From positions 62,001 through 126,000 of the forward strand of contig NZ_KI440836.1 of assembly GCF_000474945.1 (NCBI RefSeq): a DNA stretch of 64,000 nucleotides. Reading direction: 5' to 3'. The notes under the pieces were generated by a model. That model was not told where the DNA came from and ran no database searches. It saw nothing but the letters and a program-made list of their open reading frames with translations. This document shows positions 1-64,000 of this stretch, in pieces. How positions within the stretch are numbered: the first letter of the stretch is position 1; every line of letters starts with the position of its first letter. The stretch comes from Solimonas soli DSM 21787. GTDB taxonomy: Bacteria > Pseudomonadota > Gammaproteobacteria > Nevskiales > Nevskiaceae. The translations under genes were made by a program, and so were the position numbers.

Positions 1-104
1 GGGCGTCGACAGCGGCCCGACAGTGTTCGGCGCTCGCCGCCGCATGGCGCCGCGGCCAAGCGCCGCGGCCGCCGCAGCCAGTCGCCGGGCTCGCGGGGCC
101 GGCC

Positions 105-110
105 TATACT
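105..110 (+). promoter_or_regulatory. Candidate -10 box upstream of the aldehyde dehydrogenase gene
   Basis: TATACT sits about 75 bases before the start codon at 186. No good -35 box is visible in the GC-rich sequence before it. The rest of positions 1-185 holds nothing I can assign. Confidence 0.35.
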
Positions 111-185
111 CGCCAACCAAACGGGCGTTCAATTCGCCCCATGATTATCTCGTTTTCTCGTTCGCGAGCGCAGGAGAGCGCAGCC

Positions 186-1634
186 ATGAATACCGTCGTT
201 TCCTATCTGCCCGGCGCGGCGGGCGCCGCTGCCAACGCCGACATCACGCGCGCCTTCGAAGCCCAGCTGCCGACCGCGCTGCGGCTGCGCACGTCCACGG
301 CCAAGGAGCGCATCGCCAAGATCCAGCGCCTGCTCGACGCCGTGCTCGCGCATCGCGAGGATTTCTACGCGGCCGGCCATGCCGACTTCAAGAAACCGCC
401 CGCCGAGGTCGATCTGACCGAGATCCTGCCGGTGGTCGCCGAGGCCAAGCACGCCATGCGCAGCGTGAAGCGCTGGATGAAGCCGGCGCGCGTGTGGCCC
501 TCGCGCATGACCTTCGGCACCAAGAGCTGGATGCAGTACGAGCCCAAGGGCCGCTGCCTGATCATCTCGCCGTGGAACTACCCGGTGAATCTCACCTTCG
601 GTCCGCTGGTGTCGGCGATCGCCGCCGGCAACACGGCGATCCTCAAGCCGTCCGAGATGACGCCGAACCTCTCGGCGCTGATGACGAAGATCGTCCGCGA
701 CCTGTTCCCGGCCGACGAGATCGCCATCTTCGAGGGCGACGCCGCGGTCTCGACCGCGTTGCTCGCCCTCCCCTTCGATCATATCTTCTTCACCGGCTCG
801 CCGGCGATCGGCAAGGTGGTGATGGCCGCCGCCGCCAGGCATCTGACCTCGGTGACGCTGGAACTCGGCGGCAAGTCGCCGACCGTGGTCGACGCCAGCG
901 CCGACGTGAAAGCCGCGGCGCGCACGATCATGTGGGGCAAGTACACCAACAACGGCCAGACCTGCATCGCGCCGGACCACATCTACGTGCACGAATCGGT
1001 GAAGGACGCCTTCGTCGCCGAGTGCATCGCCGTGCTCAAGGCCAGTTACGGCGAGACGGCGACGGCGCAGCAGCAGAGCCCGAACCTCGCGCGCGTCGTC
1101 AACCAGCGCCATACGCAGCGCCTCAATGGCCTGCTCGCCGATGCCAGGCAGCGCGGCGCGCGCGTGCTGTTCGGCGGCGACGTGGTCGAGAGCGAATGCT
1201 TCGTCGCGCCGACGCTGATCGACAACATCCCGGCCGACGCCAGGATCCAGAGCGAGGAAATCTTCGGACCGCTGCTGCCGGTCATCGCCTATCGCGATCT
1301 CGACGCCGTCATCGCCGAGATCAACGCCGCACCCAAGCCGCTGGCCCTGTACATCTGGAGCAGGAACGAGGCGAACATCGAGCGCGTGCTCAAGCGCACA
1401 ACGGCCGGCGGCACCTGCATCAACCACGTCGTCATGCAATACGCGCAGGGCAACCTGCCGTTCGGCGGCGTCAACAACTCCGGCATCGGCTCGGCGCACG
1501 GCGTCTTCGGCTTCAAGGCCTTCTCGCACGAACGCGCCGTCGTGCGCACGCGCATCAACATCGCCACGCTGCTGTACCCGCCGTACAGCAGCACCACGCG
1601 GACCATTCTCAAGCTGATGATGAAGACGCAGTAG
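186..1634 (+). CDS. Aldehyde dehydrogenase, class-3/coniferyl-aldehyde-dehydrogenase-like
   Basis: 482 residues. It should oxidise an aldehyde to the acid with NAD(P)+. The family core is intact: the SPWNYPV segment, the general-base Glu in LELGGKSP (about residue 226) and the nucleophilic Cys in NNGQTCIAPD (about residue 260). The basic, hydrophobic C-terminus (ILKLMMKTQ) resembles class-3 and fatty-aldehyde dehydrogenases that touch membranes. I chose the ATG at 186 because an AGGAG lies 9 bases upstream; an in-frame ATG at 141 lacks a ribosome site. A strong terminator follows, so the gene is probably monocistronic. The substrate cannot be read from sequence; long-chain aliphatic or coniferyl-type aldehydes are both possible. 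Confidence 0.9.
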   Translation: MNTVVSYLPGAAGAAANADITRAFEAQLPTALRLRTSTAKERIAKIQRLLDAVLAHREDFYAAGHADFKKPPAEVDLTEILPVVAEAKHAMRSVKRWMKPARVWPSRMTFGTKSWMQYEPKGRCLIISPWNYPVNLTFGPLVSAIAAGNTAILKPSEMTPNLSALMTKIVRDLFPADEIAIFEGDAAVSTALLALPFDHIFFTGSPAIGKVVMAAAARHLTSVTLELGGKSPTVVDASADVKAAARTIMWGKYTNNGQTCIAPDHIYVHESVKDAFVAECIAVLKASYGETATAQQQSPNLARVVNQRHTQRLNGLLADARQRGARVLFGGDVVESECFVAPTLIDNIPADARIQSEEIFGPLLPVIAYRDLDAVIAEINAAPKPLALYIWSRNEANIERVLKRTTAGGTCINHVVMQYAQGNLPFGGVNNSGIGSAHGVFGFKAFSHERAVVRTRINIATLLYPPYSSTTRTILKLMMKTQ

Positions 1635-1654
1635 TCCCGCGCCACGTGATTCCG

Positions 1655-1678
1655 GGCCGGCCTCGTGCCGGCCTTTTT
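1655..1678 (+). terminator. Rho-independent terminator after the aldehyde dehydrogenase
   Basis: A perfect 7-bp stem (GGCCGGC/GCCGGCC) with a 5-base loop is followed at once by five T residues. Confidence 0.85.
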
Positions 1679-1690
1679 CGTGGGCCGCGC

Positions 1691-1696
1691 TATAGT
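1691..1696 (+). promoter_or_regulatory. Candidate -10 box for the acylase gene
   Basis: TATAGT lies 45 bases before the start codon at 1741, just after the preceding terminator. No convincing -35 box is visible. Confidence 0.4.
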
Positions 1697-1740
1697 CGCG
1701 CGCAGCGATCGATTTCAATAAGAAGCCGGAGGAGAAGACC

Positions 1741-4125
1741 ATGAGCAAGGCGCGCTATGCCCTCGCCACCAGCCTGTTGCTGCTCGCCGCGTGCGGCGGT
1801 GGCGGTGGTGGTGGCAACGACGACGACAACGGCGGCAAACAGTACCAGGCCACCGTCACCCGCACCTCGATGGGCGTGCCGCACATCCAGGCCAAGGACT
1901 ACGCCAGCCTCGGCTACGGTTACGGCTACGCCTTCGCCGAAGACAACCTCTGCACGATGCTCGAGGACTACGTGACGATTCGCGGCGAGCGCGCCCAGTA
2001 CTTCGGCCGCGCCGGCAGCTATTCGATCCCGGCCGCCGACGTCACCGTCGGCAACGTCGACAGCGATTTCTTCTGGAAGCTGATGGCGACCGACGCGGTG
2101 GTTGCCGAACTGAAGACGGCGGCGCGCAGCGAGGTGCAGGACATCACGCGCGGCTACGTCGCCGGCTTCAATCGCTACATCGCCGAGCTCAAGGCCGGCC
2201 AGCATCCGGGCCGCCACGCGGCCTGCGCGACCACCGCCTACCTCGCGCCGATCAGCGAGTCGGACATGTACCGCCGCTACTACCGGCTGTCGATCATCGC
2301 CTCGTCGACGGTGTTCGCCAACGAGATCGCCACCGCGCAGCCGCCGCCGCTGTCGGGCCCCGACGCCGCCGCGCCGGACGCGGCGACGGTGAAGGCCGCG
2401 CTGGCGGCGAACCCCGGTCCGTTCGCCGCCTTCGGCCGCAACAAGCATCTCGGCAGCAATATGTACGGCCTCGGCCCGCAGGCGACGCAGACCGGCGAGG
2501 CGATGCTGTTCGGCAATCCGCACTTTCCGTGGACCGGCACCGAGCGCCTCTATCTCGCGCATCTCACGGTGCCCGGCAAGATGGACATCATGGGCGCCTC
2601 GCTGTACGGCGTGCCGCTGGTGCTGATCGGTTTCAACAACCAGCTGGCCTGGAGCCACACGGTTTCGACGGCCTACCATTTCACGCTCTACTACCTGCCA
2701 CTCAATCCGCTCAATCCGAAGCAGTACTACTACGAGGGCGCCGCCACCGACATGACGCCGGTGCCGCTCAGCGTGCAGGTCAAGGAAAGCGACGGCACGA
2801 CGACGACCGAGACGCGCACCCTGTACCGCACGCAGTACGGCCCCATCGTCAAGCTCAGCGTGTCCGGCATTCCGGTGCTCGGCTGGGACCGCGGCCGCGC
2901 CTACACGCTGCGCGACGCCAACGGCGAGAACGACCGCCTGATGAACCAGTTCTTCGCCTGGAACACCGCCGGCAGCCTCGGCGAATTCAAGGAGGATCAC
3001 GCGACGATCCTCGGCACGCCCTGGGTCAACACCGTCGCCGCCGGCCCCGGCCAGAACGTCTACTACGGCGATCTGACCGTGGTGCCGAACACGCCAGACG
3101 CGCTGGTCGCCGACTGCACGCCGCCGATCGTCGGCACGCTGCTCGCCAGCGCCGCGCCGGGCCTGCCGCTGCTCTACGGCAACCGCGCCGACTGCGCCTG
3201 GCAGAACGACGCCGACGCGCCGCCCGGCATCTTCGGCCGCGAGCATCTGCCGAAGCTCGAGCGCGCCGACTGGGTCGCCAACATGAACGACAGCTACTGG
3301 CTGACCAATCCGGCGGCGCCGATCACCGGCTTCGCGCGCATCATCGGTGACGAGGGCACGGCGCGCACGCTGCGCACGCGTCTCGGCATCCTGCAGATCC
3401 AGCAGCGCCTGGCCGGCAGCGACGGCCGCGCGGGCACCAAGTTCAGCTACGACGACCTCAAGCAGATCGTGCTCGGCAGCCGCATCTACAGCGGCGAGCT
3501 GGCACGCGACAGCGTGACCCGCGACCTCTGCGCGCGCGCGCCGAGCGCCTGCGCGGCGCTGAAGACCTGGGACGGCAAGGCCAATCTCGACTCGAAGGGC
3601 ATGCACGTCTGGCTGGAGTTCTGGAAGAACGTCAACGGCATCGACAATCCCTGGAAGGTGCCGTTCTCGATCGACGATCCGGTCAACACGCCGAACACGC
3701 TCGACACCGGCAAGCTCGCCGTCGGCAAGGCGCTCAGCGACGCGCAGACCGCCATCGGCGACGCCGGCCTCGCCTTCGATGCCGCCTGGGGCGACGTGCA
3801 GCACTCGGCCGTGCACGGCACGCCGGCGCCTTCCGTGTTCGGCAGCGAGGGCAGCATCGGCGCCTTCACCGTCGCCGACAGCGACGGGCTGACCAGCAGC
3901 GGCTACCAGGTCAACTACGGCAACAGCTACATCCAGGCCGTCACCTGGGAGGGCGGCAAGGTGCATGCGGAAGGCTTCGTGACCTACTCGGAGTCCACCG
4001 ATCCGGCTAATCCGCACTTCAGCGATTTCACGCAGCGCTACACGCAGAAGCAGTGGCTGCGCCTGCCGTTCAGCAGCGACGAGATCGCCGCCGACCGGCA
4101 GAGCAGCGTGGACCTGAGCGAGTAG
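1741..4125 (+). CDS. Penicillin-acylase-family Ntn-hydrolase, AHL-acylase-like lipoprotein
   Basis: 794 residues. The N-terminus is a lipoprotein signal (lipobox LLAAC) followed by a Gly/Asp-rich linker, so the enzyme should be lipid-anchored in the envelope. The family nucleophile is the Ser of the G-S-N motif in NKHLGSNMYG (Ser239), which becomes the beta-chain N-terminus after self-cleavage. FGNPHFPW and the LAWSHTVSTAYHFTLY segment resemble the PvdQ/QuiP acyl-homoserine-lactone acylase branch rather than classical penicillin G acylase. Family members cleave amide bonds of AHL signals, beta-lactams or lipopeptides. A GGAGGAG ribosome site precedes the ATG. The substrate is inferred; aculeacin- or lipopeptide-type acylases are alternatives. 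Confidence 0.88.
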   Translation: MSKARYALATSLLLLAACGGGGGGGNDDDNGGKQYQATVTRTSMGVPHIQAKDYASLGYGYGYAFAEDNLCTMLEDYVTIRGERAQYFGRAGSYSIPAADVTVGNVDSDFFWKLMATDAVVAELKTAARSEVQDITRGYVAGFNRYIAELKAGQHPGRHAACATTAYLAPISESDMYRRYYRLSIIASSTVFANEIATAQPPPLSGPDAAAPDAATVKAALAANPGPFAAFGRNKHLGSNMYGLGPQATQTGEAMLFGNPHFPWTGTERLYLAHLTVPGKMDIMGASLYGVPLVLIGFNNQLAWSHTVSTAYHFTLYYLPLNPLNPKQYYYEGAATDMTPVPLSVQVKESDGTTTTETRTLYRTQYGPIVKLSVSGIPVLGWDRGRAYTLRDANGENDRLMNQFFAWNTAGSLGEFKEDHATILGTPWVNTVAAGPGQNVYYGDLTVVPNTPDALVADCTPPIVGTLLASAAPGLPLLYGNRADCAWQNDADAPPGIFGREHLPKLERADWVANMNDSYWLTNPAAPITGFARIIGDEGTARTLRTRLGILQIQQRLAGSDGRAGTKFSYDDLKQIVLGSRIYSGELARDSVTRDLCARAPSACAALKTWDGKANLDSKGMHVWLEFWKNVNGIDNPWKVPFSIDDPVNTPNTLDTGKLAVGKALSDAQTAIGDAGLAFDAAWGDVQHSAVHGTPAPSVFGSEGSIGAFTVADSDGLTSSGYQVNYGNSYIQAVTWEGGKVHAEGFVTYSESTDPANPHFSDFTQRYTQKQWLRLPFSSDEIAADRQSSVDLSE

Positions 4126-4134
4126 GCACGGCTC

Positions 4135-4166
4135 CGCTTGCGCGGCGCATTGACGCCGCGCAAGCG
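4135..4166 (+). terminator. Long GC-rich hairpin after the acylase gene
   Basis: A perfect 13-bp inverted repeat with loop CATTGA begins 9 bases after the stop codon. No T tract follows, so it may be an mRNA 3-prime stabiliser or a weak terminator. Confidence 0.55.
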
Positions 4167-4218
4167 CCCGCTCTTGGCGGCGCGCGCGGCGTCCGCATAA
4201 TGGGCGCCGGAACTCGAC

Positions 4219-5010
4219 ATGACGAACCCGGACTCCCAGCCCGCCGGCGACGGCGAGACGAAGCGCGAGGCGCGCCTGCGCGTGCTGACGCTGAACATCC
4301 AGGTCGGCATGCAGACCGCGCACTACGGTCACTACGTCACCGGCGCCTGGCGTCACGTGCTGCCGTCGCGCAAGGTGCTCGGCAATCTCGACCGCATCGC
4401 CGAGCTGGCCTCGCACTTCGACGTGGTCGCGCTGCAGGAAGCCGATGCCGGCAGCCTGCGCACGGCGCAGCTCAACCAGGTCGAATACCTGGCGCGCAAG
4501 GCCGGCCTCGCGCACTGGCAGGTCGCGGTCAATCGCAATCTGCGGCCGTTCGCGCAGCACTGCCTCGGCTTTCTCTCGCGCCTGCCGCTGCACGAGGTGG
4601 AACATCACGCGCTGCCGGGCCGCGTGCCGGGCCGCGGCGCGCTGGCGGCGACGGTGACGCCGCCCGGCCATGGCGCGGTGCGCGTGGTGGTCGCCCATCT
4701 CGCGCTCAGCCGCAGCTCGCGCAAGCGCCAGCTCGACTACCTGGCCGATCTCGTGCCGCGCGACCGCGATCTGATCCTGCTCGGCGATCTCAACTGCGAG
4801 CTCGCCGAGCTGCTCACGCATCCGCCGCTGGCGGCGATCGGCCTGCAGCCGGTCAGCGGCGCGCCGACCTTTCCGAGCTGGAAACCGCAGCGCCGGCTCG
4901 ATCACGTGCTGGCCACGCCGGGCCTTCGCGTCGCGCACAGCCACGTCGTGCCGACGCCGCTGTCCGATCATCTCGCCGTCGCCGCCGAGCTGTTGCTGCC
5001 GCCCGCATGA
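4219..5010 (+). CDS. Endonuclease/exonuclease/phosphatase-fold family protein
   Basis: 263 residues. The fold signature is present in order: RVLTLNIQVG near the N-terminus (metal-binding Asn), LQEAD (metal-binding Glu), VVVAHLALS, LLGDLNCE (catalytic Asp/Asn) and SDHLAV at the end (catalytic Asp-His). Family members are Mg2+-dependent phosphodiesterases acting on nucleic acids, phospholipids or inositol phosphates. There is no signal peptide. The gene sits 49 bases upstream of a cardiolipin synthase gene in the same direction. That pairing is common in proteobacteria and hints at a role near membrane phospholipid, but the substrate is unknown. A CATAAT sequence about 20 bases before the start may be its -10 box. 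Confidence 0.85.
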   Translation: MTNPDSQPAGDGETKREARLRVLTLNIQVGMQTAHYGHYVTGAWRHVLPSRKVLGNLDRIAELASHFDVVALQEADAGSLRTAQLNQVEYLARKAGLAHWQVAVNRNLRPFAQHCLGFLSRLPLHEVEHHALPGRVPGRGALAATVTPPGHGAVRVVVAHLALSRSSRKRQLDYLADLVPRDRDLILLGDLNCELAELLTHPPLAAIGLQPVSGAPTFPSWKPQRRLDHVLATPGLRVAHSHVVPTPLSDHLAVAAELLLPPA

Positions 5011-5059
5011 ATCCGCCGCGAGCCCGGAATGCCGCGGCGGCCCGGCTTGCCCGCGCGCC

Positions 5060-6526
5060 ATGAACGCCGATCTCGCCGCGCTGTGGCACTGGCTCGACGC
5101 CGTCGACTGGACCGAGTTGCTGCTCGGCTTCTGGCTGCTGGTCGCGATCTTCGCCGCCACGCACGCGCTGCTGACCAAGCGCGACGCGCGCGCCGCCTGG
5201 GGCTGGATCGCGGTCTGCTGGCTGTTTCCGTTCGCCGGACCGGCGCTGTACTTCTTCTTCGGCATCAACCGCATCCGTACGCACGCGCGGCGCTACGCGG
5301 TGCATCGCGGCCGCGAGGTCGGCGCCGCGCACGCCCACGATGTGCGCAATCGTCCGCCCGAGCATCCGCCGCTGCCGTCCTGGCTCGAGGAGGTCGCGCG
5401 CACCGCCGACGTGCTGACGCGCCGGCCGCTGCTCGGCGGCAACGCGATCGAGCCGCTGCATAACGGCGAGCAGGCGTTTCCGCGCATGCTGGAAGCGATC
5501 GACGCCGCGCGCAGCTCGGTCTGGCTGTCGAGCTACCTGTTCGACAACGACACCGTCGGCCGCCGTTTCGCCGACGCGCTGATCGCGGCGCGGCGGCGCG
5601 GCGTCGAAGTGCGCGTGCTGCTCGACGATGTCGGCGAGCGCTACTCGCTGCCGCGCATCGGCCGTCACCTCAAGCGCGGCGGCGTGCCGTTCGCGCGCTT
5701 CAATCCGCTGAAGCTGGTGCCGCCCTCGCTGCACATCAATCTGCGCAATCACCGCAAGCTGCTGATCGTCGATCACGCGCTCGCCTACACCGGCGGCATG
5801 AACATCAGCGCGCGGCATTGCATCGCCGCGCCGCGCAACCGCCATCCGACTGTCGATCTGCACTTCGCGCTGCGCGGCCCCGTCGTGCGGCAGATGGCCG
5901 AGGTGTTCGCCGAGGACTGGGCTTTCACGACGCAGGAGCGCCTCGTCGTGCCGCCGGGCGAGGACGACGGCCTTGGTGCGCCGGTCTGCCGCGTCATCAC
6001 CGACGGCCCCAACGAAGATCTCGATCAGCTCAATTTCGTCCTGCAGTCGGCGATCGGCGCGGCGCGGCGCGAGATCCTGATCATGACGCCGTACTTCCTG
6101 CCCTCGGCCGAGCTGATCGCCGCCCTGCAGGGCGCGGCGCTGCGCGGCGTGCGTACCGTGGTGCTGCTGCCGCGGCGCAACAATCTGCCCTACGTCGACT
6201 GGGCGGCGCGCCATCAGCTGCACCAGCTGCTCGAGCGCGGCGTGCGCGTGCGCTTCCAGCCGGGCCCGTTCAGCCACAGCAAGCTGTTCGTCGTCGACGG
6301 CGCGTACACCATGATCGGCAGCGCCAACTGGGATCCGCGCAGCCTGCTGCTGAACTTCGAGCTCAACGTCGAAATCTACGACGGCGGCGTCGCGCAGCGC
6401 ATGGCCGAGCATTTCGCCGAACTCTGGCAGCAGGCCGACGAGCTGCTGCTGCGCGACGCCGCGCATCCGCCGTTCGGGCGGCGCCTGCGTAACGCGCTGT
6501 GCTGGCTGTTCTCGCCGTACCTCTGA
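5060..6526 (+). CDS. cls: Cardiolipin synthase (phospholipase D family)
   Basis: 488 residues, the usual length for ClsA-type enzymes. Two hydrophobic segments at about residues 18-40 and 50-68 anchor it in the inner membrane. Two HKD motifs follow: NHRKLLIVD...GGMN near residue 235 and FSHSKLFVVD...GSANWD near residue 410. The enzyme condenses two phosphatidylglycerols to cardiolipin plus glycerol. It is probably co-transcribed with the upstream endonuclease/phosphatase-fold gene. The start is the first ATG that keeps both membrane segments; no clear ribosome site is visible before it. I cannot separate the ClsA, ClsB and ClsC subtypes firmly; the membrane-anchored N-terminus favours ClsA. 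Confidence 0.9.
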   Translation: MNADLAALWHWLDAVDWTELLLGFWLLVAIFAATHALLTKRDARAAWGWIAVCWLFPFAGPALYFFFGINRIRTHARRYAVHRGREVGAAHAHDVRNRPPEHPPLPSWLEEVARTADVLTRRPLLGGNAIEPLHNGEQAFPRMLEAIDAARSSVWLSSYLFDNDTVGRRFADALIAARRRGVEVRVLLDDVGERYSLPRIGRHLKRGGVPFARFNPLKLVPPSLHINLRNHRKLLIVDHALAYTGGMNISARHCIAAPRNRHPTVDLHFALRGPVVRQMAEVFAEDWAFTTQERLVVPPGEDDGLGAPVCRVITDGPNEDLDQLNFVLQSAIGAARREILIMTPYFLPSAELIAALQGAALRGVRTVVLLPRRNNLPYVDWAARHQLHQLLERGVRVRFQPGPFSHSKLFVVDGAYTMIGSANWDPRSLLLNFELNVEIYDGGVAQRMAEHFAELWQQADELLLRDAAHPPFGRRLRNALCWLFSPYL

Positions 6527-6556
6527 GAACAGGCCGCGGCGCCGCGCGCCGTCACC

Positions 6557-6600
6557 AGCTCCCCTGAGCCCTCGCCCGCGAGCGGGCGGAAGGGACCGCA
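6557..6600. repeat. Possible degenerate copy of the CCCTC/GAGGG hairpin repeat
   Basis: The spacer after cls contains a 7-bp hairpin (CGCCCGC-GA-GCGGGCG) flanked by CCCT and AGGG. Its layout resembles the repeat at 58980-59024, but several positions differ. The relationship is inferred. Confidence 0.35.
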
Positions 6601-6750
6601 TCCGCTGCGGCCTTGCCGTGAGCCTTCTCCGCCCCTGGGCGGCGCGGCTTGGCTGAGGCGGATGATTGCGCGGCACGGCGTGGTACCGCCGTTGTGCGGC
6701 CGGCGCGCCGCCTACAATACGCACGCAAAATTTCCGGCTGCCTGCCTGCC

Positions 6751-7731
6751 ATGCGCATTCCCTTCCTCGACGGCTTCCTCGCGTCGATGCTGACCGCCAT
6801 CGTCATCGCCCTGTTCGCGCCGCAGCTCGGCGCGAGCGGCGGCCTGCTGCATCTCGACCGGGTAACGATGGTCGGCGTCGCGCTCGTCTTCCTGCTCAGC
6901 GGCGCCGGGCTGGCGCCGGACAAGCTGAAAGCCGGCGCCGCCAACTGGCGCCTGCACCTGTTCGTGCAGCTGTTCACCTTCGCGGTGTTTCCGCTGGTCG
7001 GCCTCGCCGTCCTCGCGCTCGTCGGCCGCTGGCTGCCGCGCGAGCTGGCACTCGGCTTCTTCTACCTGTGCGCGCTGCCGTCGACGGTGTCCTCGTCGAT
7101 CGCGATGACGGCGATGGCGCGCGGCAACATCGCCGGCGCGGTGTTCAACGCCACGCTGTCGAGCCTGATCGGCATGGTGCTGACGCCGCTCTACATCAGC
7201 CTCTGGCTGCAGGCCGCGAGTCAGGGCGCGCCGCTCGTCGATCAGCTGATCAAGATCGGCGAGCAGCTGCTGCTGCCGTTCATCGTCGGCCAGCTGCTGC
7301 GGCCGTGGCTCGGCGACTGGATCGCGCGCCACAAGCCCGTCACCGGCAAGGTCGACCGCGGCGTGATCGTGCTGATCGTCTTCAACTCGTTCTGCGACGC
7401 GACCGCCGCCGGCGTGTGGACGCGCTACGGCGCGACGCCGCTGCTGGCGACCGCGGCGCTGACCGGCGGCCTGCTCGCCTTCGTGCTGTGGCTGACGCAC
7501 ATCGTCGCCAAGCGCTTCGCGTTCAACACCGAGGACGAGATCGCCGCCGTGTTCTGCGGTTCGAAGAAGAGCCTCGCCGCCGGCGCGCCGATGGCGACGC
7601 TGATCTTCGGCTCCTCGGGCGGCGCGCTCGGCCTGATCATGCTGCCGATCATGATCTACCACCAGCTGCAGCTGATCGTCTGCTCGGTGATCGCGCGGCG
7701 CTACGCCAACAGGCCGGACGGCGCCTTGTAA
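6751..7731 (+). CDS. SBF-like (bile acid:sodium symporter family) transporter, YfeH type
   Basis: 326 residues, almost entirely hydrophobic with about ten predicted membrane helices. Conserved stretches include the LSGAGLAPDKLKAG loop, LPSTVSSSIAMTAMARGN in the centre and CGSKKSLAAGAPMA near the C-terminus. These are typical of the SBF-like branch that includes E. coli YfeH. The superfamily is Na+-coupled and moves organic anions; the natural substrate of this branch is not known to me. The ATG at 6751 starts a short cytoplasmic N-terminus directly before the first helix. A TACAAT about 35 bases upstream is a possible -10 box. The gene converges on the TonB receptor across a hairpin. Confidence 0.85.
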   Translation: MRIPFLDGFLASMLTAIVIALFAPQLGASGGLLHLDRVTMVGVALVFLLSGAGLAPDKLKAGAANWRLHLFVQLFTFAVFPLVGLAVLALVGRWLPRELALGFFYLCALPSTVSSSIAMTAMARGNIAGAVFNATLSSLIGMVLTPLYISLWLQAASQGAPLVDQLIKIGEQLLLPFIVGQLLRPWLGDWIARHKPVTGKVDRGVIVLIVFNSFCDATAAGVWTRYGATPLLATAALTGGLLAFVLWLTHIVAKRFAFNTEDEIAAVFCGSKKSLAAGAPMATLIFGSSGGALGLIMLPIMIYHQLQLIVCSVIARRYANRPDGAL

Positions 7732-7742
7732 CGCCGTCCGGC
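7713..7742. terminator. Hairpin between the convergent transporter and receptor genes
   Basis: A perfect 11-bp inverted repeat (GCCGGACGGCG/CGCCGTCCGGC) has an 8-base loop that contains the TAA stop codon of the transporter gene. It has no T tract on either strand, and probably serves both mRNAs. Confidence 0.5.
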
Positions 7743-7753
7743 ACAGCTGCGAT

Positions 7754-9979
7754 TCAGAATCTGAAGCGCAGCGACGCCGACCCGCTGATCGGCGCGCCGT
7801 AGTACGTGTTGTCGTATTCGTCGAGCACGTAGTACTTCTTGTCGAGCAGGTTCTCGCCGTTGAGCTGCAGCGACCACTGCGGCGTGAACTGCCAGCGCAC
7901 CATCAGGCCGAGCAACGTCACGTCGCCTTGATGCAGCGTCGCGCCGCCGTCGGGAGAACCGACCTGCGTGCTGCTGTCCGATTGCCAGTCGACCCCGCCG
8001 CCCAGCGTCAGGCGCTTCAGCGCACCGCGCGGATTCCAGGTCGTGTAAAGCCGTACCAGCGTGCGCGGCACGAAAGTGCGCACTGCGTGACCATCGGCAT
8101 CGTCGATCAGATAGTGCGTCCAGCCCAGCGACGCGTTCCAGCCTTGCGTCAGCTCGCCGGCCAGTTCCAGCTCGAAGCCGCGCGACACGGTGCCGTCGAT
8201 CGCGCGGTTCTTTGCGGAACCATCCGGGAATTCAGCCGGCGAGCCGTCGTCGTTGTAGATCGGCGCCGCGACATTGTCCTGCAGGGTGCGGAACAGCGTC
8301 AGCGCGGTGTTGAGCTTGCCGCCGAAGTGCTCGCCCTTGATGCCGACCTCGTAGCTCTTGCCGTCGATCGGATCGAGGTAATGGCCGTTGATGTCGCGCG
8401 CGTTCTGCGGCTTGAAGATCTCGGTATAGCTGGTGAACAGCGAGAACTGCTGCATGACGTCGTAAACAAGACCGGCGTACGGGATCGTCTGCTCGTAGTC
8501 GTAGCGACTGTCGTTCAGCGTGTCATAAACAGAAAACGAATCGATCTTCCACGTCGCGTACCGCGCACCGGCAACCAGCTTCAGCGGATCGAGAATGCTG
8601 ATGCGCGTGGCGAGATACAGACCGTTCTGCGTGGTCGTCAAATCGTTGGAGGTCGTGTATTCGCCGAACGTCGGCTCGGGATACGTACCGTTCCAGTGAA
8701 ACATGTCGACTGGCCACGGCAGCACACCACCGTCGATCGCTTCGAGCGGGCTCGCCTTGACACTGTTGTTGGCGACGCGAGAGCCGTTGTAGCCGACCAC
8801 CAGCTCGTGCTCGCGGCCGAACAGACTGAACGGGCCGCTGGCGTAGACATCGAGCGAACGCTGGATAACCTTGGCGCGATCGGCATACGCATAACCGCCG
8901 TAGCCGTTGTCCGGATCGACGGCGACCACGCCGCTGTCCGCGTCGGGAAAGCCATAGACGTAGAACAGCTGACTGCTTTGCGTGTAACGGTTCCAGCTCA
9001 GCGTCGAGCGCAACACCCAATCGCCGTCGAACTTGTAGTTCAGATCGGCGAACGCCGTTTCATAGCGGCGATTCCAGAACGACCAGTCGGCTGCCGTCGT
9101 CACCGAGGTCGGCCAGTTCGTTGGCGTGCCATCGGAGAAGTACAGCGGGAACGAGCCCCAGGTGTTTCCCTGCGGCATGCTGTTCTGGTAGTCATAGCCG
9201 ACAGAGAGGCGCGCACGCTCCGTCAGATCGGCGTCGACGACGCCATAGAACACTTTCTTCTCGTTGCTGTAGACGTCCTGATACGACTCGCGGTTCTGGT
9301 ATGCACCGACGACGCGCGCGCGGATACGGCCATCGTTGGTCAGCGGCACGGCGACATCGGCGTCGAGACGGCTGTCGTTCCACGAAGCCTGCGTGAACGC
9401 GAAATCCACAGCGGCATGCCGGCTGTCGGCATGCTTGCGCACCAGATTGACGGAAGCCGCCGGGCTGCCGGCGCCGGTGGTCAGGCCGGTGGCGCCGCGC
9501 ACAATCTCGATGCGCTCGTAGAAGGCGAGGTCCAGCGCGTCCTCGACCGAACCCGTGTTGGAGTTCGTCGTCGCCGGCACGCCGTCGTACATCAGGTTGT
9601 CGATGGTGAAGCCGCGCGCCGTGAACAGCACGCGCTCGGTGTCGTACTGGTAGGAATAGACGCCCGGCGTGTGATCGAGCACGTCGCGCACGGTGTGCAG
9701 GTTCTGGTCGTCGAGGCGTTCGCGCGTGACGACCGTCAGCGACTGCGGCGTGTCGCGCAGGCTCAGCGGCAGGCGGGTCGCGGCGGCGCTGCTGTCGACG
9801 GTGTACGAGCGCTCGTCCCTGCCGGTGACGACGACGGTGTCGATGTCGCCGCCGCCCGTCGACGCACGGTCCGCGGCGTCTGTCGCGGCGACGGCGACGC
9901 CCTGCTGGGCGACGGCCGATACCGAGACGAACCACGTGAAAAGAAAAGCGGCATGCCAGCCGCCATGATGAATGCGCAT
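7754..9979 (-). CDS. TonB-dependent siderophore receptor
   Basis: 741 residues. A signal peptide (about residues 1-24, ending AVAQQG) is followed by a plug domain with DTVVVTGRDE and the TPQSLTVVTRERL segment typical of ferrisiderophore receptors. The following beta barrel ends in SLRFRF with a C-terminal aromatic residue. It should import a ferric siderophore across the outer membrane using TonB energy. A GGAG ribosome site precedes the ATG. The 89-base gap to the upstream glycosyltransferase gene shows no convincing Fur box. The coding sequence is visibly richer in A/T than its neighbours, especially around 8450-9450, which suggests horizontal acquisition. No siderophore biosynthesis or TonB/ExbBD genes are in the window. 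Confidence 0.92.
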   Translation of the reverse strand: MRIHHGGWHAAFLFTWFVSVSAVAQQGVAVAATDAADRASTGGGDIDTVVVTGRDERSYTVDSSAAATRLPLSLRDTPQSLTVVTRERLDDQNLHTVRDVLDHTPGVYSYQYDTERVLFTARGFTIDNLMYDGVPATTNSNTGSVEDALDLAFYERIEIVRGATGLTTGAGSPAASVNLVRKHADSRHAAVDFAFTQASWNDSRLDADVAVPLTNDGRIRARVVGAYQNRESYQDVYSNEKKVFYGVVDADLTERARLSVGYDYQNSMPQGNTWGSFPLYFSDGTPTNWPTSVTTAADWSFWNRRYETAFADLNYKFDGDWVLRSTLSWNRYTQSSQLFYVYGFPDADSGVVAVDPDNGYGGYAYADRAKVIQRSLDVYASGPFSLFGREHELVVGYNGSRVANNSVKASPLEAIDGGVLPWPVDMFHWNGTYPEPTFGEYTTSNDLTTTQNGLYLATRISILDPLKLVAGARYATWKIDSFSVYDTLNDSRYDYEQTIPYAGLVYDVMQQFSLFTSYTEIFKPQNARDINGHYLDPIDGKSYEVGIKGEHFGGKLNTALTLFRTLQDNVAAPIYNDDGSPAEFPDGSAKNRAIDGTVSRGFELELAGELTQGWNASLGWTHYLIDDADGHAVRTFVPRTLVRLYTTWNPRGALKRLTLGGGVDWQSDSSTQVGSPDGGATLHQGDVTLLGLMVRWQFTPQWSLQLNGENLLDKKYYVLDEYDNTYYGAPISGSASLRFRF

Positions 9980-10068
9980 GTGACTCCCCAGGATGATGAC
10001 GCTCGCTGGGAACGCGCAAAGGCGGTGGCTGGCGGTCTACGGCGTCATTTTAGGCGAGGCCGGGGCAT

Positions 10069-10872
10069 CTACCAAACCGTCGCGCGATGGCTGGGCGCGG
10101 CGGACATGGCAGGCTTGTCGCCCGTGGCGATGCCGCAGGGCTCCAGTCCGTGCCAGCGTTCGACCAGCCAGTCGCCGACGAAGCGCAACCGCCATTGCTT
10201 CTGGCGCGGCGGCGAGCGGCGCCGGCTCAGCGCCTGGCGCTCGTCTTCGAGCAGGCTGCCGGACAGATCGAGCGGATGCGCGCAAAGATCCATGAAGCCC
10301 ATGCGCAGATCGAGCTGGCGCGCCCAGTCGCGCCAGTCGTCGGCCTTGCGCAGGCAAGCCAACTGGCGCTCGCGCAGGCGTGCCGCCGCCGCGCGGCTGA
10401 TCCAGTAGGCGGCGCTGCGCAGCAGGTATCGCGAGTAGCGCCGCGGCACCGCGTACAGCGGCGGCAGGCCGGCGTGCGTCTCGCCGGCCCGCTTGCCGCG
10501 CACGCGCATCCGGCCCGGCAGGCCCTGCATGCAGCCGAGCAGCACGACGTCGAAGCGACCGGCGAACGCGCGCGTGTCGAGCCGCGCAAGCGCCGGCGAG
10601 AGGATGACGTCGTCCTCGAAGATCAGTGCGCCGGGCGCGCCGCTCTCCGCCAGGCGCCGGTACGCTTCGACGTGCGCGAGCGCGCAGCCGGTCTCGCCCG
10701 GTGCCAGCGGCCGGCGGCGATGCCGCAGCGCTTCGAGGTTGTGGGCGAAGTACTGCGTGGCCGCCATCTGCTTGCCGTCGACGCCGACGATGGCGGGCGC
10801 CTCGCCAAGCAAGGCATGCAGATGCGCCGCGAGGGTCTCGGCGGGACGCACCGAAATGACGAAGACCGGCAT
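10069..10872 (-). CDS. Glycosyltransferase family 25 (LPS/LOS type)
   Basis: 267 residues. It begins with FVISVRP, typical of family 25, has the acceptor-loop motif TGCALAH at about 61-67 and the donor/metal motif IFEDDV at about 85-89. Members transfer galactose or similar sugars onto lipooligosaccharide core. There are no membrane segments, so it acts on the cytoplasmic face. The C-terminal third is rich in Arg and Trp. It lies upstream of the TonB receptor gene on the same strand with an 89-base gap, so the two may share a transcript, although the functions are not obviously linked. The sugar specificity is unknown. Confidence 0.82.
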   Translation of the reverse strand: MPVFVISVRPAETLAAHLHALLGEAPAIVGVDGKQMAATQYFAHNLEALRHRRRPLAPGETGCALAHVEAYRRLAESGAPGALIFEDDVILSPALARLDTRAFAGRFDVVLLGCMQGLPGRMRVRGKRAGETHAGLPPLYAVPRRYSRYLLRSAAYWISRAAAARLRERQLACLRKADDWRDWARQLDLRMGFMDLCAHPLDLSGSLLEDERQALSRRRSPPRQKQWRLRFVGDWLVERWHGLEPCGIATGDKPAMSAAPSHRATVW

Positions 10873-11013
10873 GATCGTTCACGGGGCTGTGGAGGGCGGC
10901 GCGATCGCCGTGCCTGCTCCCGCATGCCGCCACGATCGCGCTGCCGCATATCGTCGCGCCGCCGCGCCGCCGCGACCTGACGGATGCTCGACAGCGCACG
11001 CCAGGGCTTGTGA

Positions 11014-11066
11014 TTGATCCGGCCACCCGGCCGCGGCCGGCTCAGCGTTCATGGTCGCCGGATCAA
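11014..11066. repeat. 10-bp inverted repeat in the spacer after the reductase gene
   Basis: TTGATCCGGC at 11014-11023 and GCCGGATCAA at 11057-11066 are perfect complements, with a GC-rich 33-base loop that itself contains GGCCGCGGCC. It lies just downstream of the minus-strand reductase gene and may end its transcript; no T tract is present. The rest of the 10873-11075 spacer shows nothing assignable. Confidence 0.35.
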
Positions 11067-11075
11067 CAAGAGGCC

Positions 11076-12080
11076 TTAATCGGCGCCCGACACGCGCACC
11101 AGCGTGCGGCCGGTCACGGTGCCGGCGATCAGGTCCTCGCAGGCGGCCGGAACGTCCCGGAGCGCGACCTCGCGGGTGACCAGCCGGTCGAGCGTGCGTG
11201 GCCGCCATTCGCCGGACAGCTTGTCCCAGATGTCCTCGCGCCACGCGCGCGGACACTCGACGGAATGAATGCCGAGAATCGACACGCCGCGCAGGATGAA
11301 GGGCATCACCGTGGTCGCCAGTTCGTGCGACTGCGCGAGGCCGATGCTGGCGATGTTGCCCCAGGGCTTCACGGTGCGCGTCAGCATGGCCAGCGTCTCG
11401 CCGCCGAGATTGTCGACGGCGCCGGCCCAGCGCGCCGATTCGAGCGGCTTGCTGCCGATGTCCAGTGCCTGCCGCGAGATCACCTCGTCGGCGCCGAGCC
11501 GCCTGAGGTAGTCGTCGGCCTTGCCGGCCTTGCCGGTGATGGCGTGCACGGTGAAGCCGGCGCGCTTGAACAGATCGATCGCCACCGAGCCGACGCCGCC
11601 GGTCGGGCCGGTCACGGCGATCGGCCCCATCGCGGGGGCCTGGTGATTTTCCAGCATGCGCCGCAGCGCGAAGGCGGCGGTGAAGCCGGCGGTACCGAGC
11701 GCCATGGTCTCGCGCAGGGTGAGGCCGGCCGGCTTGCGGATGATCGAATCGGCCTTCACGCGCGCCAGCTCGGCGTAACCGCCGTCATGGACCTCGCCGA
11801 TGTTGCAGCCGGTGACGAGCACGGCGTCGCCGGGCTGGTAGCGCGCATCGCTGCTCGACTCGACGTGGCCGGCCAGATCGATGCCCGGCACCAGCGGAAA
11901 CTTCTTGAGGATGCGGCCCTTGCCGGTGACGGCGAGCGCATCCTTGTAGTTGATGCCGCTCCAGGCGACGCGGATCACCACCTCGCCGGCCGACAGTTCA
12001 TCGACCTGCAGCGAGTCGAAGCGCGCCTCCGTGCGGTTCTTCTCGGGCGAATGGACGCGCAGCGCGGTGAAAGCGGACAT
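11076..12080 (-). CDS. acuI: YhdH/AcuI-type NADPH-dependent quinone/acryloyl-CoA reductase (MDR superfamily)
   Basis: 334 residues. The medium-chain reductase layout is clear: an N-terminal GroES-like domain with WSGINYKDALAVTGKG and FPLVPGIDLAG, then a Rossmann domain with VTGPTGGVGSVAIDLF near residue 160. There are no structural-zinc cysteines, as in the zinc-independent AcuI/YhdH branch. AcuI reduces acryloyl-CoA to propionyl-CoA with NADPH; YhdH paralogues have less defined roles. The ATG at 12080 has an AGGAG 8 bases upstream, so the longer upstream reading is rejected. It is divergent from pdxH with a 111-base shared promoter region. The gene symbol is by family resemblance. Confidence 0.82.
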   Translation of the reverse strand: MSAFTALRVHSPEKNRTEARFDSLQVDELSAGEVVIRVAWSGINYKDALAVTGKGRILKKFPLVPGIDLAGHVESSSDARYQPGDAVLVTGCNIGEVHDGGYAELARVKADSIIRKPAGLTLRETMALGTAGFTAAFALRRMLENHQAPAMGPIAVTGPTGGVGSVAIDLFKRAGFTVHAITGKAGKADDYLRRLGADEVISRQALDIGSKPLESARWAGAVDNLGGETLAMLTRTVKPWGNIASIGLAQSHELATTVMPFILRGVSILGIHSVECPRAWREDIWDKLSGEWRPRTLDRLVTREVALRDVPAACEDLIAGTVTGRTLVRVSGAD

Positions 12081-12191
12081 CGGAACTCTCCTGATTCTGG
12101 GGTCTGGCGGGGCATTGATCCGCGACATTTTCGGCAGATGCCGAAAGCGGGACAATGCCGACATCCGTCAAGGCCACTGACCGTCACCGCC

Positions 12192-12824
12192 ATGCCCCAG
12201 TACACGCAGAACCCGCCGCTCGATATCGCCGACCTCGACGCCGATCCGCTCGCGCAGCTGCAACGCTGGCTCGACGACGCCGGCGCGGCCGGCATGATCG
12301 AGCCGACGGCGATGACCGTGGCCACCGTCGATGCGCAGGGCCGGCCTTCGGCGCGCATCGTGCTGTTCAAGGGCTTTCATGGCGAAGGGTTCGAGCGCGG
12401 CCTGACCTTCTTCACCAACTACGACAGCCGCAAGGGGCGCGACCTGGCCGCCAATCCCCATGTCGCGCTGGTGTTCTGGTGGGACAAGGTCGAGCGCTCG
12501 GTGCGCATCGAAGGCCGCGCGGCGAAGCTGCCGCGCGAGGTTTCGGAACGCTATTTCCACAGCCGTCCACACGATTCGCAGGTCGGCGCCGTGACCTCGC
12601 GGCAAAGCGCCGTGGTGCGCTCGCGCGAGGCGCTCGACCAGCGTTACGCCGAGCAGCTCGCGCACTACGAGGGCCGCGGCGTGCCGCTGCCGGAGTTCTG
12701 GGGCGGTTACCGGGTGGCGCCCGAGGCGGTCGAATTCTGGCAGGGCCGGCACGGCCGCCTGCACGATCGCCTGCGCTACCGGCGCGAGGGCGACGGCTGG
12801 CTCGTCGAACGGCTCGAGCCCTGA
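12192..12824 (+). CDS. pdxH: Pyridoxamine 5-phosphate oxidase
   Basis: 210 residues, the normal length. It oxidises pyridoxamine or pyridoxine 5-phosphate to pyridoxal 5-phosphate using FMN and oxygen. Family motifs are present in order: EPTAMTVATVDAQGRPSARIVLFKG (FMN binding), FFTNYDSRKGRDL, VRIEGRAAKLP, SRQSAVV and the C-terminal RLHDRLRYRR...WLVERLEP block that binds substrate. The ATG at 12192 lies before the MPQYTQNPPL N-terminus. A terminator follows directly. The protein is soluble and cytoplasmic. Confidence 0.96.
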   Translation: MPQYTQNPPLDIADLDADPLAQLQRWLDDAGAAGMIEPTAMTVATVDAQGRPSARIVLFKGFHGEGFERGLTFFTNYDSRKGRDLAANPHVALVFWWDKVERSVRIEGRAAKLPREVSERYFHSRPHDSQVGAVTSRQSAVVRSREALDQRYAEQLAHYEGRGVPLPEFWGGYRVAPEAVEFWQGRHGRLHDRLRYRREGDGWLVERLEP

Positions 12825-12839
12825 GATTCCTCATCCCGA

Positions 12840-12874
12840 CCCGCTTGCCGTCGTCGGCAAGCGGGCGTCTTTTT
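12840..12874 (+). terminator. Rho-independent terminator after pdxH
   Basis: A perfect 11-bp stem (CCCGCTTGCCG/CGGCAAGCGGG) with a TCGT loop, followed by a TCTTTTT tract. Confidence 0.92.
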
Positions 12875-12894
12875 CTCATTGCAGGAGCAGCTCC

Positions 12895-13710
12895 ATGTCC
12901 GTCACGTTCGACTTTCGCGGCCGGCACGTCTTCGTCGCCGGCGGCACCAGCGGCATCAATCTCGGCGTCGCGCATGCCTTCGCGCGCTGCGGCGCGCGCG
13001 TGTCGGTGCTGTCGCGTTCGCAGGACAAGGTCGATGCGGCGGTCGACGCGCTGAAGCAGCACGGCGGCGACGCGATCGGCTTCGCCGCCGACGTGCGCGA
13101 CTACGCCGGCACCGAGGCGGCGCTGAAGGGCGCGCAGGCCAGGTTCGGCAACATCGATGTGCTGATCTCCGGCGCCGCCGGCAACTTCCCGGCGCCGGCG
13201 CTCGGCATCTCCTCGAACGGCTTCCGCGCCGTGGTCGAGATCGACCTGCTCGGCACCTTCCACGTGCTGCGCGCGGCGCATCCGCTGTTGACCAAGCCGG
13301 GCGCCAGCATCATCAACATCTCCGCGCCGCAGGCCTTCCTCGCCATGGAAATGCAGATGCACGTCTGCGCGGCGAAGGCCGGCGTCGACATGGTGACGCG
13401 CGTCGGCGCGCTCGAATGGGCGGCGCAGGGCGTGCGCGTGAACTCCGTGGTGCCGGGCCCGATCGACGACACCGAGGGCATGGCGCGCCTGGCGCCGACG
13501 CCGGCGCTGCGCCAGGCGACGCTGGAGTCGGTGCCGATGCAGCGCTACGGCACGAAGCAGGACATCGCCAACGCCTGCCTGTGGCTGGCCAGCGAGGCGG
13601 CGAGCTACGTCAACGGCGCGGTGATTCCGGTCGACGGCGGCTGGTCGCTGGGCGGCGCGATCTCGATGGGCAGCAACATGCGCAAGCTGCTGGCGTCCGG
13701 CGCGCCCTGA
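12895..13710 (+). CDS. Short-chain dehydrogenase, 2,4-dienoyl-CoA reductase (DECR) type
   Basis: 271 residues. The cofactor motif GGTSGINLG is near the N-terminus, and ISGAAGNFPAPA, NISAPQAF and VNSVVPGPIDDTEG follow. The catalytic Lys is at 161, but the usual Tyr four residues before it is Val157. That loss, together with SGAAGNFPAPA and the late PGPI, matches peroxisomal-type 2,4-dienoyl-CoA reductases, which lack the Tyr. It probably reduces dienoyl-CoA intermediates of unsaturated fatty-acid breakdown with NADPH. A GGAG ribosome site precedes the ATG, which lies after the pdxH terminator. It converges on the copper chaperone gene. Confidence 0.85.
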   Translation: MSVTFDFRGRHVFVAGGTSGINLGVAHAFARCGARVSVLSRSQDKVDAAVDALKQHGGDAIGFAADVRDYAGTEAALKGAQARFGNIDVLISGAAGNFPAPALGISSNGFRAVVEIDLLGTFHVLRAAHPLLTKPGASIINISAPQAFLAMEMQMHVCAAKAGVDMVTRVGALEWAAQGVRVNSVVPGPIDDTEGMARLAPTPALRQATLESVPMQRYGTKQDIANACLWLASEAASYVNGAVIPVDGGWSLGGAISMGSNMRKLLASGAP

Positions 13711-13741
13711 GGCCGCGGGCGCCGCCGCGCTTCAGGGCGCG
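13701..13741. terminator. Hairpin pairing the stop-codon regions of two convergent genes
   Basis: CGCGCCCTGA (13701-13710, containing the SDR stop codon) is a perfect complement of TCAGGGCGCG (13732-13741, containing the chaperone stop codon). The 21-base loop is very GC-rich. No T tract is present. Confidence 0.45.
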
Positions 13742-14166
13742 GCCGCGCGCACCGGGAAGTCGACTTGCAGCCGGCTGCCGTCGTCGAGCACGAAGGTCAC
13801 CGGCACGGACTGGCCCGCGGCGAGCGGCTGCCTGAGGCCCATCAGCATGAGGTGATAGCCCTGCCCCGGCGTCAGCGCGACGCTGCCGTGCGCCGGCACC
13901 GCCAGCGCACCGGCTTCGCGCATCTGCATCATGCCCTTGTCTTGGCTCATCGAGTGGATCATGGCGCTGTCGGCGGCGCCGGTTTCGACGCGCACGATCT
14001 GCCGCGGCTGGTCGCCGTCGTTGCGCAAGGTGCCGTAGCCGGCGCCGACATCGACGCCGGGCGGCGTGGCGCGCAGCCAGGCGCCCTGCACGGTGACGGC
14101 GGCGAGACTCTGGCCGGCGACGGCGACACCGGCCAGCAGGGCGGTGAGGAGAAGGGACTTGCGCAT
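13732..14166 (-). CDS. Periplasmic copper chaperone PCu(A)C
   Basis: 144 residues with a cleavable signal peptide (about 1-22, ending SLAA). The Cu(I)-binding Met/His pattern is complete: MIHSMSQDKGMMQMR followed by VPAHGSVALTPGQGYHLML. Family members deliver copper to the CuA/CuB sites of cytochrome oxidase in the periplasm. No Sco or oxidase genes are adjacent. The ATG at 14166 is preceded by GGAGAGC. It lies downstream of the cold-shock gene, separated by a terminator, so it is probably transcribed separately. Confidence 0.93.
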   Translation of the reverse strand: MRKSLLLTALLAGVAVAGQSLAAVTVQGAWLRATPPGVDVGAGYGTLRNDGDQPRQIVRVETGAADSAMIHSMSQDKGMMQMREAGALAVPAHGSVALTPGQGYHLMLMGLRQPLAAGQSVPVTFVLDDGSRLQVDFPVRAAAP

Positions 14167-14262
14167 GAGCGGCTCTCCTGATGCGCGGCGCGCGGCATCG
14201 ACGTAGGAAGCGAAGCGGCATTCTGCCAGTCCGCGCCGCGCTCGGCACGACCGCCCGCGCAG

Positions 14263-14286
14263 AAAAAACCCCGCGCATGGCGGGGC
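14263..14286 (-). terminator. Rho-independent terminator after the cold-shock gene
   Basis: On the minus strand, GCGGGG and CCCCGC flank a stem followed directly by six T residues (the A run at 14263-14268). It separates the cold-shock gene from the copper chaperone gene. Confidence 0.85.
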
Positions 14287-14310
14287 TTTCGGGATGCCTG
14301 AGCGCGCCCC

Positions 14311-14523
14311 TCAGGAGACGATCGTGACCTTCTCGGCCTGCAGGCCTTTCTGACCCTGCGTCACCTCGAATTCGACCTTCTGTCCCTCGGTCAGCGACTT
14401 GTAGCCTTCCGCCTGGATCTGCCGGAAATGCACGAAGACATCTTCCTTGCCGGGACGCGAGATGAAGCCGAAGCCCTTGGCGCTATCGAACCACTTGACC
14501 GTCCCTGTTTCGCGAGTAGCCAT
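14311..14523 (-). CDS. Cold-shock protein, CspA family
   Basis: 70 residues, a single cold-shock domain. The RNA-binding motifs KGFGFI (RNP1) and VFVHF (RNP2) are intact, as is the opening [15 protein letters not shown]. It binds single-stranded RNA/DNA and melts mRNA structure. The ATG at 14523 has AAGGAAAGG about 9 bases upstream, so the longer upstream frame is not coding. The 5-prime region is GC-rich and divergent from the M48 protease gene at 14786. Confidence 0.96.
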
Positions 14524-14785
14524 CTGTTCAACCTTTCCTTGTTTCACTCTGCGACCTCGCGGTCGCACCGATGATCGACGAAGGGTGAGCTTCGCCTGCC
14601 GCGGGCAGGATGGCCTCTGCAAGATGCTCGGCGTTCGCACGACGTCGCCACAAAGGAACGACCTGCGCCCGTTCCTAATGTACCGCAATCGTCGCGCGCC
14701 ACAAGCGAAGACGGTCGCCGGCCAGACTGCGCCGGCGGCAGGTGCCCGCTATCATCGGAGCCCCGCCGCTTTCAGGGAGCGACCC

Positions 14786-15550
14786 GTGTCTCGCCGGACC
14801 TTCATCGCCGTCATCGCCGCCATCGTCGCCGTCGCCTGCGCCACCTCGCCGACCGGCCGCCGCCAGCTGCGCCTGGTGTCCGATGCGGAGATGTCCCAGA
14901 TGGGCGTCGCCGCCTTCCAGGAGATGAAGCAGAAAACGCCGGTCACCAAGGACGCCAGGGAATCGGCCTATGTGCAGTGCGTGGCGCGCGCCATCACCAA
15001 CGAGATCGGCGGCAGCTGGGAAATCCAGACCTTCGATTCGAAGGAGGTCAACGCCTTCGCGCTGCCCGGCGGCAAGATCGGCGTCTACACCGGCCTGCTC
15101 GAGGTCGCCAAGACCCAGGACCAGCTCGCCGCCGTGCTCGGCCACGAGGTCAGCCACGTGCTCGCCGGCCATTCGGCATCGCGCGTATCGAACCAGATGG
15201 CGGCGCAGTTCGGTGCCGTGCTGGTCTCCGCCGGCACCGGGCTGTCACCCGATCTGGTCGGCGCCGGCGCGCAATACCTGCTGCTGCTGCCGTTCTCGCG
15301 CGGCGACGAATCGGAGGCGGACATCCTCGGCATGCAGCTGATGGCGCGCGCCGGTTTCGATCCGGCGCAGGCCATCGCGCTATGGCAGAACATGTCGAAG
15401 CAGGCCGGCCAGGCGCCGCCCGAATTCATGTCGACGCACCCGTCGAACGCAACGCGCATCAGCGATCTGCAGCGCAATCTGCCGAAGGCGCAGCCGCTCT
15501 ACCAGCAGGCGCGCGCCGCCGGCAGGAAACCGAATTGCGGCGCGGCCTGA
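14786..15550 (+). CDS. M48-family metalloprotease lipoprotein (LoiP/YcaL-like)
   Basis: 254 residues. A signal with lipobox AVAC near residue 18 suggests a lipid-anchored periplasmic protease. The zinc motif is in LGHEVSHVLAGHS, and the third ligand lies in RGDESEADILGMQLM. Members of this family (LoiP, BepA, YcaL) act in outer-membrane protein quality control. I chose GTG at 14786, preceded by AGGGAG at about 7 bases; an upstream in-frame reading has no protease features. It is divergent from the cold-shock gene and followed 45 bases later by rmuC. Confidence 0.88.
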   Translation: MSRRTFIAVIAAIVAVACATSPTGRRQLRLVSDAEMSQMGVAAFQEMKQKTPVTKDARESAYVQCVARAITNEIGGSWEIQTFDSKEVNAFALPGGKIGVYTGLLEVAKTQDQLAAVLGHEVSHVLAGHSASRVSNQMAAQFGAVLVSAGTGLSPDLVGAGAQYLLLLPFSRGDESEADILGMQLMARAGFDPAQAIALWQNMSKQAGQAPPEFMSTHPSNATRISDLQRNLPKAQPLYQQARAAGRKPNCGAA

Positions 15551-15570
15551 CGGCCGCGCGCCGACATCCG

Positions 15571-15595
15571 GGTGCCGGCATAGAATGCCGGCACC
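15571..15595 (+). promoter_or_regulatory. Perfect hairpin abutting the rmuC start codon, with a -10-like loop
   Basis: GGTGCCGGCA-TAGAA-TGCCGGCACC is a perfect 10-bp inverted repeat ending at the base before the rmuC ATG. The loop plus next base reads TAGAAT, a good -10 box only 9 bases from the ATG. No Shine-Dalgarno is visible. It may terminate the upstream gene, drive a leaderless rmuC transcript, or bind a regulator. Confidence 0.45.
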
Positions 15596-17026
15596 ATGAA
15601 CCTTGCCCTGCCGCTCGTCGCCGCACTGATCGGCGCCTTCGCCGGCGCGCTGGCCGCCACGCTGCTGCGCCGCGCGCCGGACGGCGCGGCCGCCGTCAAA
15701 GCCGAACTCGAGCGCCTCGAACGCGCCCTGCGCGAAGAGGCCGCGCAGACGCGCCGCGACGCCGCCGAGCAGACGCGCGGCCAGCGCGCCGAACTTGCCG
15801 ACACGCTGACCCGCTTCGGCGCGCTGCTGACCCAGCAGCACGAGCAGCTGCGCATCACCTCGGCCGAGAGGCTCGATGGCTTCGCCGCGGAACTGCGCGC
15901 GCAGAACCTCAAGCTCGCCGACACGCAGCGCCAGCTCGCCGAGGACGCGCACAAGACGCGCGCCGAGCAGGCGCAGCAGCTGGCGCGCTTCGCCGAGCAG
16001 CAGGCGCTCGCGCTCAAGCAGCTGACCGACACCCAGGCGCAGCAGGCCACCGCCCTGCGCGCCAGTGTCGACGACAACCTCAAGACCCTGCGCAAGGACA
16101 ACGAGGACAAGCTCGAGCAGATGCGGCGCACGGTCGACGAGAAGCTGCACGAGACGCTGGAGAAGCGCCTCGGCGAATCGTTTAAGCAGGTCAGCGACCG
16201 TCTCGAACAGGTGCACAAGGGTCTCGGCGAGATGCAGACGCTGGCCAGCGGCGTCGGCGACCTGAAGCGCGTGCTGACCAACGTCAAGACGCGCGGCGGC
16301 TGGGGCGAGGTGCAGCTCGAGAGCATCCTCGAACAGATCTTCACCAACGAGCAGTTCGCGCGGCAGGTGACGACCAAGCCCGGCAGCCGCGAAGTCGTCG
16401 ACTGCGCGATCCGCCTGCCCGGCCGCGGCGAGCACGAGGCGCCGGTGTGGCTGCCGATCGACGCCAAGTTCCCGAGCGAGGATTACGAGCGCCTGGTCGA
16501 CGCCCAGGAGCGCGCCGATCTCGACGCGATCAGGATCAGCGGCGCGCAGCTCGAGCGCGCCGTGCGCCTGCAGGCGAAGTCGATCGGCGAGAAATACATC
16601 GCGCCGCCGCACACCACCGACTTCGCGGTGATGTTCCTGCCGACCGAGGGCCTCTACGCGGAAGTGATCCGCCGCCCCGGCATCGTCGATGCGCTGCAGC
16701 GCGAGCATCGCGTCGTGCTGGCCGGGCCGACGACGCTGACGGCGCTGCTCAACAGCCTGCAGATGGGCTTCCGCACGCTGGCGATCGAGCAGCGTTCGAG
16801 CGAGGTCTGGCGCGTGCTCGGCGCGGTGAAGGCCGAGTTCGGCAAGTTCGGCGACGTGCTCGACAAGGTGCACGAGAAGCTCGAGCAGGCGCAGAAGCAG
16901 CTCGCGCAGACCGGCGTGCGTTCGCGCGCGATCAGCCGCCAGCTGCGCGAGGTCGAGGTGCTGCCGGGCAACGAGGCCGAACCGCTGCTCGGCGGCAGTC
17001 CGGTCGGCGACGAGGAATCCGCGTAG
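15596..17026 (+). CDS. rmuC: DNA recombination protein RmuC
   Basis: 476 residues. An N-terminal membrane segment (about 1-25) precedes a long coiled coil (about 35-230) rich in Ala, Arg, Glu and Gln, then the RmuC nuclease-like domain with GGWGEVQLESILEQI, WLPIDAKFPSEDYERL, FLPTEGLYAEV and the LAGPTTLTALLNSLQMGF block. E. coli RmuC limits inversions at short inverted repeats. The start is fixed by the hydrophobic N-terminus; no ribosome site precedes it. A nitronate monooxygenase gene follows after 48 bases and may be co-transcribed. Confidence 0.95.
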   Translation: MNLALPLVAALIGAFAGALAATLLRRAPDGAAAVKAELERLERALREEAAQTRRDAAEQTRGQRAELADTLTRFGALLTQQHEQLRITSAERLDGFAAELRAQNLKLADTQRQLAEDAHKTRAEQAQQLARFAEQQALALKQLTDTQAQQATALRASVDDNLKTLRKDNEDKLEQMRRTVDEKLHETLEKRLGESFKQVSDRLEQVHKGLGEMQTLASGVGDLKRVLTNVKTRGGWGEVQLESILEQIFTNEQFARQVTTKPGSREVVDCAIRLPGRGEHEAPVWLPIDAKFPSEDYERLVDAQERADLDAIRISGAQLERAVRLQAKSIGEKYIAPPHTTDFAVMFLPTEGLYAEVIRRPGIVDALQREHRVVLAGPTTLTALLNSLQMGFRTLAIEQRSSEVWRVLGAVKAEFGKFGDVLDKVHEKLEQAQKQLAQTGVRSRAISRQLREVEVLPGNEAEPLLGGSPVGDEESA

Positions 17027-17074
17027 TCGCCGCCGCGTCGACGAGCACGTCGTCACCGCGAGGAGCACGCCAGC

Positions 17075-18121
17075 ATGTCGCACTTTCTCGCCGCGCTCGG
17101 TATCGCGCATCCCCTCATCCAGGCGCCGATGGCCGGCACCTCGACGCCCGCGCTCGCCGCCGCGGTCTGCAACGCCGGCGCGCTCGGCTCGATCGCCGTC
17201 GGCGCCGGCAGCGTGCCGCAGGCGCGCGAGGCGATCCGCGCGACGCGCGCCCTCACCGCGCGGCCGTTCAACGTCAACGTCTTCTGCCACCGGCCGGCGC
17301 GGGCCGACGCGGCGCGCGAAGCCGCCTGGACGCGCTACCTCGCGCCGTGGTTCGCCGAGTCCGGCGCCACGCCGCCGCCGGCGCTGCGCGAGATCTACAC
17401 GAGCTTCGCGGTCGACGACGCGATGCTGGCAATGCTCGTCGCGGAGAAGCCGGCGATCGTCAGCTTCCATTTCGGCCTGCCGCCGGACGCGTTCGTGCGC
17501 GCGCTGAAGCACGCCGGCATCGTGCTGCTGGCGACGGCGACCACGCTCGACGAAGCGCGGCAGTGCGTGGCGGCCGGTGTCGACGCCGTGGTCGCGCAGG
17601 GCTACGAGGCCGGCGGCCATCGCGGCGTGTTCGATCCGGCGCACGACGCGCGCATCGGCACGCTGGCGCTGACGCGCACGCTGGCACGGCGCATCGAACG
17701 GCCGGTCATCGCCGCCGGCGGCATCATGGACGGCGCCGGCATCCGCGCGGCGCTCGCACTCGGCGCCGGTGCCGCGCAGCTCGGCACCGCCTTCGTCGCC
17801 TGTCCGGAATCGGCCGCCGACGCCGCCTATCGGGCCGCGCTGCTGGCGCCGGACGCGCGCACCGCCGTCACCGCCGCCATCTCGGGCCGCCCGGCGCGCG
17901 GACTGGTCAACCGCTTCGTCGCCGAGATCGACGGCGCGAACGCACCGGCGATTCCCGACTACCCGATCGCCTACGACGCCGGCAAGGCGCTGCACGCGGC
18001 GGCCAAGGCGCGCGGCAGCGGCGCCTTCGGCGCGCAATGGGCCGGCCAGGGCGTCGCCCTCGCGCGCGCCTTGCCGGCCGCCGATCTGGTCGCCGCCCTG
18101 ATCGCGGAAATGCGCGGCTGA
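17075..18121 (+). CDS. Nitronate monooxygenase-like flavoprotein (2-nitropropane dioxygenase family)
   Basis: 348 residues, a TIM-barrel FMN enzyme. Motifs: [19 protein letters not shown] at the N-terminus, [30 protein letters not shown] (FMN/active site) and [21 protein letters not shown]. Class-I enzymes oxidise propionate 3-nitronate and related nitronates. A GAGGAG precedes the ATG. The His in the GYEAGGHRG motif is the expected catalytic base. It may share a transcript with rmuC. Enoyl-ACP reductase FabK is a related alternative, but the GYEAGGHRG pattern favours nitronate monooxygenase. Confidence 0.87.
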
Positions 18122-18233
18122 ACCGACGGCGCGGAGCGGCGCCGGCGGCCCTTGCGTCCGGCAACCGTGTCGCGCTTCGCAAACGGTGTCTTCACCCCCT
18201 GCCCGGGTCGCTACGCCGGACCTGCGGCGCGCC

Positions 18234-18239
18234 TATAGT
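18234..18239 (+). promoter_or_regulatory. Candidate -10 box for the NHL lipoprotein gene
   Basis: TATAGT lies 53 bases before the start at 18293, in the same sequence setting (CCTATAGTC) as other candidate boxes in this window. Confidence 0.4.
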
Positions 18240-18292
18240 CTCTGCGCGGCATCCGCGGGATGTACGCGCGGCCATCGAGAAGGGGGAAGGCC

Positions 18293-19348
18293 ATGGCGAT
18301 GCGCTTCGACACGATTCGTTGCTGGCGGCGCGGCACGGGTGCGGCGGCGCTGCTGCTCGGTGCCTTATGCGGTCTGGCGGCCTGCGACGATGACGACGGT
18401 GCGCGGCTGGCACCGGCCGAGATCGGCGGCAGCGACGCCGGCCTGGTCGACGGCCCCGCCGCGACGGCGCGCTTCGACAATCCGGCCAACGTCGAGGTCG
18501 GCCCGGACGGCACGGTCTACGTCGCCGACTACAACAACAATGCCGTGCGCGCGATCGCCACCGACGGCGGCGTGCGCACCCTGGTGGCGCGCGACGATTT
18601 CCAGCGGCCCTTCGGCCTCGCCTACGGCAACGGCGTGCTCTACGTGGAAACCGACGGCAACGACAGCGGCATGCGTGACATCACCACCGGCACCGTGTGG
18701 CGCGTCGATCCGGCGAGCGGCGCGGCGAGCGTCGTCGCGCGCAACATCGGGCGGCCGCGCGGCCTGCTGGTGATCGACGCCAGTCGCATCGCCATCAGCG
18801 ACATGGCGCATCACGTCATCGCCCTGCTCGATCCGCACAGCGGCGCGGTCACGGCCCTCGCCGGCAGCGCGGACATGCCCGGCGACGTCGACGGCAGCGG
18901 CGCGGCGGCGCGCTTCAACCGGCCGTATGGCATGGCGCTCGCCGACGACGGCGCGCTGCTGGTCGCCGACCGCGACAACAACCGCATTCGCAAGGTCACC
19001 CTGGCCGGCGTGGTCACCACCTTCGCCGGAACGGGTGCCGAGGGCCATGCCGACGGCGCGCTGGCGAGCGCCACCCTGCACAACCCGCAGGACGTCGCCG
19101 CGCACGGCGGCATCGTCTACGTCGCCGACACGCAGAATTTCCTGGTGCGACGCATCGCCGACGGCGCGATGACGACGATCGCCGGCAACGGCGAGCGCGG
19201 CTACGCGCCGGGCCAGGGCACCGACGCCGCGTTCGCCGGCCTCGAAGGCGCGTCGCTGACCGCCGACGGCAGGACCTTGTGGATCGCCGACGGCAGCGGC
19301 GGCGAGGACGACGGCTTCAATCGCGTGCGCCGCATCGCCGTGCACTGA
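18293..19348 (+). CDS. NHL-repeat lipoprotein, predicted beta-propeller
   Basis: 351 residues. A lipoprotein signal ends in the lipobox LAAC near residue 33, followed by acidic DDDD. The rest is a repeated pattern of about 50 residues: FDNPANVEVGPDGTVYVADYNN, RFNRPYGMALADDGALLVADRDNN and LHNPQDVAAHGGIVYVADTQN, each ending in a rule such as VRRI or IRKV. This is the NHL/SMP-30-type beta-propeller. Such proteins act as binding scaffolds or lactonases; nothing identifies a catalytic site here. The ATG at 18293 follows a purine-rich AGGGGGAAGG. It converges on lpxO across a terminator. Confidence 0.8.
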   Translation: MAMRFDTIRCWRRGTGAAALLLGALCGLAACDDDDGARLAPAEIGGSDAGLVDGPAATARFDNPANVEVGPDGTVYVADYNNNAVRAIATDGGVRTLVARDDFQRPFGLAYGNGVLYVETDGNDSGMRDITTGTVWRVDPASGAASVVARNIGRPRGLLVIDASRIAISDMAHHVIALLDPHSGAVTALAGSADMPGDVDGSGAAARFNRPYGMALADDGALLVADRDNNRIRKVTLAGVVTTFAGTGAEGHADGALASATLHNPQDVAAHGGIVYVADTQNFLVRRIADGAMTTIAGNGERGYAPGQGTDAAFAGLEGASLTADGRTLWIADGSGGEDDGFNRVRRIAVH

Positions 19349-19391
19349 GGCAGGCCTGCGCCGGCGCGGCGAGAACGAAGGCGGCACCACG

Positions 19392-19422
19392 AAAAAGGCC
19401 GGCACTGCGCTCGCCGGCCTTT
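19392..19422. terminator. Bidirectional terminator between the NHL gene and lpxO
   Basis: A perfect 9-bp stem (AAGGCCGGC/GCCGGCCTT) has A residues before it and T residues after it, so it can end transcripts from both sides. Confidence 0.75.
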
Positions 19423-19444
19423 GCGCACCGCGATCGCGGCGGGC

Positions 19445-20350
19445 TCAAAGCGCCCAGTAGACGATCAGGCCGACGAGGCCGAGATGCAGGGCCCACTTGC
19501 CGACCTTGTACGCGCGCGGCCGCTTCTTCTTCAGCTCCTTCATGGTCTTCTTGTAGCCGACCACGACGCCGCTCATCTTGTTGCCGACGCCCGACAGCTT
19601 GCTGTCGAGGTTGTCGATGTAGAACAGGCTGTTGAAGAAGCGCGCGAAATAGAAATACAGCTTCTGGATGAACCGGCTGCGCAGCGGCCGGTCGATGTCG
19701 GTCATCAGGATGATGCGCGGCACTTCGGTGTCGTTGTAGGCGGCGTGGATATAGGTTTCGTCGAAGATGATGCTGTCGCCGTCGCGCCAGGTGTACGGCT
19801 CGCCGTTGACGAGCAGGCCGCAGCGCGCGTCGTTCGGCGTCGACAGGCCCAGCGAGTAGCGCACGCTGAAGGCGAACGGATCGTGATGCTGCGTCAGCTT
19901 CTTGCCCGGCATCAGCACGGCGAACAGCGCGAGGTTCATGCCGGGCACCTGCTCGATCAGCGCCGAGGTCTTCGGCGCCAGCTGACGCGCCGACGGAATC
20001 TCGTTGTCGTAGATCTTCAGGTAGAAGCTCTTCCAGCGATTGTCCTTGTAGAAGTTGCTGCCGGGCAGGTCGCCGCGCACGGCGAGATTGCCGCTGCCGT
20101 ACAGCGCCAGGGCCTCGTCGCGGATCGTCTGCCAGTTGTCCTGCAGCACTTTCAGCTGCGGGAATTCGTCGATGGCGACGCGCGGCTGCGTCGACACGCG
20201 CGACAGGAAGTACGCCGGCAGATTGAACGGCACCATGAAGGTCGAGAAGTCGGTCAGCTGCCGGCTCCAGGACAGATGCACCTTGTTGCGCAGGCGCACG
20301 AAGGCCAGCGAACCGACGTACGTCAGGAACAACACGATCAGAATCGTCAC
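19445..20350 (-). CDS. lpxO: Lipid A hydroxylase, LpxO-like (aspartyl/asparaginyl beta-hydroxylase family)
   Basis: 301 residues, matching LpxO length (about 300). An N-terminal membrane anchor ([15 protein letters not shown]) precedes the Fe(II)/2-oxoglutarate dioxygenase domain with [16 protein letters not shown] (the HxD-type metal site), [21 protein letters not shown] (second metal His) and a C-terminal hydrophobic segment. LpxO puts a 2-OH on the secondary acyl chain of lipid A using O2. The start is GTG at 20350. It is followed by the bidirectional terminator. Confidence 0.88.
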
Positions 20351-20463
20351 AGCTGCAAACCCCGCCCGGCTACGCCCACGAACAAAACATCATACCGGGA
20401 CGGCCCGGCGAAAGCGTGCCGCCGTGACGAACGGACGCCGGCCGGCATGCGCCGTCCGCGGCC

Positions 20464-20485
20464 GCCGCCGGATCGCTCCGGCGGC
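20464..20485 (-). terminator. Hairpin downstream of katG
   Basis: A perfect 9-bp stem (GCCGCCGGA/TCCGGCGGC) with a 4-base loop lies 25 bases past the katG stop. No T tract is present, so termination strength is uncertain. Confidence 0.4.
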
Positions 20486-20510
20486 TGCGCAAGCCGCGCG
20501 GCGAACCGGC

Positions 20511-22745
<2,235 letters not shown>

Positions 22746-22791
22746 TCACGGCCGGTTGAAGTGCCCGGCCCGGCCGTCGCCGACGGCGCGC

Positions 22792-22956
22792 TCAGTGCGC
22801 GGCGCCGTAGGCCGCGGCGGCGGCGCGCAGGCCCGGCGCGGCGGCGATGTCACAAAGCGCGACGGCCGCCAAGGCGACGACGAGCGGCGCCGTGAAGCGC
22901 CGCACGCCGTGCGGGCGGCTGGCCGCAACGCTGGCGGTGATCGATTGCAGGCTCAT
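22792..22956 (-). CDS. Small hypothetical membrane protein upstream of katG
   Basis: 54 residues. The sequence has a basic N-terminal stretch (RPHGVRRF) and then a hydrophobic, Ala-rich segment (about 23-40) that could span the membrane or act as a signal peptide. It lies on the katG strand, 103 bases before katG and downstream of the putative OxyR site, so it would be on the katG mRNA. The ribosome site is weak (GAGA). I do not recognise a family. It may be a leader peptide or may not be translated. Confidence 0.4.
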   Translation of the reverse strand: MSLQSITASVAASRPHGVRRFTAPLVVALAAVALCDIAAAPGLRAAAAAYGAAH

Positions 22957-23014
22957 GATCGTGGTCTCGTGGTGAAGATGCCGCCACCTTACGCGCACCT
23001 CTTTGATTATTGAA

Positions 23015-23051
23015 ATTGATTGTTTATTGCGAGTCGATAGCAATTTACATT
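23015..23051 (-). promoter_or_regulatory. Possible OxyR-type operator in the katG/glyS divergent region
   Basis: In the only clearly AT-rich stretch nearby, four tetranucleotides recur at exact 7-base spacing on the minus strand: AATG, CTAT, CAAT, CAAT. The OxyR consensus is ATAG-CTAT-ATAG-CTAT with 7-base gaps, so 10 of 16 positions match. An AATAAT box follows downstream toward katG with no -35 match, as expected of an activated promoter. A second symmetry, AGCAAT-TTAC-ATTGCT at 23039-23054, overlaps it. Confidence 0.4.
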
Positions 23052-23139
23052 GCTTCGCGGCAGCGGCGCGAAACCGCCAAGTTGGCGAATCCGCAACGAT
23101 CCCCGACAATTGCGCGCTCTTTTCCCGCCGTCGCCCTCC

Positions 23140-25206
23140 ATGTCAAGCGCCTTCCTGCTGGAACTCGGAACTGAAGATCTGCCGGCCCGCTACGTCGTGC
23201 CGCTGGCCGAGGCCCTCGCGCGCGGCATCGGCGAAGGCCTGGCGCGACGCAAGGTGGCGTTTCGCGCCCAGCACCTCTTCGCGACACCGCGGCGTATCGC
23301 CGTGCTGCTCGACGATCTCGCCGAGCGCCAGCCCGAACAGACCATCGAACGCCTGGGGCCCGCCGTCGCCGCCGCCTTCAAGGACGGCGCGCCGACGCCG
23401 GCCGCGCTCGGCTTCGCGCGCTCCTGCGGCGTCGAGTTCAGCGCGATCGGCGAGAAGGACGGCAAGCTGCATTACGCGAAGACGGAGCCCGGCAAGCCGA
23501 CGCCGGCGCTGATTCCGGAAATCTTCGAGGAAGCGCTCAAGCAGATGGACGAGCTGGTGCCCAAGCGCATGCGCTGGGGCAGCCGCGACGACACCTTCGT
23601 GCGGCCGGTGCAGTGGATCGCCTGCCTGTACGGCAGCGACGTGGTGCCGCTGCAGCGCTTCGGCCTGACGAGCGGCCGCCTCAGCTACGGCCACCGTTTC
23701 CATGCGCCGGGCGCCATCGAACTCGGCACGCCGGCCGACTACGCGCCGCGCCTGAAGCACGCGCACGTCTGGGCCGACGTCGCCTCGCGGCGCTGCGAGA
23801 TCAAGCGGCAGATCCTTGCCGAGGCCGCGAATGCGTGCGGCCACGCGCGCATCACCGACGATCTGCTCGATGAAGTCACCGCGCTCGTCGAGTGGCCGGT
23901 CGCCATCACCGGCCACTTCGAGGAACGCTTCCTCGAACTGCCGCCGGAAGTGATCGTCGCCACCGTCGAGACCAACCAGCGCTACTTCACGGTGTTCGAG
24001 GACGCTGCGCACACGCGGCTGACGAACGCCTTCATCACCATCTCGAACATCGAATCGCGCGACCTCACGCAGGTGATCGCCGGCAACGAGCGCGTGGTGC
24101 GGCCGCGGCTGAGCGATGCGCTGTTTTTCTACAAGCAGGATCTCAAGATTCCGTTTACGGACTATCGTCCCGGCCTGTCGACGGTGACATACCAGAAAGA
24201 CCTGGGCTCGATCGGCCGCAAAGTCGAGCGCGTTACGTCGCTTGCCAAATATCTGGCGACTTCGATACAGGCCGATTTCTCGACTGTCGAGAAAGCCGCC
24301 GCGCTGTGCAAGAACGATCTCGTCACCAAGATGGTCTACGAGTTTCCGGAACTGCAGGGCCTGATGGGCGGCTACTACGCCGCCAAATCCGGCGAATCCG
24401 CAGCAGTTGCGCAGGCAATCCGCGAGCACTATCTGCCGACGCAGCAGGGCACGCCGATTCCCTCGACGCGCGAAGGCCAGATCGTCGCGCTCGCCGACAA
24501 GCTCGACGCCCTGGCCGGCATCTTCGCGATCGGCCAGAAGCCGACGGCGAGCAAGGACCCCTACGCCCTGCGTCGCGCCGCGCTCGGCGTGCTGCGCATC
24601 TGCCTCGAAGCCGAATTGCCGCTCGATCTGAGGGCGATGCTGAAGTGCGCGCTCGATACGCAGCCCGCCGGCAAGCGCGATGCCGCGACGCTCGCCGAGC
24701 TCGTCGACTTCGTGCAGGAGCGCCTGCGCGCCTATCTCGTCGGCCAGACGCTCGACGGTCGCACGGTGACGATCGAGATGTTCGAATCGGTGCGCGCGCT
24801 CGGCGTCACGCAGCCGCTCGATTTCCTGCGCCGGCTGCGCGCGGTGCATACCTTCGTCGCGCATCCGGCAGCGCCGAATCTGGCGGCCGCCAACAAGCGC
24901 GTGCGCAACATTCTCAGGCAGGCCGGCGACGCCGGCAGCGCGATCGACAGCGCGCGCTTCGAGCACGCGGCCGAGAAAGCGCTTTACACGAAGCTGGAAG
25001 AAGTCGAAGCGCTGAACGCGAAAACCGCCGACTACACCCAGCAGCTCGTCAACCTCGCCTCGCTGCGCGAGCCGGTCGACGCCTTCTTCGACGGCGTGAT
25101 GGTCAATGCCGGGGATGCGGCGGTGCGCGCCAACCGTCTGGCGCTGCTGCGCAAGCTCGACGCGGCCTGCCGTTCGGTCGCCGATCTGTCACAACTGCCT
25201 GGGTGA
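23140..25206 (+). CDS. glyS: Glycine--tRNA ligase beta subunit
   Basis: 688 residues (E. coli GlyS is 689). It starts with FLLELGTEDLPARY, the hallmark of the beta subunit, and continues with RFHAPGAIEL, ATVETNQRYFTVFE, ALFFYKQDLK, KDLGSIGRKVERV and EFPELQGLMGGYYA (HD-like core), ending in the anticodon-binding region with FFDGVMVNA. Together with the alpha subunit it charges tRNA-Gly. GlyQ normally precedes glyS; here the upstream neighbour is the divergent katG block, so glyQ must lie elsewhere. The ATG at 23140 has little upstream ribosome-site signal. A repeat and gmhB follow. Confidence 0.97.
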   Translation: MSSAFLLELGTEDLPARYVVPLAEALARGIGEGLARRKVAFRAQHLFATPRRIAVLLDDLAERQPEQTIERLGPAVAAAFKDGAPTPAALGFARSCGVEFSAIGEKDGKLHYAKTEPGKPTPALIPEIFEEALKQMDELVPKRMRWGSRDDTFVRPVQWIACLYGSDVVPLQRFGLTSGRLSYGHRFHAPGAIELGTPADYAPRLKHAHVWADVASRRCEIKRQILAEAANACGHARITDDLLDEVTALVEWPVAITGHFEERFLELPPEVIVATVETNQRYFTVFEDAAHTRLTNAFITISNIESRDLTQVIAGNERVVRPRLSDALFFYKQDLKIPFTDYRPGLSTVTYQKDLGSIGRKVERVTSLAKYLATSIQADFSTVEKAAALCKNDLVTKMVYEFPELQGLMGGYYAAKSGESAAVAQAIREHYLPTQQGTPIPSTREGQIVALADKLDALAGIFAIGQKPTASKDPYALRRAALGVLRICLEAELPLDLRAMLKCALDTQPAGKRDAATLAELVDFVQERLRAYLVGQTLDGRTVTIEMFESVRALGVTQPLDFLRRLRAVHTFVAHPAAPNLAAANKRVRNILRQAGDAGSAIDSARFEHAAEKALYTKLEEVEALNAKTADYTQQLVNLASLREPVDAFFDGVMVNAGDAAVRANRLALLRKLDAACRSVADLSQLPG

Positions 25207-25211
25207 GATAT

Positions 25212-25342
25212 AAAACTCCCTCTTCCCTCGCGGAGGGGAGAGGGTTGGGGCGAGGGGTTCACTGGATCGGGCGACGCGACGCGCTGACACCCCTCACCCT
25301 AACCCTCTCCCCATCGCTCTGCGATGAGGGAGAGGGAATCAT
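25212..25342. repeat. Large inverted CCCTC/GAGGG repeat between glyS and gmhB
   Basis: The left arm contains GAGAGGGTTGGGGCGAGGGG; the right arm contains its near-complement CCCCTCACCCTAACCCTCTC (two mismatches). Each arm also carries its own smaller hairpin (for example TCGCTCTGCGA). The 163-base spacer holds little else. The right-arm unit recurs at 58980-59024. Confidence 0.75.
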
Positions 25343-25369
25343 CTATTGTTCGCTGCGCCTGGAGCCCTG

Positions 25370-25945
25370 ATGAAAATCGTCATCCTCGACCGCGACGGCG
25401 TCATCAACGAAGACTCCGAGGCCTACGTGAAGTCGGTCGCCGAGTGGCAGCCGATTCCGGGCAGCCTCGAGGCGATCGCCAAGCTCTGTCAGTCCGGCTA
25501 CCGCGTGTTCGTCGCGACCAATCAGTCCGGACTCGGGCAGGGCCTGTTCGACTACGACGCCTTCAGCGCCATGAACGATCGCCTGCAGCAGCTGCTCGCC
25601 GAGCTCGGCGGCCGCATCGACGGCATCTTCTTCGCGCCGGACCATCCGCAGCGCGCGACGCCGAACCGCAAGCCGGGCCCCGGCATGTACCAGGATCTAG
25701 CCAAGCGGCTCGGCATCACGCTCAATCAGGTGCCGGCGGTCGGCGATTCCTGGCGCGACATCGAGGCGGCGCGCGCGGTCGGCGCACGGCCGGTGTTGGT
25801 GCGCACCGGCAACGGCCGCGAAACGGAACGGCGCAATGCCGGCAAGCTCGACGGCATCGCCGTCTACGACAGCCTCGCCGACTTCGTGGTGGCGCTGCTC
25901 GGCGGTCGCGACGCGGCCGCGGCTCAGCGGCCGCAGACGGCGTAG
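25370..25945 (+). CDS. gmhB: D-glycero-beta-D-manno-heptose 1,7-bisphosphate 7-phosphatase (HAD family)
   Basis: 191 residues. HAD motifs are intact: ILDRDGVINED (Asp7 nucleophile, Asp9 acid), FVATNQSGLGQG (motif II) and KPGPGMY...AVGDSWRDIEAA (motifs III and IV). It removes the 7-phosphate in ADP-heptose synthesis for LPS. The short loop before KPGPGM (FAPDHPQRATPNR) contains none of the cysteines that bind structural zinc in E. coli and Pseudomonas GmhB. The ATG at 25370 opens with MKIVILDRDG. Its last 22 bases overlap the 3-prime end of folB on the other strand. Its place after glyS is the conserved order. Confidence 0.9.
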   Translation: MKIVILDRDGVINEDSEAYVKSVAEWQPIPGSLEAIAKLCQSGYRVFVATNQSGLGQGLFDYDAFSAMNDRLQQLLAELGGRIDGIFFAPDHPQRATPNRKPGPGMYQDLAKRLGITLNQVPAVGDSWRDIEAARAVGARPVLVRTGNGRETERRNAGKLDGIAVYDSLADFVVALLGGRDAAAAQRPQTA

Positions 25946-26298
25946 TCCTCGCGGCGGCGGTCGATCTCGATGCCGACGCTCTTCACGCCGCCGACCGCGC
26001 CGGGCTTGTCGATCTCCAGGCGCAGCGTGCTGATCGGGTATTTGTCGAACAGCGTGCGCGACATCTTCTCGGCGAGCGTTTCGAGCAGCGCCGGCCGCAT
26101 CGCGTCGGCGACGGCGCGGATGTCGTCGGATACGGCCGCGTAGTCGACGGCATCGCGCACGTGGTCGCTGGCCGCGGCGTCGCGGGTATCGACGCCCATC
26201 TCCACGTTGACGACCAGCGGACGCTTGCGGTGCCGCTCCCAGTCGTAGACGCCGATGATGACTTCGAGCTCGAGCCCGCGGATGAAGACCTTGTCCAT
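25924..26298 (-). CDS. folB: Dihydroneopterin aldolase
   Basis: 124 residues. Motifs: IRGLELEVIIGVYDWERHRKRPL at the N-terminus (catalytic Glu region), VDYAAVSDDIRAVAD and LLETLAEKMSRTLF, ending with the LRLEIDKPGAV substrate segment containing the catalytic Lys. It cleaves dihydroneopterin to 6-hydroxymethyl-dihydropterin in folate synthesis, and many members also epimerise C2. It converges on gmhB with a 22-base overlap. It lies downstream of tsaD on the same strand, with two tandem repeat units between them. Confidence 0.95.
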   Translation of the reverse strand: MDKVFIRGLELEVIIGVYDWERHRKRPLVVNVEMGVDTRDAAASDHVRDAVDYAAVSDDIRAVADAMRPALLETLAEKMSRTLFDKYPISTLRLEIDKPGAVGGVKSVGIEIDRRREDYAVCGR

Positions 26299-26335
26299 GC
26301 GTACCTTCGTCGTTCAGAGGGGAACCGGCGGCGGC

Positions 26336-26448
26336 TTAAAGCGCGACATCCCTGTCGCTGCGCCGCACTTGGGCATCCATGCCCGGCGGCGTATTAAAGC
26401 GCGACATCCCTGTCGCCGCGCCGGGCTTGGGCATCCATGCCCGGCGGC
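26336..26448. repeat. Two tandem 55-bp copies of a two-hairpin repeat
   Basis: Copy 1 is 26336-26390 and copy 2 is 26394-26448, with 52 of 55 bases identical and a 58-base period. Each has two hairpins: GCGACA-TCCC-TGTCGC and GGGCAT-CC-ATGCCC. Copy 2 lies inside the 3-prime end of tsaD and supplies its stop codon. A third, diverged copy lies inside tsaD at 26766-26814. Confidence 0.9.
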
Positions 26449-27527
26449 CGCAGCTGCGCGAGCGGCCAGCGCGGCGTCGTGAACAGGCCGGCACCGGCCG
26501 GCCGGCCCTCGGCGCGCCGCGCCCAGCCGGTGTAGGCGATCATCGCGCCATTGTCGGTGCAGAACGCCTGCCGCGGGAAGAACAGTTCGAAGCGCTCGCG
26601 CTGCGCGAGCGCCGCGAGCTTTTCGCGCAGGCGCAGATTGGCGCCGACGCCGCCGGCGACGACCAGCTGCGCGTAGCCCGTCTGCGCGAGGGCGCGCGCG
26701 CACTTGATCGCCAGGGTGTCGGTGACGGCCTCCTGGAACGACGCCGCGAGATCGGCCTTGTCGGCGCCGGGCAGGATGCCCAGGTGCGGCGAGTCGGCAG
26801 GGATGCCGCGCTCCGCGCCGCCGCCTGCAGCCTTTAGGGTCGTCAGCACGGCGGTCTTCAGGCCGCTGAAGCTGAAGTCGAGGCCGGGCCGATCGGTCAT
26901 CGGCCGCGGGAAGCGGAAGCGCGCGCCGTCGCCGCGTTCGGCGAGGCGCGCCAGTTCGGGGCCGCCGGGATACGGCAGGCCGAGCAGCTTGGCGGTCTTG
27001 TCGAAGGCCTCGCCGACCGCATCGTCGAGACTCTCGCCGAGCAGTTCGTAGTCGCCGATGCCGCGCACCGCGACCAGCAGCGTGTGCCCGCCCGAAACGA
27101 GCAGCGCGACGAACGGAAACGCCGGCTGGCGGGCCTCCAGCATCGGCGCCAGCAGATGCGCCTCCATGTGATGCACCGGAATCAGCGGCAGGTCGAGCGC
27201 GGCGGCGAGGCCGGCGGCCACCGCGCCGCCGACCATCAGCGCGCCGATCAGTCCGGGCCCGGCGGTGTAGGCGATGCCGCCCAGATCGTCAGGCGCGAGC
27301 CGCGCATCGCGCAATGTCGCGCTGACCAGATCGTGGATGCGCGCGACGTGATCGCGCGAGGCCAGCTCCGGCACCACGCCGCCGTATTCGGCGTGCAGGC
27401 GGACCTGGCTGTGCAGCACGTGCGCCAGCAGGCGCTCGCCGTCGTAGACGGCGCAGGCGGTTTCATCGCAGGAAGTCTCGATGCCGAGAATCGGACGATC
27501 CGGCAGCGGGGCGGCGGAATGAGGCAT
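26394..27527 (-). CDS. tsaD: tRNA N6-adenosine threonylcarbamoyltransferase TsaD, enlarged by repeats
   Basis: 377 residues against about 337-345 for the family. It transfers threonylcarbamoyl to A37 of ANN-decoding tRNAs, working with TsaB and TsaE. Core motifs are intact: [16 protein letters not shown], the metal motif VHHMEAH (His119 and His123), VSGGHT and the nucleotide-binding [10 protein letters not shown]. Two insertions explain the extra length: about 18 residues near 237-254 ([17 protein letters not shown]) from an in-frame repeat copy, and a 17-residue tail after RWPLAQL ([17 protein letters not shown]) from the tandem repeat. I chose the ATG at 27527; a GTG two codons earlier is possible. 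It is divergent from rpsU, the conserved arrangement. Confidence 0.95.
26766..26814 (-). repeat. Third repeat copy, in frame inside tsaD
   Basis: Read on the tsaD strand it matches the tandem units at about 43 of 53 positions, with one gap. The first hairpin is kept by a paired change (GCGACA/TGTCGC becomes GCGGCA/TGCCGA, an A-T pair turned into G-C). The second is kept as GGGCA-TCC-TGCCC. It replaces what is a short surface loop in other TsaD proteins. Confidence 0.8.
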
Positions 27528-27559
27528 CCGCACATTGTAAAACGCGGCGCTGCCCTGCG

Positions 27560-27588
27560 TTGCAGTCTTTTTCCGCGCAAGCTAGAAT
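27560..27588 (+). promoter_or_regulatory. Candidate promoter for rpsU
   Basis: TTGCAG and TAGAAT are separated by 17 bases. A small hairpin (GCCCC/GGGGC, 27593-27607) and a six-T run at 27615-27620 follow in the leader before the S21 gene, and could act in attenuation. Confidence 0.5.
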
Positions 27589-27667
27589 CGCCGCCCCTTG
27601 CCGGGGCTCGGCCGTTTTTTGCCCAGTCCGGCGTTGACCCGCAACGAATTTTTAGAGAGTGATCTGA

Positions 27668-27883
27668 ATGCCTTCCGTCCGCGTTCGCGATAACGAGCCT
27701 TTCGAAGTGGCGCTGCGCCGCTTCAAGCGCACCTGCGAAAAGGCCGGTGTGCTGACCGACCTGCGCAAGCACGAGTACTTCGAAAAGCCGAGCCAGGAAC
27801 GCAAGCGCATGCACGCCGCCGCCGTGAAGCGCCAGGCCAAGAAGGTTCAGCGCGAATCGAATCGCCGGGTTCGGCTTTACTAG
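27668..27883 (+). CDS. rpsU: 30S ribosomal protein S21
   Basis: 71 residues, the standard length. It reads [20 protein letters not shown] and ends in the basic [13 protein letters not shown] tail. S21 helps initiate translation on the 30S subunit. It heads the classic rpsU-(yqeY)-dnaG-rpoD block and is divergent from tsaD. A purine-rich AGAGAGTGA precedes the ATG. A strong terminator follows, so read-through would be needed for co-expression with the downstream genes. Confidence 0.98.
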
Positions 27884-27914
27884 GCCGCATCCCGGCTTGT
27901 CGTCCTGACAAGCT

Positions 27915-27939
27915 GCGCCGCCATCCTGGCGGCGCTTTT
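27915..27939 (+). terminator. Terminator after rpsU
   Basis: A perfect 9-bp stem (GCGCCGCCA/TGGCGGCGC) with a 3-base loop, followed by four T residues. Such partial terminators between rpsU and dnaG set the ratio of products in E. coli. Confidence 0.8.
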
Positions 27940-28017
27940 CAAAGAAAAGCAGGACACTCAAGACCCCGGCCGCAAACCGGGGTTTCGTTGTTTCTACCGT
28001 TTTGCCGAGGAGGCTCC

Positions 28018-28464
28018 ATGACCGACCTGAAGACCCGCGTCACCGAAGACGTGAAGACCGCGATGAAGGCCGGCGAGAAGGAACGCCTGTCGGTGCTGCG
28101 CATGCTGCAGGCCGAGCTCAAGCAGCGCGAGGTCGTCGAAAGCAAGACGCTGACCGACGCCGAGGTGCAGTCGGCGGTCGAGAAGATGATCAAGCAGCGC
28201 CGGGACTCGGAGAGCCAGTTCCGTGCCGCCAATCGCGCCGACCTCGCCGACAAGGAGGCCGCCGAGATCGCCGTGCTGATGGGCTATCTGCCGCAGCAGC
28301 TCAGCGAGGCCGAGGTCGATGCGCTGATCGGCCAGGCGATCGCCGAGACCGGCGCCGCCGGCGGCAAGGACATCGGCAAGGTCATGGGCTGGATCAAGCC
28401 GAAGGTCCAGGGCAAGACCGACATGGGCAAGCTGTCGGGCTTGATCAAGGCCAAACTGGGGTGA
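28018..28464 (+). CDS. GatB/YqeY domain protein
   Basis: 148 residues of the YqeY family: LKTRVTEDVKTAMKAGEKERLSVLRML at the N-terminus, IKQRRDSESQFRAANRADLADKEAAEIAVLMGYLPQQL in the middle and IGKVMGWIKPKVQGKTDMGKLSGLIKAKL at the end. The fold resembles the tRNA-binding tail of amidotransferase GatB, but the function is not established. GAGGAGG precedes the ATG at 28018. It sits between rpsU and dnaG, its usual place in many proteobacteria. It is a soluble cytoplasmic protein. Confidence 0.93.
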   Translation: MTDLKTRVTEDVKTAMKAGEKERLSVLRMLQAELKQREVVESKTLTDAEVQSAVEKMIKQRRDSESQFRAANRADLADKEAAEIAVLMGYLPQQLSEAEVDALIGQAIAETGAAGGKDIGKVMGWIKPKVQGKTDMGKLSGLIKAKLG

Positions 28465-28598
28465 GCCGGAGCTGTGCCGAAGTGCCTTGAATGGCACTTC
28501 GGCCCGGCGAACGCCTGGCCAAGGATGGCCAGGCCGGGGGCAATTCAAGAATTGCAGTCGCGCCACGGATGGCACCACCGCGGGTAAATTGAAATCCC

Positions 28599-30344
28599 AT
28601 GGCCCGGATTCCCGATTCCTTCATCCACGATCTGCTCGCGCGCACCGACATCGTCGAGCTGATCGGCGCGCGCGTCGATCTCAAGCGCGCGGGCAAGGAG
28701 TTCAAGGGTCTCTCGCCGTTCACCAGCGAGAAATCGCCGTCATTCTTCGTCTCGCCGCAGAAGCAGATGTTCTTCGACTTCTCCTCGGGCAAGAACGGCA
28801 CGGCGATCTCCTTCCTCATGGAGTACGACCGTCTCAGCTTCGTCGAGGCGGTCGAGGAACTGGCCAAGCGCGCCGGCGTCGAAGTGCCGCGCGAAGGCGG
28901 CTTTGATCCGCGCGTGGTCATGGACGGCCCGCTCGATGCGCTCGCCGCCGCGCAGCGCTTCTTCACCGAGCGCCTGCGCCAGGCGCCGCCGGCGATCGAG
29001 TACCTGAAGAAGCGCGGCGTCAGCGGCGACACCGCCAAGCGCTACGGCATCGGCTTCGCGCCGGACAACTGGGATGCGTTGACCAGGTTCCTGCACGAGA
29101 CGCAGCACGCGCTGACCGCTGGCCTGCTGATCGAGCGCGAAGGGCGCGACGGCGCCTACGACCGCTTCCGCAACCGCGTGATGTTCCCGATCCGCGACAC
29201 GCGCGGCCGCGTCATCGCCTTCGGCGGCCGCACGCTGGCCAACGATCCGGCCAAGTATCTGAACTCGCCGGAGACGCCGCTGTTCCACAAGGGCCGCAAT
29301 CTGTACGGCCTCTACGAAGCGCGCACCGCGACGACCGGCGCCCTGCCCTATCTCGTCGTCGTCGAGGGCTACATGGACGTGGTGATGCTCGCGCAGCACG
29401 GCATCACCCAGGCGGTCGGCACGCTGGGCACGGCGACCACGCGCGAGCACGTGCAGCTGCTGTTCAAGTCGGCGCCGAAGATCGTCTTCTGCTTCGACGG
29501 CGACCGCGCCGGCCGCTCGGCGGCATGGCGCGCGCTGGAGCAGGTGCTGCCGGAAATGCACGAAGGCCGCGAGGCCGTGTTCATGTTCATGCCGGAGGGC
29601 GAGGACCCGGACACCTGGGTACAGAAAGTCGGCAGCGAAGCATTCAGGGCGGCGATCGACGAGGCCGCGCCGCTGACGCAGTTCCTGCTCGACACCTTGC
29701 TCAAGCAGGTCAATCTCGGCTCGCTGGAGGGCCGCGCGCGGCTGATCGCACTGGCCCGGCCACATGTCGAGAAGCTGCCGGCCGGCGCGCTGCGCATGCT
29801 GCTGATCGACGAGTTGGCGCGCCGTGCGCGACTCGGCCGCGACGACGTCGAAGCCATGCTCGGCGCGCCCACGGCGGCGACGGCCGCGGTGCCGGTGATC
29901 GCCGAGCCCGAGCGCCCGGCGCCCGGCGCGGCGCGTCCGGTGCGGCGGGCGATGCAGCTCCTGCTCGAACGCCCGGAGATGGCCGAGCGCGTCGACAATC
30001 TCGACCTGCTCGCGCAGGCCGACGCGCCCGGCGTCGAAGTGCTGGTCGAGGCGATCGACTTTTTCCACGCGCATCCCGAGGCGCGTGCCGCGCAGCTGGT
30101 CGAGGCCTGGAAGGACACGCCGAAAGGCCGCGGCGTACAGAAACTGCTGTCGATGGAAACGCCGCTCGTCGATGAAACGCTTGAAAGCGAGTTCCGCGAC
30201 ACCATCAGGCTACTAACGTTCAGGGCGCTGGAGAGCGAGGCGAACCGCCTGCTCGAGGAATCCCGGCATCGCGAACTGACGCGCGCCGAACTGGGCGTGA
30301 TCGAATCGCTGCATCGCAGCCGCCCGCCCCGATCCCGACGATGA
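28599..30344 (+). CDS. dnaG: DNA primase DnaG without zinc ligands in its N-terminal domain
   Basis: 581 residues. It makes RNA primers for replication with DnaB. The N-terminal domain has normal zinc-finger surroundings but the four ligands are gone: Cys-x2-His-x17-Cys-x2-Cys reads Ser39, Thr42, Asp60 and Ser63 (FKGLSPFTSEKS and MFFDFSSGKNG). The polymerase core is normal: YGIGFAPDNW, RVMFPIRDTRGRVIAFGGR and the TOPRIM motifs VVEGYMDVV and FCFDGDRAG. The C-terminal helicase-binding domain (about 440-581) is present. It is followed by rpoD after 102 bases. The loss resembles the Bacteroidetes-type domain but the rest reads as gammaproteobacterial. Confidence 0.96.
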   Translation: MARIPDSFIHDLLARTDIVELIGARVDLKRAGKEFKGLSPFTSEKSPSFFVSPQKQMFFDFSSGKNGTAISFLMEYDRLSFVEAVEELAKRAGVEVPREGGFDPRVVMDGPLDALAAAQRFFTERLRQAPPAIEYLKKRGVSGDTAKRYGIGFAPDNWDALTRFLHETQHALTAGLLIEREGRDGAYDRFRNRVMFPIRDTRGRVIAFGGRTLANDPAKYLNSPETPLFHKGRNLYGLYEARTATTGALPYLVVVEGYMDVVMLAQHGITQAVGTLGTATTREHVQLLFKSAPKIVFCFDGDRAGRSAAWRALEQVLPEMHEGREAVFMFMPEGEDPDTWVQKVGSEAFRAAIDEAAPLTQFLLDTLLKQVNLGSLEGRARLIALARPHVEKLPAGALRMLLIDELARRARLGRDDVEAMLGAPTAATAAVPVIAEPERPAPGAARPVRRAMQLLLERPEMAERVDNLDLLAQADAPGVEVLVEAIDFFHAHPEARAAQLVEAWKDTPKGRGVQKLLSMETPLVDETLESEFRDTIRLLTFRALESEANRLLEESRHRELTRAELGVIESLHRSRPPRSRR

Positions 30345-30389
30345 TGCCGGCCGTCCCGGAAAATCGTCGCCAACCGTCCCCGCTGGCCG

Positions 30390-30395
30390 TATAAT
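30390..30395 (+). promoter_or_regulatory. Perfect -10 box upstream of rpoD
   Basis: A TATAAT hexamer lies 52 bases before the rpoD start, between dnaG and rpoD. No matching -35 hexamer is found 16-18 bases upstream. It may give rpoD its own promoter. Confidence 0.55.
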
Positions 30396-30446
30396 AGCCA
30401 GTTCAGCCTCATCCGCCGCGCGCCGGCGCTATGTGAAGAGTACCGC

Positions 30447-32339
<1,893 letters not shown>

Positions 32340-32357
32340 GCCCCGCACGCTTGCCGA

Positions 32358-32381
32358 GGGCGCCCTTGCGGCGCCCTTTTT
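32358..32381 (+). terminator. Rho-independent terminator after rpoD
   Basis: A perfect 7-bp stem (GGGCGCC/GGCGCCC) with a 5-base loop is followed by five T residues. Confidence 0.9.
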
Positions 32382-32483
32382 CGTTCGCCGCCGAACCGAC
32401 GGCGCGGAACCCCGGCGCAAGAGGTATTGCCGCGCGCGCGCGCCGGCTCATACTGTGCGCAACATCGGCATGGATGGATTTTC

Positions 32484-35400
32484 TTGCGGCGGAATCCGGC
32501 AGCGGTTGCAAACTCGTCGACGCCGCGACCCGCCGCGCTGCACGCCGGCGCCGCGCTCCTGCTGGTGGCCGCCGCCTATTTCGCCAGCGGCCGCCTGGGC
32601 CTGCGGCTGGCGATTCCGCCGGGCTATGCGACCGCGGTGTGGCCGGCCTCCGGCATCGCCCTGGCCTGCGTACTCGTCTTCGGCCGCCGCGTCTGGCCCG
32701 GCGTCTGGCTCGGCTCCTTCCTGATCAACGTCTGGACCTCGCTCGACCCTTCCGCGCCGACGGCACTGCTGCGCTCGCTGCTGCTGCCGGCCGTCATCGC
32801 CTGCGGCGCCTCGGCGCAGGCCCTCGCCGGCGCCGCCCTGATCCGCCGCTTCGTCCGTCATCGCAACATTCTCGAACAGGAGCTCGAGGTCATCCGCCTG
32901 CTCGTGCTCGGCGGGCCGCTGGCCTGCCTGATCGGCGCGACCGTCGGAACCGGCGGCCTGTGGCTGAGCGGGCAGATCGAGCGCAGCGCCGTGCTGCTCA
33001 GCTGGTGCACGTGGTGGAGCGGCGACGTCATCGGCGTGCTGATCTTCACGCCGGTCGTCCTGGTGTGGACGGCGCGGCCCTACCGGCTGTGGCTGCGGCG
33101 GCAGCTGGCGGTCACGCTGCCGCTGCTGACGCTGTTCACGCTCGTCGTCGTCGTGTTCGTGCTGACCAGCGTGCGCGAAGCGGAACGTCTGCGTGCCAGC
33201 TTCGACAACGAGGCCAATCACGCCGAGCAGCAGCTGCACGCCAGGCTCGACCGCTACACGATGTCGCTGACCGCCGTCGCCGGCCTGTTCGGCAGCTCGC
33301 AGTCGCTGACCGCCGCCGAGTTCGACCGCTTCGCGGCCTTGCTCTTCGAGCAGACGCCGGAGCTGTTCGCGATCAGCTGGAACGCCGTGGTGCCCGAGAG
33401 CGAACGCGCCGCATTCGAGCGCGACATGCGTCGCCAGGGCTTCAGCGGTTTCCGCATCTACCAGCTCGACGGCAAGGGCCAGGCCATTCCCGCAGTGCCG
33501 CGCGACCAGCACATCGTCGTGACCTACGTCCGATATTCGGTGCCGGCGCCCGGCGCGCAGGGGCTCGACATCGGCTTCGATCCGGACCGGCGCGAGGCCC
33601 TGCTGCGCGCCGCCGAACTCGACACGCCGGTGGCGACGCGCCAGCTCCAGCTCATCGGCGACCAGCACACGGTCGACGGCCTGCTGATGATGCTGGCCGT
33701 GCGCGGCCAGGGCCGCGTGCTCGGCTACGCGACGCTGGTGCTGCGCTCCGCCGACCTGTTCGGCGCGATGCTCGACGAACTGTCGGCGGCCGGCATCGGC
33801 CTGCGCGTCGTGGACCGTTCGGCCTCGACGCCGCGACCGATGTTCGAGGCAGGCGCCGTGGCAGACACGGACCGGCGCGCGCTGCGCCACAGCACGGTGC
33901 TGCACTTCGCCGACCGCGACTGGGAGCTGCAGTATTCGCAGCCCGCCACCTACTGGGTCGGCCACAGCGCCTGGCAGACCTGGCTGGTGCTGGCCGGCGG
34001 CATGCTGCTCACGGCCCTGCTCGGCGTGCTGATGCTGGTGCTGATCGGCCGCAACGCGCGTGTCGAACGCACCGTGCAGGAGAGCACGGCCGAACTGCGC
34101 GCCAGCGAGGAGCGCTTCCGCAGCCTGCTTGAATCGGCTCCCGACGCCATGGTGATCATCGGCAGCAACGGCCGCATCGTGCTGGTGAACTCGCAGGCCG
34201 AGCGGCTGTTCGGCTACGCGCGCGACGAGCTGCTGGGCCAGCCGGCGCAGCTTCTGCTGCCGCAGTACGCCCACGACGCGCAAGAGCGCGACGAGACTGC
34301 CGCATCGTCCTTGCCGCAGACGGCCGGAACCCACGCCTTCCAGGGCCGGCGCCGCGACGGCAGCGAGTTCTTCGTCGACGTCTCGCTGTCGCCGCTGCAC
34401 ATCGGCAGCGAGCGCGTGGTCACCGCCGCGATCCGCGACGTCACCGCGCGGCGGCAGGCCGAGGAGCGCCTCAACCGCGCGCATTCGGTGCTGGCGGCGA
34501 CGCTGGAATCGACGACCGACGGCATCGTCGTCGTCGACCGCGCCGGCAAGATGCGGCACACCAATCGCAACTTCATCGAGATGTGGGGCCTGGCGGAGGA
34601 TGCCGCCGGCAACACCGAGGCGCGCCGCGCGCTCGACGCCGTGCTGCCGCAGCTGCGCCATGCGCAGGCTTTCGTCGACCGCGTCGCCGAGCTGCACGCG
34701 CAGGCCGACGCCGAGAGCTTCGAGCTGATCGAGCTCAAGGACGGCCGGGTGTTCGAAAGCTACTCGCGGCCGCAGGAAGTCGGCGGCCAGATCGTCGGCC
34801 GCGTGTGGAGCTTCCGCGACATCACGCAGCGCCGTTCGACCGAGGCGCGCATCCGCCATCTCGCGCAGCACGACGCGCTCACCAACCTGCCGAACCGCGC
34901 GCTGCTGTCCGACCGCCTCGAGACGGCGATCAAGGCCGCCGCGCAGGCCGCGCAGATGCTGGGCGTGATGGTGCTCGACATCGACCACTTCAAGCGCATC
35001 AACGATTCGCTCGGCCATGAGAAAGGCGACGAGCTGCTGCTCACCGTCGCCGGCCGCCTGCGCGAAGCGACGCGCAAGAGCGACACCGTGGCCCGCCTCG
35101 GCGGCGACGAATTCGTGGTGCTGCTGACCGATATCCACCATCGCGACGGCATCGCCCACGTCGCCAACCAGATCGTGCGCGAACTGTCGCTGCCGATCCG
35201 CCTCGGCGCACAGGAACTCAGCGTGACGCCGAGCATCGGCATCAGCGTCTATCCCGACGACGCCCGCGATGCGGTCGGCCTGATCAAGTGCGCCGACATG
35301 GCCATGTACCACGCCAAGGCCCGCGGCCGCGGCAACTGGCAGTGGTACCACCACGACCTGCAGCGCGCCAACGAGGAACAGCTGTCGCTGGACAATGCCC

Positions 35401-36167
35401 TGCATCGCGCCGTCGAGCGCAACGAGTTCTCGCTGCACTACCAGCCGGTGCTGGCGACCGACAGCGGGCGCGTGGTCGGCATGGAGGCCTTGCTGCGCTG
35501 GAACCATCCCGAACGCGGGCCGGTACCGCCGAGCAGCTTCGTCGGCATCGCCGAGGAGTCGGGGCTCATCGTGCCGATCGGCGACTGGGTCCTGCACACC
35601 GCCTGCCGCGAGGCACGCCTGCTGCAGGAACGCAGCGGCGAGCCGCTGAGCCTGGCGGTCAACGTCTCGCCGCGCCAGTTCCGCGAGCAGACTCTGGTGG
35701 CGCGGGTCGCCGCCGCCCTGTCCGCCAGCGGCCTGCCGGCGCACTGCCTGACGCTGGAGATCACCGAGAACCTGCTGCTGGTCAGCCGCGAGGAAACCGT
35801 CGCCACGCTGCAGCAGCTGCGCGCACTCGGCGTGTCGATCGCCATCGACGATTTCGGCACCGGCTATTCGAGCCTGTCCTACCTGACGCGCTTTCCGGTC
35901 AACAAGCTGAAGATCGACGGCTCCTTCATCCGCGACCTCGCCGAGGATTCCCGCGATGCCGCCGTGGTCACCGCGATCATCGCCATCGCGCGCAGCCTGC
36001 AGATGGGCGTGGTCGCGGAGGGCGTGGAGACGCCCGCGCAGCTCGCCTATCTGCGCGATCGCGGCTGCGACGAAGTGCAGGGTTTCCTGATCAGCGAGGG
36101 CGTGCCCTGCGATGCATTCGTGGCGACCCTGGAGCGCGTGCAGCGGCGCGGTTTCAGCGCCGACTGA
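32484..36167 (+). CDS. MASE1-CHASE-PAS-PAS-GGDEF-EAL cyclic-di-GMP signalling protein
   Basis: 1227 residues from a TTG at 32484 (a TTG at 32427 would add 19). Domains in order: MASE1 membrane sensor (about 20-200, opening ASGRLGLRLAIPPGYATAVWP), a membrane helix, a periplasmic CHASE domain (235-430), a second helix (495-520), two PAS domains (535-645 and 665-785), GGDEF (790-955) and EAL (965-1220). GGDEF is intact at 873-877 with the RxxD inhibition site five residues before it. EAL residues are complete: EALLRW, NVSPRQF, EITEN, DDFGTGYSS, KIDGSF and AEGVET. Both synthesis and hydrolysis of c-di-GMP are therefore possible. CATACT about 30 bases before the TTG may be its -10 box and favours this start. 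Confidence 0.9.
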   Translation: MRRNPAAVANSSTPRPAALHAGAALLLVAAAYFASGRLGLRLAIPPGYATAVWPASGIALACVLVFGRRVWPGVWLGSFLINVWTSLDPSAPTALLRSLLLPAVIACGASAQALAGAALIRRFVRHRNILEQELEVIRLLVLGGPLACLIGATVGTGGLWLSGQIERSAVLLSWCTWWSGDVIGVLIFTPVVLVWTARPYRLWLRRQLAVTLPLLTLFTLVVVVFVLTSVREAERLRASFDNEANHAEQQLHARLDRYTMSLTAVAGLFGSSQSLTAAEFDRFAALLFEQTPELFAISWNAVVPESERAAFERDMRRQGFSGFRIYQLDGKGQAIPAVPRDQHIVVTYVRYSVPAPGAQGLDIGFDPDRREALLRAAELDTPVATRQLQLIGDQHTVDGLLMMLAVRGQGRVLGYATLVLRSADLFGAMLDELSAAGIGLRVVDRSASTPRPMFEAGAVADTDRRALRHSTVLHFADRDWELQYSQPATYWVGHSAWQTWLVLAGGMLLTALLGVLMLVLIGRNARVERTVQESTAELRASEERFRSLLESAPDAMVIIGSNGRIVLVNSQAERLFGYARDELLGQPAQLLLPQYAHDAQERDETAASSLPQTAGTHAFQGRRRDGSEFFVDVSLSPLHIGSERVVTAAIRDVTARRQAEERLNRAHSVLAATLESTTDGIVVVDRAGKMRHTNRNFIEMWGLAEDAAGNTEARRALDAVLPQLRHAQAFVDRVAELHAQADAESFELIELKDGRVFESYSRPQEVGGQIVGRVWSFRDITQRRSTEARIRHLAQHDALTNLPNRALLSDRLETAIKAAAQAAQMLGVMVLDIDHFKRINDSLGHEKGDELLLTVAGRLREATRKSDTVARLGGDEFVVLLTDIHHRDGIAHVANQIVRELSLPIRLGAQELSVTPSIGISVYPDDARDAVGLIKCADMAMYHAKARGRGNWQWYHHDLQRANEEQLSLDNALHRAVERNEFSLHYQPVLATDSGRVVGMEALLRWNHPERGPVPPSSFVGIAEESGLIVPIGDWVLHTACREARLLQERSGEPLSLAVNVSPRQFREQTLVARVAAALSASGLPAHCLTLEITENLLLVSREETVATLQQLRALGVSIAIDDFGTGYSSLSYLTRFPVNKLKIDGSFIRDLAEDSRDAAVVTAIIAIARSLQMGVVAEGVETPAQLAYLRDRGCDEVQGFLISEGVPCDAFVATLERVQRRGFSAD

Positions 36168-36207
36168 GGCGCGGCCGCCCGCGGCCGGCCGGCCGCGGCG
36201 CGGATCG

Positions 36208-36792
36208 CTATTCGCCCCAGGCGTAGCCGAAGGTCGCGGCGGCGACGAAGGAATCGGCATCGTCGCGCAGGCCGTCCAGATCGACCTGCTCGGTGCCGAG
36301 AATCCAGCGCAGGTCGAATCCGGCGACGAAATGCCGGGCGACGCGGAACTGCGCGCCGCCGGCAACGAAGTAGCCGAAGGCCTGGTCGCTGTCGTCGTGA
36401 TCGTCGTGGTAGTCGTCCTCGTACTCGATCGCCACCCCGGTCGAGGTGACGCCGGCCGCCAGATACGGACGGAACAGGCCCTGCGGCCGCATCAGCTTGA
36501 GACCGGCCGAGAAGTCGACCGCGGCGATCGAGCCGTCGTAGAAGCCGTATTCCGGGCGGTCATCGAGCTCGCGCGACGACACCTGCACGCCGACCAGGCC
36601 GTACAGCGGCGTCTGGCCGATGCGGATGTCGGCGAGCATGCCGGCCAGCGGCTGGCCGTCGGCGCCGAGCCGATCCCACTGCGCGCCGCGCAGCTGTCGC
36701 CAGCCGATCGCGCCGCTCACCGAACCACCGGCCTGCGCCGCGCCGCTGGCCGCCAGCAGCGCCAGCGCCGCCAGCCATGTCCGCTTGTCCAT
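36208..36792 (-). CDS. Predicted outer-membrane beta-barrel protein
   Basis: 194 residues with a signal peptide (about 1-22, ending AAQA). The mature part alternates polar and hydrophobic residues in beta strands and ends with an amphipathic strand FVAAATFGYAWGE, a pattern of small outer-membrane barrels. Repeated short strands such as YLAAGVTSTGVAIEYEDD and GYFVAGGAQFRVARHFVAGFDLRW support an OmpW/OmpA-barrel-like or YfaZ-like fold. Asp/His-rich DDYHDDHDDSD near residue 130 could be an exposed acidic loop. The ATG at 36792 has GGGGGAAG upstream. I cannot name a substrate or partner. Confidence 0.7.
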   Translation of the reverse strand: MDKRTWLAALALLAASGAAQAGGSVSGAIGWRQLRGAQWDRLGADGQPLAGMLADIRIGQTPLYGLVGVQVSSRELDDRPEYGFYDGSIAAVDFSAGLKLMRPQGLFRPYLAAGVTSTGVAIEYEDDYHDDHDDSDQAFGYFVAGGAQFRVARHFVAGFDLRWILGTEQVDLDGLRDDADSFVAAATFGYAWGE

Positions 36793-36856
36793 GCCGCTTC
36801 CCCCTTGCGAGCCGCCCCTGCGCGGCATCGCGAGTATACGAATGAAGACCGGGCAC

Positions 36857-36888
36857 AAAAAAAGACGCGGCGCACAAAGCGCCGCGTC
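36857..36888 (-). terminator. Rho-independent terminator after the cytochrome pair
   Basis: On the minus strand a perfect 10-bp stem (GACGCGGCGC/GCGCCGCGTC) is followed by seven T residues. It ends the cytochrome c transcript before the barrel gene. Confidence 0.92.
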
Positions 36889-36908
36889 CTGTTTGTCCCG
36901 TCGACGGC

Positions 36909-37253
36909 TCAGGGCACTGCGGCGCGACCGGCGGCGATGGACGGCGTGTACAGCGGGCTGTCCTGCGTGGAGAAATAGTGGGCGATCGCCTTGATGTCCT
37001 CGTCGGACAGGGCAGCGGCCTGCGCCGCCATGATCGGATTCTTGCGTGTGCCGGCCTTGTACTCGTGCAGCGCGTGTTCGAGGTAGTTCGCGTACTGGCC
37101 GGCAATGACCGGATAGGTCGGCGCGATCGGCTTGGCGCCGCGCTCACCGTGGCAGGACGTGCAGACCGCAGCCTTTTCGGGCGCCGCGGCGTCAGCGAAG
37201 GCGGCGCCGACCGGCGCCAGGCTCAGCATGGCTAGGGCAATGAGACGCTTCAT
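36909..37253 (-). CDS. Class I cytochrome c, c4/c553-like
   Basis: 114 residues with a signal peptide (about 1-20). One haem site, CTSCH, sits in KAAVCTSCHGERG near the mature N-terminus, and the axial Met is probably in the NPIMAAQAAALSDEDI stretch that follows. It is a soluble periplasmic electron carrier. The upstream gene encodes a second cytochrome c of nearly identical layout and the two are 10 bases apart, so this is a duplicated pair in one operon. Such di-gene sets deliver electrons to terminal oxidases or receive them from dehydrogenases; the partner here is unknown. Confidence 0.9.
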   Translation of the reverse strand: MKRLIALAMLSLAPVGAAFADAAAPEKAAVCTSCHGERGAKPIAPTYPVIAGQYANYLEHALHEYKAGTRKNPIMAAQAAALSDEDIKAIAHYFSTQDSPLYTPSIAAGRAAVP

Positions 37254-37263
37254 GGGTCTACCT

Positions 37264-37605
37264 TTACGGATGCTTCGGCGCGGTGGACAGGAAGGCGGCG
37301 AGATCGGCGATGTCCTGGTCGGACATGCTGGCGGCCTGCGCGTGCATCGTTGCGTGCGGACGGTTGCCGCTCTTGTACTCGTTGAGCGCCGCGGCGATGT
37401 ACTCCGCCGACTGGCCGCCGAGCTTCGGCACGCGATACGTCGGGTAAGCGTTGTTGTACTTCGGAATGCCGTGGCATCCCATGCAGGTGCTGGCCTTGAT
37501 GCGGCCGGCGGCGGCATCGCCGTCGGCGGCGCGGGCCGGCGCTGCCAGTACGGTCGCAGCGAGCGAAGCGGCAAGGGCGACAGCGCCCCAACGCGCAAAC
37601 TTCAT
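37264..37605 (-). CDS. Class I cytochrome c
   Basis: 113 residues with a signal peptide (about 1-26, ending ARA). One haem site, CMGCH, lies in ASTCMGCHGIPKYNN, and the axial Met is probably in HATMHAQAASMSDQDI. It shares with its downstream neighbour the layout CxxCHG, Y-P-x-L/I-GGQ or AGQ, Y-x-x-AL-x-EYK-G-x-R, and M-x-x-QAA-x-x-SD-x-DI, so the two are clear paralogues. GGGGAG precedes the ATG. It is the first gene of the two-gene operon. Confidence 0.9.
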   Translation of the reverse strand: MKFARWGAVALAASLAATVLAAPARAADGDAAAGRIKASTCMGCHGIPKYNNAYPTYRVPKLGGQSAEYIAAALNEYKSGNRPHATMHAQAASMSDQDIADLAAFLSTAPKHP

Positions 37606-37877
37606 GGTAGAGCTCCCCAAAACACCAACGAACAGATTGGGCGGATAAGAACAGGCGCGGACAAAGCCGCGATATGTTCCGGGTTTTGCGCGCCCCGGTC
37701 AACGCGCGCAGGCGCCGCGAGCACGACGCGCGCATCGCCGCGGCGCGCGTCGTCCGATGTCTGGAGCCTGTCACCGACGAACTGCTACCCTGACTCGCAG
37801 CGGCCCGGTTCCGCACCATCTTCCAGAACGTTCGCCCGCATGAAGCCATTCCGCTCACGCCCGCCGCTCCGCCCCGC

Positions 37878-39407
37878 ATGCCGCGCCTGAATCCGCTGCG
37901 TCGCCCCGCCGCCGCGAGCCGGGCCCAGGAATTCGCCGCGGTCGATCTCGGCTCGAACAGCTTCCACATGCTGGTCGCGCGCGGCGACGGTCGCGGCCTG
38001 CAGATCATCGATCGCCTGCGCGAACCGGTGCGTCTCGCCGCCGGTCTCGAAGCCGGCGGCCAGCTGAAGCCCGAGGTCGCGGCGCGCGCGCTGGCCTGCC
38101 TGCAGCGCTTCGGCGAACGCCTGCGCGGCATTCCGTCGGCGCACGTGCGCGCGGTCGGCACCAACACCATGCGCAAGCTGCGCAGCGGCGGCGACTTCGT
38201 GCTCGCCGCGGAAGCCGCGCTCGGGCACGCCATCGAAGTCATCGCCGGCCCCGAGGAGGCGCGTCTGGTCTATGGCGGCGTGATCCACGGCCGCGGGCGC
38301 GCCCGGCCGCGGCGGCTGGTGGTCGACATCGGCGGCGGCAGCACCGAGCTGATCATCGGCCGCGGCGACGAGCCGAAGCTGCTGGAATCGGTGTCGCTCG
38401 GCTGCGTCGTGCACACGCAGCGCTTTTTCGGCGACGGCCGCATCACGCCGGCGCGCTTCGAGCGCGCGCGGCTCGCCGCCGGCGTCGAACTCGAGTTCCT
38501 CGCCCAGCCCTACCGCACCGCCGGCTGGGATCTGGCGATCGGCTCCTCGGGCACCATCCGCGGCATCTGGCGCGTGCTGCGCGAGCGCGGCTGGATCGGC
38601 GAGGAGATCACGCGCGAGGGCCTCGAGAAGCTGATCGCGCTGAGCCTGCAGAAGCGCAGCATCGCCGAGATCGACTATCCGGCCCTGCGCGAGGATCGCC
38701 GGCCGGTGTTCATCGGCGGCCTCGCCGTGCTCGCCGGCGTGTTCGACACCCTGCAGGTCGAGCGCATGGAATCCTCCGACCGCGCGCTGCGCGAAGGCCT
38801 GCTCTACGACCTGCTCGGCCGCCTCAGCAATCGCGACGTGCGCGACGAAGCGGTGGCGGCGATGGCGCAGCGCTACGGCGTCGACGCCGCGCACGCACAG
38901 GACCTGCAGCGCACCGCCCTGCGCATCCTCGATCACGTCGCGAAGCCCTGGCAGCTCGACAGGCCGACGGCGGCGCAGTTCCTGCGCTGGGCCGCGCAGC
39001 TGCACGAGGTGGGCCTCGTCATCACGCACAACGGTTACCACAAGCACGGCGACTACATCATCCGCCACAGCGATCTGCAGGGCTTCTCGCAGACCGACCA
39101 GCAGGCGCTGGCGGCGCTGGTGCGCCTGCACCGCGGCAAGTTCGCGCAGGACGTGCTCGTCGCGCTGCCGCCGGTGTGGGCGGAAACGATGCGGAAACTG
39201 GCGCTGATCCTGCGCATCGCCTACCTGCTGCACCGCTCGCGCGTGCCGGACCTGCGGCCGCCGATCGCCATCGAGGCGACGCGCCGCAGCCTCACGCTGC
39301 GCTTCACGCGCAAGACCTGGCTCGACCGCCACCCGCTGACGCGCGCCGATCTCGAACGCGAGCTCGAGCTGCTGGCCGCGCTGCCGGTGCGCCTGCGCTT
39401 CCTCTAG
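37878..39407 (+). CDS. ppx: Exopolyphosphatase (Ppx/GppA family)
   Basis: 509 residues. The ASKHA phosphate-binding motifs are present: FAAVDLGSNSFHMLVAR at the N-terminus, VVDIGGGSTELIIGRG near 150 and AIGSSGTIRG near 220. The C-terminal HD-like region includes RWAAQLHEVGLVITHNGYHKHGDYIIRHSDL. It releases orthophosphate from polyphosphate; GppA-type pppGpp hydrolysis is a related possibility. It converges on ppk1 with a 57-base gap, a common pseudomonad-like arrangement in which the synthesis and breakdown genes face each other. The start at 37878 is not supported by a clear ribosome site. Confidence 0.93.
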   Translation: MPRLNPLRRPAAASRAQEFAAVDLGSNSFHMLVARGDGRGLQIIDRLREPVRLAAGLEAGGQLKPEVAARALACLQRFGERLRGIPSAHVRAVGTNTMRKLRSGGDFVLAAEAALGHAIEVIAGPEEARLVYGGVIHGRGRARPRRLVVDIGGGSTELIIGRGDEPKLLESVSLGCVVHTQRFFGDGRITPARFERARLAAGVELEFLAQPYRTAGWDLAIGSSGTIRGIWRVLRERGWIGEEITREGLEKLIALSLQKRSIAEIDYPALREDRRPVFIGGLAVLAGVFDTLQVERMESSDRALREGLLYDLLGRLSNRDVRDEAVAAMAQRYGVDAAHAQDLQRTALRILDHVAKPWQLDRPTAAQFLRWAAQLHEVGLVITHNGYHKHGDYIIRHSDLQGFSQTDQQALAALVRLHRGKFAQDVLVALPPVWAETMRKLALILRIAYLLHRSRVPDLRPPIAIEATRRSLTLRFTRKTWLDRHPLTRADLERELELLAALPVRLRFL

Positions 39408-39464
39408 GCCTGTCGACGCTCATGGCGTCGCCGTGGCCGAGTCCGTTTTTCCGCAGCGCGCGGC

Positions 39465-41540
39465 TCAGGCCTCGTCCAGCAGCTTCTGCTGGATCGGCTT
39501 GCCTTCGACCTTCTCGGCACGCTGGTAGGAACCGTCGGCCTGCAGCAGCCAGCTCTGCGCGGTGTCGTCGAGATAGCCGTGCAGATCGCGCAGGATGCGC
39601 TCGCGCAGCTTGCGGTCGGCGATCGGGAAGGCGACCTCGACGCGCTTGAACAGATTGCGCTCCATCCAGTCGGCGCTCGACAGGTAGAGCTCCGGCTCCT
39701 CGCCGTTGGCGAAGAAATACGCGCGATGATGCTCGAGGAAGCGGCCGACGACCGAACGCACGGCGATGTTCTCGGACAGGCCCTTCACGCCCGGCCGCAG
39801 CGAGCACATGCCGCGCACGATGAGGTCGATCTTCACGCCGGCCTGCGAGGCCTTGTACAGGGCCTGGATCATTTCCGCTTCGACCAGCGCGTTCATCTTG
39901 GCGATGATGCGCGCCGGCTTGCCCTGGCGGGCAAAGCCGATCTCGCGCTCGATCTTGGCATGCACCTGCTTGGCCAGCGTGAACGGCGACTGCAGCAGGC
40001 GGTTGAGCTTGATCACCTTGCCGAGGCTGGTGAGCTGCAGGAACACAGCGTGCACGTCCTTGCAGATCGCCGGGTCGGCGGTGAAGAAGCCGTAGTCCGT
40101 GTACATGCGCGCCGTGCGCGGATGGTAGTTGCCGGTGCCGAGGTGCGCGTACTGGCGCAGGCCGCCGCTGGAGCCGCTGTCCTCGCGGCGCACGACGAGG
40201 CACATCTTGGCGTGCGTCTTGTAGCCGACCACGCCGTAGACGACGTGCGCGCCGACTTCCTGCAGCTTTTCGGCGAGGTCGATGTTGTTGGCCTCGTCGA
40301 AGCGCGCGCGCAGCTCGACGACCACCGTCACTTCCTTGCCGTTGCTGGCCGCCTCGATCAGCGCGTCGACGATCGCCGACTGGTCGCCGGTGCGGTACAG
40401 CGTCTGCTTGATCGCCAGCACCTTCGGATCGCGCGCCGCCTGGCGCAGGAACTCGACGACCGGCGCGAAGGAATCGTAAGGATGGTGCAGCAGCTGGTCG
40501 CGCTCGCGGATCGCCGCGAACAGATCGCCGGACAGCGCCTTCGGCACGCGCGGCGTGAACGGCGGGTACTTGAGATCGGGCCGGTCGACCATGTCGGGAA
40601 TCGCCAGCAGGCGATTGAGATTCACCGGACCGTTGACCTGGAACACATCATCCGGCGCCAGCTGCGCGACGTCGGTCAGGTACTGCCACATCTGCTCGGG
40701 GCAGTTGTGCGCGACCTCGAGGCGCACGATATCGCCCCACTGGCGCTGCGACAGCTCGCCTTCGAGTGCTTCCATCAGATCCTTGGCTTCTTCCTCGTCG
40801 ACCAGCAGGTCCGAGTTGCGCGTCAGGCGGAACTGATAGCAGCCGCTCGCCGCCATGCCGGGAAACAGCTCGTCGACATAGGCGTGGATCACGCTCGACA
40901 GGAACACGAAGTCGTAGGGACCGCTGCCGGCGATCTCGCGCGGAATCTGGATCAGGCGCGGCAGCGCGCGCGGCGCCTGCACGACGGCGAAGCCGGTGTT
41001 GCGGCCGAACGCGTCCTTGCCGGACAGCTGCACGATGAAGTTCAGCGACTTGTTGAGGATGCGCGGGAACGGGTGCGCCGGATCGAGGCCGAGCGGCGAC
41101 AGCACCGGCGCCAGCTCGTTCTGGAAATAGGTGCGCAGCCAGGCGTCCTGCTCGGCTGTCCACTCGCTGCGGCGCACGAAGCGGATCTTCTCGCGCTCCA
41201 GCGCCGGGATCAGCACCTCGTTGAAGACGCGGTACTGCTCGGCCACCAGTGCGTGCGCGCGCGTGCTGATCGCCGCCAGCGTCTCGGCCGGCGTCATGCC
41301 GTCGGCGCCGCGATTGCCCGGATTCAGCTCGGCCATCTGCTGCAGGCCGGCGACGCGGATCTCGTAGAACTCGTCGAGATTGGCGCTGGAGATGCAGAGG
41401 AACTTGAGGCGCTCGAGCAGCGGCACCGTTTCGTCCAGCGCCTGCGCCAGCACGCGACGGTTGAACTCGAGCAGCGACAGCTCGCGGTTGAGGAACAGAT
41501 CGGCGGGCTGGAACTCTAGCTCGGGCGGGGTCTTGCTCAT
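39465..41540 (-). CDS. ppk1: Polyphosphate kinase 1
   Basis: 691 residues, the standard length. It reversibly makes polyphosphate from ATP. Motifs in order: LFLNRELSLLEFNRRVLAQA at the N-terminus, PILFPRIL-type segment DPAHPFPRILNKSLNFIVQL, KQTLYRTGDQSAIVDALIEA, and YKTHAKMCLVVRRE, which contains the phosphohistidine. GTGNYHPRTARMYTDYGFFT and the C-terminal RSVVGRFLEHHRAYFF complete the catalytic domains. It converges on ppx. The 276-base spacer upstream of its start is GC-rich and shows nothing assignable. Confidence 0.97.
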   Translation of the reverse strand: MSKTPPELEFQPADLFLNRELSLLEFNRRVLAQALDETVPLLERLKFLCISSANLDEFYEIRVAGLQQMAELNPGNRGADGMTPAETLAAISTRAHALVAEQYRVFNEVLIPALEREKIRFVRRSEWTAEQDAWLRTYFQNELAPVLSPLGLDPAHPFPRILNKSLNFIVQLSGKDAFGRNTGFAVVQAPRALPRLIQIPREIAGSGPYDFVFLSSVIHAYVDELFPGMAASGCYQFRLTRNSDLLVDEEEAKDLMEALEGELSQRQWGDIVRLEVAHNCPEQMWQYLTDVAQLAPDDVFQVNGPVNLNRLLAIPDMVDRPDLKYPPFTPRVPKALSGDLFAAIRERDQLLHHPYDSFAPVVEFLRQAARDPKVLAIKQTLYRTGDQSAIVDALIEAASNGKEVTVVVELRARFDEANNIDLAEKLQEVGAHVVYGVVGYKTHAKMCLVVRREDSGSSGGLRQYAHLGTGNYHPRTARMYTDYGFFTADPAICKDVHAVFLQLTSLGKVIKLNRLLQSPFTLAKQVHAKIEREIGFARQGKPARIIAKMNALVEAEMIQALYKASQAGVKIDLIVRGMCSLRPGVKGLSENIAVRSVVGRFLEHHRAYFFANGEEPELYLSSADWMERNLFKRVEVAFPIADRKLRERILRDLHGYLDDTAQSWLLQADGSYQRAEKVEGKPIQQKLLDEA

Positions 41541-41816
41541 GGCGCATTCCGCGAAGTCGGGGCCGCGGACGGCAGCATGCCGCCCGTACAGCGGAGCGCC
41601 AGTCTATGACAAAGATGTGAACGCGGCGTGACGGTGGCGCGCGCAAGCCCTTGATCGGGTTCACTGTCGCCCGCCGTCAGCCGGGACGGGCGCGAGCGCC
41701 GCGGCGCGCAGCCTGCGGGTCTGCGGCGGATTGCCGGTGATCAGGCGGGCTTTCCTTGCGCGCGAGATACCTCCAGGTCCACTGCACGAACACGCGCAGA
41801 ACATGTGAGGAAGGAC

Positions 41817-42668
41817 TTACCGCGATTCCGGATCCACGGCGGCGACGGCCAGGCGCGGATAGCGCGCGCCGAGCCAGCGGTGCTGCATCACGTAGCGCGC
41901 CACCGTGGCGACGTCGTGGATGTAGCCGGCGTTGACGGCGCAGCCGATCGCCGCGCCGATCACCGGCATCAGGCCGAAGCCGAAGGCGCGGCGTCGCGTC
42001 AGGTTCATGCCGATGCGCCCGGCCAGCGTCTTCATGCTGAACTGCGCCGCCTCCTTGGCGAGATGACGCTCGGCGACACGCTCGACGCCGTCGCGCCAGG
42101 CCGCCTCGAAGAGCGCCTCGGGCGCCTCGAGCGCCCGCCAGGCATCCTCCTTCTCCTGCAGCGTGTTCGCCGAGGCCAGCGCGAACACGCCGATCGCCAG
42201 GCCCTTGTGCGCCCCGGCGCGCCAGTCCTCGCCATAGCAGTAGGCGGTGCGATGGATGGTGCGCAACGCGACGCCGAGCAGGGTCGGGATGTCGGCGGCC
42301 ATGCCGGGCGCGCCGCCGAAGCCGAACAGCGCGCCGCCGACGCCGCCGAGCGCCATGGCGCGCAGTTCGACGCGGCGCGACAGGCGGTCGCATTCCTGCA
42401 GCGGCACCTCGCGCAGCTCGGCAAGATCGTCGACGCCGGCCGCCTTCATGACGTCCTGCCGCGCGGAGGTCCAGCCGGCGGCGTGATCGACGCCGCGCAG
42501 CACCGTGCGCAGCACGCCGACCGGCACCAGATGCTGCGCGGCATAGGCGGCGACGCGGCTCGGGCCGGCCATCACCTTCGTTCCCCAGTCCGGCGGCGCG
42601 CTACGCCAGCGTTCGATCGCCTGCCACTGCGCCTGCTCGTAGGCGTCCGGCTTCTTGCGTTTGCTCAT
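41817..42668 (-). CDS. EcsC-family protein
   Basis: 283 residues. The amphipathic, Ala/Gly-rich core has the EcsC layout: VELRAMALGGVGGALFGFGGAPGMAADIPTLLGVALRTIHRTAYCYGEDW in the first half, and a second Gly-rich stretch LPVIGAAIGCAVNAGYIHDVATVARYVMQHRWL near the C-terminus. Two weak membrane-like segments are visible. The family takes its name from the Bacillus EcsC protein; its biochemical role is not established. The ATG at 42668 (MSKRKKPDAYEQAQ) begins a hydrophilic N-terminus. It is divergent from the NRDE gene by 83 bases. Confidence 0.85.
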   Translation of the reverse strand: MSKRKKPDAYEQAQWQAIERWRSAPPDWGTKVMAGPSRVAAYAAQHLVPVGVLRTVLRGVDHAAGWTSARQDVMKAAGVDDLAELREVPLQECDRLSRRVELRAMALGGVGGALFGFGGAPGMAADIPTLLGVALRTIHRTAYCYGEDWRAGAHKGLAIGVFALASANTLQEKEDAWRALEAPEALFEAAWRDGVERVAERHLAKEAAQFSMKTLAGRIGMNLTRRRAFGFGLMPVIGAAIGCAVNAGYIHDVATVARYVMQHRWLGARYPRLAVAAVDPESR

Positions 42669-42751
42669 GCCCTGCACTGTAGGACTTTTCGGTGAAATCG
42701 CCAGCGCGTGGCGGTTGACCGAGGCACGCGCCCTCCCCGATCCTGCATTCC

Positions 42752-43519
42752 ATGTGCCTGATCGCCCTCGCCCTCGACGCGCATCCGCGCTACTCGCTCG
42801 TGCTCGCCGCCAATCGCGACGAATTCCACGCCCGTCCCGCCGCACCCGCCTCCTGGTGGGACGATGCGCCGCACATCTTCGGCGGCCGCGATCTGCAGCA
42901 GCATGGCAGCTGGCTCGCTGCGGCGCGCGACGGACGCTGGGCCGCGGTCACCAACGTGCGGCGCATGGTGCTGCCCGATCCCTCGGCGCCCTCGCGCGGC
43001 GCCCTGATCAGCGACTACCTGCGCGGCAGCAGCGGCGCGGCGGACTATGCGCGGTCCCTGTCGGCGACCGCGCATCGCTACGCCGGCTTCAATCTGCTGA
43101 TCGGCGATCGCGACGGTGTGTTCTATGTCGGCAACCTGCCGCGCTTCACGCTGCAGGCACTGACGCCGGGCCTGCACGCCGTCAGCAATGCGAGCCTCGA
43201 TACGCCCTGGCCTAAACTCGTGCATCTGAAGTCGCGCCTCGCGCAATGGTGCGCCGACGACGATCACGACAGCGCGCCGCTGTTCGCGGCCCTGTCCGAT
43301 CCGCGCGCGGCGGCGGACGATGAGCTGCCGGACACCGGCGTCGGCCTCGAACGCGAGCGCTTCCTTTCCGCCGCCTTCATCCGCGGCGCCGAATACGGCA
43401 CGCGCTGCAGCACCGTGCTGACGATCGACGCCGGCGGCCACGCCAGCTTTCACGAGAAGCGCTACGGCGCGGACGCCGTCTACGCCGGCGAAACGATCGA
43501 ATATCTGCAGTTCGGCTGA
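42752..43519 (+). CDS. NRDE/TANGO2-family protein
   Basis: 255 residues. The Cys at position 2 (MCLIALA) and the family signature AANRDEFHARPA are present, followed by WLAAARDGRWAAVTNVR and FNLLIGDRDGVFYVGN. The fold is an Ntn-hydrolase-like sandwich in which Cys2 would be the nucleophile after Met removal. The family includes human TANGO2, linked to haem and lipid metabolism, but the bacterial substrate is unknown. It converges on the pteridine reductase gene. Confidence 0.9.
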   Translation: MCLIALALDAHPRYSLVLAANRDEFHARPAAPASWWDDAPHIFGGRDLQQHGSWLAAARDGRWAAVTNVRRMVLPDPSAPSRGALISDYLRGSSGAADYARSLSATAHRYAGFNLLIGDRDGVFYVGNLPRFTLQALTPGLHAVSNASLDTPWPKLVHLKSRLAQWCADDDHDSAPLFAALSDPRAAADDELPDTGVGLERERFLSAAFIRGAEYGTRCSTVLTIDAGGHASFHEKRYGADAVYAGETIEYLQFG

Positions 43520-43585
43520 GCCGGCGACGCCGTTAAAACCCGCCAGCGATATCGCCGGGCCTCGCCGCGGCCCGGCGCCGTCCGC

Positions 43586-44341
43586 TCAGGCCAGGCGCAG
43601 GCCGCCGTCGACCGGCAGGATGGCGCCGGTGATGTAGGCGGCATCCTCCGACAGCAGGAAGCGCGCGGCGCGCGCCACATCCTCGGCCGCGGCGAGACGG
43701 CCGAGCGGAATGCGCGCGAGCTCGCAAGCCTGCATCTCGCTGGCGATGCCCTCGCCCCACAGCGTGTGGCCCGGCGCGACGGCGTTGACGCGCACGCGCG
43801 GTGCCAGCTCCAGCGCCAGGGTCTCGGTCAGCGACCACAGGCCCGCCTTCGCCGCGTAATAGGCGCTGTAGCCGGGCAGCGGATGCGAGAGCTGGGTGTC
43901 GACGATGTTGACGACGGCGGCACCGGCGCCGAACAGCGGCGCGCAGGCTTGCGTCAGCAGCAGCGGCCCGCGCAGGTTCGAGGCCAGCAGATCGTCGAGC
44001 TGTGCCGGCTGCAGCTGCGGCAGCGGCGTGCGGTAGAAGGTCGAGGCGTTGTTGACCAGCGCGTCGAGCCGGCCCCAGGCCGCATGCGCTTCGCTCGCCA
44101 GCCGCGCCAGCGCCGCCGGATCGCCGAGATCGGCGAGCGCCAGCCGCGCCGAGCCGGCGCGCGCGGCGTCGAGTTCGGCGACCAGGGCCTGGCCTTCGGC
44201 GCGGGAACGATGCGCGTGCACGACGACGTTCCAGCCGGCGGCGTGCTGCGTCCGCGCGATCACCGCGCCGATGCGCCGCGCCGCGCCGGTCACCAGCACG
44301 ACGCGCGCGCCATCCGATGCTGCCTCTACGAGCGGTTTCAT
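43586..44341 (-). CDS. Pteridine reductase (FolM-like short-chain dehydrogenase)
   Basis: 251 residues. The cofactor motif TGAARRIGAVIAR has the Arg-Arg-Ile pattern of pteridine reductases rather than the usual Gly-Ile-Gly. VNNASTFYRTPLP and the catalytic YSAYYAAKAGL (Tyr-x3-Lys intact) follow, then VRVNAVAPGHTLWGEG. It should reduce dihydromonapterin or dihydrobiopterin, and weakly dihydrofolate, with NADPH. It is divergent from uppP by 53 bases and converges on the NRDE gene. folB, another pterin enzyme, lies 18 kb away in this window. Confidence 0.87.
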   Translation of the reverse strand: MKPLVEAASDGARVVLVTGAARRIGAVIARTQHAAGWNVVVHAHRSRAEGQALVAELDAARAGSARLALADLGDPAALARLASEAHAAWGRLDALVNNASTFYRTPLPQLQPAQLDDLLASNLRGPLLLTQACAPLFGAGAAVVNIVDTQLSHPLPGYSAYYAAKAGLWSLTETLALELAPRVRVNAVAPGHTLWGEGIASEMQACELARIPLGRLAAAEDVARAARFLLSEDAAYITGAILPVDGGLRLA

Positions 44342-44394
44342 GACCCGTCCTTTATTCTTCTGCGCTCCATCATCCCAAATCCTGGCGCGACTCC

Positions 44395-45183
44395 GTGCAA
44401 TCCCTGCTCAACGTCATCTGGCTCGGCATCATCGAAGGCATCACCGAGTTCCTGCCGATCTCCAGCACCGGCCACCTGCTGATCGCCGAGCACTGGCTCG
44501 GGCATCGCTCCGATCTCTTCAATGTCGGCATCCAGGCCGGCGCCATGCTCGCCGTCGTGCTGATTTATCGTCAACGTCTGTGGAGTCTGACGCTCGGCAT
44601 CGCCCAGCCCGATCATCGCGACTACCTGCTCAAGCTCGGCGGCGCCTTCCTCATCACCTGCGTCGGCGGTCTGCTCGCCAAGAAGCTCGGCCTGCAGCTG
44701 CCGGAAACGGTCGCGCCGGTCGCGCTGGCGCTGATCATCGGCGGCGTCGCCATCCTGCTCATCGAGCAGTACGCCGCGCGCCTGCCGCCGCGCACGAACG
44801 TCAGCTGGACCATCGCCGTCTGGGTCGGCCTCGCGCAGATTCTCGCCGCCGTGTTCCCCGGCACCTCGCGCTCGGCGGCGACGATCTTCGCGGCCATGCT
44901 CGCCGGCCTGTCGTCGCGCGCGGCGGCCACGGAATTCGCCTTCCTGGTCGGCATCCCGACCATGTTCGCGGCAACCGGCTACGAGCTGCTGAAGCTGGCC
45001 AGGACCCCGGCCTTCGCCGAGGAGAACTGGACCGAATTCTGGATCGGCTTCTTGGTGTCGGCGGTCGTCGCCTTCGTCGCCGTAAAGTGGCTGCTGCGCT
45101 ACGTGCAGTCGCACCGCTTCACGATCTTCGCCTGGTATCGCATCGTGTTCGGCGCGGCGCTGCTGATTCTCCTGCCGTCGTAG
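44395..45183 (+). CDS. uppP: Undecaprenyl-diphosphatase UppP (BacA type)
   Basis: 262 residues with about eight membrane helices. The two conserved loops are EGITEFLPISSTGHLLIAE near the N-terminus and VFPGTSRSAATIFAAMLAGLSSRAAATEFAF past the middle. It dephosphorylates undecaprenyl diphosphate to recycle the lipid carrier for peptidoglycan and O-antigen, and gives bacitracin resistance when abundant. Translation starts at GTG 44395. It converges on the efflux operon with only 2 bases between stop codons. Confidence 0.96.
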   Translation: MQSLLNVIWLGIIEGITEFLPISSTGHLLIAEHWLGHRSDLFNVGIQAGAMLAVVLIYRQRLWSLTLGIAQPDHRDYLLKLGGAFLITCVGGLLAKKLGLQLPETVAPVALALIIGGVAILLIEQYAARLPPRTNVSWTIAVWVGLAQILAAVFPGTSRSAATIFAAMLAGLSSRAAATEFAFLVGIPTMFAATGYELLKLARTPAFAEENWTEFWIGFLVSAVVAFVAVKWLLRYVQSHRFTIFAWYRIVFGAALLILLPS

Positions 45184-45185
45184 CG

Positions 45186-46727
45186 TCAGTCGGCGGCCAC
45201 GGCGTGCACCGCGCCGCGCGGGCGCCGCGTGAACCAGACGAAGATGATCGCCGCGAGGCTCAGCCAGCCGCAGATCCAGAAGAAGTCGAGCGCCGACATC
45301 AGGTAGGCCTGGCCGCCGAGCACGCGCGTCAGCACGCCGACCGACTGCGTCTGGTCGAGGCCGCCGGACTGCAGGGTGTGCATGGCCTGCGTCAAGCTCG
45401 GATCGTAGATGCTGGAGCTTTCCGCGAGGCGCGTCTGGTGCAGCGCGGCGTGGCGATCCCAGAAGGTCGTGGTGATCGAGGTCGAGAAACTGCCGGCGGT
45501 GATGCGCAGGAAGTTCGACAGGCCCGAGGCCGCCGGCACCTGCGCGTCCGGAATGCCGTCGAGGCAGATCGTCAGCATCGACACGAAGAACATCGACATG
45601 CCGACGCCCTGCACCAACAGCGGCGTGACGTAGGCGGCGAAGCTGGCGTCGGCGGTGTAGCCGGCGCGCATGAAGTACGAGACCGCGAACACCGCGAACG
45701 AGGCGGTGGCGAACAGGCGCGCGTCGAAGCGGCCGATGTTCTTGCCGATCAGCGGCGACAGCAGCACGGCGACCACGCCGCTCGGCGCGGCGACGAAGCC
45801 GGCCCAGGTGGCGTTGTAGCCGAGCCAGGTCTGCATCCACAGCGGCTGCAGCACGACGGCGCCGAAGAAGATCGCGTAGCCGAGGCACAGCACGCCGGTG
45901 CCGATCGCGAAATTGCGGTTCTTGAACAGGCCGAGATTGATGATCGGGTGCTGCTCGCCGAGCTCCCAGATCAGGAAGGCGATGAAGCCGACCAGCGCGA
46001 CGATCGCCAGCACGACGATGAAGCCGGAGGAGAACCAGTCCTCGTCCTTGCCCTTGTCGAGCATGATCTGCAGCGAACCGACCCAGACCACCAGCAGGCC
46101 GAGGCCGATGCCGTCGATCGGCAGCCTGCGCGTCGGCGTCTCGCGATGCCTGAGACCCTGCCAGCAGACCGCGGCGCAGAACAGGCCGACCGGCACGTTG
46201 ATGTAGAAGATCCACGGCCAGGAATAGTTGTCGGATATGTAGCCGCCGAGGATCGGCCCGCAGATCGGCGCCACCAGCGTGGTCATCGACCATACCGCGA
46301 GCGCCGCGCCCTTCTTGTCGGGCGGAAAGATCGAGATCAGCAGCGCCTGCGAGCCCGGAATCATCGGTCCCGACACCGCGCCCTGCAGCACGCGGAAGGC
46401 GATCAGCGACGGCAGGCTCCAGGCGGCGCCGCAGAGGAACGAGGCGATCGTGAAAAGCAGGACCGAGACGACGAAGGTGCGCACCACGCCGTAGCGCTGC
46501 ATCAGCCAGCCGGTCAGCGGCACCGAGATGCCGTTGGCGACCGCGAACGAGGTGATCACCCAGGTGCCCTGATCGCTCGACACGCCGAGATTGCCGGCGA
46601 TGGTCGGGATCGACACGTTGGCGATCGTCGTGTCGAGCACCTGCATGAAGGTGCCGAGCGCCAGCGCCGTGGCGACGAAGCCACGCGCGCCGTTGATCGG
46701 TGCCGGAGCGGCGACGGCGGCGCTCAC
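45186..46727 (-). CDS. emrB: MFS multidrug transporter, EmrB/QacA (DHA2) type
   Basis: 513 residues with 14 predicted membrane helices. DHA2 signatures are present: LDTTIANVSIPTIAGNLGVS in helix 1, the WVITSFAVANGISVPLTGWLMQRYG loop, and GPILGGYISDNYSWPWIFYINVPVGL in the middle. It is the inner-membrane proton antiporter of a tripartite pump, exporting through the adaptor and outer-membrane partner encoded upstream. It starts at GTG 46727, whose GTGA overlaps the stop codon of the adaptor gene, so the two are translationally coupled. It is the last gene of the marR operon. Confidence 0.93.
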   Translation of the reverse strand: MSAAVAAPAPINGARGFVATALALGTFMQVLDTTIANVSIPTIAGNLGVSSDQGTWVITSFAVANGISVPLTGWLMQRYGVVRTFVVSVLLFTIASFLCGAAWSLPSLIAFRVLQGAVSGPMIPGSQALLISIFPPDKKGAALAVWSMTTLVAPICGPILGGYISDNYSWPWIFYINVPVGLFCAAVCWQGLRHRETPTRRLPIDGIGLGLLVVWVGSLQIMLDKGKDEDWFSSGFIVVLAIVALVGFIAFLIWELGEQHPIINLGLFKNRNFAIGTGVLCLGYAIFFGAVVLQPLWMQTWLGYNATWAGFVAAPSGVVAVLLSPLIGKNIGRFDARLFATASFAVFAVSYFMRAGYTADASFAAYVTPLLVQGVGMSMFFVSMLTICLDGIPDAQVPAASGLSNFLRITAGSFSTSITTTFWDRHAALHQTRLAESSSIYDPSLTQAMHTLQSGGLDQTQSVGVLTRVLGGQAYLMSALDFFWICGWLSLAAIIFVWFTRRPRGAVHAVAAD

Positions 46728-47920
46728 GGCGCGGAGCGTCCGCCGGCGGCCGGCGCGCGATCGGCCGCCTGGCCACTGTTGCGCGAGATGATGTCGCTGA
46801 TGCGCCGATCGATCGCCGCGTCGTGCTCCTCCGAGGCGATGATCTGCTGCGGCGCGCCGCGCACCTCGCGGGCGATCAGCGAGCCCGAGGTGTCGTGCAG
46901 GTCGACGGTCGCCGTCATCGACAGGCCGACGCGCAGCGGATGCGCGTCGAGCTCCTTGGCGTCGAGGGCGATGCGCACCGGCACGCGCTGCACGATCTTG
47001 ATCCAGTTGCCGGAGGCGTTCTGCGCCGGCAGCAGCGCGAAGGCGCTGCCCGAGCCGGCGCCGAGGCCGGCGATCTTGCCGTGGTAGCGCACGTCCTTGC
47101 CGTAGAGGTCGGCGTGCAGCTCGACCGGCTGGCCGACGCGCATCTGCTCGAGCTGCACTTCCTTGAAGTTGGCGTCGACCCAGGCATTGGCGAGCGGCAC
47201 CACCGCCATCAGCGGCGCGCCCGGCGCGATGCGCTGGCCGACCTGCACGCCGCGCCGCGCGATGATGCCGGCGACCGGCGCAACGATCTTCGTGCGCTTC
47301 AGCGCCAGCGCCGCCTCGCGGACCTTGGCCGCCGCGGCGAGCACCTGCGGATGATCGGCGACCGTGGTGTTCTCGGTCTGCGCGGTGTTGCTGGCGAGAT
47401 CCTGGCGCGTCGTCGCCAGCGCCGCTTCGAGCTGCGCGACCTGATCGCGCGCGTGCTGCAATTCTTCGCCGGACACGCCGCCGTCGGCGGCGACTTCGAG
47501 ACGGCGCTTGAGATCGCCGCGCGCCGCCTGCAGCGAGACCTCGCGCGCGCGGATCTGCGCGCGCAGCGCCTCGCCCTGCGAATAGAGGCCGCGCACCGAG
47601 CGCACGATGCGCGCGAGATCGGCCTCGGCGCCGGCCAGCGCGACCTCCGCGTCCGCCGGATCGAGCTCGACGAGCACCTGGCCGCGGTCGACGTGCTGCG
47701 TGTCGTCGACGCGCACGCCGGTGACGGTGCCCGCGACCTCGCTGGTGATCTGCACCAGATCGGTGGCCACGTAGGCGTCGTCGGTCGACTCGAAGTAGCG
47801 GCCGTGCAGCAGGTAGTACGCGGCGTAGCCGCCGAGCGCCAGCACGACCAGCGCGGCGAGGATCAGCAGGCGCCGGCGGCGCGTGCCATTGGCGGGGGCG
47901 ACGGGATTCGGATTGTTCAT
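46724..47920 (-). CDS. emrA: Efflux adaptor protein, EmrA/HlyD family
   Basis: 398 residues. A cytoplasmic N-terminus (basic TRRRR) leads to one membrane helix (about 17-34, LLILAALVVLALGGYAAYYLL). The periplasmic part has a lipoyl half (YVATDLVQITSEVAGTV and KIVAPVAGIIARRGVQVGQ), an alpha-helical hairpin in between (about 90-200), and a beta-barrel domain ending in VRIALDAKELDAHPLRVGLSMTATVDL. It bridges the EmrB-type pump and the outer-membrane channel. It is 2 bases from the upstream gene's stop and overlaps the downstream gene by 4 bases. Confidence 0.94.
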   Translation of the reverse strand: MNNPNPVAPANGTRRRRLLILAALVVLALGGYAAYYLLHGRYFESTDDAYVATDLVQITSEVAGTVTGVRVDDTQHVDRGQVLVELDPADAEVALAGAEADLARIVRSVRGLYSQGEALRAQIRAREVSLQAARGDLKRRLEVAADGGVSGEELQHARDQVAQLEAALATTRQDLASNTAQTENTTVADHPQVLAAAAKVREAALALKRTKIVAPVAGIIARRGVQVGQRIAPGAPLMAVVPLANAWVDANFKEVQLEQMRVGQPVELHADLYGKDVRYHGKIAGLGAGSGSAFALLPAQNASGNWIKIVQRVPVRIALDAKELDAHPLRVGLSMTATVDLHDTSGSLIAREVRGAPQQIIASEEHDAAIDRRISDIISRNSGQAADRAPAAGGRSAP

Positions 47921-47922
47921 GT

Positions 47923-49401
47923 TCAGGCTCCGGCGCCGGCGGCGGCGGCGGCGTTGGGCGTGTTGGGATCGAAACTGCCGCCGAGCGTCAGCAGCAGCGT
48001 GACGCGGGCGATGACGTGGCTGGCCGTCAGCGTCACCATGTCGCGGCGCGCGGACAGCACATTGCTTTCGGCATTGAGGACGACCAGCTGCGACGACAGG
48101 CCGGCGGCGTAGCGGCGCTGCGCCAGCGCGTAGGCCGCCTCGGTCGCATCGAGGCGCTGCTGGCCCTGCGCCAGCTGCTGCGCCAGCGAGTCGCCGAGCG
48201 TGATCTGGTCGGCGACGTCGCGCACCGCCTTCAGCACGGTGTCGTTGTAGGCGGCGATCGAGGCGTCGAGTTCGGCGGTCGCGCCGGCATAGCCGGCCTT
48301 GAGGCGCTGCGCATCGAAGATCGGCAGATGCAGGGCCGGCCCGAAGCCGTAGATCTTGCTGCCGGAATCGAACAGGTCGTCGATGCCGACCGCCTGATAG
48401 CCGGCGAAGGCCTTGAGGCTGATATCGGGCAGGAACGCGGCCTTCGCCGCCTGACGGCCGGCGGTCGCCGCCTCGACGCGCGCCTTGGCGGCGAGCACGT
48501 CCGGACGGCGCGCGAGCAGATCGAGCGGCAGTTCAGTCGGCAGCGGCAGAGCGGCGTCGAGCGTCAGCCGCGGACGGCCGATCGACGCATAGGCGTCGGC
48601 GCCGCGGCCCGACAGCGCCGCGAGATTGTGGATCGCCAGATCGCGCTGGCTTTCCGCCTGCAGGCGCGAGGCGCGCGCCTGCGGCAGCGCCGCTTCGGCG
48701 GTCTTCACGTCGACCTGCGTGTCGAGGCCGGCGCGCACGCGGTCCTGGGTCAGCTTGAGCAGGGTCTCGCGCTGCCGCTCGGCCTGCGCGGCGATGTCGG
48801 CGAGCGCGTAGGCCTGGTAGAGCTGCACGTAGGCCTGGGCGATCGCGCCGGACAGCGCGAGGCGCGCCGACACGCGATCGAGCTCGGCGGCGCGCGTCTG
48901 CGCCCTGGCCTCGCGCAGCAGGCTCGCCTGCCGGCCCCAGAAGTCGAGATCCCAGTTCAGGTTCAGGCCGAGCTGGCCGAGCCAGGCCATGTTGCCGCCG
49001 CTGGCGGCGAAGCCGTACTGCGGCGGCGGATAGATGTAGTTCTCGGAGAGACGCTGGCGCGTCTCCTCGCCGTCGAGCGTGACGCCCGGGCGCAGCGGCG
49101 CGCCGGCGGCGACGGCCTGCGCCTGTGCGCCCTGCACGCGCGCCAGCGCTTCGGCGAGGCTGGGATTGTTGGCCAGCGATTCGTCGATCAGGCGATCGAG
49201 CTGCGCGTCGCCGAAAGCCTTCCACCAGCCGTCGCCGGCGTGCGGCGCGGCGGCACCGGCAAGACCGAGCCGCTGTTCGTCGAGCGGCGTCAGCCGCGGT
49301 TCCGCCTTCGGCGGCAGCACGCAGCCGGCCAGCAGCGCGCCGCCCAGCGCGGCGGCGGCCAGCGTCACGCTCCGCGCCATCCGACTCTTGTTGTGATTCA
49401 T
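47923..49401 (-). CDS. Outer-membrane efflux lipoprotein, NodT family
   Basis: 492 residues. The lipoprotein signal ends in GALLAGC, so the channel is lipid-anchored. The mature protein has the duplicated TolC-type layout with GDGWWKAFGDAQLDRLIDESLANNPSLAEALARVQGA opening the first half, and LPTELPLDLLARRPDVLAAKARVEAA opening the second. It forms the outer-membrane exit of the pump. The ATG at 49401 (preceded by GGAGA) overlaps the marR stop codon as ATGA, so the four genes run marR, channel, adaptor, pump. Confidence 0.94.
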   Translation of the reverse strand: MNHNKSRMARSVTLAAAALGGALLAGCVLPPKAEPRLTPLDEQRLGLAGAAAPHAGDGWWKAFGDAQLDRLIDESLANNPSLAEALARVQGAQAQAVAAGAPLRPGVTLDGEETRQRLSENYIYPPPQYGFAASGGNMAWLGQLGLNLNWDLDFWGRQASLLREARAQTRAAELDRVSARLALSGAIAQAYVQLYQAYALADIAAQAERQRETLLKLTQDRVRAGLDTQVDVKTAEAALPQARASRLQAESQRDLAIHNLAALSGRGADAYASIGRPRLTLDAALPLPTELPLDLLARRPDVLAAKARVEAATAGRQAAKAAFLPDISLKAFAGYQAVGIDDLFDSGSKIYGFGPALHLPIFDAQRLKAGYAGATAELDASIAAYNDTVLKAVRDVADQITLGDSLAQQLAQGQQRLDATEAAYALAQRRYAAGLSSQLVVLNAESNVLSARRDMVTLTASHVIARVTLLLTLGGSFDPNTPNAAAAAGAGA

Positions 49402-49874
49402 GTGTTTTCTCCGGCGGCGCCGTTGAGGGCCTGCATGCTGAGCAGCAGTTTGTTCAGCAGCCGCGCCAGTTCGTTGAATTCGTCGCGGCTGAAACCCGCC
49501 GCGTTGAGCACCTCGTTGAGACCAGCGACCACCTGCGGCAGCAGCTCGTCCATCTTGCGCTTGCCGTTCGCGGTGAGCTTCAGCTCGACCACGCGGCGGT
49601 CCTGCTGGCTGCGCTGGCGCTCGACGTAGCCGCGCTGTTCGAGGTGATCGAGCATGCGGGTCACCGCGCCGTTGTCGTGGCACATGGCGCGGCACAGATC
49701 GCTGGCGGTCAGCGCATCGCCCTCGTGCAGCTTCAGCAGGGCGATCCACTGCACGAAGTTGATGTCGTGCTCGGCGAAGATGCGCTCGGCGCAGGCGTGC
49801 ATCTGGGCATGCGTCATCTTCAGCAGATAGCCGAGGCTGCTGCGCGAATTGAAACTGAGCGGGTCGTAGAACAT
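49398..49874 (-). CDS. MarR-family transcriptional regulator of the efflux operon
   Basis: 158 residues. The winged helix spans about residues 30-110, with LTASDLCRAMCHDNGAVTRMLDHLEQRGYVERQRSQQDRRVVELKLTANG containing the recognition helix and wing. The dimerising helices at both ends are present. Family members repress until a ligand binds. The MFYDPLSF start at 49874 keeps the normal N-terminus; a longer upstream reading would run through the operator. The first gene of the operon, it overlaps the channel gene by 4 bases, and a perfect operator palindrome lies 40 bases upstream, which implies autoregulation. Confidence 0.95.
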   Translation of the reverse strand: MFYDPLSFNSRSSLGYLLKMTHAQMHACAERIFAEHDINFVQWIALLKLHEGDALTASDLCRAMCHDNGAVTRMLDHLEQRGYVERQRSQQDRRVVELKLTANGKRKMDELLPQVVAGLNEVLNAAGFSRDEFNELARLLNKLLLSMQALNGAAGENT

Positions 49875-49913
49875 CGTCGTCACTGCGGCCTGCCTGTCAG
49901 GTTTCTGCCATGA

Positions 49914-49937
49914 CAATATTTGCCTTGGCAAATATTG
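49914..49937 (-). promoter_or_regulatory. Operator palindrome for the MarR regulator
   Basis: CAATATTTGCC and GGCAAATATTG form a perfect 11-bp inverted repeat with a TT centre, in an otherwise GC-rich region. A TTGACA -35 box lies just upstream on the minus strand (49961 to 49956), so the operator covers the -10 region and downstream, the classic place for repression. Confidence 0.85.
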
Positions 49938-50007
49938 ATCCGGCAAACATCCGCCTGTCAAGGGCGACAGCGATACGCCGGCGGCGGCGGCCGAGGACTA
50001 CTTCGGC

Positions 50008-50262
50008 GTGCACGCGCGCTTCGACGAGATGCTCGAAGCGCATCGCGACGAGATCGCGCCGCGCGATCTGAAGCTGGCGCGCTACATGATCGTCACCCCC
50101 TCTCAGGCCCCGGTGCACGCGGCGGTGATCGATCCGCCGGCCGGCTTCGACGCCGCCGCGATCGAGGCCATCGTCGACATGCCGATGGGCTATCTCGGCG
50201 CCGCGGCGTTGGCAGTCCCTAGTGCGCCGGCTGCGCGCCGCGCGCCGCGCGCCATCGCTTGA
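50008..50262 (+). pseudogene. Orphan short reading frame, possible gene remnant
   Basis: 84 codons from GTG 50008. The codon pattern (GC-rich third positions) looks coding up to about 50210, and the sense-like frame extends upstream to 49939 with no start codon and a TGA at 49936. It begins YFGVHARFDEMLEAHRDEIAP and has no promoter or ribosome site. The last 44 bases overlap cca. I do not recognise a family. It reads like the middle of a lost gene, between the marR operator and cca. Confidence 0.3.
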
Positions 50263-51478
50263 GCGCGGCGGCGCGCCGCTCGCGCAGGCGCTCGGCGATC
50301 GCCGCGCCTTCGAGCTTTTCCTCGGCGAGCACATCGCGCGCGGTCAGCGCCGCGGCCACCGCGCGCGCTTCGCGCAGGTAGGCGGCCGGCGGATATTCGC
50401 TGTCCTCGAAGCCGAGCCGGCCGCGCGCATCGCAGAGACTCGCCTGCAAGACCTGTTCGAAGCGCTCGCCGGCACGGAAGGCCTGCAGTCGTTCGAGCAG
50501 TTCGACGAGCGTCTTCGGGCGCAGCTCGAGCGCGCGGTGGATGAGTAGATGCTCGCGCGTGTGGATCACCGCCAGATCGCGGAACTCGGCGGCGACGCGC
50601 AGGCGCGCCGAAAAGGCTTCCACCAGCGGCACGCCGCGCACGTCGTGCAGGCGATGCGAAGGCCATTCATCGGACGGCGTGCGCGCCTTGCCGAGATCGT
50701 GCACCAGCGCCGCGTAGCGCACCGGCAGGCCGAAGCCGAGGCGCGCGCCGACATCGACGCACATCAGCGTGTGCACGAAGCTGTCGACTTCCGGGTGGTA
50801 GTCGGCGCGCTGCGGCACGCCGGCCAGGGCGTCCAGCTCGGGCAGCACGCGCGCCAGCGCGCCGCAGCCGCGCAGCGTGGTGAAGAACACGCTCGGCGCG
50901 GCGCAGGCGAGCGCTTTCTTCATTTCCTGCCAGACCCGCTCGGGCACCAGCTGATCGACTTCGCCGCAGGCGACGATCTCGCGCAGCAGCGCCTGCGTGT
51001 CTTCGGCGACGTGGAAGCCGAGCGGCGCGAAGCGCGCATGGAAGCGTGCGAGGCGCAGCACGCGCACCGGGTCTTCGACGAAGGCCTCGGAGACGTGGCG
51101 CAGCACGCGCGCGTTCAGGTCGCGCACGCCGCCATAAGGATCGACGAGCGTGCCGTCTTCGCCCTCGGCGATGGCGTTGACGGTCAGGTCGCGGCGGCGC
51201 AGGTCCTCCTCGAGCGTGACCTCGGGCCCGGTGTGGAAGCTGAAGCCGCGATAGCCGCGGCCGGACTTGCGCTCGGTGCGCGCCAGGGCGTGCTCCTCGC
51301 CGCTGTCGGGATCGAGGAATACCGGAAAGTCCTTGCCGACCGGCCGGAAGCCCGCCGCGACCATCGCTTCGGGCGTCGCGCCGACCACGACCCAGTCGCG
51401 CTCCTTCACCGGCAGGCCGAGCAGGCGGTCGCGCACCGCGCCGCCGACCAGATAGCGCTTGCCCGGCACGGCACTCAT
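50219..51478 (-). CDS. cca: Multifunctional CCA tRNA nucleotidyltransferase
   Basis: 419 residues, gammaproteobacterial type with an HD domain. It adds CCA to tRNA 3-prime ends and the HD domain adds phosphohydrolase activity. The nucleotidyltransferase start YLVGGAVRDRLLGLP is followed by VKERDWVVVGATPE; the first of the two metal-binding acids, Asp in E. coli (DRDW), is Glu here. RRDLTVNAIA, RVLRLARF and the HD motif LVHDLGKARTPSDEWPSH are intact. The C-terminus is rich in Arg. It lies 7 bases after slt on the same strand, so the two are co-transcribed. Confidence 0.95.
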   Translation of the reverse strand: MSAVPGKRYLVGGAVRDRLLGLPVKERDWVVVGATPEAMVAAGFRPVGKDFPVFLDPDSGEEHALARTERKSGRGYRGFSFHTGPEVTLEEDLRRRDLTVNAIAEGEDGTLVDPYGGVRDLNARVLRHVSEAFVEDPVRVLRLARFHARFAPLGFHVAEDTQALLREIVACGEVDQLVPERVWQEMKKALACAAPSVFFTTLRGCGALARVLPELDALAGVPQRADYHPEVDSFVHTLMCVDVGARLGFGLPVRYAALVHDLGKARTPSDEWPSHRLHDVRGVPLVEAFSARLRVAAEFRDLAVIHTREHLLIHRALELRPKTLVELLERLQAFRAGERFEQVLQASLCDARGRLGFEDSEYPPAAYLREARAVAAALTARDVLAEEKLEGAAIAERLRERRAAALKRWRAARGAQPAH

Positions 51479-51485
51479 CGCGCGC

Positions 51486-53420
51486 TCACGGCCGCCGCAC
51501 CGGCTGCAGCAGCTCGTCGAAGTCGCGGATCTTGCCGCTGAGCTGCCAGTCGTGCACGGCGATGTGCCAGGCGATGCGCTGCACGTAGCCGCGCGTCTCG
51601 TTGTACGGCACGTTCTCGATCCACACGTCGGCGTCCATCGGCAGATCGGGCAGCCAGCGCGCGACGGCGTTCGGGCCGGCGTTGTACGCCGCCACCGTCA
51701 GCACGAACTGGCCGTCGTAGCGGTCCGTCATCTGGCGCAGATAGGCCGAGCCCAGCGTCAGGTTGAGAGCCGGGTCGAAGAGATCCTCGCGATCCGGCCG
51801 GCGCGCGCCGATCTTGCGCGCCACGTCGCGCGCCGTACCGAGCTTGAGCTGCAGGAGGCCCAGCGCATCGGAGGACGACACCGCCTGCGGCAGGAACAGA
51901 CTCTCCTGGCGCACCACACCGTAGATCCAGGCCGGCGGCAGGCCGCTCTGCCTGGCGGCGCCGGCGATCTCGTCGTCGTAGATCGTGCGCGGATAGAGCA
52001 CGTCGAGCACGTCGGTCGCGCTCAGCTGGGTGAGGCCGAGCACCGCCTGCCAGTGCCAGCCCCAGCGCGCCGCGAGCAGCGCCGCCTGCGCGCGATCGGC
52101 CGGCGAGAGATCCTGCGTCGCCGTGCGCCATTCGGCGTTGGCCCAGTTGATCTCGTCGACGAGGAACAGCTCGCGGGCGCGCTGCAGCGGCGGCGACTGC
52201 AGCAGGCGCGCCTGCATCTCGGCGACATCGTCGAGCTTGCGCGCGCGCGGCGTGTAGCGTTCGCCGAGCCGCCAGGCGGCGAGCACGCTGTAGTAGCCGT
52301 TGTCCTGCGCCAGCTTGCGGTACAGGGTGCGCGCCTCGTCCTTGCGGCCGAGCTTCTCGCTGGCGCGCGCGCGCCAGTAGGTCCAGCGCGGATCGTCGAG
52401 CTCGGCCGGCGGCATCGCCTGCGCCCATTGCAGCGCGAGTGGCCACTGCCGGTTCCACAGCGCGCTGCGAACCCGCCATTCGCGCACCGAAGCGTCGATC
52501 GCCTCGGCCGGCAGCTTCTGAAACCACGACAGCGCCTCGGCCTTGCGGCTCCAGGCGTAGCCAAGCGCCAGCGCACGGCTCAGCTCGGCCTCCTGCGCGG
52601 TCGTGAAGCGCGCGCGATCGAAGCGCGCGAGCAGCGCGGCGGCCGCATCCGGATCGCGCCGCGCGTACCGGGTGAAGGCGTCGTCGACCGCCGGCCATTC
52701 GAAGGCGCGCTGCGGCGCGGCGGCGAGCGCGGCCAGCGCCTCGCCGGGATCGTCGAGCAGATCGGCCCAGGCGCGCAGCGGCGCGGCGCGTTCCGCCGGC
52801 AGCTTGGCGATCAGCCAGTTCGCCAGCGTGCTGTTGCCGGCACCGAGCGCCTTGCGCGCACGCTGCTCGATTGCCGTCGGCGTCAGCGCGCCGCTGGCTT
52901 CCAGCCAGGCGAACGGCGGCACGCAGGCCGCGGGCATCTGCGCGGCATCGGCCCAGAACGCCAGCAGCTCGTCCTTGAGCGCCGGCGTGTTGTCGAGCGC
53001 GATGCGCGCCTGCCAGCGGTCGCAGGCCAGCTCGGCGCCGTCGGCCTCGTAGTGCGCGAGGAAGCTGCTCCACTGCTGGCGCCTGGCGAGATCGAGCAGC
53101 CACTGGCGGCGCAGTTCGCGGGTGACGGCAAGATCGGGATGGCCGGCGATGAAACGCTCGGCGGCGTTGTCGGCGGTGCCCGGCGGCGCGCGCGCGATCA
53201 GGCTCTGGATGCGCGAGGCTTCGAGATACGGAAACAGCACGTAGTCGCGCAGCGCGGCGCTGTCCTCGTGCGTCGGCGTGCGCCCGGCGCGCGCGTCGGC
53301 CAGCGCCTCGCGAAACTCGCGGCGCACGGCCGCCTCGTCGGCACGCGCGGCCAGCGGCGCGAGCGCCGCCAGCGCCGCCAGCAGCAGCAATAACGCGAAG
53401 GTCGTCGGTACTCGATTCAT
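51486..53420 (-). CDS. slt: Soluble lytic murein transglycosylase Slt
   Basis: 644 residues. A signal peptide (about 1-27, ending AARA) leads to a long alpha-helical doughnut domain rich in Ala/Arg/Leu (about 30-480), then the lytic transglycosylase domain with the catalytic Glu in VRQESLFLPQAVSS, and GLLQLKLGTARDVAR, LNLTLGSAYL and AAYNAGPNAVARWL. It cleaves glycan strands of peptidoglycan to 1,6-anhydro products in the periplasm. I chose the ATG at 53420; a GTG four codons earlier is weaker. It is the first gene of a pair with cca. Confidence 0.94.
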   Translation of the reverse strand: MNRVPTTFALLLLLAALAALAPLAARADEAAVRREFREALADARAGRTPTHEDSAALRDYVLFPYLEASRIQSLIARAPPGTADNAAERFIAGHPDLAVTRELRRQWLLDLARRQQWSSFLAHYEADGAELACDRWQARIALDNTPALKDELLAFWADAAQMPAACVPPFAWLEASGALTPTAIEQRARKALGAGNSTLANWLIAKLPAERAAPLRAWADLLDDPGEALAALAAAPQRAFEWPAVDDAFTRYARRDPDAAAALLARFDRARFTTAQEAELSRALALGYAWSRKAEALSWFQKLPAEAIDASVREWRVRSALWNRQWPLALQWAQAMPPAELDDPRWTYWRARASEKLGRKDEARTLYRKLAQDNGYYSVLAAWRLGERYTPRARKLDDVAEMQARLLQSPPLQRARELFLVDEINWANAEWRTATQDLSPADRAQAALLAARWGWHWQAVLGLTQLSATDVLDVLYPRTIYDDEIAGAARQSGLPPAWIYGVVRQESLFLPQAVSSSDALGLLQLKLGTARDVARKIGARRPDREDLFDPALNLTLGSAYLRQMTDRYDGQFVLTVAAYNAGPNAVARWLPDLPMDADVWIENVPYNETRGYVQRIAWHIAVHDWQLSGKIRDFDELLQPVRRP

Positions 53421-53492
53421 CGTGGTCGCCACGGGCGGACCATTGTAGAACAGCGACCCGGACGCGCCGTGAACGTATCCGTCAGCGTCGCG

Positions 53493-54431
53493 TCAGTCCT
53501 GCTGCTGCGGCGCGTCGGGCAGGTAGCGCACGCCCTTCATGCCGCAGGCGAGGATCGCATCGCGCAGTTGCACGATCGCCTGGCGGCGCGGGAAGGTCTT
53601 GCGCCAGACCAGGGCGATGCGCCGGTGCGGACCCGGCGGCACGAAGGGCTTGGCGAGCAGGCGTGAACGTTCGTCGGGGCGGTTCTCGACCGAGGACTGC
53701 GGCAGCACGGTGATGCCGAGACCGCCGACCACCATGTGGCGGATCGTCTCCAGCGAACTGCCCGACTGCGGCAGCGGCCCGTCGCGATCCGGATCGACGC
53801 ATTTCGGGCAGGCCTCGATCACCTGCTCGCGGAAGCAGTGACCGGGGCCGAGCAGCAGCAGCTTTTCGCCGGCGAGCTGCCGGGCGGGAATCGCCTGCTC
53901 GTTCGCCCAGTGATGCTCGGGCGGCAGCAGCACCACGAAATCCTCGTCGTAGACCGGCCAGGCGGCGAGGCTGCTGAGATCGACCGGCAGCGCCACGCAG
54001 ATGACGTCGAGCTCATTGTCGCGCAGCTGTTCGAGCAGCCGCGCCGTGAAGTTTTCCTCGATCACCAGCGGCATCATCGGCACGCGCTCGCGCAGCAGCG
54101 GCACGAGGTTCGGCAGCAGATACGGACCGACCGTGTAGATGGCGCCGAAGCGCAGCGGCCCGACGAGCTCGTCGTGCCCCTCGCGCGCCAGATCCTCGAT
54201 GCGTCGCGCCTCGGCGAGCACGCGCCTGGCCTGGGCGATGATGCGTTCACCGACCGGCGTCGGCTTGGCCTCGCCGCGATTGCGCTCGAACAGCGCGACC
54301 CCCAGTTCATCCTCGAGCTTCTTCAGTGCCACCGACAGCGTCGGCTGCGACACGAACGAGCGCTCGGCGGCGCGACCGAAGTGGCGTTCCTTGTCGAGGT
54401 TGACGAGATAGCGGAGTTCGGTGAGCGTCAT
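53493..54431 (-). CDS. oxyR: Hydrogen-peroxide sensor OxyR (LysR family)
   Basis: 312 residues. The helix-turn-helix is at about 1-65 (FGRAAERSFVSQPTLSVALKKLEDELG). The regulatory domain contains both redox cysteines, Cys199 and Cys208, in GPGHCFREQVIEACP, at the same numbers as E. coli OxyR. It activates peroxide defence genes after disulfide formation. The ATG at 54431 begins MTLTELRYLV, the usual start; an ATG three codons upstream is possible. katG, its likely target, lies at 20.5-22.7 kb with a partial OxyR site. It is divergent from a repeat-rich spacer and monocistronic by position. Confidence 0.95.
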   Translation of the reverse strand: MTLTELRYLVNLDKERHFGRAAERSFVSQPTLSVALKKLEDELGVALFERNRGEAKPTPVGERIIAQARRVLAEARRIEDLAREGHDELVGPLRFGAIYTVGPYLLPNLVPLLRERVPMMPLVIEENFTARLLEQLRDNELDVICVALPVDLSSLAAWPVYDEDFVVLLPPEHHWANEQAIPARQLAGEKLLLLGPGHCFREQVIEACPKCVDPDRDGPLPQSGSSLETIRHMVVGGLGITVLPQSSVENRPDERSRLLAKPFVPPGPHRRIALVWRKTFPRRQAIVQLRDAILACGMKGVRYLPDAPQQQD

Positions 54432-54808
54432 GCGAACCATTATGGCATCGCGCTTGGTACCGCGACCTTCTTGGCCACTGCGTTTGAGCTGCGCTTCCAT
54501 TTCGCCCAGAAGGCGACCTGCTTTATCTTTGTGTGCACAAAGAAAAGTAGGCAAAAGAAAGGCACCCCTGGCTCTGCGCTCCCGCTACGCGGGAGTTCCC
54601 TGTGGCGCTCGCCGCGAAGGACGCGGCCGAAACTCGCGATGCTGCGCATCGCTCAGACACTCGGCCGCTTCATCCCTTCACCGCTGCGCTCCTCGGCGCA
54701 ACGCAAAGGGGAACCAACAGCAAAAAGCATCGCGCTACGCGCGACAAAGAGACAACGAGACAACGAAGCAACTCCCGCTCCCGCATGCGCGGGGAAGGGT
54801 CGAAGCCT
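54432..54808. other. Repeat-rich intergenic region between oxyR and hemF
   Basis: No gene is visible. It holds a palindrome CTTTGTG-TG-CACAAAG (54527-54542), then AGAAAAGTAGGCAAAAGAAAGG, and a hairpin CTCCCGC-TAC-GCGGGAG (54579-54595). Short inverted motifs such as GCGATG/CATCGC follow, then a CCCGC/GCGGG hairpin near 54780-54795. The AAAG-rich block reads like a dispersed intergenic repeat, but I cannot confirm further copies in this window. Confidence 0.5.
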
Positions 54809-55789
54809 CTACCAATCCCGCGGCACCAGATACTTCGACAGCAGTTCCGCTTCCGGCGAGCCGGGCTCCGGCCGATAGTCGTACTGCCACGCCGCGAGCG
54901 GCGGCATCGACATCAGGATCGACTCGGTGCGGCCGCCGGACTGCAGGCCGAAAAGCGTGCCGCGATCCCAGACCAGGTTGAACTCGACGTAGCGGCCGCG
55001 CCGGTACAGCTGCCACTGGCGCTCACGCTCGCCGTATGGCGCGTCCTTGTGGCGCTCGACGATCGGCAGATAGGCATCGAGAAAATGATCGCCGACGCTG
55101 CGCTGCAGCGCGAAGCTGCGCGCGAAACCGCCGATGTGCCAGTCGTCGAAGAACAGGCCGCCGACGCCGCGCGGCTCGTTGCGGTGCTTGAGGAAGAAAT
55201 ACTCGTCGCACCACTTCTTCAATTTCGGATGGACCGGCGCGCCTTCGGCATCGACGAAACCTTCGCAGGCCCGGCGCGCGGTCGCGTGCCAGTGCTGCAC
55301 GTCGTCGTCGAAACCGTAGTACGGCGTCAGGTCGAAACCGCCGCCGAACCACCACACCGGCGGCGCATGCGCTTGATCGCTGCGCGATCCCGCTTCGCGA
55401 GCCAGCGCCGGGACCTCGGCAACGAAGAAGCGCACGTTGGCGTGCACGGTCGGCACGTAAGGATTGCGCGGATGGAAGACCAGCGACACGCCCATGGCGC
55501 GGAAGCCGCGGCCGGCAAGCTCCGGGCGGTTCTGCGTCGCCGACGGCGGCAAGCGCGTGCCGCGCACGTCGGAGAAAGCGACGCCGGCGCGCTCGAAGAC
55601 GCGACCCTCGCTCAGCACGCGCGTCTCGCCACGGCCCTGCAGCGGACTGTCGGCCGGCTTCTCCCAGGCATCGCGCAGGAAGCGCGCGCCGCCCTCGCCT
55701 TCGACCGTCTCGAGCGCCGCGCAGATGCGCTGCTGCAGATCGCGCAGATACGTTTCGACGGCGGCGCTGTCGATGGCTTCGATGCTCAT
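54809..55789 (-). CDS. hemF: Oxygen-dependent coproporphyrinogen III oxidase
   Basis: 326 residues. Motifs: [36 protein letters not shown] (catalytic His and Asn), [23 protein letters not shown] and the [28 protein letters not shown] block near the C-terminus, all conserved. It converts coproporphyrinogen III to protoporphyrinogen IX in haem synthesis using O2, indicating aerobic growth. The ATG at 55789 overlaps the tsaC stop codon as ATGA, so hemF is the third gene of a topA-tsaC-hemF operon. Confidence 0.97.
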
Positions 55790-56346
55790 CGGCGCAGGAT
55801 ATGTCCGGTCGAAACGTCGCGGATCGTGGTCGGCTTGGCCAGGCCGCCGAGTGCGCCCGGCACGATCGCGTCGAGCTCGTCGCGGAAATAGCGGCGCACC
55901 TCGAAGGCGCTGCGCGCCGGCTCGCGGCCGGCCGGGTTGGCACTGGTCGACACCAGCGGCCCGCCCCAGCGCTTGCACAGCGCGCGCACCACGGGATGCG
56001 CGGTCACGCGCACGGCGACGCCGTCGTGATCGCCGCTGATCCACATCGGGCAATAGTCCGTCGCCGGGAAGATCCAGGTCGCCGGCCCCGGCCAGGTCGC
56101 CGTCGCACGCTTCAGCGCATTGTTCGACGGCGCTTCGACGAAGGGCGCGAGCTGCGCGAAGTCGGCGGCGACGAGGATCAGGCCCTTTCCCCAGGGACGA
56201 TCCTTGAGCTCCAGGACGCGCGTCACGGCGCGCTCGCTGAGCGGATCGCAGGACAGGCCCCAGACCGCTTCGGTCGGACAGGCGACGACACCGCCGCGCG
56301 CCAGCGCCGCGATCGCGCTGCGCAGATGCCAGGGTGCGATGTCCAT
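55786..56346 (-). CDS. tsaC: Threonylcarbamoyl-AMP synthase TsaC (YrdC type)
   Basis: 186 residues, the short YrdC-type form without the Sua5 C-terminal domain. Motifs: [34 protein letters not shown] (nucleotide/HCO3 binding), [11 protein letters not shown] and [33 protein letters not shown]. It makes threonylcarbamoyl-AMP from Thr, bicarbonate and ATP for the t6A tRNA modification completed by TsaD, also in this window. The ATG at 56346 overlaps the topA stop by one base (TGATG), and its own stop overlaps hemF by four bases. Confidence 0.94.
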
Positions 56347-58823
56347 CACTTCTTCTTGGCAGCGGCTTTTTTCGTTGCCTTCTTCGTTGCCTTCTTCGTC
56401 GCCGTCTTCTTCGTCGTCGCCTTCTTGGCGGCGGCCTTCTTCGCCGGCACGGCGTCGTTCGCCGCCTCGGTCTTCGCCGCCACCTTGCGGGCCGTCTTCC
56501 TGGCGCCCTTCTTCGGCGCGCTCGCGGCCTCGGCGAGATAGGCCTCGCACTCGAATACGCTCAGCGACTCGGCTTCGCGACCGCGCGGCACCGGCGCGCG
56601 GCGCGCGCCGTCGCTGATGTACGGACCGAAGCGGCCCTTGATGATGCGGATGCCGGTGCCGTCGAAGCTCTTGATGGTCGCCGCCTCGAGCGCCGCCGCC
56701 TTCTGCTCGATCAGCTCGATCGCGCGCGGCAGTTCGACGGTGTACGGATCGTCATCCTTCTTCAGCGACACGAAGCTCTTGCCGTGGCGCACGTAGGGCC
56801 CGAAGCGGCCGATGTTGACTTCGACCTCCTCGCCGTTCGGCAGCGTGCCGAGCTTGCGCGGCAGCTGGAACAGCGCCAGCGCATCGTCGAGCGTGATGGT
56901 GTCGATGCGCTGGTTGGCGCGCAGCGAGGCGAAGCGCGGCTTGTCGGCGTCTTCCTTGGTGCCGATCTGCACGAAGGGCCCGTAGCGGCCGAGGCGCGCC
57001 GACACCGGCTTGCCCGACACCGGATCGGTGCCGATCTGCCGCGCTTCCGAGACTTCGGCGCGCGACAGTTCCATCTTCTCGTCGACGCGCGGCTTGAAGC
57101 CGCTCCAGAAGTCGGCGAGCAAGGGCTTCCACTGCTTCTCGCCGCGCGACACCGCGTCGAGCTCATCCTCGAGATGCGCGGTGAATTCGTAGTCGACGTA
57201 CTGCGTGAAGTGATCGGTGAGGAACTTGTTGACGATCATGCCGACGTCGGTCGGGATGAAGGCCTTGCCGTCGAGGCGCACGTAGTCGCGCGCCAGCAGC
57301 GTCGAGATGATGGACGCATAGGTCGACGGCCGGCCGATGTCGTATTCCTCGAGCGTCTTCACCAGGCTCGCTTCGGTATAACGCGGCGGCGGCTCGGTGA
57401 AGTGCTGGTCGGCGATCAGCTCGAGCAGCCTGACGCGGTCGCCGACGGCGAGCGCCGGCAGGCGCTTGTCGTCGTCGTCGTCTTCCTTGCCGCTCGGCGT
57501 GTCGACGTTCTGCAGATAGGCGGCGATGAAGCCGGGCTCGACCAGCGTCGAACCGGAGGCGCGGAAGGCGTGCGCACCGCGCGAACCCGCCGGCGCCTCG
57601 CCGGCGCGCAGCTCGGCGGTGACGGTGTCGTATACCGCCTGCTCCATCTGGCTGGCGATCGTGCGGCGCCAGATCAGCTCGTAGAGCTTGGCCTGGTCGG
57701 GCGCCAGATACCTGGCGACTTCCTTCGGCAGGCGGCCGGCCGCGGTCGGGCGCACGGCTTCGTGCGCTTCCTGCGCGTTCTTGCTCTTGGTCTTGTAGAA
57801 GCGCGGCTCCGGCGGCAGCGCCTTGGGCCCGAACTGCTGCGGGATCACGGTGCGGATGTCGGCGAGCGCGTCCTGCGCGAGATTCACCGAGTCGGTACGC
57901 ATGTAGGTGATCAGGCCGACGGTCTCGCCGCCGATGTCGACGCCTTCGTAGAGCTGCTGCGCGGCGCGCATCGTGCGGCTCGCCGAGAAGCCGAGCTTGC
58001 GGTTGGCTTCCTGCTGCAGCGTCGAGGTGGTGAACGGCGGCGCCGGATTGCGGCGGCGCTGCTTCCTGTCGACGCTGGCCACCAGCAACGTGCCGGCGGC
58101 GGCCTTCTGCACGGCGGCCTTGGCGCCCATCGCCCCGACCACGTTGACGAAGCTGAACTGCTCGACCTTGCGCCCGTCGAACTCGACGAGCTTGGCGCTG
58201 AACGCCGTCGCGTCCTTCTCGGCCTCGGCTTCGAGCGTCCAGTACTCGCGCGGCACGAAGGCCTTGATTTCCTCCTCGCGCTCGCAGATCAGGCGCAGCG
58301 CCGGCGACTGCACGCGGCCGGCAGACAGGCCCGGCTGCACCTTGCGCCACAGCAGCGGCGAGAGATTGAACCCGACGAGATAGTCGAGCGCGCGGCGCGC
58401 CTGCTGCGCGTTGACCAGATCCGTGGAAATGTCGCGCGGGTTCTGGATCGCCTTCTGCACCTCGCGCTGGGTGATCTCGTAGAAGACCACGCGCTTGACC
58501 GGCTTGCCCTTCAGCGCGTTCTTCTCGCGCAGCAGCTCGGCCAGATGCCAGGAGATCGCCTCGCCCTCGCGGTCAGGGTCGGTCGCCAGCCACAGCTCGT
58601 CGGCGTCCTTCAGCGCCGAGACGATCGCCTTCACGTGCTTCTCGTTGCGATCGATGATCTGGTACTTCATGTCGAAGCCGTGCGCGACATCGACGGCACC
58701 GTCCTTCGGCACCAGGTCGCGCACGTGACCGTAGCTCGCCAGGACTTCGAAATCCTTGCCGAGGTATTTCTTGATCGTCTTCGCCTTGGCCGGCGACTCG
58801 ACGATGACCAGATTCTTGCTCAT
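56346..58823 (-). CDS. topA: DNA topoisomerase I
   Basis: 825 residues. The TOPRIM domain opens with [20 protein letters not shown] and has the metal site [14 protein letters not shown]. The active-site Tyr is in [10 protein letters not shown]. The C-terminal domains carry repeated [13 protein letters not shown] and [12 protein letters not shown] units without Cys4 zinc fingers, unlike E. coli TopA, and end in a Lys/Ala/Thr-rich tail ([16 protein letters not shown]) that would bind DNA. It relaxes negative supercoils. It heads an operon with tsaC and hemF. A predicted promoter and Z-DNA-prone tract lie upstream. Confidence 0.97.
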
Positions 58824-58870
58824 TCAGTCCCATGTGGGGGGGAGCGGCCGGACCGGCCGCGTTTGGGCGC

Positions 58871-58900
58871 CTTATAAGCGGAAGGCTCCGCCCATGTCCA
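58871..58900 (-). promoter_or_regulatory. Predicted topA promoter
   Basis: On the minus strand, TGGACA (5 of 6 -35 positions) and TATAAG (5 of 6 -10 positions) are separated by 18 bases. The transcript would begin near 58863 with a leader of about 40 bases. The 18-base spacing is often seen in supercoiling-sensitive promoters. Confidence 0.6.
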
Positions 58901-58906
58901 GCCAAC

Positions 58907-58930
58907 CGCGCGCGCGCACGTGCGCGCGCG
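58907..58930. repeat. 24-bp alternating pyrimidine-purine tract, Z-DNA-prone
   Basis: The sequence alternates C/T and G/A for 24 bases and includes a perfect 22-bp palindrome centred on ACGT (58909-58930). It sits 6 bases upstream of the predicted topA -35 box. The remainder of 58824-59180 holds the hairpin repeat at 58980 and no gene. Confidence 0.85.
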
Positions 58931-58979
58931 AGGCGGCGGTCAGGAAATGCGCAAAAGGAAAAGATAATGACCTGCCGGA

Positions 58980-59024
58980 CCACCCCTCACCCTAACCCTC
59001 TCCCCGCCAGCGGGGAGAGGGAAC
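58980..59024. repeat. CCCTC/GAGGG hairpin repeat, second location
   Basis: It contains CACCCCTCACCCTAACCCTC continuing to TCCCCGCCAGCGGGGAGAGGG, a stem of about 10 bp. The first half is identical over about 24 bases to the right arm of the repeat at 25212-25342. It lies in the topA/smg spacer. Confidence 0.75.
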
Positions 59025-59180
59025 AGAAAGCCCGGCAGCGGGAAATCAGCTGGAGGCGCCGGCGAGCGAGCGTTGTGAGCAGGGCCGAGGTCGCGGCTCC
59101 CGCGCGCAGCTGTGCTGAAGCACAGCGAGCACGGAAGTCGCGAGATCGGCCCGCGCAGCAGCTCGGTCGCCGCCGCGGGC

Positions 59181-59648
59181 TCAGTGCTTGAATTCGCCGT
59201 GGTAGTAGACCATCTCCTCGATGTGCCCGAACGCCTCTTCGGCATCCGGCTGGTTCATCAGCACCAGCAGGCACACCCATTTGACGCGCTCGAGGTCGAT
59301 CTCCTCGGTCAGCGCCATCAGGCGGTCGACGATCAGCTCGCGCATCTCCGGCGTGATGATGCCGAGCTGCTCGAGATACATGATGAAGCCGCGGCACTCG
59401 GTCGAGATGCGCGCGGTTTCGTCACGCGTGTAGAGGCGCATCGCCCGGCCGGGACCGAAGACGAGCGGAAGCTGGCGTTGCTGAGCGAGGCCGTCGAGCC
59501 AGGTGAAGGCATGGCCGACTTCATCGTCCGGGAAGCCCGCCGCGATCAGTTCCTCGCGCAGCGTGTCCTGGTAATCGGCGTCGGAAAATTCGCCTTCCTG
59601 ATAGTTTTCGAACAGATACATCAGCACATCCAGGACCGTTTCTTTCAT
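59181..59648 (-). CDS. smg: Smg/DUF494-family protein
   Basis: 155 residues. Family signatures are MKETVLDVLMYLFENYQEGE at the N-terminus, AGFPDDEVGHAFTWLDGL, and CRGFIMYLEQLGIITPEMRELIVDRLMAL. The biochemical function is unknown. It sits between dprA and topA, as in many gammaproteobacteria. The ATG at 59648 is the start of the conserved N-terminus. It is soluble and acidic. Confidence 0.94.
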   Translation of the reverse strand: MKETVLDVLMYLFENYQEGEFSDADYQDTLREELIAAGFPDDEVGHAFTWLDGLAQQRQLPLVFGPGRAMRLYTRDETARISTECRGFIMYLEQLGIITPEMRELIVDRLMALTEEIDLERVKWVCLLVLMNQPDAEEAFGHIEEMVYYHGEFKH

Positions 59649-59756
59649 GTCGAGTCTCCAGTGCTGCCAGTACTGCCGTACTGTGTTCGCAGTGTAATGC
59701 CTTTTCGGTCGCCGGACCGGCCGCCGGTGCCGGCGCATGGACCGTTCAGACTCCCT

Positions 59757-60890
59757 CTATCGTGGGGGCAGGCGCTGATAGCGTCCTCCGGCCGCCGGCG
59801 CGATGCGTCCTTGCAGTTCGAGTATGGTCAAAGCCGTTTGCAGGTCGGCGACGGTCTGCCCGGTGCGTTCGACCAGCGCATCGAGCGTGAGCAGCTCGTC
59901 GCCGAGCGCGGCAAGGATCGCCGCCGCTGCCGGATCATCGCCTGCGAGCGGCGCCTCCGCCGCCGTCGGCATTTGCTCCGCAAGTCGCGTGCCGAGCCAG
60001 GGCCGCAGCAGCGGGCCGAGCTCCTCGAGAAGGTCGTCGACCGTCTCGACCAGCCTGGCGCCCTGGCGGATCAGTGCGTGGCAGCCGCGCGCCTGCGGGT
60101 TGTGGATCGAGCCCGGAATGGCGAACAGCTCGCGGCCCTGCTCGAGCGCGTAGCGCGCCGTGATCAGCGAGCCGGACTCGCGCGCCGCCTCGACCACCAG
60201 CACGCCCAGCGAAAGACCCGAGATGATGCGGTTGCGCCGCGGAAAATTCTCGGCGAGCGCCTGCACGCCGCTCGGGAATTCGGAGACCAGCACGCCGCGC
60301 GCGGCGATTTCGTGGGCGAGCGCCTTGTGCCGCGCCGGGTAGACGCGATCGAGACCGGTCGCGCAGACGGCGACGGTGTAGCCGCCGCCCTCGAGCGCGC
60401 CGCGATGCGCGGCACCGTCGATGCCGAGCGCCAGGCCCGAAGTGATGATGAGTCCACGTCGCGCCAGCTCGGCGGCGAAGGCGCGCGCGTTGTCGAGGCC
60501 CTGCGGCGTCGCCGCGCGGCTGCCGACGATGGCGAGCTGCGGCATGCCCAGCAGTTCGACATCGCCCTGCCAGAACAGCAGGGGCGGCGCCGCGGCGATC
60601 TGGCGCAGGGCGGCCGGATAAGCGGCGTCGGCGATCGTCAGCACGCCGCGGCCGGCGGCGTCGAGCCAGGCGAGATCGGCGGCGATGCCGGCCGCGTCCG
60701 GCTTCTTCAGCGCGTCGATCTGCGCGCCGCTCAGGCCGATGGCGCGCAGCGCGCTGCTCGAAGCGCCGACCGCGGCCTCGGCGCTGCCGAAGGACTCGAG
60801 CAAGCGGGAGACGGCGACGCTGCCGACGCCGGGGGCTCGGCAGAGCGCCAGCCAGGCTTTCAGCGCGGCGCCGTCCACGCTCCGCGGCAA
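59757..60890 (-). CDS. dprA: DNA-processing protein DprA
   Basis: 377 residues. The Rossmann-like core has the SMF motifs AIVGSRAATPQGLDNARAFA, GLIITSGLALGIDGAAHRGAL, TVAVCATGLDRVYPARHKAL and FPRRNRIISGLSLGVLVVEAARESGSLITARYALEQGRELFAIPGSI. The C-terminal winged domain (about 300-377) is present. It loads RecA on incoming single-stranded DNA during natural transformation. The start is TTG 60890 or GTG 60878; neither has a clear ribosome site. It is 22 bases after the LysM gene and probably co-transcribed with it. Confidence 0.93.
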   Translation of the reverse strand: MPRSVDGAALKAWLALCRAPGVGSVAVSRLLESFGSAEAAVGASSSALRAIGLSGAQIDALKKPDAAGIAADLAWLDAAGRGVLTIADAAYPAALRQIAAAPPLLFWQGDVELLGMPQLAIVGSRAATPQGLDNARAFAAELARRGLIITSGLALGIDGAAHRGALEGGGYTVAVCATGLDRVYPARHKALAHEIAARGVLVSEFPSGVQALAENFPRRNRIISGLSLGVLVVEAARESGSLITARYALEQGRELFAIPGSIHNPQARGCHALIRQGARLVETVDDLLEELGPLLRPWLGTRLAEQMPTAAEAPLAGDDPAAAAILAALGDELLTLDALVERTGQTVADLQTALTILELQGRIAPAAGGRYQRLPPR

Positions 60891-60912
60891 CGGGCGGGCC
60901 GTCGCGTCGTCA

Positions 60913-62070
60913 TCAGAACCGCTCGCCGTCCTGCGGCTGCTCGACGCGGTCGAGCGTATGGATCTCGCGTACCGCGCTCATCACCAGCGCGTAGGAGACC
61001 TTCGATTCCACCTTGAACACCATCAGCGTGCCGGCGTAGAGCTCCGGCAGGGCGACGAGGTGATTCGAGTACGGATCGCGCGCCTGCCGCCCCGCCTGCA
61101 GGATGCTCAGCACATGACCCGGCTCGATGCCTTCGCGCCTGCCGCGGTTCAGCGTCACCACCTGGTACTGGCCGATCTGCGACACGCCGTCGTAGACCGA
61201 CAGGATGCGGCCGCCGATCCTGTGCGTCGGTGCGTGCGGATAGAAGTTGGTGTCGAGGGTTTCGTCGGCCGGCGGAATCAGGCGGTCGCCGGCCAGCGCC
61301 TCGCGATCGCTGCGCGTGATGAGTCCGGTCGCCGGAGTGCCGAAGGCGCGCACTTCGACCGCGCCGACCGGCGTGCCTTCCCAGCCGAGCAGTTCGCCGG
61401 AATCCGGATCGACCATCTTGCTGCCGAGGCGGATCGCGTCCCAGCGCGTGCGGCCGCCGTTCGGCAGCTTCTGCATGTAGATCAGGCTGCCGGCGCCTTC
61501 GATGACGTGCGGATCGACGAAGCTGAGAATGTACGGCGCGTCGCGCAGCTGCTCGGCGTCGACCAGGCGCGGATTGCTGAGGAAGTCGCGGATCGATTCG
61601 AGCGGAATGGTCGGGATCGCCTGGGCTAGCGGCAGCTCGCGCACGCGCGGCGAGAGGTATTCGGTGTCGGCGCTGAGGCCGTCGGCGGCCATGATCATCG
61701 GCCGGCCGTCGCGCCAGACCAGGGTCAGCACGTCGCCGGGATAGATCAGATGCGGATTCTTGACCTGGTCGTTGACGTACCAGATCTCCGGCCACTGCCA
61801 GGGCTGCTTGATGAAGTGATTGGCGATGCCCCACAGCGTGTCGCCCTTCTTGACGACATAGCGCAGCGGCGCATCCTCGCGCAGCGCGACGGGCGCGCCT
61901 TGCTGCCGGGGCGGCGGCATCACGGCCGGTTCCGCGGCCTGACTCGGCGCGGCCTGCGGCGCCTGGCTGGCCGGCGCCTCGCTGTGCAGCGGCGCGCGAC
62001 CCGCGCAGGCCGTCAGCAGCGCCGCCGCCAGCGCGCCGTGGATGATCGTCAAGCCGTTATACTTGCGCAT
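60913..62070 (-). CDS. LysM-domain lipoprotein
   Basis: 385 residues. The signal ends in a lipobox (LLTAC) near residue 22, then a Pro/Ala/Gln-rich linker leads to a LysM motif at about 70-120 ([29 protein letters not shown]). LysM binds peptidoglycan glycan strands. The following 260 residues have no recognised catalytic site; a homologous gene precedes dprA in Pseudomonas. It may link outer membrane or envelope to the cell wall. TTGACG and TCTAGA, 16 bases apart on its strand, form a weak promoter shared with the divergent def gene. Confidence 0.9.
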
Positions 62071-62171
62071 GGCGGCGCGTCCCCCGGAGGCTCTGCCAAT
62101 GTCCGCAAACTCTAGACGGCTCAATTGTTTGCCGTCAACTTCAGCGGTTGTTTCTCAAGCCGGTTGCACCC

Positions 62172-62675
62172 ATGTCGCTGCTCACCATCCTCCACCATCC
62201 CGACCCGCGCCTGCGCCAGAAGGCGCAGCCGGTGACCGTCTTCGACGACGCCTTGCAACGGCTGATCGACGACATGTTCGAGACCATGTACGACGCGCCC
62301 GGCGTGGGGCTGGCGGCGACGCAGGTCGGCGTCGCCATGCGACTGGCGGTGATGGACTGCAGCGAGGACAAGAGCAAGCCCGCGCCGATCGTCATCATCA
62401 ATCCCGAGATCGTCGATCCGGCCGAGCGCGTCGAGATGGAGGAAGGCTGCCTCTCGGTGCCCGGCGTCGCCGACAAGGTGCAGCGCTACAACCGGCTGAA
62501 GCTGCGCGCGCTGGATCGCCACGGCGCGCCCTTCGAACTCGAGGCCGAGGGCTTGTTGGCACAGGCCGTGCAGCATGAAATCGACCATCTCGATGGCAAG
62601 CTGTATATCGACTACCTCTCGGCCCTGAAGCGCGAGCGCATCGGCAAGAAGCTGGCAAAAGCGCGGCGGGCCTGA
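62172..62675 (+). CDS. def: Peptide deformylase
   Basis: 167 residues. All three motifs are intact: [10 protein letters not shown] (motif 1), EGCLSVPG (motif 2, metal Cys) and QHEIDHLDG (motif 3, metal His and catalytic Glu). It removes the formyl group from new N-terminal formyl-Met. The ATG at 62172 opens [14 protein letters not shown], the usual start. It is separated from fmt by one extra gene. It is divergent from the LysM gene. Confidence 0.98.
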
Positions 62676-62697
62676 AACCCTCTTCGAAGGAGCGGCA

Positions 62698-63210
62698 ATG
62701 ACAAGGATGCGCCCGGGGATGTTGCTGGCCGGCCTGCTGCTGGTCTGCGGCACGGCCGCGATCGCCGGACCCCTGGCGGTCGACACGCTGGACGGCGATC
62801 CGACCACCGTGCCCGACGGCCTCGCCGCCGGCCCGAAGCTGCTGGTCATCGCCTTCTCCAAGGCCGCGCGCAAGCAGACCGACGACTGGAACGCGCACCT
62901 CGCCGCGCTGTGCAAGAGCGGCACGCCGGGCTGCTACGACGTCGCCGTCGTCGAGGGCATGCCGAGCTTCGTCATGGACATGGCGATCGGCCGCATGCGC
63001 GACAAGGTGCCGCCGCCCGAGCGCGCCCATCACCTGCTGGCCATGAAGGGCACGGAAGACTGGAAGCAGCTGGCGGCGACGCCCGCGGCGCCGGGCGACG
63101 ATGCCTACCTGGTGCTGCTCGGCGCCGACGGCGCCGTGCGCTGGCGCGCGCAGGGTTCGTGGAGCGCCAGCGCCGAAGCCGGGCTGCAGAACGCCCTGAA
63201 GGCGCACTGA
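62698..63210 (+). CDS. Predicted periplasmic thioredoxin-fold-like protein
   Basis: 170 residues. A signal peptide (about 1-23, ending AIAG) is clear. The mature part reads [48 protein letters not shown], a beta-alpha-beta opening typical of a thioredoxin fold with no CxxC. It resembles ATP10-type or other redox-inactive members, but I cannot assign a family with confidence. Two cysteines near residues 79 and 86 (CKSGTPGC) could form a disulfide. A strong GAAGGAG precedes the ATG. It sits between def and fmt, which normally adjoin each other. Confidence 0.65.
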
Positions 63211-63229
63211 CGATGAGGGCCGCGGCGAC

Positions 63230-64000
63230 GTGAGACTGGTCTTTGCCGGCACGCCGGATTTCGCCGTCGCCGCCCTCGATGCGATCCATGCCGCCGGCCA
63301 TCGCATCGTCGGCGTCTACACGCAGCCGGATCGTCCGGCCGGCCGCGGCCGCAGGCTGACACCCTCGCCGGTCGCGCTGCGCGCCGCCGCGCTCGGCCTG
63401 CCGCTGTTCAAGCCCGAACGCCTGCGCGGCGAAGCCGAACAGGCCGCGCTGCGCGCGCTGGCGCCGGAGGTCATGGTGGTCGTCGCCTACGGCCTGATCC
63501 TGCCGCAGGCGGTGCTCGACATTCCGCGTCACGGCTGCCTCAACATTCACGCCTCGCTGCTGCCGCGCTGGCGCGGCGCGGCGCCGATCCAGCGCGCCAT
63601 CGAGGCCGGCGACACCGAGAGCGGCGTGACCATCATGCGCATGGACGCCGGCCTCGATACCGGGCCGATGCTGCTGGTCGACCGCCTGCCGATCGACGAC
63701 ACGACGACGGCGGCGACGCTGCACGACGCCCTGGCCGCGATGGGCGCCCGCCTGATCGTCGCCGCACTCGACGGCCTCGCCGCCGGCACCCTGCAGGCGA
63801 CGCCGCAGCCGGCCGAAGGCGCGACCTACGCGAAGAAGTTCGACAAGGACGAGGCGCGCATCGACTGGACGCAGTCGGCGGCGGTCGTCGCGCGCCGCAT
63901 CCGCGCCTTCAACCCGGCGCCCGGCGCCTGGACCGAACTCGACGGCGAACGCATCCGCTGCTTCGACGCGCGCGCCGCCGCGCCCGGCAGCGGCGCGGCG
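63230..64000 (+). CDS. fmt: Methionyl-tRNA formyltransferase, cut off by the window edge
   Basis: 257 codons are visible, from GTG 63230 to the last base of the window; the family is about 310-315 residues, so the C-terminal tRNA-binding domain is cut. The catalytic domain is intact: [17 protein letters not shown] at the N-terminus, [34 protein letters not shown] (catalytic Asn/His region) and [17 protein letters not shown]. It formylates initiator Met-tRNA using 10-formyl-THF. It is the third gene after def and the thioredoxin-like gene. An ATG at 63213 in another frame stops at once. Confidence 0.97.

Follow-up and report, generated by a model that had tools for sequence, protein, structure and literature searches.

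A conserved zinc-free variant of the replicative primase DnaG in Solimonas soli and its family, most likely arisen in parallel with those of other bacteria

The dnaG gene of Solimonas soli DSM 21787 is an open reading frame of 581 aa at 28599..30344 on the forward strand of the 64-kb stretch of DNA analysed here (the window), and all other features given below lie on the same strand. It follows two reading frames that we take, by their sequence, to be rpsU (27668..27883, 71 aa) and, between rpsU and dnaG, a yqeY/GatB-like gene (27988..28464), and it precedes one that we likewise take to be rpoD, for a sigma-70 factor (30447..32339); rpsU-dnaG-rpoD is the usual gene cluster. A long reading frame directly 3' of rpoD (32427..36167) presumably encodes a membrane-bound sensor that combines PAS, GGDEF and EAL domains. 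The dnaG product was recognized as a bacterial replicative primase by TIGR01391 (417.5 bits, cut-off 283.6) and is 84% identical to DnaG of Solimonas variicoloris. Its N-terminal, formerly zinc-binding domain (residues 3-98, 28605..28892) passed the CHC2 zinc finger profile PF01807 at residues 5-98 with 100.7 bits (cut-off 24.9) despite the absence of the ligands. The RNA polymerase core (about residues 112-425, 28932..29873) is intact, with PF08275 at 121-242, Toprim_2 at 253-339 and PF10410 at 361-414, and the acidic motifs expected in the Toprim core of DnaG are present as EGYMDV at 256 and DGDRAG at 300. In the C-terminal DnaB-binding region, PF10410 and PF08278 both scored above their cut-offs.

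Standard DnaG holds its zinc by the ligand set Cys-x2-His-x17-Cys-x2-Cys. The first-pass annotation had claimed that the window DnaG lacks all four of these ligands, and the codons bear this out exactly, from 28713 to 28787: the first Cys is replaced by Ser39 (tcg, 28713..28715), the His by Thr42 (acc, 28722..28724), the third ligand, a Cys, by Asp60 (gac, 28776..28778) and the last Cys by Ser63 (tcg, 28785..28787). Two further residues take part in the same recurrent switch, namely Ser62 (tcc, 28782..28784), normally Gly, and Lys65 (aag, 28791..28793). Residues 1-98 contain no Cys and one His, so that no alternative zinc site is visible in the domain. Substitute ligands within the domain were rejected more generally, as each of the 109 zinc-free sequences aligned below has at most one Cys there.

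A search of the whole genome (99.79% complete) found one match each to PF01807 and PF08275, and no second dnaG, zinc-bearing or other. Chance or sequencing error at the ligand positions could be excluded because relatives in the family share the loss. In a first sample of 41 genomes, window included, Cys39, His42 and Cys63 were absent in all 25 members of the window's family, which we infer to be the Nevskiaceae, and all four ligands were kept in every one of the 16 genomes that represented the order's other families. When 58 genomes of the family were searched, 55 matched, and 53 of the 54 chromosomal DnaGs read, window included, lacked Cys39, His42 and Cys63 and were zinc-free. The claim that all four ligands had gone together holds for the window DnaG itself and not for the family, since residue 60 is Asp in 36 of the 53 zinc-free proteins and still Cys in the other 17; only positions 39, 42 and 63 always change together.

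The one zinc-bearing chromosomal DnaG among the 54 (locus L126 of genome G430) has the full Cys-His-Cys-Cys set together with Lys65. This genome shares its genus code with a zinc-free one (G020), and its zinc set is either the ancestral state or a regain. Two other genomes (G425 and G412) have additional primases whose ribbon reads Cys-Pro-Phe-His (L133, L134 and L135, in reading frames of 493, 895 and 1011 aa), which are probably plasmid or phage genes; in G425 only two such plasmid- or phage-like primases were seen, and none was found in the window genome. Neither ribbon nor core of DnaG was found in three genomes of 92-98% completeness (G420, G436 and G437). Loss of the domain was considered for these three and set aside, because the core is missing as well as the ribbon, which makes assembly gaps the likelier reason.

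An alignment of 190 distinct rows, 81 zinc-bearing and 109 zinc-free, revealed two all-or-none states, Cys-His-Cys-Cys in the former and Ser39-x-(Asp/Cys)60-(Ser/Thr/Ala)63 in the latter, and none of the 190 had lost just one ligand. Within the zinc-free rows, Ser39 is invariant (109/109), position 42 varies among Thr, Ser, Gln, Asn, Lys, Gly and Ala, and position 60 is Asp (78) or Cys (31) and no other residue. Position 62 is Ser or Ala and position 63 Ser, Thr or Ala. Lys65 occurs in 93 of the 109 zinc-free rows, with another residue in 16, and in 4 of the 81 zinc-bearing rows, where Ala is the common residue (63/81). Glu65 appears in four rows, all with Cys60 and never with Asp60, which fits a charge pairing between the two positions, four rows being too few for a test. 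Of the zinc-free rows read, only that of a viral primase (L229) keeps His42, beside Ser39, Asp60 and Ser63.

The same residues emerged from a scan of 423 columns for convergence, in which zinc-free rows of Nevskiaceae (53) and Alphaproteobacteria (55) were compared with zinc-bearing rows (47 gammaproteobacterial and 33 other), the window's duplicate row and G430 being left out. The five most convergent columns, all of them in the zinc site, were 39, 62, 63, 65 and 60, ahead of every column of the core, and the next was 218. Weaker convergence was seen at core residues 113, 177, 217, 218, 234 and 247 (window numbering), which might mark where the core contacts the altered domain. At the codon level, Ser39 is encoded by TCN in all 47 zinc-free rows of the family, and Ser62, across 48 distinct family rows (G430 included), uses TCN 27 times and AGY 20 times; the use of both codon sets points to selection on serine at 62.

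The first-pass annotation had mentioned a similar Ser/Asp/Ser pattern as one that the DnaG of Bacteroidetes would carry. Beyond what it noted, Alphaproteobacteria share the switch, positions 62 and 65 belong to it, and Cys60 is often kept. A DNA-pattern scan for the Asp60 form, with one genome per species, yielded 30 stretches, 16 gammaproteobacterial and 14 alphaproteobacterial by title or resemblance, although the pattern is GC-rich and demands Lys-Gln and Asp60, so that these numbers are no census. The former came from Solimonas, Sinimarinibacterium, Fontimonas, Stagnimonas, Nevskia, Polycyclovorans and other Nevskiaceae or unplaced sources, and the latter from Bradyrhizobium, Nitrobacter, Rhodopseudomonas, Ponticaulis, Brevundimonas, Hyphomonadaceae and others. 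Ser39 was visible in 29 of the 30, the remaining locus being cut, and no chromosomal DnaG of Bacteroidota was among the 30 stretches of this GC-rich scan. A profile of the zinc-free ribbon matched 344 of 369 Gammaproteobacteria, with the window at 96.4 bits and the next best at 80.3, yet it is an imperfect judge, as zinc-free loci outside the class (L180-L183) scored only 75-80 bits. The 29 best-scoring other Gammaproteobacteria all had Cys-His-Cys-Cys, and three relatives from the order, read out of the other 314 matches, were zinc-bearing.

In a search of 398 Pseudomonadota, the same profile matched 381. Among 49 loci read outside Gammaproteobacteria, chosen among the highest scores and hence enriched, 42 were zinc-free and 7 zinc-bearing; such loci were called alphaproteobacterial by resemblance to named records. 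Thirty further loci were zinc-bearing without exception (30/30, from 46 genomes, most of them chosen for low score or from other families). Viral sequences carry both states. Of the best 80 among 242 relatives in IMG/VR, 29 were zinc-free and 51 zinc-bearing, under patterns that favour the zinc-free ribbon. Four of six phage records read were zinc-free (Flavobacterium phages laban6-1 and FPSV-D15, Cellulophaga phage Ingeline_1 and Caulobacter phage Sansa) and two were zinc-bearing (Porphyromonas phage phage024a and the faecal phage MT838903); phage024a, Sansa and MT838903 were read from the best 20 of 314 records in a phage collection that matched the window DnaG. In a plasmid collection 292 records matched the window DnaG, a count that takes in matches whatever their ligand residues.

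Whether the zinc was lost in parallel or the domain was acquired by a swap, the two origins first proposed for this protein, was addressed by separate trees of core and domain, and parallel loss in place is the origin favoured by these phylogenies. In the core tree, built without the N-terminal domain, Nevskiaceae formed one clade inside the gammaproteobacteria (SH-aLRT 99) with the alphaproteobacterial forms apart, and uniting the two zinc-free groups cost 162.7 log-likelihood units (AU p = 3.2e-6). In the domain tree, from which the switched columns 39, 42, 60, 62, 63 and 65 were removed, support of 100/98 joined Nevskiaceae to the zinc-bearing gammaproteobacteria, and making them one group with the alphaproteobacterial forms was again rejected (86.6 units, AU p = 1.5e-5). 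L183, a row on a very long branch, was omitted from both tests of union. A swap from Alphaproteobacteria is rejected by these two AU tests, and the tree comparisons establish a separate origin of the Nevskiaceae form from the alphaproteobacterial ones. The domain tree was also extended by six rows, four from Bacteroidota phages and two from IMG/VR loci. Nevskiaceae remained a clade there (97/83) and a union of all zinc-free forms was rejected (p = 6e-5); placing Nevskiaceae together with those five of the added rows that are zinc-free was not rejected (p = 0.10), in a tree where the phage branches are long and Bacteroidota are represented by phages. The gammaproteobacterial domains were not one clade in the best extended tree, and their grouping was not rejected (p = 0.24). 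By these domain data, a donor among Bacteroidota phages is unsupported, though not formally rejected.

On the core tree, the zinc state requires at least four changes. In another family (code f214), zinc-free L182 is sister to zinc-bearing L184 with a support of 98, which suggests a further separate loss. Within Nevskiaceae, residue 60 switches between Asp and Cys at least seven times on the same tree. A placement of G430 as sister to all other family members was not rejected in two tests (p = 0.79 and p = 0.07). Its domain grouped with the Nevskiaceae domains in the extended tree without switched columns (97/83); when these columns were included, Nevskiaceae were not one clade and G430 fell outside the well-supported group to which the window belongs.

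The view that the zinc-free domain is conserved and under selection, as first suggested for the window protein alone, gained support from its near family-wide occurrence, from low dN/dS and from the predicted fold. Between the window and six relatives, dN/dS of the domain was about 0.02-0.24, and in all six pairs the domain had a lower dN than the core. Within Nevskiaceae, domains shared a mean pairwise identity of 79.8% and cores one of 70.0%, compared with 73.1% and 56.0% in 15 zinc-bearing relatives of the order. The ribbon itself (residues 36-68) was slightly less conserved in Nevskiaceae than in the zinc-bearing relatives (80.7% vs 84.2%), although the Nevskiaceae cores are more alike, which hints that the ribbon may be slightly freer without zinc, with some relaxation. 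An AlphaFold model from 28 aligned sequences (mean pLDDT 90.6, pTM only 0.70) had strands and helices along the domain and would retain the ribbon fold, with an rmsd of 1.0 Å to 1d0q_A of B. stearothermophilus over 92 alignment columns at 48% identity; since AlphaFold builds zinc ribbons with no zinc supplied and may merely have learned the fold, the match means compatibility and no proof. The model does not fix the placement of the domain, because pTM is 0.70 and the two-domain structure 2au3 of Aquifex, superposed whole, fits poorly (rmsd 11.1 Å).

Considering these results, the window DnaG is a real, conserved zinc-free variant of a known enzyme, one that most likely arose in parallel, and we regard it as most likely that a cluster of hydrogen bonds and charges took the place of zinc and that the domain still works. 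In standard DnaG the zinc ion clamps one loop of the ribbon to another. Without zinc, Ser39 would lie on one of these loops and Asp/Cys60-x-Ser62-Ser63-x-Lys65 on the other, and the hydroxyls of Ser39, Ser62 and Ser63 could form a hydrogen-bond cluster with Asp60 or Cys60 and Lys65, contacts proposed from residue positions. The positive charge of Lys65 would stand in for the zinc ion, with Asp60 or the Cys60 thiolate as its partner. Lacking the ligands, the domain presumably binds no metal, and it would still read the template start site and hand the template to the polymerase core. We hold with good confidence that this protein is a working replicative primase whose family lost the zinc early and whose replacement cluster keeps the ribbon folded. 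Somewhat better than an even bet, in our judgement, is a broader proposal: that the replicative primase left zinc at least twice, probably four times, by one five-residue switch (Cys39Ser, Gly62Ser and Cys63Ser, Lys at residue 65, and Asp or the original Cys at residue 60), the rows read including no single-ligand intermediate, that zinc was a pure structural clamp, and that residue 60 has a role independent of zinc.

An ancestor of the Nevskiaceae may instead have acquired its N-terminal domain, or no more than the central ribbon, by transfer from a zinc-free donor among Alphaproteobacteria, Bacteroidota or phages, as the occurrence of the same residues in Alphaproteobacteria and phages and the unrejected union with Bacteroidota-phage and related domains (p = 0.10) would allow. 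We consider this improbable, because the domain without its six switched columns joins the zinc-bearing gammaproteobacteria, and because G430 joins the Nevskiaceae domains once these columns are removed and not when they are included. Moreover, a change in place is expected to leave Cys60 in gammaproteobacterial surroundings, and several of the 17 family members with Cys60 have exactly such surroundings (e.g., VSPTKQFYHCF), which counts against a swap. Still less probable is a site for a hard cation, Mg or Ca for example, held by Asp60 and Ser/Thr hydroxyls. Asp and three hydroxyl residues do occupy the four ligand positions of the window, and Asp60 is the commoner state (78/109), but Cys60 in 31 of 109 rows, a free position 42 and a Lys usually two residues after position 63 do not suit a cation.

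That the N-terminal domain is decaying or dispensable, as the loss of ligands itself and the slightly lower identity of the ribbon could indicate, appears very improbable to us against a Nevskiaceae domain more conserved than its core, low dN/dS, an invariant Ser39 and a Ser62 kept with both codon sets. A different kind of explanation concerns the cause, namely that the loss was selected for general zinc economy or against zinc-displacing stress such as nitric oxide; it is compatible with the replacement of zinc by a residue cluster, and we consider it rather unlikely, if a little less so than a swap. DnaG, PriA and TopA of Salmonella are reported to be zinc proteins modified by nitric oxide (PMC6094482), so that a DnaG without zinc would offer this agent one target less. 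The zinc proteins looked at in the window genome were PriA, LigA and TopA. A genome-wide saving of zinc was rejected, as the cysteine cluster of PriA and the four cysteines of LigA are kept there. The TopA zinc-ribbon family was found neither in the window genome nor in a zinc-bearing relative of the order (G025), and its absence decides nothing because this relative also lacks a match.

The window DnaG shares domain order, catalytic core and predicted ribbon fold with zinc-bearing DnaGs of known structure (1d0q and 2au3), and differs from them in the absence of all four ligands, in Gly62 to Ser and in Ala65 to Lys. With the zinc-free alphaproteobacterial DnaGs of Bradyrhizobium, Nitrobacter, Rhodopseudomonas, Brevundimonas and Hyphomonadaceae it shares the switch at 39, 60, 62, 63 and 65, whereas the surroundings are VND.K there and VSP.K in Nevskiaceae, and the origins are separate. 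The phages laban6-1, FPSV-D15 and Ingeline_1 share a Ser-x-(Asp/Cys)-Ser-Ser-Gly-Lys pattern, but theirs are phage genes on long branches. In the open-access literature, no description of a zinc-free chromosomal DnaG was found among the titles and abstract openings of the matches listed, which is no proof of absence. The nearest parallel found in print is the primase-like domain of human TWINKLE, in which the homologous site is reported to lack the conserved cysteines and to bind no metal, and whose function in animals is described as not firmly established (PMC8688847). In contrast to this domain, that of the window sits in the only DnaG of the cell.

The natural zinc-free DnaGs of Solimonas, Bradyrhizobium, Rhodopseudomonas and Brevundimonas offer ready pairs for probing the role of the metal and are a natural example of the replacement of a zinc site. 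They also bear on drug ideas that target the N-terminal domain of DnaG. If the proposed model is true, zinc in DnaG is a structural clamp only, replaceable by a lysine-centred hydrogen-bond cluster, and residue 60 has a zinc-independent role that tolerates Asp or Cys only. The recurrence of the same replacements in unrelated bacteria and phages suggests, at the level of sequence comparison, that the zinc associated for so long with the initiation of DNA replication may be dispensable.
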